Positions 1-64,000 of a DNA stretch of 64,000 nucleotides are shown in pieces. This stretch comes from Candidatus Rhodoblastus alkanivorans (GTDB lineage Bacteria > Pseudomonadota > Alphaproteobacteria > Rhizobiales > Beijerinckiaceae). How positions within the stretch are numbered: position 1 is the first letter of the stretch; each line of letters starts with the position of its first letter. The notes below the pieces were generated by a model, which was given only the letters and a program-made list of their open reading frames with translations, searched no databases and was not told the DNA's origin. The stretch lies in assembly GCF_022760755.1 (NCBI RefSeq), contig NZ_JAIVFP010000001.1, positions 1,964,001-2,028,000 of the forward strand, read 5' to 3'. Both the position numbers and the translations under genes were made by a program.

Positions 1-35
1 GACCCGGCATCCGCCGTTTCGCGCGCCGAAAACGC

Positions 36-67
36 AAATAAAAAGCCCTGAGCGTCGCCCAGGGCTT
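36..67 (-). terminator. Rho-independent terminator of cspA
   Basis: Read on the minus strand, an 8-bp perfect stem (arms 60-67 and 43-50) with a 9-nt loop is followed by a T-rich run (TTTTTATTT, 44 down to 36). It lies about 70 bp downstream of the cold-shock gene stop codon on the same strand. The stem and T-run are seen directly; assignment to cspA follows from position and orientation. Confidence 0.8.
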
Positions 68-134
68 CCAGATCGCACGACGGCTCGCGCCATTACATCC
101 ATGACCAGCGAAGCGCGCGAAATCGATTCCCTCG

Positions 135-344
135 TCAGACGACCTGAAGCCGTGACGCGGAAGACTTGCCGCTCCGGCGGTCAACTGCGATTTCGTAGCT
201 GATCTTCTGGCCTTCCGCCAGGCCCGTGAGCCCGGCTTGTTCCACCGCGCTGACATGGACAAAAACATCCGTGCCGCCATCGTCGGGCTGGATGAAGCCG
301 AAGCCCTTTTGACCATTAAACCATTTTACAGTGCCCGTAGCCAT
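135..344 (-). CDS. cspA: CspA-family cold-shock protein
   Basis: A 69-residue single cold-shock domain (five-stranded OB fold) that binds single-stranded RNA/DNA and melts mRNA structure. RNP1 (KGFGFIQ, residues 13-19) and RNP2 (VFVHVS, 27-32) are both intact, and the start [10 protein letters not shown] is the family's usual N terminus. The frame stays open upstream of 344, but the ATG at 342-344 with AAGGAGA 7 bases upstream fixes the start. The upstream stretch is therefore 5' leader, as expected for csp genes, whose leaders often act as RNA thermosensors. Alphaproteobacteria carry several csp paralogues, so the family is certain and the paralogue is not. Confidence 0.95.
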
Positions 345-686
345 ATTGACTCTCCTTAAAGCGAGCAAAAAACGACTCAATTCAAGAAGTGAGTCTAGCG
401 ATATCGAGATTTTTTGGGGGAGCGATAGCTGCGCTGTTGATGCAACGCGAATTCGACGACCGAAAAGTTCGATGTTCGTTAAATAAAGGCTTTCAGGCTG
501 GAAAACAAGCCCCCGCAAAAACTATATTTCCAGACGAACAACTGGGCGCGCCGCGGCGAGGTCGAAACCATGCCTGCGCGACCGAGGCGATTCCCGGCGT
601 GGCGGAAGCCGATCTCCTTCAGCGATTCGTTGCGGCCGGCCGCATTAGAGTCTATTTGAAATCGAAAGATTTCCTGGAGCCTCGCG
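345..686. other. Divergent intergenic region cspA/lipA with a 14-bp palindrome
   Basis: About 340 bp separate the divergent cspA and lipA starts, and no credible gene lies here. The cspA side is AT-rich and presumably holds its promoter and leader. Near lipA, positions 631-644 form a perfect palindrome (TGCGGCCGGCCGCA) 42 bp before the lipA ATG. It could be an operator or a chance GC palindrome. No clear -35/-10 pair was assigned. Confidence 0.45.
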
Positions 687-1661
687 ATGGCTGTCGTGCT
701 CGACCTTCTCAATGATGATCCCCGCAAGAAGGACGATTCGCGCCCGCGTCACCCGGAAAAGGCGCACAAGCCCGACCAGCCGATCGCGCGCAAGCCGGAA
801 TGGATCCGCGTCAAGGCGCCGGGCTCCCCCGGCTGGGCGGAGACCAACGCCATCGTCAAGGCCAACAAGCTGGTCACCGTCTGCGAGGAAGCGGGCTGCC
901 CCAATATCGGCGAGTGCTGGGACAAGAAGCACGCCACTTTCATGATCATGGGCGATGTCTGCACCCGCGCCTGCGCCTTCTGCAACGTCAAGACCGGCCT
1001 CCCGGCGCCGCTCGACGCCGGCGAGCCCGCCCATATTGGCGAGGCGACGGCGCGGCTCGGTCTGAGCCATGTCGTCATCACCTCGGTCGATCGCGACGAC
1101 CTCGACGACGGCGGCGCCGGCCATTTCGCGGCGGTGATCGCGGCGATCCGGGCGATGAGCCCGTCAACCACCATCGAGATTCTGACGCCCGACTTCCTGC
1201 GCAAGCCGGGAGCGCTGGAGCGCGTGGTCGAAGCCAAGCCCGACGTGTTCAACCACAATCTCGAAACCGTGCCCTCGAACTATCTTACCGTCCGCCCGGG
1301 CGCGCGCTATTTTCACTCTTTGCGCCTGTTGCAGAAGGTGAAGGAGCTGGACCCGGACATTTTCACCAAGTCGGGAATCATGCTGGGGCTGGGCGAGGAG
1401 CGCAACGAGGTCCTGCAGTTGATGGACGACCTGCGCTCGGCCGAGGTCGATTTCCTCACCATCGGCCAATATCTCCAGCCGACCCGCAAACACCATCCGG
1501 TCAAGGCCTTCGTGCCGCCCGAGCAATTCAAGGCCTATGAATCCATCGCCTACGCCAAGGGCTTTCTGCTCGTCGCCTCTTCGCCGCTGACGCGTTCGTC
1601 GCATCACGCGGGCGAGGATTTCGAACGGCTGCGCGCGCGCCGGCGCGGCGCGCGCGGATGA
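687..1661 (+). CDS. lipA: Lipoyl synthase LipA
   Basis: Radical-SAM enzyme that inserts two sulfurs into octanoyl-lipoyl domains of the 2-oxoacid dehydrogenases and GcvH. The 324 residues show the auxiliary [4Fe-4S] ligands C66, C71 and C77 ([12 protein letters not shown]), the radical-SAM motif CTRACAFC (C92, C96, C99) and the C-terminal RSS motif at 303-305 whose Ser ligates the auxiliary cluster. All catalytic features are present and the length is normal. GGAG lies about 9 bases before the ATG. A COQ10/RatA-like gene follows 7 bp later, so the two are probably cotranscribed. Confidence 0.98.
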
Positions 1662-1668
1662 GGCGCCG

Positions 1669-2124
1669 ATGCCAAGCTTCCGCACCAGCCACGTCGTCAA
1701 TCATACGCCGCAGCAGATGTTCGATCTGGTGGCGGATGTGGAAGCCTACCCCCAATTCGTGCCCTTGTGTCAGGCGTTGCGGGTCAAACGACGCTTTTCG
1801 GGCGCGGACGGCGCCGAGGTCGTTCTTGCGGAGATGGAGGTCGGCTACAAGGCGATTCGGGAGCGATTCACCAGCCGGGTGACCTTGAACCGCGCGGCGC
1901 GGCGCATCGATGTCGAATATGTCGATGGTCCGTTCAGCCATCTGGAAAACATATGGCGCTTCGTCGACGCGGACGAAGGGAAGTGTCGGATCGAATTCTA
2001 TATTGCTTATGAATTCCGCAGCCGGATGCTGGCGGCGCTGATGGGCTCGATGTTCGACGCCGCGTTCCGGAAATTCGCTTTCGCCTTCGAGACGCGCGCC
2101 GACGAGGTCTTTCGTCCGGCCTGA
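1669..2124 (+). CDS. COQ10/RatA-like START-domain protein
   Basis: A 151-residue protein of the polyketide cyclase/START (COQ10, RatA) family. The N-terminal PSFRTSHVVNHTPQQMFDLVADVEAYPQFVP is the family's signature opening, and YKAIRERFTSRVTL and GPFSHLENIWRF belong to the ligand-binding helix-grip fold. Members include mitochondrial COQ10, which binds ubiquinone, and E. coli RatA, originally reported as a ribosome-association toxin. In alphaproteobacteria a quinone-chaperone role is usually assumed. The gene starts 7 bp after lipA, suggesting one operon. The role is inferred from the family only. Confidence 0.88.
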   Translation: MPSFRTSHVVNHTPQQMFDLVADVEAYPQFVPLCQALRVKRRFSGADGAEVVLAEMEVGYKAIRERFTSRVTLNRAARRIDVEYVDGPFSHLENIWRFVDADEGKCRIEFYIAYEFRSRMLAALMGSMFDAAFRKFAFAFETRADEVFRPA

Positions 2125-2275
2125 ATTTCCTTCCCTCTGCGTCTAAAAGACGCGATTGCGCCAAAATTGATTTAAGTCAACGACCGCAATCGCGGCCAGC
2201 GCGACGCTGCAAGCCACCAGCGGCGCAAAGGCGGTGAAATTGACGCCTTTACGCTCCCTGGAAAAGCGAGAGAAG

Positions 2276-2311
2276 AAGCCTACGGCGATTTGACCGCATC
2301 GCCGTAGGCTT
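2276..2311 (+). other. Strong hairpin abutting the SD of a small membrane-protein gene
   Basis: A perfect 14-bp inverted repeat (arms 2276-2289 and 2298-2311) with an 8-nt loop ends 3 nt before the AGGAGG Shine-Dalgarno (2315-2320) of the gene at 2326. There is no T-run on the plus strand, so it is not a classical terminator for the upstream genes. It could be a leader element, an mRNA stabiliser or a protein site. Confidence 0.6.
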
Positions 2312-2325
2312 TGCAGGAGGCAACG

Positions 2326-2526
2326 ATGATTAGATTGGCGGCATTGTTGTGGGTCATGGGCGGCGCTACCCTCGCGGGGGTTTTGATCATCGTCGTCCTC
2401 ATGGTCCCGTCGCTGCAATTCGAAGCGATGCGCTATATTCTCATCGCCGCGGCCGCGGGCTTCATCGTCGCGATTCCGCTGGCGCTGCTGGCGGCCAAGG
2501 CGATCACCCAACATCGCGCAAGCTGA
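2326..2526 (+). CDS. Small two-helix membrane protein
   Basis: A 66-residue hydrophobic protein with two predicted transmembrane helices (about residues 4-25 and 35-58), a short polar turn (SLQFEAMRY) between them and a basic end. An in-frame TTG lies upstream, but the ATG at 2326 with AGGAGG 5 nt upstream is the clear start. Similar short proteins occur next to varied genes in alphaproteobacteria and are often annotated only as hypothetical. No function can be assigned. A strong hairpin sits immediately before its ribosome-binding site. Confidence 0.75.
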   Translation: MIRLAALLWVMGGATLAGVLIIVVLMVPSLQFEAMRYILIAAAAGFIVAIPLALLAAKAITQHRAS

Positions 2527-2613
2527 ACGCCGCAATGGGAGCGCCGCGCCGGACCCGCGCGGCGCTTGAGCTTTCGATAGTCACCCCCCGCGAAATATTG
2601 GCGGCGCGGGCGG

Positions 2614-3180
2614 TTACCGGGACAGGCGGGAAAAGAGGCCCGCCAGCCGCATCAGGCCCTCGGGCCAAGGGCCATGGCCGCTTTCGGCGTTGATATGGCC
2701 CGCCTCGCCCGCATCCGCGAGGTCCAGCCCCCATTGCTGGGCGAGCTGCTCCGCAAAAGCATAATCCGCGAAGGAATCATTGCGGCTGGCGACGAGGACG
2801 CCCGGCACGCCCAGCGCCGTTTGCGGCGCTTTTTCCTTGAAGGCAGGGTCAATCAGGCCGGGCGGCAGCTTTTCGGCGTCCGGGTCGGGCGGCGCGACCA
2901 GAAAAGCGGCGGCGATTTTTTCGCGCGCCGGCGTTTCCGCGATGGCGCTGGCGGCGGCGAGCGAGCCGAGGCTGTGCCCGACGAGGGCGACCGGACGCGC
3001 GGCGGCGTCGATTTCGCGTAAGATTGCTGCGACCCAGGCGTCGCGCGCCGGGTTCACCCAGTCGTCCTGTTCGACCAGGCGGGCTGTGGAAAGCTTCTGC
3101 GCCCAGCGGCTCTGCCAATGATCGGGCCCCGAGCCCCCGAGGCCGGGAACGATGAGAATGTCGAGATCGGAAACACGCAT
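2614..3180 (-). CDS. RBBP9/YdeN-family serine hydrolase
   Basis: A 188-residue alpha/beta hydrolase of the RBBP9/YdeN family. The opening DILIVPGLGGSGPDHWQSRW is diagnostic. The catalytic triad is visible: Ser70 in GHSLGS, Asp134 in SRND and His161 in GHIN. The family is small, cytosolic and lacks a lid domain; bacterial substrates are mostly unknown. It stands alone on the minus strand upstream of ybdD, 48 bp away, with no evidence of shared function. Family assignment is secure; substrate is unknown. Confidence 0.93.
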   Translation of the reverse strand: MRVSDLDILIVPGLGGSGPDHWQSRWAQKLSTARLVEQDDWVNPARDAWVAAILREIDAAARPVALVGHSLGSLAAASAIAETPAREKIAAAFLVAPPDPDAEKLPPGLIDPAFKEKAPQTALGVPGVLVASRNDSFADYAFAEQLAQQWGLDLADAGEAGHINAESGHGPWPEGLMRLAGLFSRLSR

Positions 3181-3228
3181 TCGGCTTACATAGCGAGAAG
3201 CGGCGCTTTTTTCAAAGCGCCGCTCCTT

Positions 3229-3453
3229 TCAGCAGCAGCGGAACCCCCCGGTCGAGACGCCGCCGCCGTAGCGCCGCTCCTCGCGGTTGCGGAAGAATTC
3301 CGTGCGGTTCATCGGCGTCTCATCGGGATGGAATTGCTTCCAATGCGCCACATAGGTCTCGTAATCGGGCTGACCGATCATGAGCGAGGCCGTCTGGCGC
3401 AATTTGCGACCTATTCCTCTAAGCCTTGACGGGCTGCAATCCAGACAGATCAT
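3229..3453 (-). CDS. ybdD: YbdD/YjiX-family small protein
   Basis: A 74-residue protein of the YbdD/YjiX (DUF466) family, recognised by ASLMIGQPDYETYVAHW, the PDETPMNRTEFFR segment, and ending in Cys-Cys. Family members are encoded directly after CstA/BtsT transporters and are thought to be needed for their pyruvate transport. The ATG at 3451-3453 has AGGGAGG upstream and overlaps the end of cstA by 35 nt, implying translational coupling. The overlap and pairing with cstA support the assignment. Confidence 0.9.
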   Translation of the reverse strand: MICLDCSPSRLRGIGRKLRQTASLMIGQPDYETYVAHWKQFHPDETPMNRTEFFRNREERRYGGGVSTGGFRCC

Positions 3454-5521
3454 CGCCCACCTCCCTGGTGGTGACATTGGGGTTGGAGCGGGCGTTGCGG
3501 ATCGTGACGAAGCCCGCGACGATCATCGCGACGACCACTGCGATGAATATGGCGGTGAGACCGGCGTCCACGTAATTATTGGTGATCACCCGGTTCATCT
3601 CATCCATGCTGTTGGCCGGGGCAAGCACTTTGCCCTGGGCGACAGCGGCCGAGAATTTCTGCGCATTGGACAGAAAGCCGATCGCCGGATTGGCGTCGAA
3701 CAGTTTCTGCCAGCCGGCGGTCAGCGTGCAGATGATCAGCCAGATCGTCGGCATGACCGTGACCCAGGCGTAGCGTTCGCGCTTCATCTTGAACAGCACG
3801 GCGGTGCAGAGAATGAGCGCGATGGCCGCGAGCATCTGGTTGGCGATGCCGAACAAGGGCCAAAGCGTATTGATGCCCCCGAGCGGATCGACGACGCCTT
3901 GATAGAGGAAATAGCCCCAGCCGGAGACGGCCAGCGCCGTGGCGGCGATATTGGCGCCCCAGTTCCGGGTTTGACGCATGACCGGGACGAAATGGCCGAG
4001 CAGGTCCTGGATCATGAAGCGGGCGACGCGGGTGCCGGCGTCCACCGTGGTGAGGATGAACAAGGCTTCGAACAGGATGGCGAAATGGTACCAGAAGGCC
4101 TTCGCCGCCGAGCCGCCGAGGAAGCCCGACAGGATGTGAGCCATGCCGACGGCGAGCGTCGGCGCGCCGCCGGCGCGCGACAGGATGGTGTGCTCGCCCA
4201 CCTCCTTGGCGGCCGCGGCCAGCATGTCGGGCGTGACCGCGAATCCCCAGGACGAGATCGTCTGCGCGGCCTGCGCCGGCGTGGTCCCGATCAGCGCCGG
4301 GGCGGAGTTCATGGCGTAATAGACGCCCGGCTCCAGCAGGGTCGCGGCGATCAGCGCCATGACGCCGACGGCGCTTTCCATCAGCATCGCGCCATAGCCG
4401 ATCGTGCGGATTTCGCTCTCGCGCATGATCATTTTCGGCGTGGTGCCGGACGAGATCAGGGCGTGGAAGCCGGAGACGGCGCCGCAGGCGATGGTGATGA
4501 ACAGGAAGGGGAACAGCGCGCCTTTGAACACCGGCCCGGTCCCGTCGATATATTTGGTCACCGCCGGCATATGCAGTTCCGGCCTGACGATGGCGATGCC
4601 GATGGCGAGCGCGAGGATCGTGCCGATCTTGAGGAAGGTCGAGAGATAGTCGCGCGGCGCGAGCAGCAGCCAGACCGGGAGCACGGAGGCGACGAAGCCA
4701 TAGGCGATCAGCATGAGCGCGAGCTGGGGGCCCTTGAAGGTGAAATAGGGGGCGAGCGTCGGGCTCTGGCTGACGGTCTGGCCATAGACGATGCCGAGGA
4801 TCAACAGCACGAAGCCGATGATCGACATTTCGGCGATGCGGCCCGGCCGGATGAAACGGCTGTAGACGCCCATCAGCAAGGCGGTCGGCAGGGTCGAGGC
4901 GACCGTGAACGTGCCCCACGGGCTTCCGGCGAGGGCCTTGACGACGACGAGCGCAAGCACGGCGAGAAGGATGACCATGATCGCCAGCACGCCGAACTGC
5001 GCGATCATGCCGGCGGTCTCGCCCATTTCGGTCTTGATCAGGTCGCCGAGCGAGCGGCCGTCGCGGCGGGTCGAGATGAACAGGATGACCATGTCCTGCA
5101 CCGCGCCGGCGAAGACCACGCCGACGAGCAGCCAGAGCGTGCCGGGGAGATAGCCCATTTGCGCGGCGAGAACGGGGCCGACCAGAGGTCCGGCGCCGGC
5201 GATGGCCGCGAAATGATGCCCGAACAGCACATATTTGTCCGTCGGCACGTAATCGAGGCCGTCGTTGCGGCGCACGGCGGGCGTCACGCGCGCGTCGTCG
5301 AGCTGAAGCACCTTTTCAGCGATGAACACGCTGTAGAAACGATAAGCGATGAGATAGACGCAGGCCGCCGCGGTCACCAGCCAGAGCGCGTTGATGGTCT
5401 CGCCGCGATGGAGAGCGACCGTCCCGAGCGAAATGGCGCCGACGAGCGCGACGAGAATCCAAGCGGCCCACGACAAGGGAGAGCCCTTGGGGGAGCCCGT
5501 GGCGGGCTGGGCAATGGTCAT
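3419..5521 (-). CDS. cstA: CstA carbon-starvation pyruvate/peptide transporter
   Basis: Inner-membrane transporter of 700 residues with many transmembrane helices. Conserved CstA blocks are visible: the N-terminal LDDARVTPAVRRNDGLDYVPTDK-type region, YVLFGHHFAAIAGAGPLVGP, and GAVSGFHALISSGTTPKM. E. coli CstA and BtsT import pyruvate, and CstA has also been linked to peptide uptake in starvation. The frame is open 52 codons further upstream, but the ATG at 5519-5521 has GGAGG upstream and gives the family N terminus. It overlaps ybdD, its usual partner. Confidence 0.96.
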   Translation of the reverse strand: MTIAQPATGSPKGSPLSWAAWILVALVGAISLGTVALHRGETINALWLVTAAACVYLIAYRFYSVFIAEKVLQLDDARVTPAVRRNDGLDYVPTDKYVLFGHHFAAIAGAGPLVGPVLAAQMGYLPGTLWLLVGVVFAGAVQDMVILFISTRRDGRSLGDLIKTEMGETAGMIAQFGVLAIMVILLAVLALVVVKALAGSPWGTFTVASTLPTALLMGVYSRFIRPGRIAEMSIIGFVLLILGIVYGQTVSQSPTLAPYFTFKGPQLALMLIAYGFVASVLPVWLLLAPRDYLSTFLKIGTILALAIGIAIVRPELHMPAVTKYIDGTGPVFKGALFPFLFITIACGAVSGFHALISSGTTPKMIMRESEIRTIGYGAMLMESAVGVMALIAATLLEPGVYYAMNSAPALIGTTPAQAAQTISSWGFAVTPDMLAAAAKEVGEHTILSRAGGAPTLAVGMAHILSGFLGGSAAKAFWYHFAILFEALFILTTVDAGTRVARFMIQDLLGHFVPVMRQTRNWGANIAATALAVSGWGYFLYQGVVDPLGGINTLWPLFGIANQMLAAIALILCTAVLFKMKRERYAWVTVMPTIWLIICTLTAGWQKLFDANPAIGFLSNAQKFSAAVAQGKVLAPANSMDEMNRVITNNYVDAGLTAIFIAVVVAMIVAGFVTIRNARSNPNVTTREVGDDLSGLQPVKA

Positions 5522-5563
5522 TGGCGATTCCTCCAGACACGCCCTTGACCGGGCGGGCGAATT

Positions 5564-5592
5564 TTTACGCAATGAATTTAGCCGGACGTCAA
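5564..5592 (-). promoter_or_regulatory. Possible cstA promoter
   Basis: On the minus strand a TTGACG hexamer (5592-5587) is followed after 17 bases by CGTAAA (5569-5564), about 43 bp before the cstA ATG. The -35 box is good and the -10 box weak. No convincing CRP site was seen nearby, although cstA is CRP-controlled in enterobacteria. Confidence 0.3.
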
Positions 5593-5743
5593 GATTTTGG
5601 AAACAATCACAATTGGGAATAAGCTTCGGCGGCGCGCTGTTTGCGACGAAAAATGAAGTCCGCGCCGCGCGGCGCATTCCTGTCGGCGTTTCCGCAAGTC
5701 GTGGTTTGCCGCAAGGCCGGTGAGCGCGCCGCGCGAAGGCGCG

Positions 5744-6388
5744 TTACAGCTGGACGATCGAATCGAACGAGAAATTCTGGCCCGGCGGATTTTCGCCGAT
5801 GCGCAGGGTCTTGGCGTCGACCAGGCGATAGGGCGGCACCGGAAGATTATAGGGCGCCGGCACATTGGTGTAGACGCGGCCGGCGAGGTCGTATTTCGAG
5901 CCGTGGCACGGGCAGAAATAGCCGCCTGGCCAATCCGGGCCCTGCTGCCCCTTGTTGGGCTCGTAGAGCGGAATGCAGCCGAGATGGGTGCAGACGCCGA
6001 CGACCGCGAACCATTGCGGCTCGATCGAACGGTGCCAGTTGCGGGCGTAGGGCGGCTGTTGCGCGACCGCCGAATCCGGATCGCGCAAATGCGCGGCGAG
6101 CTTCGGGTCCTTGAGGGTCGCCAGCGCCGCGGGCGGCCGGTTGACGATGAAGACCGGATGCCCACGCCACAAAACCGAGATCTGCTGGCCCGGCGCGATG
6201 GAGCCGATATCGACGTCGAATGGGGCGCCGGCGGCGATCGTCTGCGCGTCCGGCGACATTTGCGAAATGAGCGGCCACACGGCGGCGGCGGTCCCGACGG
6301 CGGCGAAGGCGCCGGTGGCGATATAAAGGAAATCGCGCCGGGTCGGGGCGTGGACGTCGCTGTCGGCGAGAGTTGAGGCGTTGGTCAT
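5744..6388 (-). CDS. petA: Rieske iron-sulfur subunit of cytochrome bc1
   Basis: A 214-residue Rieske protein. An N-terminal twin-arginine segment (TRRDF, 16-20) precedes the single membrane anchor. The cluster motifs CTHLGC (C133, H135, C138) and CPCHGS (C159, C161, H162) supply the [2Fe-2S] ligands (C133, H135, C159, H162) and the disulfide C138-C161. It would carry electrons from ubiquinol to cytochrome c1. In most alphaproteobacteria petA is followed by petB and petC; here the next gene on the strand is cstA, 222 bp away, so petA is detached from its partners. The ATG at 6386-6388 was chosen over upstream in-frame starts because the Tat signal begins shortly after it. Confidence 0.97.
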   Translation of the reverse strand: MTNASTLADSDVHAPTRRDFLYIATGAFAAVGTAAAVWPLISQMSPDAQTIAAGAPFDVDIGSIAPGQQISVLWRGHPVFIVNRPPAALATLKDPKLAAHLRDPDSAVAQQPPYARNWHRSIEPQWFAVVGVCTHLGCIPLYEPNKGQQGPDWPGGYFCPCHGSKYDLAGRVYTNVPAPYNLPVPPYRLVDAKTLRIGENPPGQNFSFDSIVQL

Positions 6389-6469
6389 CTGGGCCTCTCT
6401 GGCTGAATGAAAAGCCCCCCAAGCTTGAATTTGGGCGCCGGGGCCAGTGCGCGCAAGGGCAGGGCGTTC

Positions 6470-6498
6470 TTGACAGCGGCGCTGACCGATATTAGTTA
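6470..6498 (+). promoter_or_regulatory. Promoter of the marR efflux operon
   Basis: TTGACA (6470-6475), a 17-bp spacer and TAGTTA (6493-6498) form a good sigma-70-type promoter 24 bp before the marR ATG. The -10 box lies inside the inverted repeat at 6491-6508. Confidence 0.6.
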
Positions 6499-6508
6499 GT
6501 AGACTAAT
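6491..6508. promoter_or_regulatory. Putative MarR operator
   Basis: Positions 6491-6508 contain ATTAGT-N6-ACTAAT, with the tighter inner palindrome TTAGT-AG-ACTAA at 6496-6507. It overlaps the -10 box of the marR promoter and lies 13 bp before the marR start. MarR-family repressors usually bind palindromes of this size over their own promoters, so autorepression relieved by an aromatic ligand is inferred. Confidence 0.6.
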
Positions 6509-6521
6509 AATTAGGACCATA

Positions 6522-6995
6522 ATGATATCGGCCATGATCTACGAACGATTCTTCGCCTCCGCTCTGCTGCTGCCTCGCCGCTGGCGCGCCGCCATGGACG
6601 CCGAGGTTTCGCGCTACCGCCTGACCAGCGCCACCTGCCGGCCCCTTTTCTATCTTGGCCGGCTCGGCGAGGGCGTCCGGCCGAAGGACCTCGCCGAAAT
6701 CCTCGAAATCGAGCGGCCCTCGCTGGCGCAATTGCTCGACCGGCTGGAGGAGGGTGGGATGGTCCAGCGGCGCGAGGACCCGCACGACCGGCGCGGCAAG
6801 ACGCTGCATCTCACAGCGGAGGGCCGTAAGATTTTCGAGCTGACCAAGGACCTCGTCGATCGGATGGCGGCTCGCCTGTTCGAGGGCGTCGCCGAAGCCG
6901 ACATCGAGGTCTGCGAGCGGGTTTTCGCGCGGATTTTCGCCAATGTCGCGCGGGTGGAGGAAGAACTGGCGGCGCCGGCGAAGGCCCGGAAATGA
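6522..6995 (+). CDS. MarR-family transcriptional regulator
   Basis: A 157-residue winged-helix regulator. The MarR core is seen in LGEGVRPKDLAEILEIERPSLAQLLDRLEEGGMV (recognition helix) and the wing REDPHDRRGKTLHLT with the typical DxRxK. The N- and C-terminal helices would form the dimer interface and ligand pocket. Its stop overlaps the FUSC start by ATGA, so it is the first gene of a four-gene efflux operon that it probably represses. A second possible ATG lies at 6534. A palindrome covers the promoter just upstream. The inducer is unknown, perhaps an aromatic acid. Confidence 0.93.
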   Translation: MISAMIYERFFASALLLPRRWRAAMDAEVSRYRLTSATCRPLFYLGRLGEGVRPKDLAEILEIERPSLAQLLDRLEEGGMVQRREDPHDRRGKTLHLTAEGRKIFELTKDLVDRMAARLFEGVAEADIEVCERVFARIFANVARVEEELAAPAKARK

Positions 6996-9037
6996 GCGCG
7001 GCGACGACGACGGCCGGCGCCGGATTCGCGGCCGCTTCGCGCGCCGCCTTCGAGCCGCTGGCCGCCCCCACTGTCTGGGTCCATGGCGCGCGCACGGCGG
7101 TCGCGGCGCTGCTCGCGCTGTGGGTCGCGTTCAAGCTCCAGCTCGACACGCCCTATTCGGCGATGACGACGGTCCTGATCGTGTCCAATCCCGTCCAGGG
7201 CATGATTCTCGCCAAGAGCCTCTACCGGCTCGGCGGCACCCTGATCGGCGGCGCGGCCGGCGTGATCCTGATGGCGCTGTTCGCCCAGGCCCCCGTGCTG
7301 TTCCTGCTCGGCTTCGCCTTGTGGCTGGCGCTATGCACGGCGGCCTCGACGCTTTTGCGCGGCTTCCGCTCCTATGGCGCGGTGCTCGCCGGCTATACCG
7401 TCGCGCTCATCGCCATGCCGGCGGTCGATCGGCCGGAATCGATCTTCACTCTCGCCATGGCGCGCGTCGCCGTGGTTTCGCTCGGAATCGCCAGTTCGGC
7501 GCTGGTCGGGGCGCTGCTGAGCGGCCATGGCGCCGCGCGCGGGCTCGACAGGATGCTGCGCGCGATGCTGGCCGACCTGTTCGCCCATGCGCGGATCGCG
7601 CTGCGGCCGGGGCAGGGGCTTGCGTTGAAACCGCAGCGGCGGGCGCTGGCCCTTCGCGTCGGCGCGTTCGAGGCCTCGATCCCCTTCGCCGCCGCCGAAA
7701 GCCCGAAACAGGGCGCGCGACTCGCCGCCTTGCGCGACGCCGGCGCCGCCTTTTACGGCGCGCTGACGGCGGCGCCGGCTCTGTCGGAAGCGCTCGACGC
7801 CGCGGAGGCGCCCGAGCCCTTTCTCGCGGAAAATCTGCGCGACACGGAGGACGCGCTCGACGCGGCGGGCGCCGCCCTGGCCGCGCGCGACGATTCCGCC
7901 TTCGCCGAGGCGACGCGCCGGCTCGGCCTGTCGCGGGCGCGGCTCGAATCCATTTTCGCGGCGGGAGGGGAGAGACTGTCGCCGCGATCCGTCGTCGCGA
8001 TCGACCGCCTCGCCGACCTGCTGGGAGAACTGGAGCGCGCCGCGCTCGGGCTGTCCAGCGCAGCCGCGCCCGCGCGCGTTCTGCGCAACGCCACCCATCT
8101 CGACTGGCGCTGGGCCTGGCTCAACGCGGCGCGCGCCGGCGCTGCTGTCCTCATCGCCGGCGCGTTGTGGTTCGGCTTCGGCTGGTCGCGGTTCGGGGCG
8201 ATCATGATGGCGTCGGTCGCGCCCAATGTCGCCCTGATGTCGCTGCGCGAAAGGCCGACGGCCGACGCCATGGACATGGTGTGGGGCGTGATCTTGGCGA
8301 CGGCGCTGGGCCTGTTCTACCTGCTCTGGGTTCTGCCCCAGATCACCGGCTTCCCGTTGCTCGTCCTGTGGCTCGCGCCGCCGCTGATCGCCAGCGCCGC
8401 CGCCATGACCGCGCCGCGCCTGATGTTTGTCGGCATCGGTTTCGGCGTGTTCTTCATCACTCTCGTCGCGCCATCGAATCCCATGGTCTTCGAGCCCGAG
8501 ATATTCATGAACAACGCGCTCGCCACCATCGCCGGCGCGGCGCTCACCTCGCTCGTCTATCGCATCATTCTGCCGGTGGACGCGCGGGCGTTGCGGCAGC
8601 ATCTGCTCGCAGAAATCCGGCGCGACCTCGCCGATCTGCTGCGTCGGCGCAAGGCGGTCTCCGCGCCGGAATGGGAAGCGCGGATGCACGACCGGATGCG
8701 GCTGCTGATCGCGCGGCTGCGCGCCGCCAATGTCGCGAGCGACTCCGCGCTGCGCAGCGGCTTCGCCGCGCTGCGCCTCGGCCGCGACGTGCTGCGCCTG
8801 AGAACCCTGCTGGCGGGCGATCCCGCATCGGACCGGATCGCCCGCGACGCGCTTGCCGGCCTCGCCGGCGCCGGCCGCGCCGCCGCCCTCGCCGAGACCG
8901 GCGCCCGGCTGCGCGCCCGCGCGGCGGAGGTCGAACCGGAGCGCGCAGCGCCGATCCTGCGCGCGGCCAGCATCCTTCCCGCCATCGACGCGCTGGTCGC
9001 GGGGCGTCGCCGCTTCTTCCAGCAGGCGCTGCAATGA
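6992..9037 (+). CDS. FUSC/AaeB-like aromatic acid exporter
   Basis: A 681-residue inner-membrane protein of the FUSC (fusaric acid resistance/AaeB) family. It shows two repeats, each with a hydrophobic transmembrane block (about residues 30-170 and 375-525) followed by a soluble helical region. The YSAMTTVLIVSNPVQGMILAKS segment near residue 55 is typical. AaeB-type proteins export aromatic carboxylates such as p-hydroxybenzoate with a membrane-fusion partner. It is coupled by ATGA overlaps to marR before it and to the DUF1656 gene after it. Confidence 0.93.
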   Translation: MSAATTTAGAGFAAASRAAFEPLAAPTVWVHGARTAVAALLALWVAFKLQLDTPYSAMTTVLIVSNPVQGMILAKSLYRLGGTLIGGAAGVILMALFAQAPVLFLLGFALWLALCTAASTLLRGFRSYGAVLAGYTVALIAMPAVDRPESIFTLAMARVAVVSLGIASSALVGALLSGHGAARGLDRMLRAMLADLFAHARIALRPGQGLALKPQRRALALRVGAFEASIPFAAAESPKQGARLAALRDAGAAFYGALTAAPALSEALDAAEAPEPFLAENLRDTEDALDAAGAALAARDDSAFAEATRRLGLSRARLESIFAAGGERLSPRSVVAIDRLADLLGELERAALGLSSAAAPARVLRNATHLDWRWAWLNAARAGAAVLIAGALWFGFGWSRFGAIMMASVAPNVALMSLRERPTADAMDMVWGVILATALGLFYLLWVLPQITGFPLLVLWLAPPLIASAAAMTAPRLMFVGIGFGVFFITLVAPSNPMVFEPEIFMNNALATIAGAALTSLVYRIILPVDARALRQHLLAEIRRDLADLLRRRKAVSAPEWEARMHDRMRLLIARLRAANVASDSALRSGFAALRLGRDVLRLRTLLAGDPASDRIARDALAGLAGAGRAAALAETGARLRARAAEVEPERAAPILRAASILPAIDALVAGRRRFFQQALQ

Positions 9038-9228
9038 CAACGGAAATCAATTTCTTCGGCGTCTATGTCGCCCCCTTCGTCGGCGATCTTGCCGTCGCCT
9101 TCCTGCTTTTCCTGCCCCTGCGCTGGCTATTCGCGCGAGCCGGCCTGTTCGCGCTGTTCTGGCATGTCGCTTTGGTGGAGCTTTGTCTGTTCGTCGCCGT
9201 CCTCGGTTTCACGGTCTATCTGGTATGA
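9034..9228 (+). CDS. AaeX-like DUF1656 small membrane protein
   Basis: A 64-residue protein with two transmembrane helices (about 10-28 and 36-60) and the opening TEINFFGVYVAPF, which marks the DUF1656/AaeX family. These proteins are nearly always encoded between an AaeB/FUSC pump and an HlyD-type adaptor, as here. Its ATG overlaps the FUSC stop (ATGA) and its TGA overlaps the next start (ATGA). The precise role of AaeX is not established. Confidence 0.92.
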   Translation: MTTEINFFGVYVAPFVGDLAVAFLLFLPLRWLFARAGLFALFWHVALVELCLFVAVLGFTVYLV

Positions 9229-10157
9229 AACGCAAATTTCGCCGCCTGTTGGGAATCGCGCTGACCCTGTGCGCCGCCGCCGGCGGCCTGCTCCTCGCCA
9301 CAGCTCTATGGCGCCATTACATGATCGCGCCCTGGACCCGCGACGCGCGGGTGCGGGTCGAAACGGTGACAGTTGCGCCGGAGGTCGCCGGCAATGTCAG
9401 AAAATTGCTGGTCTCCGACAACCAGCCGGTGAAAAAGGGCGACATTCTCTTCGTCATCGATCCGCGCTCCTACCAGATCGCGGTCGCGCAGGCCGAGGCC
9501 GCGCTCGACGGGCAGGAGCAATCGACCCGGCTGGCGCAGCTCAAATCGCAGCGCCGCGCCAAGCTGACCGACCTCGCGATCTCCAAGGAAGAAAAAGAGC
9601 AATATGAAGTCGGCGCCAAGGTGGCCGACGCCGCGGTCGATCAGGCGCGCGCCCAGCTCGACATGGCGAAGCTCAACCTCGAACGGTCGATCGTGCGTTC
9701 GCCGGTCAACGGCTATGTCACCAACTTGCGCCTGCGCGAGGGCGATTTCGTCGCCGCCGGCCAGTCCAGCCTGACCATAGTGGACCGGGATTCGTTCTGG
9801 CTCGCCGGCTATTTCGAGGAGACGCAGCTTGCCTCCATTCATCCAGGCGAAGAGGCGCGCTATGTCCTGATGGGTTATCCCGACCATGTCCTGACCGGGC
9901 GGGTGGCAAGCGTCAGCCGTGGCGTCGCCGATCAGGACGCCGGCGGCGCGGGGACGGGGCTCGCTTCGGTCAATCCGGTCTTCACCTGGGTGCGCCTCGC
10001 CCAGCGCGTGCCCGTGCGCATCGTGCTCGATCCGGTTCCGTCCGACGTGACCCCGGTCGCCGGCTTGACGGCGACGGTGGAGATCGGCCGCCCCAATACC
10101 TTCCGCGACGATCTCGCCTGGGCCTGGGCGTTCTGGCGGCGCGGCTGGCGTTATTGA
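9225..10157 (+). CDS. HlyD/AaeA-type membrane fusion protein
   Basis: A 310-residue periplasmic adaptor. A basic N terminus and one transmembrane anchor (about 9-29) precede a biotinyl-lipoyl-like domain (VAPEVAGNVRKLLVSDNQPVKKGD), a helical hairpin (about 85-150) rich in Lys/Glu/Ala, the second lipoyl half (IVRSPVNGYVTNLRLREGDFV) and a beta-barrel domain. It would link the FUSC pump to an outer-membrane channel, which is not encoded nearby. The ATGA overlap with the DUF1656 gene shows tight coupling. It is the last gene of the efflux operon. Confidence 0.95.
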   Translation: MKRKFRRLLGIALTLCAAAGGLLLATALWRHYMIAPWTRDARVRVETVTVAPEVAGNVRKLLVSDNQPVKKGDILFVIDPRSYQIAVAQAEAALDGQEQSTRLAQLKSQRRAKLTDLAISKEEKEQYEVGAKVADAAVDQARAQLDMAKLNLERSIVRSPVNGYVTNLRLREGDFVAAGQSSLTIVDRDSFWLAGYFEETQLASIHPGEEARYVLMGYPDHVLTGRVASVSRGVADQDAGGAGTGLASVNPVFTWVRLAQRVPVRIVLDPVPSDVTPVAGLTATVEIGRPNTFRDDLAWAWAFWRRGWRY

Positions 10158-10259
10158 ACGGCGTCGATTCGATTGGCGCGGCCGCGCGGCGGGACTATAA
10201 AGGACGGAACAATCCGATCCGCCGCGCGCGAATGGCGGGAAAAGGTGAGGAGGCAAGCC

Positions 10260-10937
10260 GTGAAGCTCATCATTTTTGACATCGACGGCACGTTGGTCGA
10301 TAGCCAGAACTGCATCGTCGAGGCGCAGCGGCGGGCTTTCGCCGCGCTCGGCCTTCCGGCCCCGCCGACTCGCGAGAAGGCGCTGTCGGTGGTCGGCCTG
10401 TCGCTGGTCGAGGCCTTCGACGCCCTGACCGAAGGGCGCGGCCCGAGCAAGGAGCTGGCCGACGCCTATAAGGCGGCCTGGATGCAATTGCGCGGAGAAT
10501 CGCGGATCGAGGACCGCTGCCCGGTCTATCCGGGGGTGGAGGAATTCCTGAGGCAAATGTCGCGGCGCGACGATTGCAGACTGGGCGTCGCCACCGGAAA
10601 GTCGCGCGCCGGCGTGGACCGGCTGTTTGACGCCTATGGCTGGCGGGATATGTTCGCCACGGTGCAGACGGCCGACGACGCGCCTTCGAAACCCGCTCCC
10701 GACATGTTCAACCGGGCGCTGGCCGAGACCAGTATGACTGCGCGCGACGCCTGCATGGTCGGCGACACCGTGTTCGACATGCGCATGGCGCGCTCCGCCG
10801 GCGCCCACGCCATCGGCGTCGGCTGGGGCTATCATCCTCATGAAAAGCTGACAAAAGCCGGCGCCGTGACCATCGCCGACAATCTGGACGCCTTGCGCGT
10901 CCAACTCGACGAGTTCATGCAATGCGTGACGACCTGA
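10260..10937 (+). CDS. HAD-superfamily phosphatase (Gph-like)
   Basis: A 225-residue HAD-IA hydrolase. Motif I DIDGTLVDS carries the nucleophile Asp7 and acid Asp9, motif II is ATGKS, the motif III Lys lies in PSKPAPDMF, and motif IV is VGDTVFDMRMA. The alpha-helical cap places it with phosphoglycolate phosphatase-like enzymes; the substrate cannot be told from sequence. A GTG at 10260 with GAGGAGG (10247-10253) gives the family N terminus, so the longer upstream frame is not used. Its end overlaps the ATP12 gene by 16 nt. Confidence 0.93.
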   Translation: MKLIIFDIDGTLVDSQNCIVEAQRRAFAALGLPAPPTREKALSVVGLSLVEAFDALTEGRGPSKELADAYKAAWMQLRGESRIEDRCPVYPGVEEFLRQMSRRDDCRLGVATGKSRAGVDRLFDAYGWRDMFATVQTADDAPSKPAPDMFNRALAETSMTARDACMVGDTVFDMRMARSAGAHAIGVGWGYHPHEKLTKAGAVTIADNLDALRVQLDEFMQCVTT

Positions 10938-11716
10938 GCGCCTTATTCGTCGAATCCGGCGAACGCGATCCCCTGAAGGCGGCGCAGCGGGACATGAAAC
11001 GCCCGCTGCCGAAGAAATTCTATACGGAAGTCGGCGTCGAGGCGCGGGGCGAGGGGTTCGGCGTGGCCCTCGACGGCAAGCCGGTCCATACCCCGGCGCG
11101 GGCGCCTTTGGTCGCGCCGACGCGCGCGCTGGCCGAGGCGCTGGCGGCGGAATGGCGCCGTCAGGGCGACCATATCGACCCCGCCGACATGCCGATGACG
11201 CGCATGGTCAACACCGCGCTCGACGGGGTGAGCCGCGAAATGCAAGCGACGGCGGCTGCGATTGCGACCTTTGCGGGCTCGGACCTCGTCTGCTATCGCG
11301 CCGGAGAGCCGGAGAGCCTGGTCACGGCCCAGAACGCGGCGTGGGAGCCGGTGCTCGATCATTTTCGTGACGCGCACGGCTCCCGCTTCCTTTGCGTCGA
11401 GGGCGTGATTTTCGTGGACCAGCCGGCGGAATCGCGCGCGGCGGTCGAGGGCCTGGTGGCGCGCGAGGCGCAAAAGCCGGACGGCGCGCTGCGGTTGGCC
11501 GCGCTCCACGTCATGACGACTATCTCCGGCTCGGTCCTGATCGCGCTCGCCTTGATCGAAGGCGCGCTGGGTTTCGACGCCGCATGGGACGCCGCCCATG
11601 TGGACGAAGACCACGAATTGCGCCTCTGGGGCGATGACGAAGAGGCTTCAGCCCGCCGCGCCGCCCGGCGCAAGGAAATGCGCGCGGCTTATGAGCTTTA
11701 CGCGGCGTTGGGGTGA
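10922..11716 (+). CDS. ATP12-family F1-ATPase assembly chaperone
   Basis: A 264-residue ATP12 family protein, the chaperone that in mitochondria binds free F1 alpha subunit during assembly of the ATP synthase. Hallmarks are [43 protein letters not shown] and [15 protein letters not shown], followed by [13 protein letters not shown] and a helical C terminus. Bacterial ATP12 is largely restricted to alphaproteobacteria. It starts inside the HAD phosphatase gene, so translational coupling is likely. Confidence 0.95.
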
Positions 11717-11945
11717 AGTCGTTCGTCAGACCGTTGACTTTTGGTCATCGAGCGGCGCCTTGAAGCCAGTTCTGTCATCGCGAGCGGCTTCCTGCTCGCC
11801 GACTTCGCGTCGCCGCATTAGCCCAAAGGATTTCATCCGTTCGTCATCTGGCGGGTTCCGGCCCCCAAAAAGCCGTGCTAAACCGGCGCGATGCTTGTTG
11901 CGGCGCAGTGGCGAACCAACTCCGCCTGAACACCGGGAAATCTCC
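11717..11945. other. Intergenic spacer before pccB
   Basis: About 230 bp without a convincing gene. An open frame continues upstream of the pccB ATG into this region, but it has no family similarity and the canonical pccB N terminus starts at 11946. No clear promoter or terminator was recognised. Confidence 0.4.
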
Positions 11946-13481
11946 ATGAAACATATCCTCGAAGCCCTCGACGAGCGCCGCGAGGGCGCGCGGCTCGGCG
12001 GCGGTCAAAAGCGCATCGACGCCCAGCATAAGCGCGGCAAGCTCACGGCCCGCGAGCGTATCGAACTGCTGCTCGATTCGGATTCCTTCGAGGAATTCGA
12101 CATGTTCGTGCAGCATCGCTGCGTCGATTTCGGCATGGACAAGGGCGAAAAGATCCCCGGCGACGGCGTCGTCACCGGCTGGGGCACGATCAACGGCCGC
12201 GTCGTCTATGTCTTCGCCAAGGATTTCACCGTGCTCGGCGGCTCTTTGTCGGAAACGCACGCGCAAAAGATCATCAAGATCCAGGACATGGCGTTGCGCA
12301 ACCGCGCCCCGATCATCGGCCTGTTCGACGCCGGCGGCGCCCGCATCCAGGAAGGCGTGGCCGCGCTCGGCGGCTATGGCGAGGTGTTCCAGCGCAACGT
12401 GCTGGCCTCGGGCGTGATCCCGCAGATTTCCGTCATCATGGGGCCCTGCGCCGGCGGCGACGTCTATTCGCCCGCCATGACCGACTTCATCTTCATGGTC
12501 AAGGACACGAGCTATATGTTCGTCACCGGACCGGACGTGGTGAAGACCGTCACCAATGAGACCGTGACCGCGGAGGAGCTCGGCGGCGCCTCGGTCCACA
12601 CGACCAAAAGCTCGATCGCCGACAAGGGCTATGACAACGACGTGCAGGCGCTGCTCCAGATGCGCCGGCTGATCGACTTCCTGCCGTCCTCGAACACCGA
12701 CGAACTCCCGGAATGGCCGAGCTTCGACGATTCCGACCGCATGGACCTGTCGCTCGACACTCTGATCCCGGACAATCCCAACAAGCCCTATGACATCAAG
12801 GAATTGATCGTCAAAGTGGTGGACGAGGGCGATTTCTTCGAGATTCAGGAAGCCCACGCCAGGAATATCGTCGTCGGCTTCGCCCGCATCGACGGTCGGA
12901 CCGTCGGCGTCGTCGGCAACCAGCCACTGGTTCTCGCGGGCGTGCTGGATTCCGACGCCTCGCGCAAGGCCGCGCGTTTCGTGCGCTTCTGCGACGCCTT
13001 CAACATTCCGATCGTCACCTTCGTGGACGTGCCCGGCTTCCTGCCCGGCACGGCGCAGGAATATGGCGGCCTGATCAAGCACGGCGCCAAGCTCTTGTTC
13101 GCCTATGCCGAGGCCACCGTGCCGAAAATCACCGTCATCACCCGCAAGGCTTTCGGCGGCGCCTATGACGTCATGGCGTCGAAACATCTGCGCGGCGACG
13201 TCAATTACGCCTGGCCGACCGCCCAGATCGCGGTCATGGGCGCGAAAGGCGCGGTGGAGATCATCTTCCGTCAGGACATGGGCGATCCGGACAAGATCGC
13301 CGAGCGCACCAAGGAATATGAGGACCGCTTCCTGTCGCCTTTCGTCGCGGCCGAGCGCGGCTATATCGACGAGGTGATTCAGCCGCACGGCACCCGCCGC
13401 CGCCTGTCGCGGGCGCTCGCCATGCTCCGCCACAAGGAACTGGAAAATCCCTGGAAAAAGCACGACAATATTCCATTGTAA
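11946..13481 (+). CDS. pccB: Propionyl-CoA carboxylase beta subunit
   Basis: A 511-residue carboxyltransferase (crotonase fold repeated twice) that moves CO2 from carboxybiotin to propionyl-CoA, giving methylmalonyl-CoA. Conserved blocks are the N-terminal [22 protein letters not shown], the oxyanion/acyl-CoA loop [31 protein letters not shown], and in the second half [19 protein letters not shown] and [18 protein letters not shown]. The partner biotin-carboxylase gene pccA is not in the window. The start has a modest SD (GGGAAA). A strong terminator follows. Confidence 0.97.
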
Positions 13482-13514
13482 ATGCGCTCTTAACAAGGTG
13501 TCGCTTTGATTTGA

Positions 13515-13553
13515 AAGGCCTTCCGTTCGTAACGGAAGGCCTTATACGTTTTT
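13515..13553 (+). terminator. Intrinsic terminator after pccB
   Basis: A perfect 13-bp inverted repeat (arms 13515-13527 and 13531-13543) with a 3-nt loop is followed by a T-rich stretch (ATACGTTTTTAAC). It begins 33 bp after the pccB stop and separates pccB from the GGDEF-EAL gene. Confidence 0.85.
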
Positions 13554-13693
13554 AACGAAAGAGTTTAACCATGACGTTTGGGCATTGTACGGCCCATGGT
13601 AAGGCTGAGTTAAATGATTTCCATTAATTGAAAGAAGAGAGAGTTTTTCCAGTTCGGCGTCGGCGTCGCCGCTTATCGCTCGAGATTAACGAA

Positions 13694-15652
13694 ATGCTTA
13701 TTTTGCCTGCCATACCGCAGATCGGGGGGGCAACAGCGCCGTCCCGTCTCCAACGGGAGCTTGATAAAGCTCGGCTGTCGCAACTCGCTTCGCATCTTCC
13801 ATTGCTTTACAGTATACTTTGCCTTAATGTCATAACAATTGCTTTCGTCTTTTCGTCGGTCGCGCCGCCATTCCTGATCTATGTCGCGCCCTCGGTCCTG
13901 CTCGTCGCCGGGGCCATCCGCGCCTATTCCTGGCGATCGCGCCGCAACAAGCCGGTCGATCCGGATCGCGCGAGCGCCATGCTGCAATCCGTCCATCGCT
14001 TCGCGGTCGGCTTCGCCCTCGCCTATATGGCTTGGACATTGGCTTTATTTCTCTATGGCGACACCGGCCGTCAAAGCCAGCTTGTCTATACGGTGGTCAT
14101 CACCGACATCATCTGCAGCTTTACCCTGGCGCATCTGCCGCGCGTGGCTCTGGCTTTATCGGCGATCACTTTGCCCGCCTTTTTGCTGCTGCTGGCGTTT
14201 TCCGGAGGATCCGATGCGAAGGTGATCGCGCTCAATCTGGCGATGGTCGCGCTGTTTTTCGGTTATATGGTGGCTGGATCAGCGCGGGATTTCGAAAGAA
14301 TGGTGGAAGCCCAGTTGAGGTCTGTCCAACTTGCCGACGAAAACCGCCTGCTCGCCAATAGGGACAGCCTGACGGGTCTCCCCAATCGGCGGGAATTTTT
14401 CGCGAGGCTCGAAAGCGCCCTCGACGCCGAGTCGGCTGGCGGCGGACTTGTCGTCGGCGTCATCGATCTCGATGGCTTCAAGCCGATCAACGACCTGTAC
14501 GGCCACGCCCTCGGCGACCGCGTGCTCAGGGAATGCGCCGCGCGCCTGGAGCTGTTCTCGGGCGGCGCCACCACCATCGCCCGGCTCGGCGGCGACGAAT
14601 TCGCGCTCTTCATGCGCGGCCGCTCCAGCGAGGACGACATTCTTCAGCTCGGCGCCCAGATCTGCGCCGCGCTCAAAGCGCCGTTGAAACTCGCGGAGAT
14701 CCACGCCGGCCTTTCCGCGTCGATCGGCTTCGCGCGCTATCCGCAGGACGCGATGGATGCACACCGGCTTTATGAGCGGGCCGATTACGCGCTTTATTAC
14801 GGCAAGCAGCACCGGCGCGGCGAGCCGATCCTGTTCTCGCCGGACCACGAAAGCAAAATGCTGCTTAACGCGCGCATCCAGCAGGCCTTGCGTAGCGCCG
14901 ATCTGGAAAAGGAGATTTCGGTCGAGTTCCAGCCGCTTCTGGATGTCCCGTCCGAGCGCATCATCGCATTCGAGGCGTTGGCGCGGTGGACGAGCCCCGA
15001 GCTCGGCCCCGTGCCGCCGGACCTGTTCATACCGGTCGCGGAATGCGGCGAGACCATCCATCTGGTGACGCGCACGATTCTGCGGAAGGCCCTCGCCGCG
15101 GCGCGGGACTGGCCCGAAGATATCGGCTTGAGCTTCAATCTTTCGGCGCGCGATCTCGCCTCGCCCGTGGCGATGACCCAGCTCGCCGCCCTGATCGAGC
15201 GCAGCGCGTTCGATCCCGGCCGCCTCGAGATCGAAGTCACCGAGACAGCCCTGATTTCCGATTTCGAGCACGCCGCTCATGCGATCCAGCGGCTCAAGGC
15301 GCTCGGCGCGCGGATTTCGCTGGACGATTTCGGGGCCGGCTACTCCAGCCTCGCCTATATCCATCGGCTGCCGGTGGACCGAATCAAGATCGATCGCAGC
15401 TTCGTCCAGGAAATGCACGCCAACTCCGCCGCGCGCGACATCATCAAATCGGTGATCAGCCTGTGCGACAATCTGAAACTGAATTGCGCGACCGAAGGCG
15501 TCGAAACTCTGGAGCAACTCGACCTCCTGCGCGACTATGGCTGCAATGTCGTGCAGGGCTTCTATTTCGGCGCCCCGATCGGCCAGGAGGCGGTGGCGGA
15601 AATGATCGCGGCCAACAGGAAGGCGGACGAGGGCCAGAGCTTGCGCGCGTGA
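13694..15652 (+). CDS. Membrane-bound GGDEF-EAL cyclic-di-GMP protein
   Basis: A 652-residue signalling protein. A hydrophobic N-terminal half with about five to six transmembrane helices (roughly 30-205) is followed by a short linker, a diguanylate cyclase domain with intact GGDEF (299-303) and a phosphodiesterase domain with intact EAL (427-429) and DDFGAGYSSL. Both catalytic signatures are complete, so either or both activities are possible. No I-site RxxD was confidently placed. The ATG at 13694 is assumed; an in-frame TTG lies 66 bp upstream. It is monocistronic, with a terminator upstream and a convergent eipB gene downstream. Confidence 0.93.
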   Translation: MLILPAIPQIGGATAPSRLQRELDKARLSQLASHLPLLYSILCLNVITIAFVFSSVAPPFLIYVAPSVLLVAGAIRAYSWRSRRNKPVDPDRASAMLQSVHRFAVGFALAYMAWTLALFLYGDTGRQSQLVYTVVITDIICSFTLAHLPRVALALSAITLPAFLLLLAFSGGSDAKVIALNLAMVALFFGYMVAGSARDFERMVEAQLRSVQLADENRLLANRDSLTGLPNRREFFARLESALDAESAGGGLVVGVIDLDGFKPINDLYGHALGDRVLRECAARLELFSGGATTIARLGGDEFALFMRGRSSEDDILQLGAQICAALKAPLKLAEIHAGLSASIGFARYPQDAMDAHRLYERADYALYYGKQHRRGEPILFSPDHESKMLLNARIQQALRSADLEKEISVEFQPLLDVPSERIIAFEALARWTSPELGPVPPDLFIPVAECGETIHLVTRTILRKALAAARDWPEDIGLSFNLSARDLASPVAMTQLAALIERSAFDPGRLEIEVTETALISDFEHAAHAIQRLKALGARISLDDFGAGYSSLAYIHRLPVDRIKIDRSFVQEMHANSAARDIIKSVISLCDNLKLNCATEGVETLEQLDLLRDYGCNVVQGFYFGAPIGQEAVAEMIAANRKADEGQSLRA

Positions 15653-15673
15653 CGGCGCGGGCCGGGGCGCCGG

Positions 15674-16498
15674 TCAGCGCCCGCACCTGGCCGCGGGTGG
15701 AAACTCGATTCGGGTCAGTTCGCCCCTCAGGACAAAGTCGCCGTAATCGAGCCTGAGGTTGGTCGAGACGCCGTTCTCATAAAGGTCGAACGACAATACG
15801 TAATCCGGCAGGCCGTCGCGCCGATCCGCAGGGAAATAGGCGACCGCCACCGGCCAGCGCGCGACGTTGCGGAAGGCGGGGCCCTGGGCGCCCTGGTCGG
15901 CGTCCGGCCCGCGCGCCGGTTTGCCGATGATCGTGGTGACATTGTAAATGTGGCGGCCGTTGTCGGAGCCGTCATAGACCCTGGCGAGCATGACCTTGTC
16001 GCCGCGCCGGGCCGCCTCGATGATTCGCTCGATGTGCTGGGTCGGGAAAAGCACGTCCGACTGGGTGGAGAGCCGGAAAGGCTCCGGCCGGCTCAGGGCG
16101 ATGGAAATTCCATCGGCGTCGCGTTGGGCGCTACCGTCCACGTCCCCGCCTTGGCTCGCGGGCCGCGCCGTGCTGAACCTGAAATCCGCGCCGTCGGCGT
16201 CCTCGAAAGTGGTGGAGCGGGTCTCGGTGATCCGCTCATCGCCCTCGTTCGGCTGCATATCCACCACTTGTCGCAGCGTCTGGGCGTAGCCTCCGCAATC
16301 CGCGGCGAAATCATAGGCGATTCGGCCCGTGGCGCTGGCGGGCGCCTTCGAGCCGCTTCCGTCCGCAAGCCGGAGATCGTAAATCGCGCGATGGCTGACC
16401 AGGCCTGCCGCATGGTCGGAAGGAGGCTTGATCTGCGCGATGGCGGGAGCCGCGGCGCAGGACAGGGCCAGGGCGAAAGCTGCAAGGACAGGACGCAT
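15674..16498 (-). CDS. eipB: EipB-family cell-envelope integrity protein
   Basis: A 274-residue periplasmic protein of the EipB (DUF1849) family. A cleavable signal peptide (1-21, AIA-Q) precedes a beta-rich domain. C68 and C272 match the two cysteines that form a disulfide in Brucella EipB, where the protein is a spiral beta barrel needed for envelope integrity. The frame is open for 62 more codons upstream, but ATG 16496-16498 begins the signal peptide. It is divergent from the RidA gene. Confidence 0.92.
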   Translation of the reverse strand: MRPVLAAFALALSCAAAPAIAQIKPPSDHAAGLVSHRAIYDLRLADGSGSKAPASATGRIAYDFAADCGGYAQTLRQVVDMQPNEGDERITETRSTTFEDADGADFRFSTARPASQGGDVDGSAQRDADGISIALSRPEPFRLSTQSDVLFPTQHIERIIEAARRGDKVMLARVYDGSDNGRHIYNVTTIIGKPARGPDADQGAQGPAFRNVARWPVAVAYFPADRRDGLPDYVLSFDLYENGVSTNLRLDYGDFVLRGELTRIEFPPAARCGR

Positions 16499-16601
16499 CG
16501 GAAAAGCTTCTGGCGAGCGATTCGCGGTCGCGAAATCGTAACTTGCCGCTATTGTTGGGGGAAGCCTGTGGCGAAACTTGGATGATGAAGGAGAGACGGC
16601 G

Positions 16602-17087
16602 ATGGGGCAGACGGGAAGCGACATCGAGCAAAGGCTGCGGGATCTGGGCCATGTGCTGCCCCAGCCCACCGCGCCGCTCGCCAATTACGTCCCGACGGTC
16701 GCCAGCGGCGCGCTTTTGTTCGTTTCCGGCCAATTGCCCTTCGGCGCCGACGGCAAGCTGGCGTCCGCCTATGTCGGGAGGGTCGGCGGCGGCGTGTCGG
16801 AAGTCGACGCGGCAGGGGCGGCGGCGCTTTCCGCGCTGAATTGTCTGGCGCAGGCGAAAACGGCGCTCGGCGACCTCGGCCGGATCCAGCGCTGCATTCG
16901 CCTCGGCGGCTTTATCAACGCCGTCGAGTCGTTCACCGGGCTCGCCGGCGTGATGAACGGCGCCTCGGACCTGATCGGCGAGGCGCTCGGCGCCGCCGGC
17001 GCCCACGCCCGCTCGACCATCGGCGTAGCCCAATTGCCGCTTGGCGCCTGTGTCGAGGTCGAGGCGATCTTCGAAATCGCGTCATGA
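16602..17087 (+). CDS. RidA-family (YjgF/YER057c/UK114) protein
   Basis: A 161-residue member of the RidA superfamily, in the longer subgroup with an N-terminal helix (EQRLRDLGHVLPQP). Conserved blocks are YVPTVASGALLFVSGQLP, the central helix ALSALNCLAQAKTALGDL and the C-terminal GVAQLPLGACVEVEAIFEIA. True RidA deaminates reactive enamines using an Arg in the C-terminal segment; that Arg is not evident here (LPLGACVEVE), so the catalytic role is uncertain. The start at 16602 has AAGGAGAG at 16588-16595. It overlaps the next gene by ATGA. Confidence 0.9.
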   Translation: MGQTGSDIEQRLRDLGHVLPQPTAPLANYVPTVASGALLFVSGQLPFGADGKLASAYVGRVGGGVSEVDAAGAAALSALNCLAQAKTALGDLGRIQRCIRLGGFINAVESFTGLAGVMNGASDLIGEALGAAGAHARSTIGVAQLPLGACVEVEAIFEIAS

Positions 17088-17833
17088 AAGGCGAAAACTT
17101 CTGGCTGGTCGCCCGGCCTATCGCCCATCGCGGGCTGCATGATCGCGGGCGCGGAATCATCGAGAATTCGCTTTCCGCCGCGCGCGCGGCGGCCGGGCGC
17201 GGCTATGCGATCGAATGCGACGTCCGCCTGTCGCGCGACGGCAGCGTCTTCGTCTTTCATGACGACCTGCTCGACCGGCTGACCGAGGCTTCCGGCCCTT
17301 TCGCCCGACACGACAGCCATGAACTGGCGCGGATCGCGCTGCGCGGTGGGGATGAGGCGATTCCGAGCCTCGCCAAATTCCTGGCGACGGTCGCGGGCGC
17401 CGTTCCGCTGATCCTGGAGCTGAAAAGCGACTTTTCCGGCGACCTCGCCTTGGCCGGGGCCGTTGCCGCCGCCTTGGCCGATTACGGCGGCCTGGTCGCG
17501 CTCAAGAGCTTTGACCCCGCGCTGATCGCCGCCCTGCGCGCGCGCGCCGCGCCTTGGCCGCTCGGAATCGTGGCGCAGAGCGATTATGACGGCGCGGAAT
17601 TCGTCGGCCTCCCGTCCGCGCAATGGGAGGAATTGACGCGCTTCACCCATGCCGCGGCGACGCGGCCGGATTTCCTCTCCTGGCGCGCGACGGACCTCCC
17701 GGCGCCCGTGGTCGAATTCGCCCGCGCCGTCGCCGCGATTCCCGTCATGACCTGGACCATCCGTTCTCCCCATCAGGCGGACGCCGCCCGCAAACATGCG
17801 GACCAGATCATTTTCGAGGGTTTCGAGGCTTGA
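17084..17833 (+). CDS. Glycerophosphodiester phosphodiesterase
   Basis: A 249-residue GDPD (TIM barrel) enzyme that hydrolyses glycerophosphodiesters to glycerol-3-phosphate and an alcohol. Catalytic His and metal ligands are visible in AHRGLHD (His15), IIENSLSA, YAIECDVRLSRDG and FVFHDDLLDRLT. There is no signal peptide, so it is probably cytosolic. The ATGA overlap with the RidA gene shows coupling. The gene is the last one before the ribosomal operon leader. Confidence 0.94.
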   Translation: MKGENFWLVARPIAHRGLHDRGRGIIENSLSAARAAAGRGYAIECDVRLSRDGSVFVFHDDLLDRLTEASGPFARHDSHELARIALRGGDEAIPSLAKFLATVAGAVPLILELKSDFSGDLALAGAVAAALADYGGLVALKSFDPALIAALRARAAPWPLGIVAQSDYDGAEFVGLPSAQWEELTRFTHAAATRPDFLSWRATDLPAPVVEFARAVAAIPVMTWTIRSPHQADAARKHADQIIFEGFEA

Positions 17834-18391
17834 TTCGCCACGACGCCGTGGGCCGCCCCGCGTCTCTTCGAAAGGGCTGAGCGCCGCCCGCAAGAGCTCG
17901 ATCCATCGGCGCTTCCAGGCGGCGCCGAAGACAGTTTCGCCGGCTCGCGTCGGAGAGCGTCCGGACCTGTGCTGGCGGCGGCGAGGAGTTTGACGAGGCT
18001 TTTGTTCTGTCGCGGAATGTAATTTCGGCGGCGGAGCGATAAAAACGATTGACGGAACTCAAACTCGCTCCTATGTTCCGCGCCACTTCAGACAGGCCGT
18101 AGACGGGCATGTTTTCCAGCGCCACGCGGGAAACCTAGGCAGTCTAAACGCTGTTGACCAGCTTTGCGACTGAACAGTCATCCGGTTCCGCTCAGGGGTT
18201 TCCTGGCGGGATCGTTCATCGACACGATTGGCGCTTGAAGCGTTGATCCTCTGTCTGGCAAGCGCCGGAAGCCCCTTTGGGCTGAAGGCGCTCGTTTGTT
18301 TCGCCGCGCGTCCGTCCGGGCTGTGGCGAAGCAAAACCGGGGCGGCGACGTCCCGCGACACCGTTTCAACATCGCTTCGGAAGGGCGAAGG
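17834..18391 (+). other. Leader and promoter region of the str operon
   Basis: About 560 bp without a credible protein gene separate the GDPD gene from rpsL. It holds a good promoter at 18049-18077 and then roughly 300 nt of transcribed leader before the rpsL ATG. No tRNA cloverleaf or intrinsic terminator was recognised. Some open frames run through it but have no family features. Confidence 0.6.
18049..18077 (+). promoter_or_regulatory. Promoter of the str (rpsL) operon
   Basis: TTGACG (18049-18054), an exact 17-bp spacer and TATGTT (18072-18077), preceded by an AT-rich stretch, make a strong alphaproteobacterial housekeeping promoter. It points at rpsL, leaving a leader of about 305 nt. 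Confidence 0.7.
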
Positions 18392-18763
18392 ATGCCGACA
18401 ATTTCCCAGTTGATCCGCAAGCCGCGGCAACCGAAAACCTATCGCGAAAAGGCCCGCCATCTGCAGGCTTCCCCGCAGAAGCGCGGCGTGTGCACGCGCG
18501 TCTATACGACCACGCCGAAAAAGCCCAACTCGGCTTTGCGCAAGGTCGCGAAGGTTCGTTTGACCAATGGCTTCGAGGTCATCGGCTATATCCCCGGCGA
18601 GGGCCACAACCTTCAGGAGCACTCCGTCGTCATGATCCGCGGCGGTCGCGTCAAGGATCTTCCCGGCGTGCGCTATCACATCCTGCGCGGCGTGCTCGAC
18701 ACCCAGGGTGTCAAGGACCGCAAGCAGCGCCGTTCCAAGTACGGCGCCAAGCGTCCGAAATAA
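18392..18763 (+). CDS. rpsL: 30S ribosomal protein S12
   Basis: S12 (123 residues) sits at the 30S decoding centre. The segment [18 protein letters not shown] and the [14 protein letters not shown] loop are canonical. Lys43 and Lys88, where streptomycin-resistance mutations arise, are both lysine, so this allele is wild type there. The N-terminal region ([13 protein letters not shown]) differs slightly from the consensus. The ATG at 18392 gives the family start [10 protein letters not shown]. First gene of the str operon. Confidence 0.99.
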
Positions 18764-18787
18764 GATTCAGATTTTCGAGGAACGAAC

Positions 18788-19258
18788 ATGTCTCGTCGTC
18801 ACAGCGCCGAAAAGCGTGAAGTCATCCCGGACGCCAAGTTTGGCGACGTCATCGTCGCCAAATTCATGAATTCGATCATGTATGACGGCAAGAAGGCGGT
18901 CGCCGAAGCGATCGTCTATGGCGCTTTCGACATCATCGAGGGCAAGGCCAAGGCCGACCCGCTTGGCGTCTTCAAGCAGGCTCTCGACAATGTCGCGCCG
19001 GCGATCGAGGTCCGCTCCCGCCGCGTCGGCGGCGCCACCTATCAGGTGCCGGTCGAAGTGCGCACTGAGCGCCGGCAGGCGCTCGCGATCCGCTGGATCA
19101 TCACCGCCGCGCGCGGCCGGAACGACAAGACCATGGTCGATCGCCTGTCGGCGGAATTGCTGGATGCGTCGAACAATCGCGGCTCCGCCGTGAAGAAGCG
19201 CGAAGACACCCATCGCATGGCGGAAGCCAACCGCGCCTTCTCGCATTACCGCTGGTAA
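18788..19258 (+). CDS. rpsG: 30S ribosomal protein S7
   Basis: S7 (156 residues) nucleates assembly of the 3' domain of 16S rRNA and lines the E site. It starts 24 bp after rpsL with GAGGAA upstream. The canonical [18 protein letters not shown] start, [12 protein letters not shown] and the C-terminal [15 protein letters not shown] are present. In E. coli S7 represses the str operon by binding the rpsL-rpsG spacer; the short spacer here makes that exact site unlikely. Confidence 0.99.
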
Positions 19259-19287
19259 GCCCGCAGCCAAGCCAAGGAATTTCGACC

Positions 19288-21363
<2,076 letters not shown>

Positions 21364-21395
21364 AGCATCTGAGAAACTTTTGAGGAGTCCAGGCC

Positions 21396-22586
<1,191 letters not shown>

Positions 22587-22600
22587 TCAGGCTGGATGCG

Positions 22601-22625
22601 CCGGCGCTGGGCTTTCCGGCGCCGG
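22601..22625 (+). other. GC-rich hairpin in the tuf-rpsJ spacer
   Basis: CCGGCGC (22601-22607) pairs with GCGCCGG (22619-22625) across an 11-nt loop, 14 bp after the tuf stop and just before the rpsJ SD. There is no T-run, so it may act as a processing or stabilising stem rather than a terminator. Confidence 0.45.
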
Positions 22626-22644
22626 ACCCCAAGGGATTCAATCA

Positions 22645-22953
22645 ATGAACGGCCAGAATATCCGCATCCGCCTCAAGGCGTTCGATCATCGGATTCTCGA
22701 TACGTCGACGAAGGAAATCGTCTCCACGGCCAAGCGCACGGGCGCTCAGGTGCGTGGGCCGATCCCGCTGCCGACCCGGATCGAGAAGTTCACGGTGAAC
22801 CGTTCGCCCCATGTCGACAAGAAGTCGCGCGAACAGTTCGAAATCCGCACCCATAAGCGGGTTCTCGATATCGTCGACCCGACTCCGCAGACTGTCGATG
22901 CTCTGATGAAGCTCGACCTTGCTGCCGGCGTCGATGTCGAGATCAAGCTCTAA
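22645..22953 (+). CDS. rpsJ: 30S ribosomal protein S10
   Basis: S10 (102 residues) binds the 30S head and, with NusB, takes part in antitermination. [14 protein letters not shown], the loop [15 protein letters not shown]-type segment and RTHKRVLDI-type helix are all seen. AAGGGA precedes the ATG. It begins the S10 gene cluster directly after tuf, the usual alphaproteobacterial order. Confidence 0.99.
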
Positions 22954-23040
22954 GTCAGTTCCGAGACGTTTTTATAACGGCTCGCGGCGCCTCTTCCAAG
23001 TCAACGTTACCCAGTGAACGCGCCTTAAGGGAAAGAAACA

Positions 23041-23802
23041 ATGCGCTCAGGCGTCATCGCACAGAAGGTCGGCATGACCCGCGTCTTTACCGACAGCGGG
23101 GAGCATGTTCCGGTCACGGTTTTGAAACTCGACGGCGTTCAGGTCGTCGCGCATCGCACGATGGAGAAGAACGGTTATACCGCCGTTCAGCTCGGCATCG
23201 GCCGCGCGAAGGTCAAGAACGTCTCCAAGGCCGAGCGCGGCCGCTTCGCCGTCGCCAATGTCGAGCCGAAGCTGAAGCTTGCCGAATTCCGCGTCGATGC
23301 GGAGGGTCTGCTGCCGATCGGCGCCGAGATCACCGCCGACCATTTCGTCGTCGGCCAGTTCGTTGACGTCACCGGGACCACCCTGGGCAAAGGCTTCGCC
23401 GGCGCGATGAAGCGCTGGAACTTCGGCGGCCTGCGCGCCACCCACGGCGTGTCGGTCTCACACCGTTCGCATGGTTCGACCGGCGGCCGTCAGGACCCAG
23501 GCAAGACCTTCAAGAACAAGAAGATGGCTGGCCACATGGGCGCCGAGCGCGTCACCACCCAGAACCTGCGGGTGGTGCAGACCGACGTCGAGCGCGGCCT
23601 GGTTCTGGTCGAGGGCTCGGTTCCCGGCCACGCCGGCAACTGGATCTTCATCCGCGATGCGGTCAAGAAGGCCCTCCCGGCCGAGGCCCCCAAGCCCGGC
23701 AAGTTCCGTATTGTCGAGGGCAAGGCTGAAGAAGCTGCCGAGACGCCGGCTGCGCCCGCCGAACAGGCTGCGCCCGCCGAAACCAATTCTTCGGAGGCCT
23801 GA
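23041..23802 (+). CDS. rplC: 50S ribosomal protein L3
   Basis: L3 (253 residues) nucleates 50S assembly. The [21 protein letters not shown] and [28 protein letters not shown] region that reaches toward the peptidyl-transferase centre is intact. The protein carries a C-terminal low-complexity tail of about 25 residues rich in Ala, Glu and Pro, longer than in E. coli L3 (209 residues) but common in Rhizobiales. An 87-bp spacer separates it from rpsJ. Confidence 0.99.
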
Positions 23803-23805
23803 GCC

Positions 23806-24426
23806 GTGAAGATCGACATCACCTCCTTCGACGGCCAGACCGCTGGCTCGCTCGACCTCAACGACGACATCTTCGGTCTGGAGCCGCGTCAGGACCTGAT
23901 CGCCCGCATGGTGCGCTATCAGCTCGCCAAGCGCCGCGCCGGGACCCATGCGGTCAAGAACCGCGCGGAAATCGCCCGCACCGGCAAGAAGATGTACAAG
24001 CAGAAGGGCACCGGCTCGGCCCGTCACGGCTCGGCCCGCGTGCCGCAGTTCCGCGGCGGCGGTCGCGCCTTCGGCCCGGTGGTGCGCTCCCATGCGCATG
24101 ACTTGCCCAAGAAGGTTCGCGCCCTGGCGCTCAAGCACGCGCTCTCGGCCAAGGCCAAGGACGGCGCCATCCTGGTGTGGGACGCGGCCAGCGCCTCCGA
24201 GCCCAAGACCGCCGCGCTCAAGGCCAATTTCGCCAAGATCGGGCTCAAGAACGCGCTGATCATCGACGGCGCCGAGGTCCAGGCCAATTTCGCGCTCGCC
24301 GCGCGCAACATTCCGCAGATCGACGTGCTGCCGGTTCAGGGCATCAACGTCTATGACATTCTCCGCCGCGAGACGCTGGTGCTGACCAAGGCGGCTATCG
24401 ATGCGCTGGAGGCGCGCTTCAAATGA
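23806..24426 (+). CDS. rplD: 50S ribosomal protein L4
   Basis: L4 (206 residues) lines the peptide exit tunnel. The extended tunnel loop is visible in [29 protein letters not shown]. In E. coli L4 also represses the S10 operon, although that leader hairpin is not conserved in alphaproteobacteria. It starts 3 bp after rplC and overlaps rplW by ATGA. Confidence 0.99.
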
Positions 24427-24719
24427 GCCAGGATCCGCGTCACTACGACGTGATCGTCGCCCCGGTCATCACCGAAAAGGCCACCATCGCGTCCGAACAG
24501 AACAAGGTCATTTTCAAGGTCCGTCCCGACGCGACCAAGGAGCAGATCAAGACCGCCGTCGAACGCCTGTTCGACGTCAAGGTCGAGGCTGTCAACACGC
24601 TCGTCCGCAAGGGCAAGAAGAAAGTCTTCAAGGGAACGCGCGGCGTGCGTTCCGACGTCAAGAGCGCGGTCGTCACTTTGGCCGAAGGCCACAAGATCGA
24701 CGTCACCACCGGGCTCTGA
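24423..24719 (+). CDS. rplW: 50S ribosomal protein L23
   Basis: L23 (98 residues) sits at the tunnel exit and is the docking site for trigger factor and [17 protein letters not shown] and the [15 protein letters not shown] beta hairpin are typical. It is coupled to rplD by an ATGA overlap. Confidence 0.98.
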
Positions 24720-24741
24720 GCTGAGGTAAGGAAACAGGCAG

Positions 24742-25578
24742 ATGGCGCTTAAAACGTTCAAGCCGATCACGCCGAGCCTTCGCCAGCTCGTGATCGTCGA
24801 TCGCGGCGAGCTCTACAAGGGCAAGCCAATCAAGAAACTGACGGAGGGCCAGTCCTCCGCCGGCGGCCGCAACAACACCGGCCGCATCACCGTCCGGTTC
24901 CGTGGCGGCGGCCACAAACAGGCCTATCGTGTCGTCGATTTCAAGCGGCGCAAGGAAGGCGCGGCCAAGGTCGAGCGGATCGAGTACGATCCGAACCGCA
25001 CGTCCTTCATCGCCCTCATCACCTATGGGGACGGCGAGCAGTCCTACATCATCGCGCCGCAGCGGCTCGCGGCGGGCGACACGGTGGTGTCGGGCGCCCA
25101 GGTCGACGTGAAGCCCGGCAACGCCATGCCGTTGTCGGCGATTCCCGTGGGCACGATCGTGCACAATGTCGAGCTGAAGATCGGCAAGGGCGGATCAATC
25201 GCCCGTTCGGCCGGCTCCTATGCGCAGATCGTCGGCCGCGACCAGGGTTATGTCATCCTGCGCCTGAACTCGGGCGAGCAGCGTCTGGTCCATGGCCAAT
25301 GCTATGGGACCGTCGGCGCGGTGTCGAACCCCGACCACATGAACACGTCGATCGGCAAGGCCGGCCGGCAGCGTTGGCTGGGTCGCCGTCCGCATAACCG
25401 CGGCGTGGTCATGAACCCGGTCGATCACCCCCACGGCGGCGGCGAAGGCCGCACCTCGGGCGGCCGTCATCCGGTCACTCCCTGGGGCAAGCCGACCAAG
25501 GGCAAGAAGACCCGGTCCAACAAGACCACCACGAAATTCATCGTGACCTCGCGTCACAAGGCGAAGAAGAAGGGCTAA
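24742..25578 (+). CDS. rplB: 50S ribosomal protein L2
   Basis: L2 (278 residues) is essential for subunit association and peptidyl transfer. It shows the SH3/OB core and the C-terminal signature [22 protein letters not shown], whose His (PHGGG) is the conserved residue near the catalytic centre. It follows rplW by 22 bp. Confidence 0.99.
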
Positions 25579-25582
25579 CCCA

Positions 25583-25861
25583 ATGTCGCGCTCGATCTGG
25601 AAGGGTCCGTTCGTCGACGGTTACCTTCTCAAAAAGGCGGAGGCCGCGCAGTCCGCCAAACGTGGCGAGATCATCAAGATCTGGAGCCGCCGCTCGACCA
25701 TTCTGCCGCAATTTGTCGGCCTCACCTTCGGCGTCTACAACGGCCACAAGCATGTGCCGGTGCAGGTGACGGAGGACATGATCGGCCACAAATTCGGCGA
25801 GTTCTCGCCGACCCGGACCTTCCATGGCCACGCGGCCGACAAGAAGGCGAGGAGGGGCTGA
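25583..25861 (+). CDS. rpsS: 30S ribosomal protein S19
   Basis: S19 (92 residues) lies on the 30S head and contacts tRNA and S13. [14 protein letters not shown] and [14 protein letters not shown] are canonical. It starts 4 bp after rplB and ends just before rplV. Confidence 0.99.
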
Positions 25862-25862
25862 C

Positions 25863-26249
25863 ATGTCGCAGGAAAAGAATCCCCGCGCGCTCAAGGATAA
25901 CGAGGCCAAGGCGGTCTGCCGCATGATCCGCGTCAGCCCGCAGAAGCTCAACCTCCTCGCCCAGCTCATTCGCGGCAAGAAGGTCGATCGCGCGCTCGCC
26001 GACCTGACCTTCTCGCATAAGCGCATCGCCCTCGACGTCAAGAAGACGCTGGAGAGCGCGATCGCCAATGCCGAGAACAACCACGACCTGGACGTGGACG
26101 ATCTCGTCGTGGCCGAAGCCTATGTCGGCAAGGCTCTGGTGATGAAGCGTTTCCACGCCCGCGCTCGCGGCCGCGCCGGCCGCGTCGAGAAGCCTTTCGC
26201 CAATCTGACGATCGTCGTACGCGAAGTCGAAGCTTCGGCCCAGGCCTGA
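25863..26249 (+). CDS. rplV: 50S ribosomal protein L22
   Basis: L22 (128 residues) has its globular domain on the 50S surface and a long hairpin in the exit tunnel (seen as [24 protein letters not shown]). An open frame extends upstream, overlapping rpsS, but the ATG at 25863 with AGGAGGGGCTG context gives the right N terminus. The macrolide-relevant hairpin shows no obvious deletion. Confidence 0.98.
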
Positions 26250-26259
26250 GGAGAGAACG

Positions 26260-27000
26260 ATGGGACAGAAAGTTAATCCGATCGGTCTTCGTCTGGGCGT
26301 GAACCGGACGTGGGACTCGCGCTGGTTCGCCAACAAGGGCGAATACGGCAAGTTGCTGCATGAGGATTTCGCCATCCGCGACACGCTGATGAAGGCGTTG
26401 AAGCAGGCGGCTGTGTCCAAGATCGTGATCGAGCGCCCGCACAAGAAGTGCCGCGTCACCGTTCATTCCGCCCGCCCGGGCGTGGTGATCGGCAAGAAGG
26501 GCGCCGACATCGACAAGATCCGCAAGATGGTGGCGAAGCTCACCGCGAGCGAAGTCGCGATCAATATCGTCGAGGTCCGCAAGCCGGAAATCGACGCGAC
26601 CCTGGTCGCGGAATCCATCGCGCAGCAGCTCGAACGCCGCGTCGCCTTCCGCCGCGCCATGAAGCGCGCCGTGCAGTCGGCCATGCGTCTCGGCGCCGAA
26701 GGCATCCGCATCAACTGCTCCGGCCGTCTCGGCGGCGCGGAAATCGCCCGTCTCGAATGGTATCGCGAAGGTCGCGTGCCGCTCCACACCCTGCGCGCCG
26801 ACGTCGATTACGGCGTCGCCACCGCCCATACGGCCTATGGCGCCTGCGGCATCAAGGTGTGGATCTTCAAGGGCGAAATCCTGGAGCACGACCCCATGGC
26901 GCAGGAGCGCCGCGCCAATGAGATCGGCGGCGACCATTCGCACGATCGCCGTGAACGGCGTGAGCGTCGCGAACCGCGCGAACCGCGCGGCGCGCACTGA
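26260..27000 (+). CDS. rpsC: 30S ribosomal protein S3
   Basis: S3 (246 residues) forms part of the mRNA entry tunnel. The N-terminal [19 protein letters not shown], the KH motif [11 protein letters not shown] and the C-terminal domain are all present. The C terminus ends in an Arg/Glu repeat ([15 protein letters not shown]) that extends beyond the E. coli protein. The start is ATG with GAGGAGAG upstream. Confidence 0.99.
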
Positions 27001-27021
27001 CAGAGCTTGAGAGTTTGAACC

Positions 27022-27435
27022 ATGCTGCAACCCAAGCGCACCAAATTCCGCAAGGCCTTCAAGGGCCGCATCAAAGGCGTGTCGAAGGGCGGGTTTGAGC
27101 TCGCCTTCGGCCAATTCGGCCTGAAGGCGCTCGAGCCGGAGCGCGTCACCGCCCGCCAGATCGAAGCGGCGCGCCGCGCGATGACTCGCCATATGAAGCG
27201 CGCCGGCCGTGTCTGGATCCGCATCTTCCCTGACGTCCCGGTCTCCTCGAAGCCGACCGAAGTGCGTATGGGCAAGGGCAAGGGCTCGCCGGAATTCTGG
27301 GCGGCGCGCGTCGCCCCCGGCCGCATCATGTTCGAGATCGACGGCGTCCCGGCGCCGCTCGCCCGCGAAGCCTTCGCGCTTGCCGCGGCGAAGCTGCCGA
27401 TCAAGACGCGTTTCATCGAACGCATCGCCGAGTGA
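27022..27435 (+). CDS. rplP: 50S ribosomal protein L16
   Basis: L16 (137 residues) organises the A-site region of the 50[15 protein letters not shown] and [17 protein letters not shown] are family signatures. It is followed 10 bp later by rpmC. Confidence 0.99.
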
Positions 27436-27445
27436 GGACGAGAGG

Positions 27446-27658
27446 ATGAAGAACCAACAGCGCCTGTCCGACCTCAAGGCCATGTCGGACGATCAACTCA
27501 ACGACGAGCTGCTGAAGCTGAAGAAGGAGCAGTTCAACCTGCGCTTTCAGAAGGCGACCGGCCAGCTCGAAAATACGTCGCGCGTGCGCGTCGTGCGCCG
27601 CGAGGTCGCGCGCGTCAAGACGATCGCTGCGCGTAAGCGCGACGCCGCCAAGAAATAA
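27446..27658 (+). CDS. rpmC: 50S ribosomal protein L29
   Basis: L29 (70 residues) is a helical hairpin beside the tunnel exit. [33 protein letters not shown] is typical. A longer frame overlaps rplP, but the ATG at 27446 (SD GAGAGG) starts the family sequence. Confidence 0.97.
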
Positions 27659-27667
27659 GGTTTTGCC

Positions 27668-27910
27668 ATGCCGAAGAGAATTCTCCAGGGCGTCGTCGTC
27701 AGCAACAAGCAGCAAAAGACTCTCGTGGTGAAGGTGGAGCGCCGCTTCACCCATCCGCTGCTGAAAAAGACGGTGCGCCGCACCAAGAACTACCACGCCC
27801 ATGACGAGGCGGGCGCATTCAAGGTGGGTGACATGGTCTCCATCGAGGAGACCCGTCCGATTTCGAAATTGAAGCGCTGGATCGTTGTGAAAGACGAAGC
27901 CAAGGCTTGA
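27668..27910 (+). CDS. rpsQ: 30S ribosomal protein S17
   Basis: S17 (80 residues) is an OB-fold protein that binds the 5' domain of 16S r[26 protein letters not shown] and the C-terminal [11 protein letters not shown] segment are typical. An intrinsic terminator begins 20 bp after its stop, which is unusual inside this operon. Confidence 0.99.
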
Positions 27911-27930
27911 TTTTTGAGTCGAAATGAAGG

Positions 27931-27956
27931 AGGAAGCGCACTCGCTTCCTTTTTCA
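27931..27956 (+). terminator. Intrinsic terminator between rpsQ and rplN
   Basis: An 8-bp perfect stem (AGGAAGCG 27931-27938, CGCTTCCT 27943-27950) with a 4-nt loop runs straight into a T-run (27950-27954). It would stop or attenuate transcription of the S10 part before the spc part. The structure is seen directly; its efficiency is unknown. Confidence 0.75.
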
Positions 27957-28042
27957 GGGATTTGCGCGGGATCGCGATCCGCGGTGCTGCGAAAATGAAT
28001 CGTGCGGAAATCCCCGGACTTAGGGAGGACCGCGCAAGCGGA

Positions 28043-28101
28043 ATACGGATTCCCGGAAGGGAGCCGTATCAGGCGTAGTCCGAACGGGAATGAACCCGGA
28101 C
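28043..28101 (+). promoter_or_regulatory. Structured leader of rplN (two hairpins)
   Basis: Two stems lie 32-90 nt before the rplN ATG. The first is ATACGG (28043-28048) with CCGTAT (28064-28069), closed by TCCC/GGGA around a GGAA tetraloop. The second is GTCCG (28078-28082) with CGGAC (28097-28101), with GGG/CCC inside. Such leaders can bind an autoregulatory ribosomal protein, but no known motif was recognised. No promoter was identified between the terminator and this leader. Confidence 0.45.
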
Positions 28102-28132
28102 GGAAACCGATCTGAGGGAAAGGCTCGAAGCC

Positions 28133-28501
28133 ATGATTCAGATGCAAACGGCTCTCGACGTCGCCGATAATTCCGGCGCGCGCCGTGTGATGTGCATCAA
28201 GGTGCTTGGCGGCTCCAAGCGCAAATATGCAGGCGTTGGCGATATTATTGTCGTGTCCGTGAAGGAAGCGATTCCGCGCGGGCGCGTGAAGAAGGGCGAT
28301 GTGATGAAGGCGGTCGTCGTGCGCACCGCCAAGGACATCAAGCGCCCCGACGGTTCGGTGATCCGTTTCGACACCAACGCCGCCGTCCTCATCAACAACC
28401 AGAAAGAGCCCGTGGGCACCCGCATCTTCGGACCGGTTCCGCGCGAATTGCGCGCCAAGAACCACATGAAGATCATTTCGCTCGCGCCGGAGGTGCTGTA
28501 A
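28133..28501 (+). CDS. rplN: 50S ribosomal protein L14
   Basis: L14 (122 residues) forms an intersubunit bridge and is the RsfS silencing-factor site. [27 protein letters not shown] is canonical. It follows a 222-bp spacer containing a terminator and a structured leader. Its stop overlaps the rplX start by one base (TAATG). Confidence 0.99.
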
Positions 28502-28818
28502 TGGCCGCGAAGATCAAGAAGGGCGATAAGGTCGTCGTGATCGCGGGCCGCGACAAGGGCCGCAAGGGCGAAGTGACCTTCGTGTTTCCGAAGGACGGCA
28601 AGGCCGTGGTCCAGGGCGTCAACATGGTGAAGCGTCACCAGAAACAGACCCAGACCCAGGAAGGCGGCATCGTTTCCAAGGAAGCGCCGATCCAACTGTC
28701 GAACATCGCGATTGCCGATCCGAAGGACGGCAAGGCGACCCGCGTCGGCTTCAAGACTCTCGACGATGGCCGCAAGGTCCGCGTCGCCAAGCGTTCCGGA
28801 GAAATGATCGATGGCTGA
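28501..28818 (+). CDS. rplX: 50S ribosomal protein L24
   Basis: L24 (105 residues) initiates 50S assembly. The KOW motif [18 protein letters not shown] is intact. The start overlaps the rplN stop (TAATG) and the end overlaps rplE by 8 nt, so translation of the three is linked. Confidence 0.98.
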
Positions 28819-29458
28819 GGCGAAGACCCCCAAGAAGGGCGCCGAGAAGGCCGAGAAGGCCAAGGGCGTCGAATCCGTCGCCGCCGCCGGCGCGGTCGCC
28901 GGCGCGCCCGAGGGCTATGTCGCGCGGATGCGCAAGCACTACGATGAAGTCGTGCGTCCCAAGATGATCGAGGAGTTCGGCTACAAGAATCCGAACGAGG
29001 TTCCGTCGATCGAGAAGATCGTCCTCAACATGGGCGTCGGCGAAGCCGTCAACGACACCAAGAAGGTGACGACCGCGGCCGCCGATCTTGCGCTCATCGC
29101 CGGCCAGAAGCCGGTGATCACCCGCGCCCGCTTGGCGATCTCGACCTTCAAGGTGCGCGAGAACATGCCGATCGGCGCCAAGGTCACTTTGCGCAAGACC
29201 CGCATGTACGAATTTCTGGACCGCCTGGTGACGGTCGCGCTGCCGCGCGTTCGCGACTTCCGCGGCCTGAATCCGAAGTCGTTCGACGGTCGCGGCAATT
29301 TTGCCATGGGCATCAAGGAGCACCTGGTGTTCCCGGAAATCGACTACGACAAGGTCGACACGGTTGTGGGCATGGACGTCATTGTGTGCACCACGGCCAA
29401 GACCGACGACGAGGCGCGCGCTCTTCTGCGCGCGTTCAACTTCCCGTTCCGGCAGTGA
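28811..29458 (+). CDS. rplE: 50S ribosomal protein L5 with N-terminal extension
   Basis: L5 (215 residues) binds 5S rRNA and contacts the P-site tRNA. The core from about residue 35 ([18 protein letters not shown]) to the end is ordinary. The first 35 residues form an Ala/Lys/Glu-rich tail absent from E. coli L5 (179 residues). The ATG at 28811 overlaps rplX by 8 nt, so it is possible that a later start is used, but no internal ATG with an SD fits the family start better. Confidence 0.97.
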
Positions 29459-29493
29459 GGCTCGTCCTCAAACGCGGAGACCAGAGGTAATCC

Positions 29494-29799
29494 ATGGCCA
29501 AGAAAAGCAAGATCGAGAACAACAAGAAGCGAGCGATGCTCGCGGTGCAGAAGGGCGCCAAGCGCCTGCGCCTGCGCGCGATCGCCAAAGACCGCTCGCT
29601 CAGCGTGGAAGAGCGCTTCGAGGCGACCTTGAAGCTCGCGGAAATGCCGCGCAATTCCTGCATCAACCGCGTGCGTAACCGCTGCGAGGTGACGGGCCGT
29701 CCGCGCGCCTATAACCGCAAGCTGAAGATGTCGCGCATTGCGCTTCGCGAACTGGGCTCCAAGGGACTGATCCCGGGCCTGGTGAAGTCGAGCTGGTAA
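29494..29799 (+). CDS. rpsN: 30S ribosomal protein S14
   Basis: S14 (101 residues) is the long, zinc-independent form: the C-terminal [18 protein letters not shown] region lacks the paired CxxC zinc motifs. [15 protein letters not shown] is the typical start. It follows rplE by 35 bp. Confidence 0.98.
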
Positions 29800-29809
29800 G
29801 GAGACCGAC

Positions 29810-30208
29810 ATGGCGATCAATGATCCTGTGGGCGATCTGCTCACCCGTATTCGCAACGCCCAGATGCGTCGCAAGTCTTCCGTCTCCACGCCGGGGTCGC
29901 GCCTGCGCGCTCATGTCCTCGACGTGCTGAAGGACGAGGGCTATATCCGCGGCTACAGCGTCACGGAATATGGCAACGGCCGCACCGATTTCGAAATCGA
30001 GTTGAAATATTTCGACGGTCAGCCGGTCATCCGCGAAATCAGCCGCGTCTCGAAGCCCGGCCGCCGCGTCTATGCGGCGGTGGGCGCACTGCCGCGTGTC
30101 GCCAACGGCCTTGGCATTGCGATCATTTCGACCCCGAAGGGCGTTCTCGCGGATCATGCCGCGCGCGACGCCAATGTCGGCGGCGAAGTGCTCGCGACGG
30201 TCTTCTGA
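29810..30208 (+). CDS. rpsH: 30S ribosomal protein S8
   Basis: S8 (132 residues) is central to the 30S platform. [22 protein letters not shown] and the C-terminal [18 protein letters not shown] (family STxxG) are present. In E. coli S8 represses the spc operon through a site at rplX-rplE. Confidence 0.99.
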
Positions 30209-30232
30209 TCCGAAGACGAGGAGGAGCAAACC

Positions 30233-30766
30233 ATGTCTCGTATCGGCAAGAAGCCCGTGGCCGTCCCGGCCGGCGTCACCGCCAAGGTCGAGGGCCAGAA
30301 GGTCTCCGTCAAGGGCGCCAAGGGCGAACTGTCCTTCGTCGTCCATGACGACGTTCAGGTTGAAATGAACGACAACCAGATCAAGGTCGACCCCCGCTTT
30401 GAAACCAAGCGCGCGCGCGCGCTTTGGGGCACGGCGCGGGCCCAGATCAACAATCTGGTGGTCGGCGTGACCTCGGGCTTCGAGAAGAAGCTCGAAATCA
30501 CCGGTGTGGGCTACAAGGCGGCGGTCGCGGGCAAGAACCTGCAATTGTCGCTCGGCTATAGCCACGACATCAGTTATCCGATACCGGCGGGCATCGCGAT
30601 CGCGACGCCGAAGCCGACGGAAATCACCATCACCGGCATCGACAAGAAACAGGTCGGCCAGGTCGCCGCCGAAATCCGCGATTATCGCGGCCCCGAGCCC
30701 TATAAGGGCAAGGGCGTCAGATATGCCGGCGAATTCATCTTCCGCAAGGAAGGCAAGAAGAAGTAA
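30233..30766 (+). CDS. rplF: 50S ribosomal protein L6
   Basis: L6 (177 residues) consists of two related domains near the sarcin-ricin loop and factor-binding site. [14 protein letters not shown] and the C-terminal [16 protein letters not shown] are signatures. GAGGAGC precedes the start. Confidence 0.99.
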
Positions 30767-30778
30767 GGAACCCGCGTC

Positions 30779-31141
30779 ATGGCTCAGGATAAATCCTCCG
30801 AAAGCCGCCGCAAGGCGCGCGTTCGCCGCACCCTCCGCGCCCGCGCCTATGGCAAGCCGCGGCTGTCGGTCTTCCGTTCGTCGAAGCAGATCTACGCTCA
30901 GGTCATCGACGACGAGAAGGGCGTCACCGTCGCTTCGGCGTCCACGCTGGAGAAGGACAATCGCGCCGCGCTCAAGACCGGCGCCAATGTCGAGGCTGCA
31001 AAGACGATCGGCAAATTGCTCGCCGAGCGCGCGGTCGCGGCGGGCGTCACCGAGGTGGTGTTCGATCGCGGCGCCTATATGTACCACGGCCGCGTCAAGG
31101 CTCTGGCCGAAGGCGCGCGCGAAGGAGGTCTGCAGTTCTGA
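30779..31141 (+). CDS. rplR: 50S ribosomal protein L18
   Basis: L18 (120 residues) binds 5S rRNA together with L5. [30 protein letters not shown] and [27 protein letters not shown] are canonical. A palindromic repeat lies between this gene and rpsE. Confidence 0.99.
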
Positions 31142-31167
31142 TCGGCGGGAATCCCGCCGGTTTAACA

Positions 31168-31218
31168 GCTCAAAGCCTTCGCCCGGGACGCCTGGCGTTC
31201 CGGGCTCAGGCTTTGAGC
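31168..31218. repeat. 51-bp palindromic repeat inside the spc operon
   Basis: GCTCAAAGCC (31168-31177) pairs with GGCTTTGAGC (31209-31218), and inside it CGCCCGGGA pairs with TCCGGGC around a CGCC-TGG-CG loop, giving a stem of more than 20 bp with small interruptions. It fills most of the 132-bp rplR-rpsE gap. A short GGCGGGA/TCCCGCC stem precedes it at 31144-31158. It resembles a REP-type insertion more than a regulatory leader; no T-run follows. Confidence 0.65.
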
Positions 31219-31273
31219 AATCCCAGCGAGCGGGCGTTCGGCAGAACGTCCCGCGCAAGTGACGGACAGAAAA

Positions 31274-31846
31274 ATGGCTCGTGAAGGTGAAGGCGGTCGC
31301 GGGCGCGATCGCAGGGATGAAGAACGCGACAGCGAATTCGTGGATCGTCTGGTCCACATCAATCGCGTCGCGAAAGTCGTGAAGGGCGGCCGCCGTTTCG
31401 GCTTCGCCGCGCTCGTCGTCGTCGGCGACCAGAAGGGTCGGGTCGGCTTCGGCCATGGCAAGGCGCGCGAAGTGCCGGAAGCCATCCGGAAGGCGACCGA
31501 ATCGGCCAAACGCGGCCTGATCCGCGTGCCGCTTCGCGAAGGCCGTACGCTGCATCATGACGTCAACGGCCGCCATGGCGCGGGCCGCGTCATTCTGCGC
31601 GCGGCGCCTGCCGGCACCGGCATCATCGCCGGCGGCCCGATGCGCGCCGTGTTCGAGACCCTGGGCGTCCATGACGTGGTCGCGAAGTCGCAGGGCTCGT
31701 CGAACCCCTACAACATGATCCGCGCCACCTTCGACGCGCTGAAGGCCGAGGATTCGCCCCGCTCCGTCGCCGCGCGCCGCGGTTTGAAGGTTTCGGTGTT
31801 GCAATCCCGTCGCCCCGGCGGCGAGGATGGAACGGCCGAAGGCTGA
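31274..31846 (+). CDS. rpsE: 30S ribosomal protein S5
   Basis: S5 (190 residues) helps form the mRNA entry tunnel and decoding fidelity. [26 protein letters not shown] (the spectinomycin loop, KVVKGGR) is wild type in appearance. The ATG at 31274 is preferred to the GTG at 31259 because MAREGEGG matches the family. The C terminus carries a short Gly/Glu-rich extension. Confidence 0.98.
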
Positions 31847-31860
31847 GGGAGGAGCGATCC

Positions 31861-32046
31861 ATGACTGAAGCCAAGACCATCACGGTCGTTCAGACCAAGA
31901 GCCCGATCGGCCGTCCGGCCCATCAGCGCCAGGCCCTCGTCGGCCTCAAGCTCAACAAGATCGGCCGCAAGGCGGTGTTGAAGGACACGCCCGCCATTCG
32001 CGGCATGATCGAAAAAGTCGCGCATCTCGTGCGCGTCGAAGCCTGA
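31861..32046 (+). CDS. rpmD: 50S ribosomal protein L30
   Basis: L30 (61 residues) is a small 50S surface protein. [27 protein letters not shown] is the family pattern. GGAGGAG precedes the ATG, 14 bp after rpsE. Confidence 0.97.
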
Positions 32047-32060
32047 AGGGAGCGACGCAC

Positions 32061-32540
32061 ATGAAGCTCAACGGCATTTCCGACAATCCCGGCGCCTCCA
32101 AGGAGCGCATGCGGGTCGGCCGCGGCATCGGCTCCGGCAAGGGCAAGACCGGCGGCCGCGGCGTCAAGGGCCAGAAGGCCCGCACCGGCGTCGCCATCAA
32201 GGGTTTCGAAGGCGGCCAGATGCCCCTGCATCGCCGTCTGCCCAAGCGCGGCTTCTGGAATCCCTTCTCCGTGGATTACAATGAAGTCAATCTCGGTCGC
32301 ATCCAGCAGGCCGTCGAAGCCGGCAAGCTCGACGCCAATGCGCCCGTGACGCTCGAAACCCTGCTCGCCGCCGGCGTGATCTCCAAGCCGCGCGACGGCG
32401 TGAAGATCCTCGGCAACGGCGAATTGACCGCCAAGCTGACCTTCGAGGTCGCCGCCGCGTCGAAATCGGCGGTTGCCGCGATCGAGAAGGCTGGCGGCGC
32501 GATCAAGCTTCCGGCAGCCGTCGAAACGGCCGGCGCCTGA
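32061..32540 (+). CDS. rplO: 50S ribosomal protein L15
   Basis: L15 (159 residues) is a late assembly protein with the Gly/Arg-rich N-terminal extension [24 protein letters not shown]. The C-terminal domain is normal. An intrinsic terminator follows about 60 bp later, before secY. Confidence 0.98.
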
Positions 32541-32598
32541 AATTTTTTGCGGCAAATTTCGTCGAAAAGGGCGTGATTTTGCCGTAGCGAAGATTTAC

Positions 32599-32636
32599 AC
32601 GGGGCGGCGGACGACGAGTCTCCGCCCCGTTTCTTT
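32599..32636 (+). terminator. Intrinsic terminator/attenuator between rplO and secY
   Basis: ACGGGGCGG (32599-32607) pairs exactly with CCGCCCCGT (32622-32630), then TTCTTT follows. It would separate the ribosomal-protein part from secY-adk, perhaps lowering secY expression. Confidence 0.7.
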
Positions 32637-32702
32637 CAACTCCCTGGCGGGGCGGCGTCCGCCCAACTCTCATGCGCCCCATGCGCATCCTGGAGCGACA
32701 AT

Positions 32703-34037
32703 ATGGCCTCGGCAGCTGAACAGCTTGCGGCTAACATCAATTTTGCGGCCTTCGGCAAAGCCGAGGAGCTCAAGAAGCGGATCTGGTTCACGCTCGGCGC
32801 CCTGATCGTCTATCGCCTGGGCACCTATATTCCGCTGCCCGGCATCGATCCCGCCGCCTTCTCCGCACATTTCCAGAGCCATCAGCAGGGCGTGCTGGAA
32901 ATGTTCAACATGTTCGCGGGCGGGGCCGTCCAGCGCATGGCGATCTTCGCGCTGAACATTATGCCCTATATCTCGGCCTCTATCATCGTGCAGTTGATGA
33001 CCTCCGTCATTCCTTCGCTCGAGCAGCTCAAGAAGGAAGGCGAGCAGGGCCGCAAGGTCATGAACCAATATACCCGCTATCTCACCGTGGTGATCGCGGT
33101 GTTCCAGGCCTATGGCATCGCGGTCGGGCTTGAGGGCCAGGCCAATGTCGTGACCGATCCGGGCTGGTTCTTCCGCGTCTCTACCGTGCTGACCCTGACG
33201 GGTGGGACTCTCTTCCTCATGTGGCTGGGCGAGCAGATCACGTCGCGCGGCGTCGGCAACGGTTCTTCGCTCATCATTTTCGCCGGCATTGTCGCGGCTT
33301 TCCCGGCGGCCATCGGCAACACCCTGGAGCTGTCGCGCCAGGGCGCGATCTCGCCTTTGGTTCTGCTCGGCCTGCTGGTCATGTCCTTGGCGGTGGTGGC
33401 CTTCATCGTCTTCATGGAGCGCGCCCAGCGCCGCCTGCTGATCACATATCCGAAGCGCCAGCAGGGCAACCGCATCTATGAGGGGCAGACCTCATTCCTG
33501 CCGCTCAAGCTGAACACTTCGGGTGTCATTCCGCCGATCTTCGCCTCCTCGCTGCTGCTGCTGCCGACCACGATCGCGAATTTCGCGGCGAATGGCGGGG
33601 CCGGGGGCGTGCTCGGTTTTCTCGCGACCTATCTCGGCCACGGCCGGCCGGCGTACATGTTCATGTATGTGGCGCTGATCGTTTTCTTCGCTTTCTTCTA
33701 CACCGCGATCGTGTTCGATCCAGTCGAGACGGCGGACAATCTGAAGAAGCATGGCGGCTTCATCCCGGGCGTGCGTCCTGGCGATCGCACCGCCCATTAC
33801 ATCGACCACATCCTGACTCGAATCACGGTTCTCGGCGCCGGCTATCTGGCGCTGATCTGCCTCCTACCCGAAATGCTCATTTCCCAATTTGCGCTTCCGT
33901 TCTATTTCGGCGGGACCTCACTGCTGATCGTGGTGAGCGTCACGATGGATACGGTTGCGCAAATTCACGGCTATCTCCAGGCGCAGCAGTATGAGGGGCT
34001 GGTTAAAAAGGCCAAACTCAGGGGGAAGAAGAAATGA
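32703..34037 (+). CDS. secY: Protein translocase subunit SecY
   Basis: SecY (444 residues) is the ten-helix channel of the Sec translocon. The plug/TM2 region ([27 protein letters not shown]), the cytosolic loop [19 protein letters not shown] and the C-terminal [16 protein letters not shown] are seen. It shares ATGA with adk. Confidence 0.99.
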
Positions 34038-34615
34038 GGCTGATTCTGCTCGGACCGCCCGGGGCCGGCAAGGGAACCCAGTCGTCGCGGCTGGAACAGA
34101 AATATGGCATTCCGCAGCTTTCCACCGGCGACATGCTGCGTGCGGCGGTCAAGGCGGGAACGCCGATCGGCCTGCAGGCCAAGGCGGTCATGGAATCGGG
34201 CGGCTTGGTGTCCGACGAAATCGTCGTCGGCATCATCGAGGGGCGCATCGCGGAGCCTGATTGCGCCAAGGGCTTCATTCTCGACGGCTTTCCGCGCACG
34301 GTCGCCCAGGCCAAAGCGCTCGACGCCATGCTCAAGCGCCATCACAAGGAGCTCGACGCGGTGATTGAACTGGTCGTTGACGACCAGATCCTGTTGTCGC
34401 GCATCGAAAACCGCGCCAAGGAGACGGTTGCGGCGGGCGGAGCTGTCCGCGCCGACGACAATCCTGAGAGTTTCAAGAAGCGACTGGCGCAATATCACGA
34501 ACTGACCGCGCCGGTTTCCGACTATTACCGCTCGGTCGGCGAATTGCGCACGGTGGACGGCATGGCGGCGATCGACGCCGTCACCGCCGAGATCGACGCC
34601 ATTCTCGGCAAGTAA
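34034..34615 (+). CDS. adk: Adenylate kinase (short form)
   Basis: Adk (193 residues) interconverts ATP+AMP and 2 ADP. The P-loop [10 protein letters not shown], the AMP-binding [10 protein letters not shown] and GFPRTVAQA, and the lid-arginine region are present. The LID is reduced to a short loop ([19 protein letters not shown]), so this is the short bacterial form without a Zn lid. It overlaps secY by ATGA. Confidence 0.98.
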
Positions 34616-34633
34616 AAATTTCCTGAAGAGCGG

Positions 34634-34662
34634 TTGACGGAAAGCCGTCGCCGTTATATGGG
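34634..34662 (+). promoter_or_regulatory. Candidate promoter upstream of rpsM
   Basis: TTGACG (34634-34639) is followed by TATATG at 34655-34660 (15-bp spacer) or TATGGG at 34657-34662 (17-bp spacer), right after the adk stop. The -35 hexamer equals that of the rpsL promoter. An intrinsic terminator lies immediately downstream. Confidence 0.5.
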
Positions 34663-34676
34663 ATCGGCTTCACTCC

Positions 34677-34711
34677 GCGCTCCGGCTTGAAAAGGCTGGA
34701 GCGCTGTTTTT
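34677..34711 (+). terminator. Terminator/attenuator in the rpsM leader
   Basis: A 12-bp stem with two G-U pairs (GCGCTCC arm from 34677, GGAGCGC arm ending 34704), closed by a GAAA tetraloop, is followed by TGTTTTT (34705-34711). It lies about 90 nt before rpsM and just after a candidate promoter, so it could terminate secY-adk readthrough and attenuate the local promoter. Confidence 0.7.
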
Positions 34712-34802
34712 CTGTACCCCGGAAGTTCCCAATTCCCGCAAGGGCCGGCCTCCACCGGACGCGGGCGAACCCTGGGCCGCACGGCCCGATATGGAGAGAA
34801 GA

Positions 34803-35171
34803 ATGGCTCGTATAGCCGGCGTCAATATTCCGACCAACAAGCGCGTCGTCATCGCGCTTCAGTACATCCATGGCATCGGCTCGAAGAAGGCGGAAGAGAT
34901 CTGCGAAAAGGTCAATATTCCAGCCGCGCGCCGGGTGAACGAACTCACCGACGCCGAAGTTCTGCAGATTCGTGAAACCATCGACCGCGACTATATGGTG
35001 GAAGGCGACCTGCGCCGCGAAGTCGCGATGAACATCAAGCGCCTGATGGATCTCGGCTGCTATCGCGGCCTGCGCCATCGCCGCCAGCTCCCGGTTCGCG
35101 GCCAGCGCACCCACACCAACGCCCGCACCCGCAAGGGCAAGGCCAAGCCGATCGCCGGCAAGAAGAAATAA
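34803..35171 (+). CDS. rpsM: 30S ribosomal protein S13
   Basis: S13 (122 residues) contacts P-site tRNA and forms intersubunit bridges. [25 protein letters not shown] and [24 protein letters not shown] are canonical. The ATG at 34803 follows GAGAGAAGA; an earlier in-frame ATG (34791) is less likely. First gene of the alpha operon. Confidence 0.99.
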
Positions 35172-35202
35172 GGTTCGGGGCCTCGCGGCTTCGATATCCG
35201 CG

Positions 35203-35223
35203 GGGCGCTCGTTTAGAGCGCCC
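35203..35223 (+). other. Hairpin in the rpsM-rpsK spacer
   Basis: GGGCGCTC (35203-35210) pairs exactly with GAGCGCCC (35216-35223) around a GTTTA loop. The spacer is 144 bp, long for adjacent ribosomal genes. No T-run follows. Confidence 0.45.
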
Positions 35224-35315
35224 GTCGATCGGATGATCATAAGGGCGTTTTGCATTATAGCGCCCGCTCACCCCAGCGTCTGGAATTACGGACGCGCCAG
35301 AAGGACTGAAAAAGA

Positions 35316-35705
35316 ATGGCCAAGGACAACACCCGCGTTCGCCGCAGGGAGCGCAAGAACATCGCCTCCGGCGTCGCCCATGTTCATTCCTCGTTCAACA
35401 ACACGATGATCACCATTGCCGACGCCCAGGGCAATACCATCTCCTGGTCTTCGGCCGGCACGATGGGTTTCAAGGGCTCGCGCAAATCCACGCCCTATGC
35501 GGCGCAGATGGCCGCCGAGGACGCCGCCCGCAAGGCGGCCGAACACGGCATGCGCACTGTGGAAGTCGAAGTGTCCGGCCCCGGTTCGGGCCGTGAATCG
35601 GCGCTCCGCGCGCTCCAGGCGGCGGGCTTTACCGTCACCTCGATCCGCGACGTGACCCCGATCCCGCATAACGGCTGCCGTCCGCGCAAGCGCCGGCGCG
35701 TCTGA
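35316..35705 (+). CDS. rpsK: 30S ribosomal protein S11
   Basis: S11 (129 residues) lies on the 30S platform by the Shine-Dalgarno helix. [16 protein letters not shown] and [17 protein letters not shown] are signatures. It ends 113 bp before rpoA. Confidence 0.99.
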
Positions 35706-35818
35706 TTTTTTGAAGGCCGCGCGAGGCCTCGACGGAGGCGTCGCGTGTTTTCCTGACAAACGGCCCCGGCGCCATGGTTGACGAACCGATATGCCCGGCG
35801 GCCGAAGGAAGAAACGAG

Positions 35819-36835
35819 ATGATTCAGAAGAACTGGCAAGAACTCATCAAGCCGAACAAGCTGCAGGTCACTTCCGGCGATGACCCCAAAAGGGTCGCGA
35901 CCGTGGTGGCCGAACCGCTCGAGCGCGGCTTCGGGCTGACCCTCGGCAATGCTTTGCGCCGCATTCTGCTGTCGTCGCTGCAAGGCGCCGCCATCACTTC
36001 CGTCCATATCGACGGCGTGCTGCACGAGTTTTCGTCGATCCCCGGCGTGCGCGAGGACGTCACCGACATCGTCCTGAACATCAAGGACGTGGCCATCAAG
36101 ATGCATGGCGATGGCCCCAAGCGCATGACCCTCAAAAAGGTCGGCCCCGGCGTGGTCTATGCCGGCGACATCGGCGTGACCGGCGACATTGCGGTGCTCA
36201 ACCCGACCCTGCCGCTCTGCACCCTCGACGAGGGCGCGGAAATCCGCATGGAATTCACCGTCAACACCGGCAAGGGCTATGTTCCAGCCGATCGCAACCG
36301 CGCCGAGGACGCCCCGATCGGGCTGATTCCGGTCGATTCGATCTATTCGCCGGTCAAGAAGGTTTCCTACAAGATCGAGCCGACCCGCGAGGGCCAGGTG
36401 CTCGACTATGACAAGCTGACCATGCAGGTCGAAACCAACGGCTCCCTTTCGCCGGAGGACGCGGTGGCCTTCGCTGCCCGCATCCTGCAGGACCAGCTCA
36501 ATGTCTTCGTCAATTTCGAGGAGCCGAAGCGCGAGGAGCACGCGCCGTCGATCCCCGAACTCGCCTTCAACCCGGCGCTGCTCAAGAAGGTGGACGAGCT
36601 GGAGCTGTCGGTCCGTTCGGCCAACTGCCTGAAGAACGACAATATCGTCTATATCGGCGACCTGATCCAGAAGACCGAAGCGGAAATGCTGCGCACGCCG
36701 AACTTCGGCCGCAAGTCACTCAACGAGATCAAGGAAGTGCTGGCGCAGATGGGCCTGCACCTCGGCATGGAAGTCACGGGCTGGCCGCCGGAGAATATCG
36801 ACGAGCTCGCGAAGCGCTTCGAGGAGCATTATTGA
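35819..36835 (+). CDS. rpoA: RNA polymerase alpha subunit
   Basis: RpoA (338 residues) dimerises through its N-terminal domain ([22 protein letters not shown]) to start RNAP assembly and binds UP elements and activators through its C-terminal domain ([23 protein letters not shown]-type segment, about 290-320). The ATG at 35819 has AAGGAAG upstream; an in-frame start at 35774 is not supported by the family. Confidence 0.99.
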
Positions 36836-36940
36836 GTTTTACCACGGCCCTGAAACGGGGCCGGGTTCGCCGCCCGCCAGGGCAAAGCACAGGACGGCCG
36901 TTCCTTGGCACGGCGGCCGTAATCAATATGGAGAAGCCAC

Positions 36941-37345
36941 ATGTATCACGGTCGTTCCAAACGCCGTTTCAATCGGTCCGCCGAGCATCGCAAGGCGATG
37001 TTCGCCAATATGTCGCAGGCGCTCATCAAGCATGAGCAGATCGTGACCACTCTGCCCAAGGCCAAGGATTTGCGTCCGGTGGTCGAAAAGCTGGTGACGC
37101 TCGGCAAGCGCGGCGATCTGCATGCCCGCCGCCAGGCCATCGCCCAGATCAAGGACGTGGATCTGGTGAGGAAGCTGTTCGATGTGCTTGGGCCCCGTTA
37201 CAAGGAGCGCAATGGCGGCTATACCCGCGTGCTCAAGGCCGGCTTCCGCTACGGCGACAATGCCGCCATGGCGGTGATCGAATTCGTCGATCGCGACGTC
37301 AACGCCAAGGGCGCGGGCGCCGCTCCGGCTGAAGCGGCGGAATAG
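36941..37345 (+). CDS. rplQ: 50S ribosomal protein L17
   Basis: L17 (134 residues) is a 50S surface protein near the tunnel exit. [39 protein letters not shown] is typical. The opening [16 protein letters not shown] departs from the usual MRHGxxxRKLxRxxxH. It ends the alpha operon and is followed by a terminator. Confidence 0.98.
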
Positions 37346-37363
37346 TTCCGACAACTTTCGCGC

Positions 37364-37392
37364 AAAGGGCGGCCATTCGGTCGCCCTTTTTC
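37364..37392 (+). terminator. Intrinsic terminator after rplQ
   Basis: AAAGGGCG (37364-37371) pairs with CGCCCTTT (37382-37389) and runs into a T-run. It closes the ribosomal superoperon, 19 bp after the rplQ stop. Confidence 0.8.
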
Positions 37393-37439
37393 ATTGGCAA
37401 ACGCGCGCCTATATTCCGACGACTCAACCGGGGAATCGC

Positions 37440-38867
37440 ATGGCGCCGATCAAATTGCTGTCCGCTCGCATCGTTCTAGCCGCGCTCGGGCTCGCGCTCG
37501 CGCTGTCCGCGCCATCGCGCGCGGAAGAATCGCGCGTGGTTCCGCAATCGGCCGCGCAGATCAAGCTGAGCTTCGCGCCGGTGGTGAAGAAGGCGGCGCC
37601 GGCGGTCGTCAATGTCTATGCGCAGCGCGTCGAACGGAACCGGCCGCGCAATCCCCTGTTCGACGATCCGATTTTCCGTCGCTTTTTCGGCGATCGCCAA
37701 AGATCCGGCGGCGCGACCGCCCAATCGCTCGGCTCGGGCGTGATCGTCGATCCGTCAGGCCTCGTGGTGACCAATAATCACGTCATCGCGAATATGACCG
37801 ACGTGAAGGTCGCGCTGTCGGACCGCCGCGAATTTCCTGCGGAAATCCTGCTGCGCGACCCGCGCAGCGACCTCGCGATCCTGCGCATCAAGGCCCCCAA
37901 GGACGCCACCTTTCCCGTGCTGGAAATGGGCGATTCGGACACGCTTCAAGTCGGCGACATCGCGCTGGCCATCGGCGATCCCTTCGGCGTGGGCCAGACC
38001 GTGACCCAGGGCATCATTTCGGCTCTGGCGCGCACCGAGATCGGCATTTCCGATTACGGCTTCTTCATCCAGACCGACGCCGCCATCAATCCCGGCAATT
38101 CCGGCGGCGCTTTGGTCGGTATCGACGGTCGGCTGATCGGCATCAATTCCGCGATCTTCTCACAGTCGGGCGGCTCGGTCGGCATCGGCTTCGCCATTCC
38201 GGTCAATATGGTCAAGGACGTGGTGGCCACGGCCAGGGCGGGCGGCAAGGAAGTCCATCGGCCCTGGCTCGGGGCGAGTCTGCAGAACCTGAACCGCGAC
38301 ATCGCCGATTCCCTTGGGCTCGACCGTCCGACCGGCGCGCTGGTCACCGATGTCGATCCGAAGGGGCCGGCGGCCGAAGGCGGACTGCGCCAGGGCGACG
38401 TCATCACCGCGGTGGACGGCAAGGAGGTTTACGATTCGGGCAGCGTCGGCTATCGCCTCGGCGCCAAGCCGATCGGCGGTTTGGCGTCCCTCTCGATTCT
38501 GCGCGACGGCAAGAAGCTGGTCGTACCCCTGAAGCTGATGGCGGCGCCGGAGCGTCCGCCTCGCGATCAGCTCACCATCGTCGGCTCGTCGCCCTTCTCC
38601 GGGGCCACGGTGGTCAATATTTCGCCGGCGACGATCGAGGAATTCTCGATCGCTCACGCCCATGAAGGCGTGGCGGTAATCGGCGTCGCGGACGACACTC
38701 CGGCATCGGTCGTGGGCGTCCAGAAGGGCGATATCGTTCTTTCGCTGAACGGCGAGAAAATCCACAACACCCGCGACCTGCAGCGCGTCGCCGGCGGAAA
38801 TCCCTATGTCTGGAAGCTCCAGATCAACCGGGACGGCCAGGTGATTACGAGCGTGATCGGGGGATAG
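37440..38867 (+). CDS. degP: DegP/Do-family periplasmic serine protease
   Basis: A 475-residue HtrA protease. A signal peptide (about 1-28) precedes a trypsin-like domain with the triad His114 (TNNHVI), Asp144 (SDLAIL) and Ser221 (GNSGGAL), then two PDZ domains (about 270-370 and 385-470). Do-family proteases degrade or refold misfolded periplasmic proteins. The LA loop is short, nearer to DegQ-type proteins. It is monocistronic behind the rplQ terminator. Confidence 0.96.
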   Translation: MAPIKLLSARIVLAALGLALALSAPSRAEESRVVPQSAAQIKLSFAPVVKKAAPAVVNVYAQRVERNRPRNPLFDDPIFRRFFGDRQRSGGATAQSLGSGVIVDPSGLVVTNNHVIANMTDVKVALSDRREFPAEILLRDPRSDLAILRIKAPKDATFPVLEMGDSDTLQVGDIALAIGDPFGVGQTVTQGIISALARTEIGISDYGFFIQTDAAINPGNSGGALVGIDGRLIGINSAIFSQSGGSVGIGFAIPVNMVKDVVATARAGGKEVHRPWLGASLQNLNRDIADSLGLDRPTGALVTDVDPKGPAAEGGLRQGDVITAVDGKEVYDSGSVGYRLGAKPIGGLASLSILRDGKKLVVPLKLMAAPERPPRDQLTIVGSSPFSGATVVNISPATIEEFSIAHAHEGVAVIGVADDTPASVVGVQKGDIVLSLNGEKIHNTRDLQRVAGGNPYVWKLQINRDGQVITSVIGG

Positions 38868-38989
38868 CGGCGCTTTCGGCGCCTCCGCCCGAGGCGTCCA
38901 ACAACGAATCCAACCGGCATCGTACAGAAACGTTTCGGCGGCGTTCATACCGTAAGCGTCAGCAGACGTCCCAATCCGGAGTTCAAGGC

Positions 38990-39133
38990 ATGCATTTATC
39001 GATCACACATCTTCAGCCGGGCGTCGCCCTGATCGCGGGCGTCCTGATCCTGATCGCGCCCCGCCTCCTCAATTATATCGTCGCGTTTTACCTGATCATC
39101 ATCGGCGTGCTCGGCCTCGGCCTTTTGCACTGA
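38990..39133 (+). CDS. DUF3096 small membrane protein
   Basis: A 47-residue protein with two hydrophobic helices (LIAGVLILIAPRLLNYIVAFYLIIIGVLGL). The pattern LIAGxLILxxPRLLNYIVAxYLIxIG is that of DUF3096, a widespread small membrane family without known function. GGAG (38978-38981) precedes the ATG. It is convergent with the flavin reductase gene. Confidence 0.85.
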   Translation: MHLSITHLQPGVALIAGVLILIAPRLLNYIVAFYLIIIGVLGLGLLH

Positions 39134-39140
39134 GCGCCGA

Positions 39141-39746
39141 TCACCCTGGTCGCGCCATCTGGAACAAGGCTCCGATGGTCGCGTAATCCGCCGCATAGCC
39201 GCAGCGCAGGATCGGCTGGGCGGCGACGAGGTCGAATCTGCCGTCGCGGATGAAAGCCTCGTCGAGATGGACGCCGACAACCTGGCCGATGGTCAGGATC
39301 GCGCCCATCGGCTGGCCGGAAATATCCTTGAGCCGAACGATTTCAGTCACCATGCATTCCAGGCTGCATGGACTCGCCGCCACGCGCGGCGCCTTCACTT
39401 TCACGCCGGGCGCGCTCGCGAGCCCGGCGTGTTCGAATTCGCTTTTTCCGCGCGGCAGGGAGGCGGACGTCGCATTCATTGCGTCGCGCAGGGGAAAGGT
39501 CGCCAGATTCCAGACGAATTCGCCGCTCTCTTCGGCGAAAGTCGCGCTGTCCTTGGCGCCTTCGCTCGAAAAGGCGATGAGCGGCGGCGCGCCGCCGATG
39601 GCGTTGAAGAAACTGTAGGGCGCGAGATTCACCGCCCCGGAAAGGCCGCGCGTGGAAATCCAGCCGATCGGCCGCGGCGCGACCATGGCCTTGAACGGGT
39701 CATGCGGCAGAAGGGCGCGGTCGCGCCGGTCGGTTTCATAGAACAT
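39141..39746 (-). CDS. Flavin reductase-like FMN-binding protein
   Basis: A 201-residue protein with the flavin reductase-like split-barrel domain: FKAMVAPRPIGWISTRGLSGAVNLAPYSFFNAIGGAPPLIAFSS binds FMN. Relatives are NAD(P)H:flavin oxidoreductases or esterase-associated flavoproteins. No partner monooxygenase gene is adjacent. It is probably transcribed after the GST gene 25 bp upstream. Confidence 0.92.
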   Translation of the reverse strand: MFYETDRRDRALLPHDPFKAMVAPRPIGWISTRGLSGAVNLAPYSFFNAIGGAPPLIAFSSEGAKDSATFAEESGEFVWNLATFPLRDAMNATSASLPRGKSEFEHAGLASAPGVKVKAPRVAASPCSLECMVTEIVRLKDISGQPMGAILTIGQVVGVHLDEAFIRDGRFDLVAAQPILRCGYAADYATIGALFQMARPG

Positions 39747-39771
39747 CGGAACGCCTTCGGACCGCGTTTCG

Positions 39772-40488
39772 TCAGGCTTTCGCCCGGGTGTTCTCAGCCG
39801 TCTGGCCGAACAGGACCTTTTTCGCCTCCTCGCTCATCGGCTCCGGCGGCCGGATGCGATCGCCGATCTCATAGGCGCGCTGCACCGCGGGCCGGGCGCG
39901 GATCGTATCGAACCAGCGGCGCAGGTCGGGGAATTCGTCGAGGTTCTGGCCCTGCTGTTTCCAGGGTACGATCCACGGATAGCTCGCCATGTCGGCGATG
40001 GAATAGGCCCCGGCGATGAAGCCGCCCTGGTCTCGGGTCTTGGCGAGCTGGCGGTCGAGCACGCCGTAGAGGCGGTTGGTCTCCTTCACATAGCGGTCGA
40101 TGGCGTAGGGCAGTTTCTCCGGGGCGTAGATCGCGAAATGATGGTTCTGCCCCGCCATCGGGCCGAGGCCGCCCATCTGCCAGTACAGCCATTGCAGGAC
40201 GGCATATTTTTCGCGCGGGGCCTGAGGGAGGAATTTTCCGGACTTTTCGGCGAGATATTGAAGAATGGCGCCGGATTCGAAAACGGAAAGCGGCGCGCCG
40301 CCAGCGGCCGGGGCATGGTCGATGATCGCCGGCATGCGGTTGTTGGGCGAGATTTTCAGGAAGTCGGGCTTGAACTGGTCGCCGGCGCCGATGTTGACGG
40401 GGCGCAATTGGTAGGAAAGGTCGGATTCCTCGAGGAAAATAGTGATCTTGTGACCATTTGGGGTCGGCCAGTAAAACAGCTCGATCAT
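39772..40488 (-). CDS. Glutathione S-transferase (YfcG/Nu-class-like)
   Basis: A 238-residue GST with a thioredoxin-fold N-terminal domain (ELFYWPTPNGHKITIFLEE, the cis-Pro segment NNRMPAIIDH, and ESGAILQYLAE) and an all-helical C-terminal domain (FIAGAYSIADMASYPW). The TPNGHK opening is that of YfcG-type, disulfide-bond oxidoreductase GSTs. The ATG at 40486-40488 with GGGAAAGG upstream is preferred to one 18 bp earlier. It is divergent from anmK. Confidence 0.93.
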   Translation of the reverse strand: MIELFYWPTPNGHKITIFLEESDLSYQLRPVNIGAGDQFKPDFLKISPNNRMPAIIDHAPAAGGAPLSVFESGAILQYLAEKSGKFLPQAPREKYAVLQWLYWQMGGLGPMAGQNHHFAIYAPEKLPYAIDRYVKETNRLYGVLDRQLAKTRDQGGFIAGAYSIADMASYPWIVPWKQQGQNLDEFPDLRRWFDTIRARPAVQRAYEIGDRIRPPEPMSEEAKKVLFGQTAENTRAKA

Positions 40489-40560
40489 GTTCGCCTTTCC
40501 CGCCATTTGGGGTTAGCCTGCGCCTAAAGATAAGGGTTGAGGTTCCCGGCGGGGTTTGCA

Positions 40561-41673
40561 ATGCCGAAAATCTTCCGCGCCATCGGCGCAATGACGGGCA
40601 CGTCCATGGATGGCGTCGATCTCGCCTTTCTGGAGACCGACGGCCGGCAGACATTGAAATTCGGTCCGGTGGCGTCCTATCCCTTTTCGGACGGGGAGCG
40701 CGCGATGCTGCGCTCGGCGGTCGACGCCGCGAAATATCTCGTCGGCCGCGACGACCGGCCCGGTCCGCTCAAGCCGGCCGAGGATCTGGTCACCCGCCGC
40801 CACATCGAGGCGATCCACGATTTTCTGGCGCGCGAGCGCGTCAGGTCGGAAACGGTCGATCTCATCGGCTTCCATGGCCAGACCGTGCTGCATCGTCCCG
40901 ACCGGGGCCTGACCGTGCAGATCGGCGACGGCGCCGCTCTGGCCCGCGCCGTCGGCATAGATGTCGCCTATGATCTGCGTGCGGCGGACATGGCCGCTGG
41001 AGGGCAGGGGGCGCCGCTGGTGCCGGTCTATCACCGCGCCCTGGCCGAAGCCTCGGGCGCCGTCCTGCCCCTGCTTTTCGTCAATATCGGCGGCGTCGCC
41101 AATCTGACCTATGTGGCGGACGGGCAGGACCCGATCGCCTGCGACGCCGGGCCGGGCAACGCTTTGCTCGACGACCTGATGCGCGCCCGCACCGGCGCGG
41201 CGATGGACGCCGACGGCGCCTGCGCGCTCTCGGGCAAGGTGGACGAGGGCGCGCTCGATGTCCTGCTCGCCAATCCGTTTTTCGCGCAGAAGCCGCCGAA
41301 ATCGCTCGATCGCAACGCTTTTTCGGCCGCGCCGGTCGCGGCTTTGTCGACGCCCGACGCCGCGGCGACGCTTGCCGCCTTCACCGCCCGCGCCATACTC
41401 GCCCATTTGCCCTTTTTGCCCGAACCGCCGCGCATGATTGTTTTATGCGGCGGCGGCGCGCGCAATCCGGCCATCGTCCGGGCGCTCGGCGACCACGCGC
41501 CCTGCGCCGTGCGCTGCGCCGAGGATTTCGGCTGGGCCTCGCAGGCGATCGAAGCCCAGGCCTTCGCCTTTCTCGCGGTGCGCTCGGTCAAGGGGCTGCC
41601 GCTGACCTTCCCGAGCACAACCGGCGTCCGCGAACCGGTCAGCGGCGGCGCCCTGGCCTGGGCGGGGCTGTAA
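40561..41673 (+). CDS. anmK: Anhydro-N-acetylmuramic acid kinase
   Basis: AnmK (370 residues) opens and phosphorylates 1,6-anhydroMurNAc from recycled cell wall to MurNAc-6-phosphate. The ATP-binding motif GAMTGTSMDGVDLA opens the protein; GFHGQTVLHRPD, LFVNIGGVANLTY and CDAGPGNALLDDL are signatures. The lytic transglycosylase at 49.3 kb would supply this pathway's substrate, though the genes are not in one operon. Confidence 0.97.
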   Translation: MPKIFRAIGAMTGTSMDGVDLAFLETDGRQTLKFGPVASYPFSDGERAMLRSAVDAAKYLVGRDDRPGPLKPAEDLVTRRHIEAIHDFLARERVRSETVDLIGFHGQTVLHRPDRGLTVQIGDGAALARAVGIDVAYDLRAADMAAGGQGAPLVPVYHRALAEASGAVLPLLFVNIGGVANLTYVADGQDPIACDAGPGNALLDDLMRARTGAAMDADGACALSGKVDEGALDVLLANPFFAQKPPKSLDRNAFSAAPVAALSTPDAAATLAAFTARAILAHLPFLPEPPRMIVLCGGGARNPAIVRALGDHAPCAVRCAEDFGWASQAIEAQAFAFLAVRSVKGLPLTFPSTTGVREPVSGGALAWAGL

Positions 41674-41683
41674 GGCTAAAGCG

Positions 41684-42013
41684 TCAGAACGGGATTTCGT
41701 CCAGCGCCTTGAGGCAGGCGGCGTCCTTGCCCTGCGCCTGAAATTTGCGCGCGCGGTCGAGCGAGGATTTGGCCCTGGCCATGGCGTCCTTGTCCGCGGC
41801 GAGCACGCTGGCGGCCGTCGGCTGATGGTGCATGGTGGCGAAGGCGCCCTCGCTCATGTCCGTCACCGGCGCTCCGCCGGCCTCGGCCCGGTCGACCAGG
41901 GCCTGAAGGCGGGTGATTTCGCTTTGGCATGTTCTGGTCTGCGCTTGCGCCGTGTCCGCCATGGCGCAGAGACCGGCCAACGAGAACAGGGTGGGGATGA
42001 AGACGCGCGACAT
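41684..42013 (-). CDS. Secreted hypothetical protein
   Basis: A 109-residue protein with a signal peptide (about 1-24, AQA-Q) and a short helical mature region containing two cysteines (in TCQSEI and AACLKAL). No domain was recognised. The conserved-looking DAACLKALDEI end resembles small exported proteins of methanotroph-related Rhizobiales. It is convergent with anmK and upstream of nothing obvious. Confidence 0.7.
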   Translation of the reverse strand: MSRVFIPTLFSLAGLCAMADTAQAQTRTCQSEITRLQALVDRAEAGGAPVTDMSEGAFATMHHQPTAASVLAADKDAMARAKSSLDRARKFQAQGKDAACLKALDEIPF

Positions 42014-42072
42014 GATTCCGCCTCTTTGCGACAGGTATTAATTCAGGCCCTCCGGCGTGGCGGCCGCGCCGA

Positions 42073-42975
42073 TCATATTGCAACCGCGCTTTCGCCGTAA
42101 AGGCGTTGCATTTCGGCGATGTCGCTTTCCGCCGGCAGGCCGGCCTCGTTGCCGAGATGCTGGACCTTGAAGGCGGAGGCGGCGCGGGCGAAATCGAAAT
42201 GATCCGCCCAGCGCCCGGTGCGATTACGCAAATATGATGCGAGATAAGCGCCGTGAAAGACGTCGCCGGCGCCCGAAGTGTCGATGACTTTTTCCGACGG
42301 CACCGGAAGCGCCGGCATGCGCGAGATCAGCCCGTTCTCGTCGCTCCACAAAAGGCCATGCTCGCCCTCGGTGACCGCCGCGATCTTGACCCCGCGCGCG
42401 GCCAGATAGGCGAGCGTATCGAGCGCGGTCAGCTTGAGTTGCTCGCAGAAGGCTTCGGCCACCACCGCCACGTCCGTATTGTGGAGCACTTCTTCGGTAT
42501 TGCTGCGCACGGCGCCGCCGTCCAGCGACGTCAGCAGGCCCCGCTGGCGGAAGGCCTTGGCGTAAAAGAGCGCGGCGTCGGCCTGGTGGCCGTCGAGGTG
42601 CAGGGCCTGGTAGCTCGACACGTCGAGCTTCATGAAAGGCCGCAGATATTTGTTGTCGCGGGCGCGCAGGATGGCGCGCTTGCCGCCCTTGGGCAGGACG
42701 AAGGAAAGCGACGAGCGCTCGACCTTGCGTGGATAGATCGACACCCCGTATTTGTGCGCCATTTCCCAGAACATCTGGCCGAGCCAATCGTCGGACATGG
42801 TCGTGAGGAGGTCGGTCTGGATCCCGAGCTTGGCGCAGGCGAAGGCGGCGGTGACCGCATTGCCGCCGAAAGAGACAGCGTAATCCGTGGCGACGGATTT
42901 CTCGTCGCCGGTAGGCATGTCATCGGTGATCATCGTCATATCGATGTAGGAATGTCCGACAAAAAGGGCGGTCAC
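42073..42975 (-). CDS. PfkB-family carbohydrate kinase
   Basis: A 300-residue ribokinase-family (PfkB) enzyme. Motif 1 is AVSFGGNAVTAAFACAKLG and motif 2 is VIDTSGAGDVFHGAYLASYL with the catalytic Asp. Substrates of this family include ribose, fructose and nucleosides; the exact substrate cannot be told. The gene is isolated, without a transporter or regulator nearby. Confidence 0.93.
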   Translation of the reverse strand: MTALFVGHSYIDMTMITDDMPTGDEKSVATDYAVSFGGNAVTAAFACAKLGIQTDLLTTMSDDWLGQMFWEMAHKYGVSIYPRKVERSSLSFVLPKGGKRAILRARDNKYLRPFMKLDVSSYQALHLDGHQADAALFYAKAFRQRGLLTSLDGGAVRSNTEEVLHNTDVAVVAEAFCEQLKLTALDTLAYLAARGVKIAAVTEGEHGLLWSDENGLISRMPALPVPSEKVIDTSGAGDVFHGAYLASYLRNRTGRWADHFDFARAASAFKVQHLGNEAGLPAESDIAEMQRLYGESAVAI

Positions 42976-43138
42976 GGTTTTCTCGCGAGTAAGGTGGCGT
43001 CAATTCGGATTAAATTACAAAATCGCCGCATTGTCTGCGGTCATCGTCAAGGCCGCGCCAGCAATGTCCGCGCGCGACCGGCGCCGGATGGGAACCAGGT
43101 CCGCGACAATCGCGGAACGCAAATCTCGGAACGCCTTG

Positions 43139-43774
43139 ATGTCAGAGCCTAATCCCTTGCTTGTCTCCCTCGTCTCGCAGGCGGGCGAACGCGCCGCCGG
43201 AACGCCGGTCTCGTCGCTGTTCATCGGCCGCTGGTCGGCGCGCGCCATGACCGGCGAGCCGATCCCGGACAAGGTGCTGTTCGCCTTGTTCGAGGCGGCG
43301 CGTTTTGCGCCATCGAGCAATAATTCGCAGCCTTGGCGCTTCGCCTATGCGCGGCGCGGCAAGCCCGCATTCGACAAATTTCATGCCTGCCTGAGCGATT
43401 CCAACCGGGTCTGGGCCTCCAAGGCGTCGGCGCTGGCGCTGGTCGCCAGCAAAGCCGCATTCACGCCGGAGGGCGGGAGCGAACCGCGCGTGTCCGGCTC
43501 CTCCTCCTTCGATACCGGCGCGGCTTGGGCGAGCCTCGCCTTCCAGGCGGCGCTTCTGGGCTGGAGCACGCGCGCCATGGGCGGCTTCGACCATGACCTT
43601 GCCCGCGCCGCGGCCGGAGCGCCCGAGAGCCTGAAACTCGAAGCCATGATCGCGATCGGCAAGCGCGGCGACCCGTTGCTGCTGCCGGAGGAGCGCCGGG
43701 CTTTCGAAAAGCCCAACCGGCGCAAGAAAATCGAGGAAATCGTTTTCGCGGGCGGCTTCCCCGCCGATTGCTGA
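43139..43774 (+). CDS. Nitroreductase-family protein
   Basis: A 211-residue FMN-dependent nitroreductase fold: RWSARAMTGEPIPDKVLFALFEAARFAPSSNNSQPWRF binds FMN, and the C-terminal IAIGKRGDPLLLPEE is typical. Substrate unknown. An upstream in-frame ATG (43031) exists but the family starts near 43139. The stop codon is directly followed by a palindromic repeat that overlaps its last base. Confidence 0.92.
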   Translation: MSEPNPLLVSLVSQAGERAAGTPVSSLFIGRWSARAMTGEPIPDKVLFALFEAARFAPSSNNSQPWRFAYARRGKPAFDKFHACLSDSNRVWASKASALALVASKAAFTPEGGSEPRVSGSSSFDTGAAWASLAFQAALLGWSTRAMGGFDHDLARAAAGAPESLKLEAMIAIGKRGDPLLLPEERRAFEKPNRRKKIEEIVFAGGFPADC

Positions 43775-43822
43775 GCAGGACCTCTGAAAGGCGGCCGCCG
43801 GTTCCGGCGTCAAAATCCTGCT
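43774..43822. repeat. Rhizobiales-type intergenic palindrome, copy 1
   Basis: AGCAGGA (43774-43780) and TCCTGCT (43816-43822) enclose a GC-rich core with GGCGGCCGCC. It begins on the last base of the nitroreductase stop codon. It is the most degenerate of three related copies in the window. Confidence 0.65.
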
Positions 43823-43893
43823 AGAATGTAGAATTCCAAGCGTGAATCTTTTGGCGAGCCAATCAATTCACGCCAATGTGGCGAGGGCGCGTC

Positions 43894-44526
43894 TTGGCCT
43901 ATAGCGTCAAGGAAATGTTCAAGACCCTGCAGGGCGAAGGCGGCCAGGCGGGGCGGGTGGCCGTGTTCTGCCGTTTTGCCGGCTGCAACCTGTGGAGCGG
44001 TCGCGAGGAGGACCGCGCCGCCGCGATTTGCGACTTCTGCGACACCGATTTCGTCGGAACCGATGGCGGGGGCGGCGGCAAGTTCGCCGATGCGCAAGCG
44101 CTCGCCCGCCGACTTGCCGAAACCTGGGGCGAGGGCAGGGAGGGCCGCTGCGTGGTCTTCACCGGCGGCGAACCCTTGTTGCAACTCGATCCCGCGCTGA
44201 TCGCCGCCGCCCATGACGAAGGCTTCTTCGTCGCGGTGGAGAGCAATGGGACGCTGGCGCCGCCGCCTGGGGTCGACTGGCTCTGCGTCAGCCCCAAGGC
44301 GGGCGCCGATTTGCGCGCGCGGCGAGGGCAGGAACTGAAACTGGTGTTCCCCCAGCCCGGCCTGGACCCGCGGGAGTTCGAAGCGCTGGAGTTCGAACGT
44401 TTCTTCATTCAGCCGATGGACGGCCCCGGTCGCGCGCGCGCCACCGAAGCCGCGATCGCCTTCTGCCTGGCGCATCCGCGCTGGCGCCTGAGCCTCCAGA
44501 CCCACAAGCTGATCGGCATCCCGTGA
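43894..44526 (+). CDS. queE: 7-carboxy-7-deazaguanine synthase QueE
   Basis: Radical-SAM enzyme (210 residues) of the queuosine/7-deazaguanine pathway that contracts carboxytetrahydropterin to CDG. It has the unusual CX14CX2C cluster motif (C31, C46, C49), as in Burkholderia QueE, followed by FTGGEPLLQ and ESNGTLAPP. A TTG at 43894 with GAGGG (43883-43887) gives the family start AYSVKEMF; an ATG at 43876 has no SD. queC and queD are not adjacent. Confidence 0.94.
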   Translation: MAYSVKEMFKTLQGEGGQAGRVAVFCRFAGCNLWSGREEDRAAAICDFCDTDFVGTDGGGGGKFADAQALARRLAETWGEGREGRCVVFTGGEPLLQLDPALIAAAHDEGFFVAVESNGTLAPPPGVDWLCVSPKAGADLRARRGQELKLVFPQPGLDPREFEALEFERFFIQPMDGPGRARATEAAIAFCLAHPRWRLSLQTHKLIGIP

Positions 44527-44715
44527 AGCCTGTTGCAGAAAAACAACGCCTATCAAAAAAGCGCCGCTCTGGTCACGGATTTTTCAGGAATTGATTTGAA
44601 CCAAGGCAAGCGTCGCGCAAGATGCAAATGCTTCGTTTCGGCTTCGATTCTGAGCCGGCTGCGGCAGGCAGGTTGCAGCGTTTTTCGATTCGTTCGGATA
44701 TCGGAGGCGTTGACC

Positions 44716-46164
44716 GTGAAACATCGCAAATGGGCGCGTTTCCTGGGGCTTGCCGTCGCTAGCGCGGCGTCGCTCTGCCTTGGCGCGTTTCTGTCCTATC
44801 AGGCCGCCATTCAGCAGCAGCAGGCGGCCAATCCGCTGGAGACGCAGGTTGCGCTTCGCGCGCCCGTCGCGGCGGCGGCGCCCGCCGTTCCGGCGCCTCA
44901 AAAGCTCGCCGCCGTCCAAGCGCCAGCTTCCAACGTTCAAGCGCCTGTTTCCGAGGTCCAAGCGCCTGTATCCGAGCCTGCGCCCGCTCCGGCTCCCGCG
45001 CGGCCGAGCGGCCCCATCGTCGCGAGCCTCGAATCCGATGCGCCGCCGGTCTTTTCCCCATCGATGGCTCTGGCCCTGCCGCTGGACCTGCGCATGGGCG
45101 AGGACGCGACGGTGGTCGAGGCGTCGCTTCCCGCCAGCGATATGGCGACGCCGACCAATCCGGAGCCGATCCCGGCGGCGCCCGAGGCCGCCGCCGAAAA
45201 CGAACTGTTCCATGGCAAGCCCGCGCCGCTGCCGCCAGTCCGTCCGACGTCGCTGGACGCCTCCTCCGCGTCGCAACTTGAGGCGGCCCTCACGCCTGCG
45301 GCCGCCAATCTGCCCGCGCCGCCGCCCGTTCCCGGCCAGGGGCGCGCGCCGGTCCTTTCCGCCCCGGCGGCCGCGCCCTCCGCCGCCGCGCCGCAGAGCG
45401 GGTTTACCGGCTTCGCCAACGCCCTGGCCGCGGTCACCTCGTCGGTGGGCGGCGCCAGTTCCGTCATGAAGCCCGCCGAGTTGGAGCCGGCTCCGCCGGA
45501 AGTCGCGCGCGGCGGCTTCAAGATGGGCGACCCCGTCTATATCCGTATCTTCAAGAAGGAATCCGTGCTTGAGCTTTGGATGAAGCGCGGCGACGGCTAT
45601 GCGCTTTACAAAACCTTCCCCGTCTGCCGATGGTCGGGCCAGCTCGGGCCCAAGTTGAGATTTGCGGATTACCAGTCCCCCGAAGGCTTTTATGAAGTTT
45701 CCGCCCGCCAGCTGAACCCGCATTCCCATTTTCATCTGGCGTTCGACCTCGGCTATCCCAACGCCTATGACCGTCGCCATGGCGCCACGGGCAACGCCGT
45801 CATGGTCCATGGCGACTGCAAATCGGTCGGCTGTTTCGCGATGACCAACGCCGGGATCGACCAGATTTATCCGATCGTCGCGGCGGCTCTGCGCGATGGC
45901 GAGCGCGAGGTGCCGGTGCATATCTTCCCGTTCCGGATGACCGACCAGGCGATCGCGCGCGAAAGCGCGCCGCGTACATTCCTCTCCTTCCTCGCGCCGG
46001 GCAATGCGCGGCCGCATCAGGACTGGTCGGCCTTCTGGCGAAATCTCAAGCAGGGCTATGACATATTCGAGCGCACTCATATTCCGCCGGTGGCCTATGC
46101 CTGCGGCGATCGCTACGAGTTTGGCGCCGCCGGTCGCTCCTGCGCCCGCATCGCCGGCTGGTGA
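44716..46164 (+). CDS. YkuD-domain (L,D-transpeptidase-like) envelope protein
   Basis: A 482-residue exported protein. A basic start and hydrophobic helix (about 7-28, signal anchor) precede some 230 residues rich in Pro and Ala with short repeats (QAPxS, about 65-90), then a YkuD/YafK-type domain (about 265-415) with His365 (HGDC) and the catalytic Cys373 (SVGCFAM). YafK-type (DpaA) enzymes can cut lipoprotein from peptidoglycan; others make 3-3 crosslinks. The GTG at 44716 has GGAGG upstream. Which activity applies is not known. Confidence 0.9.
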   Translation: MKHRKWARFLGLAVASAASLCLGAFLSYQAAIQQQQAANPLETQVALRAPVAAAAPAVPAPQKLAAVQAPASNVQAPVSEVQAPVSEPAPAPAPARPSGPIVASLESDAPPVFSPSMALALPLDLRMGEDATVVEASLPASDMATPTNPEPIPAAPEAAAENELFHGKPAPLPPVRPTSLDASSASQLEAALTPAAANLPAPPPVPGQGRAPVLSAPAAAPSAAAPQSGFTGFANALAAVTSSVGGASSVMKPAELEPAPPEVARGGFKMGDPVYIRIFKKESVLELWMKRGDGYALYKTFPVCRWSGQLGPKLRFADYQSPEGFYEVSARQLNPHSHFHLAFDLGYPNAYDRRHGATGNAVMVHGDCKSVGCFAMTNAGIDQIYPIVAAALRDGEREVPVHIFPFRMTDQAIARESAPRTFLSFLAPGNARPHQDWSAFWRNLKQGYDIFERTHIPPVAYACGDRYEFGAAGRSCARIAGW

Positions 46165-46267
46165 TTCGCTTTTCCGCAACTGGCGGCGCGCTCCGCTCCC
46201 CGCTATGATCCGCGCGCCCGGCCTCGATGGGAGGCGTCGGCGGAAGCACTTGCCCAAGGACGGCAGC

Positions 46268-46558
46268 ATGAGAATTGTCGGCATCTGGAAACTGAACCTG
46301 GAAACGCCCTTTGGCGTCCAGACCCCTTCATTGCGCATCAATGCCGACGGAACCGGCGGACTGATCTCGCCGATCGGCGAGGCGCCGCTGAACGATCTGC
46401 AAATCACCGACGACACGGCCGAATTCACCGCCCAGGTTCCGACGCCGATGGGGAAATTCGCGATCGGCTTCAGCGTCAAAGCGGACGGCGACGCGCTCGC
46501 GGGAACCTTCACCTCGCCGCTGGGCGCGACGGATTTTTCCGGTCAGCGCGAGGCGTAA
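46268..46558 (+). CDS. Hypothetical small protein
   Basis: A 96-residue protein without signal peptide or membrane helix. It is mostly beta-like with alternating hydrophobic residues (GIWKLNLETPFGVQTPSLRINADGTGG and FTSPLGATDFSGQR), suggesting a small beta barrel. No family recognised. AAGGA (46256-46260) precedes the ATG. Its stop codon overlaps the first base of a palindromic repeat, as for the nitroreductase gene. Confidence 0.65.
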   Translation: MRIVGIWKLNLETPFGVQTPSLRINADGTGGLISPIGEAPLNDLQITDDTAEFTAQVPTPMGKFAIGFSVKADGDALAGTFTSPLGATDFSGQREA

Positions 46559-46605
46559 GCAGGATTTCCGAAAAGCGGTCGCCGGTTTTCGGAAAAAATC
46601 CTGCT
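46558..46605. repeat. Rhizobiales-type intergenic palindrome, copy 2
   Basis: AGCAGGATTT (46558-46567) and AAATCCTGCT (46596-46605) enclose CCGAAAA and TTTTCGG, with a central GCGGTCGCCGG: an almost complete 48-bp palindrome. It starts on the last base of a stop codon. It resembles repeats of the form GATxxCGGAAAA...CCGGTTTTCGGAAA common in Rhizobiales. Confidence 0.75.
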
Positions 46606-46617
46606 AAAGCAAAAAGA

Positions 46618-47502
46618 TCAAGCGGCGGAGTCGGTTTCGTCGATGAACTCGGCGATCCGTTCAAGCGTCGGAAAATCGAGCAGGAACGGCGCGTGGCCCT
46701 GGCCGGGCACGACATGGGTCTGGCACAAGGGGTGGCGCGCCGCCATTTCGGCATGAACCTCCGGCGCCAGCACGTCGGAATGTTCGGCGCGCAGGGCAAG
46801 AATCGGCGCCTGAACGGCGGCGAACTGCGGCCAGAAGTCGGGCAGCGGCTTCGTGGGGTCGAAATTGTCGAGCGTCCGCGCCAGTTGCGGGTCATAGGAC
46901 AGGCGCAGCCGCTCCGGCGTCTGGTTCAGCGAGTTCTGCGCATAGAATCGCCAGTGCTCGTCCGGGACGCTCGGGAAGAACGGTCCCAACACGCTTTTGT
47001 AATGCGCGACGGCGGCGTCGAGATCGCGCAGTAGCGGTAGTTTGCCGACATATTGACGGATGCGCGCCAGACCGTCGACCTCAATCTGCGGGCCGACGTC
47101 GGCGAGGACCATCGCCTTCACAATGTCCGGCCGCTGGTTCGCCAGAATGATGGCGTGGAGCCCGCCCCGCGACAGCCCGACAAAAATCGCGGAGCCGATT
47201 CCGAGCGCCTCCAGAACCGTAAGAATGTCGGCGAGTTCGGTCGGAAAATTATAGTGGGTCCAGTCGGGATCCCAGTCCGATCCGCCGCGGCCGCGATAAT
47301 CCAGGCTGACCACCCGCCGATTGGAGCGCGCGCGCAAAAAGCTTCCGAGCACCACGAAATCGCGCGCCGGACGGGTCAGGCCCGGCAGGCATACGACGGG
47401 CGGGGCGCCGCTGCGCCGGCCCGGCTCCTCCTCCTGGACCAGGGCATGAAGATTGAGCCCGTCGCTGGATTGGAAGAAAAGGCTCTGCAGTTTCCCGCTC
47501 AT
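46618..47502 (-). CDS. Alpha/beta-hydrolase
   Basis: A 294-residue alpha/beta hydrolase. PVVCLPGLTRPARDFVVLG carries the oxyanion loop, GLSRGGLHA the nucleophile Ser in a G-x-S-x-G motif, and the His lies in GQGHAPFLLD. Substrate unknown. The ATG at 47500-47502 is used; an upstream in-frame ATG would overlap smpB. It lies 47 bp after smpB on the same strand and may be cotranscribed. Confidence 0.9.
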   Translation of the reverse strand: MSGKLQSLFFQSSDGLNLHALVQEEEPGRRSGAPPVVCLPGLTRPARDFVVLGSFLRARSNRRVVSLDYRGRGGSDWDPDWTHYNFPTELADILTVLEALGIGSAIFVGLSRGGLHAIILANQRPDIVKAMVLADVGPQIEVDGLARIRQYVGKLPLLRDLDAAVAHYKSVLGPFFPSVPDEHWRFYAQNSLNQTPERLRLSYDPQLARTLDNFDPTKPLPDFWPQFAAVQAPILALRAEHSDVLAPEVHAEMAARHPLCQTHVVPGQGHAPFLLDFPTLERIAEFIDETDSAA

Positions 47503-47549
47503 CCGCGGCGCCCCCCGAAGTCTTCTATGCGGTCGGCCGGCGCGGGCGT

Positions 47550-48026
47550 TCAATCGCCCCGCTTCAGGAGCCGGCTTTTCTCGCGGTTCCAGTCGCGCTG
47601 CTTCTCGGTCTCGCGCTTGTCGTGCGTCTGCTTGCCCCGGGCGAGCGCGATCTCGATTTTCGCGCGGCCCCGGTCGTTGAAATATAGCTTGAGCGGCACG
47701 ATCGTCATGCCCTCTCTTTGGACGCCCTGCGCGAGTTTGGCGATCTCTCGATGTTTCAGCAGGAGTTTGCGCAGCCGCTTGGGTTCATGGTTGAAACGGT
47801 TTCCGGCGAAATATTCGGGAATATTGGCGTTCACCAGCCAGATTTCACCATTCTTGTCCACGCTGGCGTAGGATTCGGCGATATTGGAGCGGCCGGTGCG
47901 CAGACTTTTCACCTCGGTCCCGGTCAAGGCGAGTCCCGCGTCGAAAGTCTCGCCGATTTCGTAGTTGTAACGCGCCTTGCGGTTGTCGGCGACGATCTTG
48001 AAATTGGATTTCGGTTTTTCCGCCAC
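47550..48026 (-). CDS. smpB: tmRNA-binding protein SmpB
   Basis: SmpB (158 residues) partners tmRNA in rescue of stalled ribosomes. [40 protein letters not shown] and the Lys/Arg-rich C-terminal tail ([18 protein letters not shown]) are characteristic. The ssrA gene is not in the window. It lies 60 bp downstream of dapA, a common alphaproteobacterial order. Confidence 0.98.
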
Positions 48027-48086
48027 TTGCTGTCGGGTCGTCCCGCTCCGTTGGTGCGGCGGCGCATTGGCGCCGCCAGTGAGGCC

Positions 48087-48989
48087 TCAGGCCGCGAGAA
48101 CGCCCGCGTGAATCATCGCGGCGTGGATCGCATCGCGCGTCTTGTCGGTCGAGCCGACCAGGGGCAGGCGGACTTCCTCGGAAGCCTTGCCGAGCAGGCT
48201 CAGACCGGTCTTGGCGCCGGTGACGCCGGCTTCGAGAAAGGTCGCGGCGTGAAGGGGCGTCAGCTTGTCCTGAATGACGAGGGCCTTGGCGAAGTCGCCG
48301 CCCTGCGCCGCCTTCCACAGGTCGGCGCAGGGGCGCGGCGCCGCATTGGAGACGACCGAAATACAGCCGACGGCGCCGGCGGCGAAACAGGCCAGCGCCG
48401 TCATGTCGTCGCCAGAAAACTGCAGGAAATCGGGCCCCATCGCCTGGCGCTGCATGGAAATGCGCGCGACATTGCCGGTTGCGTCCTTGACGCCGACGAT
48501 ATTTCGCAATTCGCCGTAACAGCGCGTCATCGTCTCGACCGACATGTCGATCACCGAGCGCGGCGGGATGTTGTAGATCACGATCGGGATGCCGATAGCC
48601 TCGTCGATCGCCTTGAAATGCTGGAACAGGCCTTCCTGGTTCGGCTTGTTGTAATAGGGGGTCACGACCAGCACGGCGTCGGCGCCCGCCTTTTCGGCGT
48701 GGACGGCGAGATCGATCGCCTCGCGCGTATTGTTGGAGCCGGCGCCGGCGATCACGGGAACGCGGCCTTTCGCCTCGGCGACAGCGATCTCGACGACGCG
48801 CTTGTGCTCGTCATGCGACAGCGTCGGGCTCTCGCCTGTCGTCCCGACCGGCACGAGCCCATGGATTCCGCTCTCGATCTGCCAGCCGATCAGGGCGCGG
48901 AGCGCGGCCTCGTCCACGGCGCCCTGCTTGAAAGGCGTCACCAGCGCCGTCATCCATCCCCGAAGTCGCGTTGCTGTCGCCATCGCCAT
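48087..48989 (-). CDS. dapA: 4-hydroxy-tetrahydrodipicolinate synthase
   Basis: DapA (300 residues) condenses pyruvate with aspartate semialdehyde in lysine and meso-DAP synthesis. The TIM-barrel enzyme shows [11 protein letters not shown], the Tyr of [10 protein letters not shown] and the Schiff-base Lys in IVGVKDATG. The ATG at 48987-48989 has AGGACGGAAA upstream. It is divergent from slt. Confidence 0.98.
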
Positions 48990-49304
48990 TTTCCGTCCTG
49001 CTTATCGCCGCTTTGTGGCCCAACCGGCGCCGCTTTTGGCAGGTTATTAGCCTGCGTCACTCATAGCGGCTGAAAACGGCGACGAAAAGGGGCGCGTCGC
49101 GCCCGCAACATGAATTCGTTGATTCGCCAACCAATACATGCGGAAGGCTCCTTGTTCAGCAGGATTTTGTCCGAAAGCCGGCGAACTTTCCGAAAATCCT
49201 GCTCGGGCGATGCGAAGGAAATTCGCGCCGAGGCGAGTGGTTAACCCGTCGTTAATTTCATCGGCGCAGGCTGCTGCCGGCGTCACGAAGCAGAAGGCGT
49301 TTAA
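48990..49304. other. Divergent dapA/slt intergenic region
   Basis: About 315 bp with no credible gene. It contains the third copy of the palindromic repeat (49158-49203) and a small GCAGG/CCTGC stem (49039-49055) within the dapA leader. Promoters were not clearly placed. Confidence 0.5.
49158..49203. repeat. Rhizobiales-type intergenic palindrome, copy 3
   Basis: AGCAGGATTTT (49158-49168) and AAAATCCTGCT (49193-49203) form 11-bp arms around a CCGAAAG / CTTTCCG inner stem. Its asymmetric core shows it lies in the opposite orientation to copy 2. Unlike copies 1 and 2 it does not touch a stop codon. Confidence 0.75.
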
Positions 49305-51428
49305 ATGCGGATATTGCCCATGGATCGACGACTGGCGGGCGCGGCTTTCGCCGCGACCTGCTGTCTGACGATACCGGTCATGCAATATTACGCGTCCCGC
49401 CGCCCCATCATTCCGTCGCTTCCCGTCTATTTTCCGTCGCAGTCGCCATCCTCGGCGCAGGACGACGGCCATTGGGGCCCGCCCGATCCGTCGAAATTCG
49501 CCGGGAGCCGGAAGGACGATTCCGGCGCCGAGAAGGCGGCCGCGCATGATCTTTCTGGCGTCGCCGACACGCTGCGCTATTACGGGCAAGGCGACGTCAG
49601 GTCCGGCGACGCGGCGCTGGCGACCAGGGATCCGATGGTTCGCGACGCCGTGGAATGGACCCTGATTCGATTCCATCCCGACAAGGCGGGGCTCGACCGG
49701 GTCGTCGCGTTCCTGCGCTCCCACCCGGACTGGCCAACCGCCCAGTTGCGCAAGCGCGCTGAAGAACTCGCCGGCTCGCAAGGCGCCAAGCCTGATCGCG
49801 CCGCGGCTTATTTCGCCGAATTTCCGCCGACCACCGCCGGCGGTCGTCTCGTCTATGCCGAGCTTCTGCGCAACGATCCGGCGCGGGCGGACGAAGCGGC
49901 GCAGATCGCTCGCGATCTGTGGCGCGGCAGCGATCTGGGGCCGGCCCTGGAAAAGCGCCTGCTCAAGAATTTCTCCGGCGCGCTGACCGTTGCGGACAAA
50001 ATCTTTCGGCTCGACCGCCTGATGGAGCGCGAGCAATATTCGGCGGCGTCGCGCGCCGCCGCGCTCGCCGGCAAGGATGGACGGGCGCTCTATCGCGCCG
50101 AATCGGATCTCGCTCATGGCGCCTCCTGGACCAAGGTTGCGCGGCGCGCGCCCGCCAGCCTGCGCGGCGATCCCGGCCTGCTTTACATGCGCATTCATTC
50201 GGAACGCCACGCCAATCATATCGACGAGGCGGCCAAACTCATGCTCGCCGCGCCGCGCGATCCCGCCGTGCTGGCGAGCCCCGACGACTGGTGGGTCGAG
50301 CGCCGCCTGCTCGCGCGCAAATTGCTCGACGCCGGAGAGAACCGTCGCGCCTATCAAATCGCCGCCGAACATGCGCCGGCGTCCAACGCCGCCGACGTCG
50401 AGGCCGAGTTCACCGCCGGCTGGATCGCGCTGCGCTTCCTCAACGATCCGGCGCTCGCGGCGCCGCATTTCGACAAGCTGGCCCAGATCGCGCGTACGCC
50501 GCATTCCATCGCCCGCGCCACCTATTGGCAGGGCCGCGCCGCCGAGGCGCGCGGCCAGGACGCCAAGCGGTTTTACGCGCGGGCGGCCAATGAAACCGAG
50601 ACCTTCTATGGCCAGATGGCGCGGGCAAAACTCGGCGAGGAGCCGGTGATGCTGCGGCCGGCGCCGACGGCGGCCCAGGGCGAATCGCGCGCCGAGGTCG
50701 TGCGTGCGGTCCAACTGCTGTTCGACCTGGGCGAGCAGGACGCCGCGCGCCGGCTCGCGCTTGAAAGCGCCTCGACGCTGACCGATCCGACCCAGATGGC
50801 GGCGTTGTCGCAACTGATCGAGGCTCACAGCGACGCCCATACCGCGCTGATCGCCGGCAAGGCGGCGTTGCACCGCGGCCTCGCCATCGACAGCCTGGCT
50901 TTTCCCCTCAATGGCGTGCCCCAATATTCCGAGCTGGCCAATTCCGCGAGCCGTCCGGTGGTGCTGGCGATCGCGCGGCAGGAAAGCGCCTTCAACGCCG
51001 TGGCCAAGTCGGGCGCCGGCGCTTTCGGCCTGATGCAGATGATCGAGTCGACGGCGCGCAAGGCGGCGCAGAGCGCCGGCGTCGCCTATGACGAGCAGAA
51101 GCTGAAGAGCGACGCCGCCTTCAGCGCCCAGCTTGGCGCCTTCCACCTCGGCCAGTTGCTCACAGAATATCGCGGCAATTATATTCTCGCTTTCGCGGCC
51201 TATAACGCCGGCGGCGGCAATGTCGGCGACTGGATCAAGGCCTATGGCGATCCGCGCGCCGCCAATGTCGATCCGATCGACTGGATCGAACGCATTCCCT
51301 TTACCGAGACGCGCTATTACGTCGAGAAGATCATCGAAAACCTGCACATCTATCGCGCGCGCCTCGACGATCCGGCGCCCGATCTCGTCGCGGGCGACCT
51401 CCGGCAGACGGTCGCCGCGAGGGAGTGA
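49305..51428 (+). CDS. slt: Soluble lytic murein transglycosylase
   Basis: Slt-type enzyme (707 residues) that cleaves glycan strands to 1,6-anhydroMurNAc products. An N-terminal hydrophobic segment (about 10-27) exports it; a long alpha-superhelical middle follows, then the catalytic SLT domain (about 545-690) with Glu560 in ARQESAFN, GAFGLMQMI and AAYNAGGGNV. Its products feed the AnmK recycling step encoded at 40.6 kb. Start ATG 49305 is tentative; 49320 is an alternative. Confidence 0.95.
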   Translation: MRILPMDRRLAGAAFAATCCLTIPVMQYYASRRPIIPSLPVYFPSQSPSSAQDDGHWGPPDPSKFAGSRKDDSGAEKAAAHDLSGVADTLRYYGQGDVRSGDAALATRDPMVRDAVEWTLIRFHPDKAGLDRVVAFLRSHPDWPTAQLRKRAEELAGSQGAKPDRAAAYFAEFPPTTAGGRLVYAELLRNDPARADEAAQIARDLWRGSDLGPALEKRLLKNFSGALTVADKIFRLDRLMEREQYSAASRAAALAGKDGRALYRAESDLAHGASWTKVARRAPASLRGDPGLLYMRIHSERHANHIDEAAKLMLAAPRDPAVLASPDDWWVERRLLARKLLDAGENRRAYQIAAEHAPASNAADVEAEFTAGWIALRFLNDPALAAPHFDKLAQIARTPHSIARATYWQGRAAEARGQDAKRFYARAANETETFYGQMARAKLGEEPVMLRPAPTAAQGESRAEVVRAVQLLFDLGEQDAARRLALESASTLTDPTQMAALSQLIEAHSDAHTALIAGKAALHRGLAIDSLAFPLNGVPQYSELANSASRPVVLAIARQESAFNAVAKSGAGAFGLMQMIESTARKAAQSAGVAYDEQKLKSDAAFSAQLGAFHLGQLLTEYRGNYILAFAAYNAGGGNVGDWIKAYGDPRAANVDPIDWIERIPFTETRYYVEKIIENLHIYRARLDDPAPDLVAGDLRQTVAARE

Positions 51429-51437
51429 GGCGTTGGT

Positions 51438-52175
51438 TCAGCCGGCGCGCAGATCGGCTGCGATCCGCGCGAAGACCGCCTCGAACATTTCATGCGTGAG
51501 GACGCCAGTGTTCGTGTTGTAGCGCGAGCAATGATACGAGTCGTAAAGTGTGATGGCGCGCGATTTCAGGCGATGAACGGCGCCATGGGCGAAGGGCAGG
51601 GCCTTGGCCTTTTCGCCGAACAGGCGCAACGCGCTGTCATGGGCGATGCGTCCGAGGCAGAGAAGCGCGCGCAGGCGAGGCATGGCGGCGATCTCGCGCT
51701 CCAGAAATTCGCGGCAGGTCGCGATTTCCTGAGAGGTCGGCTTGTTCTGCGGCGGGACGCAGCGCACCGCGTTGGAAATGCGGCTTGAACGCAATTGCAA
51801 TCCGTCGTCGGCGCGTTCGCGATAAGCGCCTTCAGCAAAACCGTGGCGCAGCAGCGCGGGATAGAGCAGGTCGCCGGCCCAGTCTCCGGTGAAAGGGCGC
51901 CCGGTCCGATTGGCGCCGTGCAAGCCCGGGGCGAGGCCGAGAATCAGCAGTTCGGCGTCGAGCGGTCCGAAGGCGGGCACGGGCGCATTGAAGCCGTCGG
52001 GAAGCGCGCGGCGGTTCTCAAGGCGGAATTCACCGAGACGCGGGCAGAGGCCGCAATCCGCATCGGGCTCCAAAAAGGAAAGAGGCGCCGCCGCGGTCGT
52101 CGTCGGCGCGCCTCCTTGTCGTTCCGCGCTCGTGCTGTTTGGTCGATCTGCTTTCGCGCTGCTCGCGCGCGTCAC
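51438..52175 (-). CDS. Family-5 (UdgB-like) uracil-DNA glycosylase
   Basis: A 245-residue uracil-DNA glycosylase with an iron-sulfur cluster. Four cysteines (C41, C44, C139, C154) match the cluster ligands; motif A is GLAPGLHGANRTGRPFTGD and motif B lies in SYHCSRYNTNTG, where most relatives have HPSxxN. Family 5 (UDGb) removes uracil, ethenocytosine and hypoxanthine. It begins at a GTG that overlaps the NYN gene stop (GTGA), implying coupled translation. Confidence 0.9.
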   Translation of the reverse strand: MTRASSAKADRPNSTSAERQGGAPTTTAAAPLSFLEPDADCGLCPRLGEFRLENRRALPDGFNAPVPAFGPLDAELLILGLAPGLHGANRTGRPFTGDWAGDLLYPALLRHGFAEGAYRERADDGLQLRSSRISNAVRCVPPQNKPTSQEIATCREFLEREIAAMPRLRALLCLGRIAHDSALRLFGEKAKALPFAHGAVHRLKSRAITLYDSYHCSRYNTNTGVLTHEMFEAVFARIAADLRAG

Positions 52176-52786
52176 TCGTCGTCGTCCGCCATCTGCTCCT
52201 GCGGCGAGGCGACATTGGCCGGGCGCCGTTCCTGGAACCGCTGCATGCGTTCGGTGCGTTCCGCCGGGTCGCGGCCGATTTTGTTGGCGATATGGACGAT
52301 GTCGACGAATTCGTCGGCCTGACGACGCAATTCGTCGGCGACCATCGGCGGCTGCGTCGTAATGGTCGAGAGAACCGAAACACGCACCCCTTTGCGCTGC
52401 ACGGCCTCGACGAGCGAACGGAAGTCGCCGTCGCCCGAGAACAGCACCATATGGTCGATGTGATCGGCCATTTCCATGGCGTCCACGGCGAGTTCGATGT
52501 CCATGTTGCCCTTGACCTTGCGGCGGCCCAGAGCGTCCACGAATTCCTTCGCCGGCTTGGTGACGACGGCATAGCCATTGTAGTCGAGCCAGTCGATCAG
52601 TGGCCGGATCGAGGAATATTCCTGATCCTCGACCAGGGCAGTATAGTAGAAAGCCCTGAGCAGACGTCCCTTGGACTGAAATTCCTTCAGGAGGCGCTTG
52701 TAATCAATGTCGAAACCTAACGATTTCGCAGTTGCGTAAAGGTTTGCTCCGTCAATGAATAGCGCGATGCGTTCCGGTTCAGCCAT
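52172..52786 (-). CDS. NYN-domain (LabA/DUF88) RNase-like protein
   Basis: A 204-residue PIN-like NYN-domain protein. The acidic metal-binding residues are visible in ALFIDGANLYATAKSLGF, the central KGNMDIELAVDAMEMAD and LFSGDGDFRSLVEAVQRKG. The family cleaves RNA, although its targets are mostly unknown. A long acidic C-terminal tail follows (MADDDE). The gene commonly lies near dapA/smpB/rpoZ in Rhizobiales. It overlaps the UDG gene by 4 nt. Confidence 0.92.
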   Translation of the reverse strand: MAEPERIALFIDGANLYATAKSLGFDIDYKRLLKEFQSKGRLLRAFYYTALVEDQEYSSIRPLIDWLDYNGYAVVTKPAKEFVDALGRRKVKGNMDIELAVDAMEMADHIDHMVLFSGDGDFRSLVEAVQRKGVRVSVLSTITTQPPMVADELRRQADEFVDIVHIANKIGRDPAERTERMQRFQERRPANVASPQEQMADDDE

Positions 52787-53244
52787 TATCAATTTCCACT
52801 TCTAGTTGAAGTTGATGGATAATCAGTTTGTTTGCGGTTCATGTTTTGACATTGCTCTATCGCAAAAAACGGGAAATGCAAGTTACGTTTTTATGAAGTT
52901 TCGGCGATGGCGCCAAAAATCGGAGGTGGCAAGTTCGGAGTCGTTATTTTACGGAAATTCGGGGCCAAGGCTGCTGCAATCCGTTTCCCGTCGCTTGGGG
53001 CCGCCCGACGCCGCCTTCGCGTCGAAACCGCGCCAACATGATTGAATATCGCTGAAGATTGTGTTCCTACAATGATTTGTCAATCGTTTTGTCAATGGCG
53101 AGGCGCTGCTCGAGCCTAAAGTTCGAATCTGGCTATTTTGCGAAAGCGCCAGGAACGCGGAGATTCGCGGGACTTGCCTTGACAGCCCCTTTCATGTATG
53201 CAGGCAAATTCCCTACATCGTCTGTTCTCCAGGAGTGTGGCCGA
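52787..53244. other. AT-richer divergent region NYN/rpoZ
   Basis: About 460 bp without a credible gene. On the minus strand two TTGACA hexamers stand 12 bp apart (53090-53095 and 53078-53083); the first has TTGTAG at a 17-bp distance (53072-53067), a possible promoter for the NYN gene. On the plus strand TTGCCT (53174-53179) and TATGCA (53197-53202) are 17 bp apart and could serve rpoZ. A 79-codon open frame at 52806-53045 starts with TTG and shows no family features. Confidence 0.4.
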
Positions 53245-53628
53245 ATGGCTCGCGTCACCGTAGAAGACTGCATTGACAAGGTCGACAACCGCTTCGACCT
53301 CGTTCTACTCGCCAGCCATCGTGCGCGGATGATTTCATCCGGCGCGCCAATCACCATTTCGCGCGATAACGACAAGAATCCGGTCGTCGCGCTGCGCGAG
53401 ATCGCTGACGAGACCGTCGCGCCCGAAGACCTCAAGGAAGATTTCATCCATTCGCTGCAGCAGCATGTCGAGGTGGACGAGCCCGAGGCGGAAGTCGTGC
53501 CCACTCTTGTCACGCCGGTCAGCGACGCCGCTGGCGATGTCCAGTTCGACCGCATGACCGAGGAAGATCTGCTGCGCGGACTGGAAGGCTTGGTGCCGCC
53601 GGCGGAAACCGAAGACGATTCCGAATAA
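53245..53628 (+). CDS. rpoZ: RNA polymerase omega subunit
   Basis: Omega (127 residues) stabilises beta prime. [32 protein letters not shown] and the [14 protein letters not shown] segment are characteristic. An acidic C-terminal tail of about 55 residues, as in other Rhizobiales, follows. The ATG at 53245 has GGAG upstream; a longer open frame upstream is not used. It precedes rsh, the classic rpoZ-spoT order. Confidence 0.97.
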
Positions 53629-53817
53629 GGCGTCGCTTGCGCCGCAGCCGCCTCTCGCGCAAGCCGCGCGGGAGGCTTTTTGTTTCCCGCGCCCCGTCGT
53701 GTGGTTTCCATCAGTTTTTTTAGCGTTCCGGCGCGCGCCGCGCTTGCCGCGGACCGTCGCTCCGCTGATATTGCTGAAGTACGCTTTTCCACTCCGGTCC
53801 TGGAGATTTTCGTCGGC

Positions 53818-56001
53818 ATGATGCGGCAATACGAACTCGTCGATCGCGTTCGCAAATATAATCCGCACACCGACGAAGACCTGCTCAACCGCGCCTATGT
53901 CTATGCCATGCGCGCCCATGGCCAGCAGAAGCGCGCTTCCGGGGATCCCTATTTCACCCATCCGCTCGAAGTCGCCGCGATCCTCACCGAACTGAAGCTC
54001 GACGACGCGACCATCGTCGCGGCCGTTCTGCACGATACGATCGAGGACACCGGCGCCACCAAGGCCGAAATCGATTCCCTGTTCGGCCACGAGATCGGCC
54101 GTCTCGTCGATGGCCTGACCAAGCTGAAAAAGCTCGATCTCGTCTCCAAACGCGCGGCGCAGGCGGAAAATTTCCGCAAGCTGCTGCTGGCGATCGCCGA
54201 GGACGTGCGCGTGCTGCTGGTGAAGCTCGCGGACCGGCTGCACAATATGCGCACGCTGCATTACGTCTCGCCGGACAAAAGGGCGCGGATCGCCCAGGAG
54301 ACGCTCGACATTTATGCGCCGCTGGCCGGGCGTATGGGCATGCAGAATCTGCGCAACGAGCTGGAGAATCTCTCGTTCAGATATCTGATGCCCGAAGCTT
54401 TCGCGATGGTGTCGACGCGGCTCGAGGATTTGCGCGAAACGAACCGCGAGCTGATCAAGACCATCGAGGACGAACTGACCGAAGAGCTGGCGCTGCGCGG
54501 CATCGAGGCCGAGGTCCACGGGCGCCAGAAACAGCCCTATTCGGTATGGAGCAAGATGGAGCGCAAGTCGCTCTCCTTCGAGCAGCTTTCGGACATTTTC
54601 GGCTTCCGCGTCGTCGTCGGCGACGTCGACGAGTGCTACAGGGTCATCGGCGTCGTCCACACCAAATGGCCCATGGTGCCCGGCCGCTTCAAGGATTACA
54701 TCTCGACGCCCAAGCAGAACGACTACCGCTCGATCCACACCACGGTGGTCGGGCCGGGCCGCCAGCGCGTCGAACTGCAAGTGCGCACGCGCGAGATGCA
54801 CGAGATCGCGCGCTACGGGATTGCGGCGCATTCGTTCTACAAGGACCAGCCCGACGCGCCGGCGCCCGTGCTCTCGCACGAGAGCAGCGCCTACCAATGG
54901 CTCAAGCGCACGATCGACATGCTGGCGGAAGGGTCGAGTCCGGAAGAGTTTCTGGAGCACACAAGGCTGGAGCTGTTCCACGACCAGGTGTTCTGCTTCA
55001 CTCCAAAGGGCCGCCTGATCGCGCTGCCGCGCGGCGCGACGCCGATCGACTTCGCCTATGCTGTCCACACCAGCGTCGGCAATTCGGCGGTGGGCGCCAA
55101 GATCAACGGGCGCATCGCGCCTTTGCTCGCGCCGCTCGACAATGGCGACGAGGTGGAGATCGTGCGCGCGGAAGGCCAGATCCCGCCGGCCGCGTGGGAA
55201 ACGATCGCGGTCACCGGCAAGGCGCGCGCGGCGATCCGGCGCGCCACCCGCGACGCCGTGCGCGCGCAATATGCCGGCCTCGGCCGCCAGATCGTGTTGC
55301 GCGCCTTCGAGCGCGCCGGCAAGAAATTCTCCGAGGACAAGCTGCGTCCGTCCCTGCCGCGCCTTGCGCACTCCAACATCGAGGATGTACTGGCGGCGGT
55401 CGGGCGGGGGGAAATGTTCTCGGGCGACGTGGTGAAGGCGGTCTATCCCGATTTCAAGGAAGAGCGGAAGGCGCCGGCGCCCGACCGCTCCGAGCCCGGC
55501 TGGTTCCGCATGCAGAAGGCCCAGGGCGTCGAGTTCAAGTCGCCACATAATGGCGAGGCGGTGCCGATCCGCGGTCTCCAGGGCGACCTGCCGGTGAGTT
55601 TCGCGCCCAACGGCGCGGTGCCGGGCGACCGCATCGTCGGCATCATGACGCCGGGCGAGGGGATCACGGTCTATCCGATCCAGTCGCCGGCGCTCGAAGC
55701 CTTCGACGACCAGCCGGAGCGCTGGCTCGATGTGCGCTGGGACGTCGAGGACGCCCAGGCCCTGTTTCCGGCCAGGATCATGGTCGCGGCGATCAACGAG
55801 CCGGGCAGCCTCGGCGCGGTGGCGGCTCTGATCGGCGAACAGGGCGCCAATATCGACGATGTGAAATTCAACAAGAAATCCCCGGACTTCCGCGAGATCA
55901 GCTTCGACGTTCAGGTCTTCGACCTGAAACACCTCAATGATATTCTCTCTCGCCTGCGCATGTTGCCGATGGTCCACAGCGTCGAGAGGGTGATCGGCTG
56001 A
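53818..56001 (+). CDS. rsh: Bifunctional (p)ppGpp synthetase/hydrolase
   Basis: RSH enzyme of 727 residues controlling the stringent response. The HD hydrolase domain retains HDTIED (72-77). The synthetase has the RFKD (290-293) RXKD motif of bifunctional enzymes rather than the EXDD of monofunctional RelA, and YRSIHTTVVGPGRQRVELQVRT. TGS (about 390-450) and C-terminal ACT (about 650-727) domains follow. All activities appear intact, as expected for the single Rsh of alphaproteobacteria. Start ATG 53818 or 53821. Confidence 0.97.
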   Translation: MMRQYELVDRVRKYNPHTDEDLLNRAYVYAMRAHGQQKRASGDPYFTHPLEVAAILTELKLDDATIVAAVLHDTIEDTGATKAEIDSLFGHEIGRLVDGLTKLKKLDLVSKRAAQAENFRKLLLAIAEDVRVLLVKLADRLHNMRTLHYVSPDKRARIAQETLDIYAPLAGRMGMQNLRNELENLSFRYLMPEAFAMVSTRLEDLRETNRELIKTIEDELTEELALRGIEAEVHGRQKQPYSVWSKMERKSLSFEQLSDIFGFRVVVGDVDECYRVIGVVHTKWPMVPGRFKDYISTPKQNDYRSIHTTVVGPGRQRVELQVRTREMHEIARYGIAAHSFYKDQPDAPAPVLSHESSAYQWLKRTIDMLAEGSSPEEFLEHTRLELFHDQVFCFTPKGRLIALPRGATPIDFAYAVHTSVGNSAVGAKINGRIAPLLAPLDNGDEVEIVRAEGQIPPAAWETIAVTGKARAAIRRATRDAVRAQYAGLGRQIVLRAFERAGKKFSEDKLRPSLPRLAHSNIEDVLAAVGRGEMFSGDVVKAVYPDFKEERKAPAPDRSEPGWFRMQKAQGVEFKSPHNGEAVPIRGLQGDLPVSFAPNGAVPGDRIVGIMTPGEGITVYPIQSPALEAFDDQPERWLDVRWDVEDAQALFPARIMVAAINEPGSLGAVAALIGEQGANIDDVKFNKKSPDFREISFDVQVFDLKHLNDILSRLRMLPMVHSVERVIG

Positions 56002-56023
56002 AAATGTCCGAAAGGCCCAAGCG

Positions 56024-56908
56024 ATGAGTTCCGCGAAAAAAATCCGCCTCGGCGTCAATGTCGATCATGTCGCCACGCTGCGCAACGCGCGCGGCGGCGC
56101 CGTTCCCGATCCCGTTCGCGCGGCGCAGATCGCCTTGGCGGCGGGCGCCGACGGGATCACCGCGCATCTGCGCGAGGATCGCCGCCATATTCAGGACGAG
56201 GACATGCGCCGCCTCAAGGAGGCAATCAACGCGCCCTTGAATTTCGAAATGGCGGCGACCGAGCAGATGCTCGACATCGCCTTGAAAATCCGGCCTCACG
56301 CCTGTTGCCTGGTGCCGGAGAAGCGCACCGAGCGCACCACCGAAGGCGGGTTGGACGTCGTTGGCGGACGTGACCGCCTCGCCCCTTTCGTCGATGAGCT
56401 GTCGCGCGCCGGCGTGCGCGTGTCCTTGTTCATCGAGCCTTCCATGGAGGCGCTCGCCGCCGCCAAAGAGGTGAAGGCGCCGGTGGTCGAGCTGCATACG
56501 GGCGCCTGGTGCCACGCGCTTGAAATCGGTGAGAGGGAGAAGGCCGTAGCCGAATTCGCGCGGCTGCGGGCCGCGGCTGTGGAAGCCGAGCGGCTTGGCA
56601 TCGAATGTCACGCCGGCCATGGGCTGGACTTCGACACGGCCCGGGAAATCGCCGCCTTTCCCCAGATCGTCGAGCTGAACATCGGTCATTTCCTGGTCGC
56701 GGAGGCGATCTTCATCGGCCTCGACGCCGCGATCCAGCGGATGATCGCGGCGATTTCCCAGGGACGCGGCGAAACGTCGCCGCAATTGGGGGAGCGACGC
56801 GGCGAAACGTCGCCGCAATTGGGGGAGCGACGCGGCGAAACATCGCCGCCATCGGCGGAGGGACGCGGCGAAACATCGCCGCTATTGGGGGAAGGGCGCG
56901 GCCTGTGA
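56024..56908 (+). CDS. pdxJ: Pyridoxine 5'-phosphate synthase with repeat-derived tail
   Basis: PdxJ (294 residues) joins DXP and 3-amino-2-oxopropyl phosphate to make PNP (vitamin B6). The TIM-barrel body is normal: [55 protein letters not shown] and GHGLDFDTA. From about residue 248 the protein leaves the family and becomes four 11-residue repeats ([11 protein letters not shown] and variants). Normal PdxJ is about 240-250 residues. The repeat DNA forms hairpins. The TGA overlaps the acpS GTG. Confidence 0.97.
56765..56905 (+). repeat. In-frame tandem array of hairpin-forming 33-bp repeats
   Basis: Four full 33-bp units (starting at 56765, 56798, 56831 and 56864) and a 9-bp partial fifth lie inside the pdxJ reading frame. 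Each unit holds GCGGCGA-AACG-TCGCCGC, a perfect 7-bp stem; units 3 and 4 have AACA in the loop with the stem kept. The unit also holds a TTGGGGGAG stretch; the last one sits close to the acpS start and may act as its Shine-Dalgarno. No unique spacers separate the units, so this is not a CRISPR. Confidence 0.9.
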
Positions 56909-57306
56909 TCGTCGGCCTTGGCGTCGATCTTTGCGACATCCGCCGCGTCGAGCGGGTGCTGGAGAAATATGGCGACCGCTTCACCCGCCGCTGTTTCACG
57001 GCCATCGAGCGCGCCAAGGCCGACGGCCGCAAGGCCCGCGCCGCGACCTACGCCAAAAGATTCGCCGCCAAGGAAGCCTGCGCCAAGGCGCTCGGCACCG
57101 GGCTGGGGCAGGGCGTGGGCTGGCAGGAAATGGGCGTGGTGAACGACGCTTTCGGCAAGCCGTCGCTGGAGCTGTCCGGCGCCGCCGCCGAGCGCTTGGC
57201 GCGTCTCACGCCGCCGGGCCATGAGGCCCGCGTCCATCTGACGCTCACCGACGAATATCCGCTCGCCCAGGCGCAGGTAATGATCGAGGCTTTGGCGAAG
57301 TCCTGA
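56905..57306 (+). CDS. acpS: Holo-[acyl-carrier-protein] synthase
   Basis: AcpS (133 residues) transfers phosphopantetheine from CoA to apo-[14 protein letters not shown] carries the metal-binding Asp, and [17 protein letters not shown] carries the second Glu. The start is GTG at 56905, overlapping the pdxJ TGA (GTGA). Its Shine-Dalgarno (GGGGGAAGGG, 56887-56896) lies in the last copy of the pdxJ repeat. In many Rhizobiales lepB-rnc-era would follow; here an accessory segment does. Confidence 0.96.
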
Positions 57307-57639
57307 TTGGCTCGTCTCGCCGCCCGGCGCGCCAATTCCGGCGAAAGCGGCGGGGGTGGAAATCATTTGGACAGGATAAAACCCGTCTGGAATTGCGGAT
57401 CATTGTTGTTTGTTTGTTCAATATGAAACGTCCGCGCCGGCGTGGGCTATTTCGGGGCGCCGTCCACTGTAACCCATGTCACCGTAACCCCGTAGCCACC
57501 GTAACCAGCGGGACGAACTTTCCGCTGGAGTCCAAAATGTTTCGGTTTAATCTGGCTGGCAGGGCGCCCCCACAAGGGGGGCCTGTACCTCCCCGCGTGG
57601 GGGCAAAACGGATGTTGATATAACTCAACGGAGGAGCAG
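57307..57639. repeat. Repeat-rich junction after acpS
   Basis: About 330 bp without a gene. It contains three copies of a CACYGTAAC motif (57465-57473, 57480-57488, 57497-57505), the middle one as CATGTCACCGTAAC, which matches the ends of the nearby RAYT element. Two GC hairpins follow: GCCCCC-ACAA-GGGGGC (57566-57581) and CTCCCC-GCGT-GGGG (57589-57602), just before a small gene at 57640. Confidence 0.6.
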
Positions 57640-57792
57640 ATGGACCTGATCCTGATTATTCTTGTACTGTTTCTCCTTTTCGGGGGCGGGTTTGGCTATT
57701 CTCGGTGGGGATATGGGGGCGGCATCGGTATCGGCGGTGTCTTGCTGATCGTGCTTGTCGTATATTTGTTGTTCGGACACGGCAGATTGTGA
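57640..57792 (+). CDS. Small hydrophobic protein (DUF3309-like)
   Basis: A 50-residue protein of two hydrophobic stretches (LILIILVLFLLFGGG and GGVLLIVLVVYLLFG) joined by a Gly/Tyr/Trp-rich turn (FGYSRWGYGGGIGIG). The layout resembles DUF3309-type small membrane proteins. A strong SD (GGAGGAG) precedes the ATG. Function unknown; similarity is by pattern only. Confidence 0.7.
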   Translation: MDLILIILVLFLLFGGGFGYSRWGYGGGIGIGGVLLIVLVVYLLFGHGRL

Positions 57793-57958
57793 TTTTTCTC
57801 CGTTCTGGCGCAGTTTTCTCATTGTACCGCATCAGCGGCGTCATCGCCCCTGCAATTCATGAACTCTTGAGCCATCAACACCCAAACCAAGGGCTTTCTA
57901 TTTCCATTCATCCTCGGTGGCGAAAGAGTGTCGCTACCTTACCAGCGCAGGTGGGTCT

Positions 57959-58141
57959 ATGCTTTCGGTTTTGATCGCGGTTTTGATTATCATCGTCGTC
58001 GGCGCAATTTGTTATTGGGCCATCGATAAATTTGTTGATGATGGCCGGTTGGCAAATCTTCTCAAACTCCTCGTGGGGCTGATTTGCCTGGCGGCCATAC
58101 TTCATCGGGTGTTGCCGCTGGCGGGAATTAATTGGCTGTAG
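57959..58141 (+). CDS. Small two-helix membrane protein (Thivi_2564-like)
   Basis: A 60-residue membrane protein: helix 1 LSVLIAVLIIIVVGAICYWAI, a polar linker (DKFVDDGRLANLL), helix 2 KLLVGLICLAAIL, and a short tail. The pattern resembles the Thivi_2564 family, often found on phages and islands. AGGTGGG precedes the ATG. A RAYT-type repeat begins 5 bp after its stop codon. Function unknown. Confidence 0.7.
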   Translation: MLSVLIAVLIIIVVGAICYWAIDKFVDDGRLANLLKLLVGLICLAAILHRVLPLAGINWL

Positions 58142-58173
58142 TTGCGGTTACGGTGCCCGGCCGGCGGTTCGGC

Positions 58174-59180
58174 GGTTACGGTGATGATACGAATCCCCTA
58201 ATTTGAAAAAGGGAAGCAACGGAGGCGCAACGGCGGTCGTCGATCTTCGGAATGCGGGAGAATTGCAGAATCTGCGGCGCGGAACGGGAACAGCCGAAAA
58301 TTCAATCGATTGCTCAAATTCAGCATCGGAAATCTCTGCCAAGCCGTCCAAAATGCAACCGGACGCCACGAATGCGCCGCGCGCAAGGCAGGTGACCTGT
58401 TGGCGCAGCGGCAGGCCGATTCATTTATCGATGGCGCCAGGTTTCGGACCGCGCTTCTGTGGCCGCACCATTCGCCCGAGTCTGGCTTCGATTTCGTTCA
58501 AAAATGCCTCTCCGCCCATGGGCCGGCCATTTGCGCCGGCGAGTTCAAAGGCTGCCGCTTCGGCGGGCCGTAAATTGTCGCCGAGCAATTGCCGAAATTT
58601 CGGCGCCCGCGCCAACCCCGGCGTCACATCGACCAATTTGTCGTTCTTGCCCGCCAAATGCGCGGCGACGCTGCTGTGCGGCCAGTCTTCCGGCCGTTTG
58701 ACCCGCCTCGCGCGAACGGGATTGAACGCGAGATAGCGCAAGGCGCTTATCAAATGGTCTTCGTCCATGACCGAACAGGCGAAACGCCCCTGAAACAAAT
58801 GGCCGGTGACCCGCGCGCGAGCGTTGAAAAACGCCGTATAGCGCCGATGCGCCTCGCCGACCGCGCGCGACAGTCCAGTTTCGCTCGACGGGGTCAGAAT
58901 GAGATGGACATGGTTGGGCATCAGGCAATAGGCCCAGCAGGCGACGCCATTGGCGCGGCAGCACTCGGCGAGCAGATCGCGATAAAGCGCATAATCGCTT
59001 TCCTCGACAAACAGCTTTTGCCGCCGGTTGCCGCGCTGGGTGACATGATGGGGCAGATCGGGAGCGATGATGCGAGCAATACGGGCCATGACAGCATGCC
59101 AGACAAGAAATCAGCTCATTCGTATCATTGTGAGCCGCGCAAATAAATTGGGGAATTCGTATCATGTCACCGGAATTCCG
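58174..59180 (-). mobile_element. RAYT (REP-associated tyrosine transposase) element
   Basis: The element of about 1.0 kb has inverted ends. The left end (58178-58204) reads CGGTGATGATACGAAT then CCCCTAATTT; the right end (59145-59172), read on the minus strand, gives CGGTGACATGATACGAAT then TCCCCAATTT. The two differ by a 2-base gap and a few substitutions. The transposase lies inside on the minus strand. A further partial copy (ATTCGTATCATTGTGA) is at 59118-59133. Exact borders are uncertain. Confidence 0.75.
58421..59089 (-). CDS. REP-associated tyrosine transposase (Y1/HUH)
   Basis: A 222-residue single-strand HUH transposase of the RAYT (TnpA-REP) group. The opening ARIARIIAPDLPHHVTQRGNRRQ is diagnostic; the HUH motif is MPNHVHLIL (His60, His62) and the catalytic Tyr is probably Tyr119 in ALRYLAFNPVRAR. 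RAYTs are domesticated relatives of IS200/IS605 that process REP palindromes. The catalytic residues are intact. It lies within inverted ends related to other repeats in this segment. Confidence 0.94.
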   Translation of the reverse strand: MARIARIIAPDLPHHVTQRGNRRQKLFVEESDYALYRDLLAECCRANGVACWAYCLMPNHVHLILTPSSETGLSRAVGEAHRRYTAFFNARARVTGHLFQGRFACSVMDEDHLISALRYLAFNPVRARRVKRPEDWPHSSVAAHLAGKNDKLVDVTPGLARAPKFRQLLGDNLRPAEAAAFELAGANGRPMGGEAFLNEIEARLGRMVRPQKRGPKPGAIDK

Positions 59181-59463
59181 TAATTCCACGGAGCGCATAT
59201 CGAGCCATTTCGCGCCGATTGCGAGGCGCTGCGATCAGCGATCGCCGCGATGAAATTCCCGAAACCCATAGAGTTGCGGTCCGCCGCGAGGGCTTGGATA
59301 GGTCTTCAATCCTGGCGCGAAGATCATACAATCGTCCTAAAACTTAAAAGCGTTTCCATATAATTTTAATTATTATTTTAAATTCCAACACTCATCTCAG
59401 AGTTAAATATCGTTTTAGCAAGTCAGAACGAAATATAAAATTTTAGTTCGCGGAGGTTGCGCC
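59090..59463. other. AT-rich upstream region of the pilin-like operon
   Basis: About 370 bp without a gene. The first 90 bp hold the right end of the RAYT element. Positions about 59330-59450 are strikingly AT-rich compared with the rest of the window (for example the TAATTTTAATTATTATTTT stretch at 59360-59378), as expected of a promoter or foreign DNA. No single -35/-10 pair stands out. Confidence 0.5.
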
Positions 59464-60762
59464 ATGCGCCGTTCCCTAAAGTTTGGGCCGAAGCGACGGC
59501 CTTGGGCTGATTGCAGGTTGGTTAACACAGAGATATTTGGGAATTTCCGCGCGGAGTCAGGCGGCAATGTACTTGTGCTGTTCAGCTTGAGCGCTCCCAT
59601 CCTTATCCTCGCGGTCGGCCTCGCCGCTGACGTCGGTAGTTGGGAGGCCGCCCACAGGCGCCTCCAAAGCGCCGCCGACTCGGCCGCGATCAGCGCCGTT
59701 GTCGGCTTTCAGGCGGGGGTGGACGTTCCAACTCAGGCCAAAGCCGTGGCGGCGAGCTACCATTTCGTCAGTGGCGTCGCGGGAACCACGGTGACGGCGA
59801 ACCGCCCTCCGCAATGGGGCGCTTACGCCGGCAACAGCGCCGCAGTCGAAGTCATCATAAGCCAGCCGCAGGCGCGCATGTTTTCCGCGCTTCTGGGTGG
59901 GCAATCGGTCGCCGAGCGCGCCCGCGCCGTCGCGCTCCAAACCTCCAACGCATGCATCCTGGCGCTCGATCAAACCGCCTCCAACGCGATTTCTGCGCAA
60001 GGTTCGGTCGCCGTCAACGCCAACGGCTGTTCAATCTACAGCGATTCCAACAGCTCAACCTCAGTCAACGCGGGCGGATCGGCGCGGATCTCAGCCCAGC
60101 AAATCGGCGCCGTAGGCGACTTTTCAGGTCAGAGCAACATGACCACGGTCGATGGCTTCACCCATGGCGCGGTCATCGCCGATCCTTATGCTTATGTCAC
60201 GCCCCCGATGTTTTCGGGATGCGATGAACACAATTTCAGTTCGAAGAAAACCGAAACCATTTCTCCTGGAGTCTATTGCGGTGGCCTGACGCTCAACGCC
60301 GGCGCCAATGTCACCATGTCGCCCGGCATTTATTACATCGATCAGGGATCGTTCACCGTCAACGGCAGCGCCACGCTCACCGGAACCGGCGTGACCATCG
60401 TTTTCACGTCGAGCACCCCCAGCTCTCCCAAAAGTTACGCGACGGCCAATATCGCCGGCGGCGCCAGTATCAATCTGACCGCGCCAACCTCCGGACCGAC
60501 CGCTGGAATCGTTCTATATGGGGATCGAAATATGCCCGTGGGGACATCTTTCAATTTGGCTGGCGGCAGCTCGCAAATTCTCACTGGCGTCACTTATTTC
60601 CCGAAGGGCGCGGTGTCTTTTGCCGGCGGCGCGTCGTCTTTCAACGGTTGCTCTCAAGTCGTCGGCGACACCGTCAACTTCGTCGGAAATTCGGGGCTCG
60701 CGACAAATTGCTCGTCGCTGGGCATCAAGAAGATCGGCGCCATAGCGCAACTTGTCGAGTAA
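59464..60762 (+). CDS. TadG-like protein with a repeat-rich extracellular domain
   Basis: A 432-residue Tad-family protein. After a basic start it has GGNVLVLFSLSAPILILAVGLAADVGSWEAAHRRLQSAADSAAI (about 33-76), the TadE/TadG (Flp pseudopilin) signature with one membrane helix. From about residue 165 the chain is Ser/Thr/Gly/Asn-rich with repeating GGSARISA, GANVTMSPGIYYI, GSATLTGTGVTIVF-type strands, suggesting a beta-solenoid. It would be anchored in the inner membrane and face outward. GGAGG (59453-59457) fixes the start. No tadA/B/C or cpaA genes are seen. Confidence 0.85.
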   Translation: MRRSLKFGPKRRPWADCRLVNTEIFGNFRAESGGNVLVLFSLSAPILILAVGLAADVGSWEAAHRRLQSAADSAAISAVVGFQAGVDVPTQAKAVAASYHFVSGVAGTTVTANRPPQWGAYAGNSAAVEVIISQPQARMFSALLGGQSVAERARAVALQTSNACILALDQTASNAISAQGSVAVNANGCSIYSDSNSSTSVNAGGSARISAQQIGAVGDFSGQSNMTTVDGFTHGAVIADPYAYVTPPMFSGCDEHNFSSKKTETISPGVYCGGLTLNAGANVTMSPGIYYIDQGSFTVNGSATLTGTGVTIVFTSSTPSSPKSYATANIAGGASINLTAPTSGPTAGIVLYGDRNMPVGTSFNLAGGSSQILTGVTYFPKGAVSFAGGASSFNGCSQVVGDTVNFVGNSGLATNCSSLGIKKIGAIAQLVE

Positions 60763-60766
60763 TCCG

Positions 60767-61291
60767 ATGAAATTCCTCCCCCGACTTCCGACTGCCCGGC
60801 CAGCCGAAATTTCTTGTCGCTCGGTCTGTGGATTTGCGCGCGCGAACAGCGGCGCCTCCGCTGTCGAGTTCGCGTTCGTCCTCCCGATCGCGGTCTATCT
60901 CTTCATTGGCGTCGTCGATTACGGCATTGGCCTGTATCGGAAGATGGAAGTGAACAAGGCGGCGCAGGTCGGCGCGGAATATGCCGTTATTCACGGGTTC
61001 ACCCCCAACGCCACTTTGCCCAATCCGAGTTCGCCCCAAGCGATTTCGAACGCCGTGGCCAACGCGAGCATTTTCGGCGTTACCGCCAACCCGGCGCCAA
61101 GCTCTTTCTGCGGCTGCGCATCCGCATCCGGCGTCGTCAAGGCGACCTGCGGAACCACCTGCAGCGATGGCACGGCGGCGGGGACCTATCTCACGGTCAG
61201 GGCGTCCGGACAATATAGGACCGCGCTGCCCTATCCTCTCGTTCCCAGCAGCTTCAGTCTCAACGGCTTGGCCACAGTGAGGATGCAATGA
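60767..61291 (+). CDS. TadE-like pseudopilin
   Basis: A 174-residue TadE-family protein. FARANSGASAVEFAFVLPIAVYLFIGVVDYGIGLYRKMEVNKAAQVGAEYAV contains the processing-site Glu (VEF) followed by the hydrophobic helix. The C-terminal domain has five cysteines (SFCGCAS, KATCGTTCSDG region). It starts 4 bp after the TadG-like gene and overlaps the next gene by ATGA. Tad minor pseudopilins help assemble adhesive Flp pili. Confidence 0.88.
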   Translation: MKFLPRLPTARPAEISCRSVCGFARANSGASAVEFAFVLPIAVYLFIGVVDYGIGLYRKMEVNKAAQVGAEYAVIHGFTPNATLPNPSSPQAISNAVANASIFGVTANPAPSSFCGCASASGVVKATCGTTCSDGTAAGTYLTVRASGQYRTALPYPLVPSSFSLNGLATVRMQ

Positions 61292-61668
61292 AAGTCCTGA
61301 ATTTCCTCCGTCGGCGCGACGGCGTCTCGGCCGTGGAGTTCGCCATGGTCGGCCCGATCTTCATCAGCCTGATGCTGGCGATCTTTCAGGGAGGCATGAT
61401 GCTTTGGACCCAGCTTGGTCTCGAACACGCCGTCGAAGCGGCGGCGCGCTGCTCGGCGGTCAACGCCTCGACATGCGGCAGCGCCTCGGAGATTCAGGCT
61501 TATGCGGCGACGCAAGCCTATGGTCTCAACCTGCCCGCATCGACCTTTTCATATAGCCAGTCAACTTGCGGCAACCTGGTCTCGGCTTCCTATACTTATC
61601 CCTTTTTCTCGAATGTCTTCGAATCAGCCTCCATGCCGCTCAAGGCGGAAGCTTGTTTTCCGACATGA
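61288..61668 (+). CDS. TadE-like pseudopilin (second)
   Basis: A 126-residue TadE-family protein: RRRDGVSAVEFAMVGPIFISLMLAIFQGGMMLWTQLGLEHAVEAAARCSAV, again with the VEF processing site. Four cysteines lie in the C-terminal part. It is coupled to the preceding gene by ATGA. Its TGA stop (61666-61668) is also the left copy of the 3-bp target duplication of an IS element, so the insertion left the protein unchanged. Confidence 0.88.
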   Translation: MKVLNFLRRRDGVSAVEFAMVGPIFISLMLAIFQGGMMLWTQLGLEHAVEAAARCSAVNASTCGSASEIQAYAATQAYGLNLPASTFSYSQSTCGNLVSASYTYPFFSNVFESASMPLKAEACFPT

Positions 61669-62601
61669 GAGCCTGACCTGAAATTGGTTGACCGGCCTCG
61701 CGGCCCTTGATTCCCTTGGTTTGCAACAACTTTGGGAGATTCGCGATGCCGTGGAGCGAGGCCGATCGCGCGAAGTATGAAGTCATTCGGGCGCGCTATT
61801 CAAGCGATATGTCGGAGGCCGAACTGGCGCTGATTTCGCCGCTGTTGCCGCCGCCCAAACGGCGCGGACGCAAGCCGACAGATGCCCAGATCATTCTCAA
61901 CGCCTTGTTTTATTTGATCCGCTGCGGCTGCCCATGGCGATATCTGCCGAAGGATTTTCCGCCGTTCACGACCGTGCAAAACCGCTTCTACGCGTGGCGC
62001 GACAGCGGCGTGTGGGCGCAAATCATCAGCGTTCTCGTGATGGACGCCCGCGAAGCGGAAAGCCGTGAGGCCGCGCCGACGGCTGTCGTCGTCGACAGCC
62101 AATCTGTCAAGACGACGGAAGCCGGCGGCCCCCGTGGTTTCGATGCGGGCAAGAAGGTCAAGGGGCGCAAGCGCCATCTCGCCGTCGACACGATCGGTCT
62201 GCCCATCGAATGCCAGATCACGACCGCCGACGTGCAGGACCGCGACGCTCTCGCGCCGTTGCTGAAGGCCGTGCATCGCAAGAGCCCGTGGGTGAAAATG
62301 TCCTTCGTCGACGGGGGTTATCAGGGTGATGAAGCCAAGCGCGCAGCCTTCGAGGCGAGCCGCATTTCCATCACCGTCGTCAAGCGAACCGATAAAGAGG
62401 TGAAAGGATTTACGGTGCTGCCGAAACGCTGGGTCGTCGAAAGGACGCTCGGTTGGATCAATCGCGCGCGCCGTCTGTCAAAAGACTTCGAGGCGACCAT
62501 CGAATCCGCCCTCGCGTGGCTGCAATTGGCCCTGGCTTTCCTTCTCATGCGAAGGCTGGCGAGGGCAAAAGCCAGTCAGAATTGAAATTCGAGTCGGGTT
62601 C
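61669..62601 (+). mobile_element. IS5-family insertion sequence with TGA target duplication
   Basis: A 933-bp element. The ends are imperfect inverted repeats: GAGCCTGACCTGAAATT (61669-61685) against GAACCCGACTCGAATTT read inward from 62601, 12 of 17 matching. TGA flanks both sides (61666-61668 and 62602-62604), a 3-bp TNA-type duplication as made by IS1031-like members of IS5. One transposase gene fills it. Boundaries are supported by ends and duplication together. Confidence 0.85.
61746..62585 (+). CDS. IS5-family transposase
   Basis: A 279-residue DDE transposase. The N-terminal DUF4096-type helix region (ISPLLPPPKRRGRKPTDAQIILNALFYLIRCGCPWRYLP) precedes the catalytic core: Asp in VVVDSQSVKT, Asp in SFVDGGYQGD and Glu in WVVERTLGWINRARRLSKDFE. 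The frame is intact, so the element may be active. ATG 61746 with GGGAG upstream. The stop lies directly at the right inverted repeat. Confidence 0.94.
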   Translation: MPWSEADRAKYEVIRARYSSDMSEAELALISPLLPPPKRRGRKPTDAQIILNALFYLIRCGCPWRYLPKDFPPFTTVQNRFYAWRDSGVWAQIISVLVMDAREAESREAAPTAVVVDSQSVKTTEAGGPRGFDAGKKVKGRKRHLAVDTIGLPIECQITTADVQDRDALAPLLKAVHRKSPWVKMSFVDGGYQGDEAKRAAFEASRISITVVKRTDKEVKGFTVLPKRWVVERTLGWINRARRLSKDFEATIESALAWLQLALAFLLMRRLARAKASQN

Positions 62602-62837
62602 TGAGTTCTTTCTGGGGTTACAGTGACATGATATGAATTGCACAATTAGCCTGAATGGAAATCATATCATGTGGCCGCAACCAAAGTAATTTAGAGTTTT
62701 CATATCATCCCACCGTAACAGTAATGAGATTCTCCCCAGCCATCATGTTGAATCAAAACTCAACCAATTGAGGAATCCCCCGGTTCAACGGAAAAGCAGT
62801 CCGCTCTATGGGCCTTTTTTGAACGCACGCTCGTCAT
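62602..62837. repeat. Cluster of RAYT-type palindromic half-sites
   Basis: Three related sites lie in 106 bp: GGTTACAGTGACATGATATG (62616-62635) on plus, TCATATCATGTGGCCGCAAC (62662-62681) inverted, and CATATCATCCCACCGTAAC (62701-62719) inverted. The first two form an imperfect stem (ACATGATATGA / TCATATCATGT). They match the ends of the RAYT element 4 kb away. No gene is present here. Confidence 0.7.
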
Positions 62838-64000
62838 TCAGATCGCGACCGGCGGCAAGCCGTCCTGAAATCGCCGCCACATCGTGGCGAACAAGGTTTC
62901 GATGGCCCGCGTATAGGCCTCCACGTCGAAGAGCGGCTCCTTGAGCCTGTTGTTCGCGAGCTTGGCTTTGCTGTGCGCCAGAGTGGCGGGCTCCTGAGCC
63001 AGACTCAAGGCGAGGGCGAAAAAATCGTCTTCGTCCCGGGCGATCAGTTCGGGCATGCCGACGGCGTGCAACAGGCTGCCGGCGACCCGCGAAGCGAAGG
63101 TCGCGCCCGGCAGCGTGACGATCGGAACGCCGGCCCATAACGCGTCGCTGGCCGTCGTGTGCGCGCCATAGGGGGCGGTGTCGAGCGCCAGATCGGCCTG
63201 TTGCAGGCGGGCGAGGTGATCGGCCTGAGAGACGTCCGGCGCGAAGATCAGGCGCGATCCGGCGACGCCATGGGCGAGCGCCATGTTCCGCAAATTGCCC
63301 TCGGCGGAAGGCGCGGCCAGAAGCCAGAGAACGCTGTCCGGAACGGCGGAGAGCAGTCGTCGCCAGAGATGAAAGACCGCCGGGGTGAATTTGTAAGCCT
63401 GATTGAAACAACAGAAGACGAAGCCCTGCTCCGGCAGCCCGAGTGCGCTGCGCGACGGCGCGGCGCCAAGGCCGCAACGCCGTCCGCGCGGCTGATAGGA
63501 ATGCGGCAGACAGGCGAAGCATTCGTCGAAATCCGGCGCGCTGGCGGCGGGTGTGCAAAAGGCGTCGGTGACGATGTAATCGCACAGGCCAGGCCCCAGC
63601 GTGCCGGGATAGCCAAGGAAGTTCACCTGGACCGGCGCCGGGCGCAGGGCCAGGATGGAGGTTCGCGACTCTCGCGTGAATCCCTTCAGATCGATGAGGA
63701 TGTCGATGCGGCCGTCGTGAATGGCCGTGGCCGCCTGGACGTCGGAAAGCGGACCGATGTCGGTGAAATGGTCGAACGCTTGAACCAATCGGCGACGCAT
63801 GGATTTGCCGTCGTCCGCGCCGTAGGAAAAAGCATGGGTTTCGAAATGCGCGCGGTCATGCGCCTCCAGCATTTCGATCAGGAGAAGCGCTGTCGCGTGG
63901 TCGTGAAAATCGTTGGACAGATAGCCCAGTCTGATCGGGCCGCCGCTCCTGCGCCGGTCCGGGAATTGGAAATCCAGCCTTTCCCGCTCAGGCCTCGCCG
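62838..64000 (-). CDS. GT41 (SPINDLY/OGT-like) glycosyltransferase, 5'-truncated by the window
   Basis: The C-terminal catalytic part of a family-41 O-GlcNAc-transferase-like protein. The frame stays open to position 64000, so the N terminus (usually TPR repeats) lies outside. The visible part includes RLGYLSNDFHDHA, ILIDLKGFTRESRTSILALRPAPVQVNFLGYPGTLG, FCCFNQAYKFTPAVFHLWRRLL, and the UDP-binding end DTAPYGAHTTASDALWAGVPIVTLPG. Bacterial members modify proteins such as flagellins, pilins or adhesins. The target is unknown. Confidence 0.93.
   Translation of the reverse strand, partial: ARPERERLDFQFPDRRRSGGPIRLGYLSNDFHDHATALLLIEMLEAHDRAHFETHAFSYGADDGKSMRRRLVQAFDHFTDIGPLSDVQAATAIHDGRIDILIDLKGFTRESRTSILALRPAPVQVNFLGYPGTLGPGLCDYIVTDAFCTPAASAPDFDECFACLPHSYQPRGRRCGLGAAPSRSALGLPEQGFVFCCFNQAYKFTPAVFHLWRRLLSAVPDSVLWLLAAPSAEGNLRNMALAHGVAGSRLIFAPDVSQADHLARLQQADLALDTAPYGAHTTASDALWAGVPIVTLPGATFASRVAGSLLHAVGMPELIARDEDDFFALALSLAQEPATLAHSKAKLANNRLKEPLFDVEAYTRAIETLFATMWRRFQDGLPPVAI

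Follow-up and report, generated by a model that had tools for sequence, protein, structure and literature searches.

The closest described counterparts of the locus reported here are coding minisatellites, which consist of head-to-tail, in-frame units, vary in copy number between relatives and lie outside conserved domains. Palindromes have also been described in frame within metabolic genes: the Rickettsia palindromic elements, in the available part of the source (PMC10969869), are ~150 bp long and dispersed in many genes. GTAG- and CGTC-tagged REPs are short stem-loops. According to the part of PMC3733652 available to us, the CGTC type is mainly alphaproteobacterial and sometimes found inside genes, has an 8-9 bp stem whose first two positions are A-T and an unpaired tag at one end, occurs in many copies, and shows negligible head-to-tail arrangement. 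A REP moved by a RAYT would be accompanied by the transposase gene in the genomes that carry it, with the same repeat flanking that gene. Finally, the accessible parts of PMC6728339 and PMC10666635 report translational coupling for short gene overlaps, with termination-reinitiation in overlapping gene pairs.

We analysed a stretch of 64,000 nucleotides from Candidatus Rhodoblastus alkanivorans, here called the window, in which the end of pdxJ carries a tandem array of 33-bp units. The array shares with coding minisatellites its head-to-tail units, their in-frame length in a multiple of 3, a position outside the conserved domain, and a varying copy number; here, however, the variation is between species, and the array lies immediately before the start of an overlapping gene. 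It resembles the Rickettsia elements in being a palindrome in frame within a metabolic gene, but it is 33 bp long, tandem and confined to one locus. Like the REPs, it is a short stem-loop. Its stem, in contrast, is 7 bp long with G-C in the outer positions, the units are head-to-tail and dispersed copies were not found, and it does not fit the CGTC type as characterized in the available text of PMC3733652. The overlap of pdxJ with acpS, 4 nt long where coupled pairs have 4 or 1, is a very common one and nothing unusual, and it resembles pairs with termination-reinitiation in sequence. In the limited literature collection searched, no paper linked Rhodoblastus with pdxJ, and no title treated a pdxJ/acpS overlap with such a repeat.

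Results and Discussion

An in-frame array of 33-bp units at the 3' end of pdxJ

The pdxJ gene, at 56024..56908 on the + strand, encodes a pyridoxine 5'-phosphate synthase of 294 aa (PF03740 at residues 8-244, TIGR00559 at 8-244, NF003624 at 4-250), and acpS, at 56905..57306 (+), encodes a holo-ACP synthase of 133 aa (PF01648, TIGR00516). The acpS gene is reported to be essential in E. coli in the accessible part of PMC8708148. At the pdxJ 3' end, TRF places an array at 56760-56902 with a period of 33, 4.3 copies, 90% matches and a score of 216, the highest of the nine TRF rows in the window. Four full units start 33 bp apart, at 56760..56792 (hairpin 56766-56783), 56793..56825 (hairpin 56799-56816), 56826..56858 (hairpin 56832-56849) and 56859..56891 (hairpin 56865-56882), all on the + strand. 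They are followed by a partial fifth copy without a hairpin at 56892..56902 (+), the end of which is set by TRF. The second unit differs from the first by one base. Every full unit contains a perfect 7-bp hairpin, GCGGCGA-AACR-TCGCCGC, in which the loop is AACG in units 1 and 2 and AACA in units 3 and 4 while the stem is kept. An earlier note on this DNA had described the in-frame units, their hairpins and the change of loop, and TRF and the sequence bear out each of these points.

Each unit of 33 bp, or 11 codons, reads in the pdxJ frame as (G/R)RGETSP, then three variable residues, then E, and this frame is open to 56908. The acpS frame is open upstream across 56605-57306 (+), and the array therefore contains no stop codon in either of the two frames. 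Four near-identical 33-bp copies arranged head-to-tail are a duplication by any reading. As regards a possible assembly artefact, units are also present in the assemblies of three relatives.

The array forms a tail of ~45 residues on PdxJ. In Pfam and NCBIfam the best-matching stretches stop at residues 244-250, short of this tail, which supports the suggestion in the earlier note that the array is an addition to the enzyme. The tail itself has no Pfam match and is presumably disordered; the eight matched PDB sequences all stop at query residue 253 or earlier. Tail length was compared across 110 related loci (30 + 80, some genomes being represented twice, e.g. L022/L094, L023/L095 and L031/L093). 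Beyond residue 240 the tail has a median of 13 residues and a 90th percentile of 19, and the longest is the one described here (54 residues), followed by those of G007 (30) and R. acidophilus (26). In one other genus member, two partial pdxJ matches (G001:C53:13308-13780, - strand; loci L061 and L062) resemble a decayed duplicate; they lie ~1.2 kb away from the intact gene.

Tandem arrays and hairpins elsewhere in the genome

Arrays as strong as that in pdxJ are not rare in this genome. We ran TRF on 20 evenly spaced stretches of 20 kb (400 kb) together with the window, a sample of 464 kb that yielded 93 rows, and three distinct loci outside the window outscore the pdxJ array. The period is a multiple of three in 12 of the 14 rows that score at least 100, a count that includes the pdxJ array and some overlapping rows and that was made by period, not by gene frame. 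The pdxJ array is thus a plain duplication of a sort found elsewhere in the genome. Perfect 7-bp hairpins with loops of 3-8 number 92 in the window (1.44 per kb), and five of them fall within 56700-56910. Two of the sampled arrays deserve mention in their own right. At L190:10677-11556 (about 1710677-1711556 of G000:C1), the 13-mer GTCGGACGGGTTG is repeated perfectly 67.7 times over 880 bp, and at L196:15209-15340 there is an array of 4.1 copies (90%) with a period of 32, which is not a multiple of 3.

Copy number in relatives and origin of the unit

The earlier note had proposed a comparison of unit number at the pdxJ-acpS junction in related genomes. Our set comprised 11 Rhodoblastus genomes, including this one (G000), R. 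acidophilus DSM 137 (G008) and R. sphagnicola DSM 16996 (G005). Unit number does vary: there are four units at the pdxJ end in G000, two in G007, and one each in G010 (tail EGRGGTSPLSGEGRGL) and G003, and zero in the remaining 7 of the 11 (G001, G002, G004, G005, G006, G008 and G009). Even the sister genomes G007 and G003 differ in the length of the PdxJ tail. Beyond the genus, no unit was found in the pdxJ tails that were read, namely the 14 longest of 110 plus others. Unit 4 of the array and the last unit of G007 have an identical stretch of 28 bases. Between G000 and G007, 36 of 852 ten-codon windows from rel, the pdxJ core and acpS show no difference at all, so this identity is at most mildly unusual.

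The four genomes that carry the unit form one clade. In rooted trees of rpoB, the pdxJ core and acpS (4557 nt; two outgroup genera; FastTree local support), from which G026 (pdxJ not found by motif) and G033 (no rpoB match) were left out, this clade has a support of 0.999 with nucleotides, 0.974 with codon positions 1+2 and 0.866 with protein. Its sister is the zero-unit pair G002+G004, and the joint group has supports of 1.0, 0.978 and 0.998, respectively; the branch to the genus is poorly supported (0.34, 0.81 and 0.23). In a protein tree of rel, pdxJ and acpS alone, the carriers take a basal position in the genus, but support is weak (29-52). Such a position would mean that the other members had lost the unit, which the rooted trees do not support. 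Because the four carriers form one clade within zero-unit lineages, the history that these trees most simply suggest is a single gain followed by changes in copy number. At the same junction, R. acidophilus DSM 137 (L031/L093) has an unrelated 12-bp in-frame repeat (VAQG; (GVAQ)n), which also repeats the Shine-Dalgarno-like CAAGG.

The acpS start is older than the array

The acpS GTG at 56905-56907 overlaps the pdxJ TGA by 4 nt (56905..56908, + strand). This overlap is common to all 11 genus members, seven of which are without any unit, and to 79 of the 110 related loci. Hence, the acpS start does not owe its existence to the array, contrary to the earlier note. That note had also placed a purine-rich stretch directly before the GTG. 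Such a stretch is indeed supplied by the array, where the Shine-Dalgarno-like GGGGGAAGGG (56887..56896, +) spans the end of the last full copy and the partial copy; it lies not directly before the GTG but 8 nt 5' of it, an ordinary Shine-Dalgarno spacing. The stretch apparently falls within the array because the array grew upstream of an acpS start that already existed. For positions -20 to -4, anti-SD pairing is predicted at -8.4 kcal/mol in this genome; the values for the seven zero-unit genus members run from -4.0 to -8.4 kcal/mol. Across 17-nt windows from the pdxJ core the mean is -3.5 kcal/mol, with 18% of windows at -6 or stronger.

A probable local coding minisatellite

What accounts for these observations? 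We consider it likely that the array is a local coding minisatellite, arisen in place and probably near-neutral, on a variable PdxJ tail. We propose that a 33-bp segment appeared once at the pdxJ end, in the ancestor of one Rhodoblastus clade, and that replication slippage or unequal recombination would then have produced two copies in G007 and about four in this genome. Steps of 33 bp, or 11 codons, would keep both the pdxJ frame and the older 4-nt overlap with acpS. Growth of the array would have been tolerated because frame and overlap are kept, the PdxJ domain ends before the array, and the tail varies among relatives. Translation of acpS is probably coupled to that of pdxJ through the old overlap, and the hairpins may be a by-product of a palindromic, GC-rich unit. 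On this account, the locus is a clean, small example of a coding repeat that apparently arose once, beside an overlapping start, and that occurs in nature in 0, 1, 2 and 4 copies. It would show that repeat growth can be tolerated at the tail of an enzyme with the frame and the stop/start overlap intact.

A possible regulatory role for the array

A possible regulatory role for the array draws its support from the repetition of Shine-Dalgarno-like stretches and the predicted folding of this one genome. The earlier note had suggested that acpS translation is tuned by the number of hairpins; more broadly, acpS translation after pdxJ could depend on how many hairpins there are, or on how many Shine-Dalgarno-like stretches lie between them. 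Two features recur in each unit, a G-rich stretch and a 7-bp hairpin worth about -12 kcal/mol by itself, and copy number differs between species. The predicted anti-SD pairing of the G-rich stretches is -8.4 to -10.0 kcal/mol, and a value of -8.4 or stronger occurs in 4.5% of 690 12-nt windows from the pdxJ core. Were AcpS to depend on copy number, the array would be a natural dial on coupling. However, the array sits inside pdxJ, where translating ribosomes would be expected to unfold it, and 7 of the 11 genus members do without the unit.

The folding predictions weakly suggest tuning by hairpin number. For this genome, the Shine-Dalgarno-like stretch has a predicted unpaired fraction of 0.35, 0.32, 0.04, 0.09 and 0.03 with 0, 1, 2, 3 and 4 units removed, such that removal of two or more units lowers its openness. 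Across species, in contrast, predicted openness does not track unit number: it is 0.53 in G010, 0.50 in G007, 0.54 in G003, and 0.09 to 0.48 in the seven zero-unit genus members. The array RNA folds somewhat better than shuffled sequences (z-score -1.81, with 10 of 200 shuffles folding as well), and in its best fold the units pair with one another in a nested arrangement instead of forming four hairpins of their own. We regard control of acpS by the array as unlikely.

The retention of the stem had been taken in the earlier note as a hint of selection on structure, and this is not supported. All eight units, from four species, keep all seven stem pairs. Over these eight sequences, five pairs are constant, two have changes on a single side, which give wobble pairs, and none has changes on both. 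The codons of the stem are about as stable in core genes: in columns with the same amino acid across the four carriers, CGC is invariant in 70% (n 115), GGC in 77% (n 115), TCG in 70% (n 40) and CCG in 60% (n 50). With codons this stable in core genes (60-77%), the keeping of the stem in the unit, with one change to a wobble pair, need not reflect an RNA function. Within 56000-57500, no Rfam family exceeds its gathering score and no promoter-like site was found, and the array has no terminator-like site. A sub-threshold match to the sX13 sRNA lies over the array on the - strand (56771-56886; 23.4 bits against a gathering score of 50) and is likely due to the GC hairpins.

Less likely alternatives: a selected protein tail, or a ladder of ribosome sites

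An alternative explanation is that the 11-residue repeats give PdxJ a useful disordered tail. The RGETSP core is kept in seven of the eight units, the eighth having a change of E to G, while some third positions vary; furthermore, the first unit of G007 differs from that of G003 by four synonymous and zero non-synonymous changes in the first nine codons, counted by eye. This pattern hints at some constraint, which could act on the peptide or on the DNA, and it counts against the minisatellite explanation proposed above, as do the retention of all stem pairs and the lower predicted openness once two or more units are removed. The rest of the unit changes freely, however, and the differing tail lengths of G007 and G003, the lack of a Pfam match in the tail and the end of all matched PDB sequences by query residue 253 also count against a selected tail, which we judge decidedly improbable.

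A further proposal concerns the acpS start region, which each unit would duplicate in the form of an anti-SD-pairing G-rich stretch and a hairpin. The array would then be a ladder on which ribosomes pause or land, and its length would set the PdxJ:AcpS ratio. We think this very unlikely to be correct; were it true, the R. acidophilus 12-bp repeat with its CAAGG would be a second instance.

No support for a mobile palindromic element

The last alternative is the in-frame insertion of a mobile palindromic element (REP or Rickettsia-palindromic-element type), for which a nearby REP-type transposase might have been responsible. The earlier note had likewise raised the recent spread of a mobile hairpin and proposed a genome-wide search for the unit. 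A palindromic unit within a gene is what this explanation predicts, yet no full copy was found outside the pdxJ junction. We scanned 199 family genomes, including 10 of the 11 genus members (G009 missing), for a 28-base core of the unit with no more than 3 mismatches. It matched four times in G000, twice in G007 and once each in G010 and G003, all eight at pdxJ; one further match, with 3 mismatches, is in another genus (G178). No record in the plasmid and phage collections matched at E 0.01. A search of its own genome with the 147-bp array returned, apart from the array, 39 partial matches, none above 34.6 bits (best E 0.0245), and no whole unit was seen by eye in the 19 of these 39 surroundings that were inspected. 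One similar palindrome, in L008 (G000:C1:2135668-2135691, - strand), does exist elsewhere: it stands alone and has 21 of 24 bases of unit 1 (GGGAC and both arms) with a different loop, and nothing more of the unit lies beside the matched 24 bases.

The hairpin was also searched for by itself. With the loop of the 18-mer fixed and up to 2 mismatches allowed, G000 has 10 matches outside the array, of which one has a single mismatch and nine have two, and the reversed control has 0; this excess favours a mobile element. The seven unit-free genus genomes have 41 matches against 16 in controls. With the loop left free, in contrast, the 11 genus genomes contain 98 matches (8 in arrays) against 127 in the reversed control. 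Because the free-loop matches do not exceed the control, we read the fixed-loop excess as a probable reflection of GC-rich codon sequence. Given only partial matches elsewhere, a free-loop count below control and empty plasmid and phage collections, a mobile hairpin was rejected.

A Y1_Tnp transposase gene, RAYT-like, does lie nearby (58424-59089, - strand). A Y1_Tnp match is present in only 3 of the 11 genus members (G000, G005 and G009), however, and is absent from the three other carriers of the unit (G003, G007 and G010). Moreover, the gene is flanked by inverted repeats that differ from the unit. With three of four carriers lacking the transposase and its flanking repeats being different, we rejected a REP moved by this neighbour. 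The mobile-element explanation is already largely contradicted, and we find it scarcely credible.

The transposase gene has repeats of its own. Imperfect 21-nt inverted repeats, 90% complementary, stand on either side of it (58184-58204 and 59145-59165), and beside it lies the dispersed 20-mer GAATTCGTATCATGTCACCG, which is unlike the array unit and has 15 matches in the genome with at most 3 mismatches, against 0 in the control. The gene and its inverted repeats are a possible TIRtron, in the sense in which the available part of PMC3733652 uses that term.
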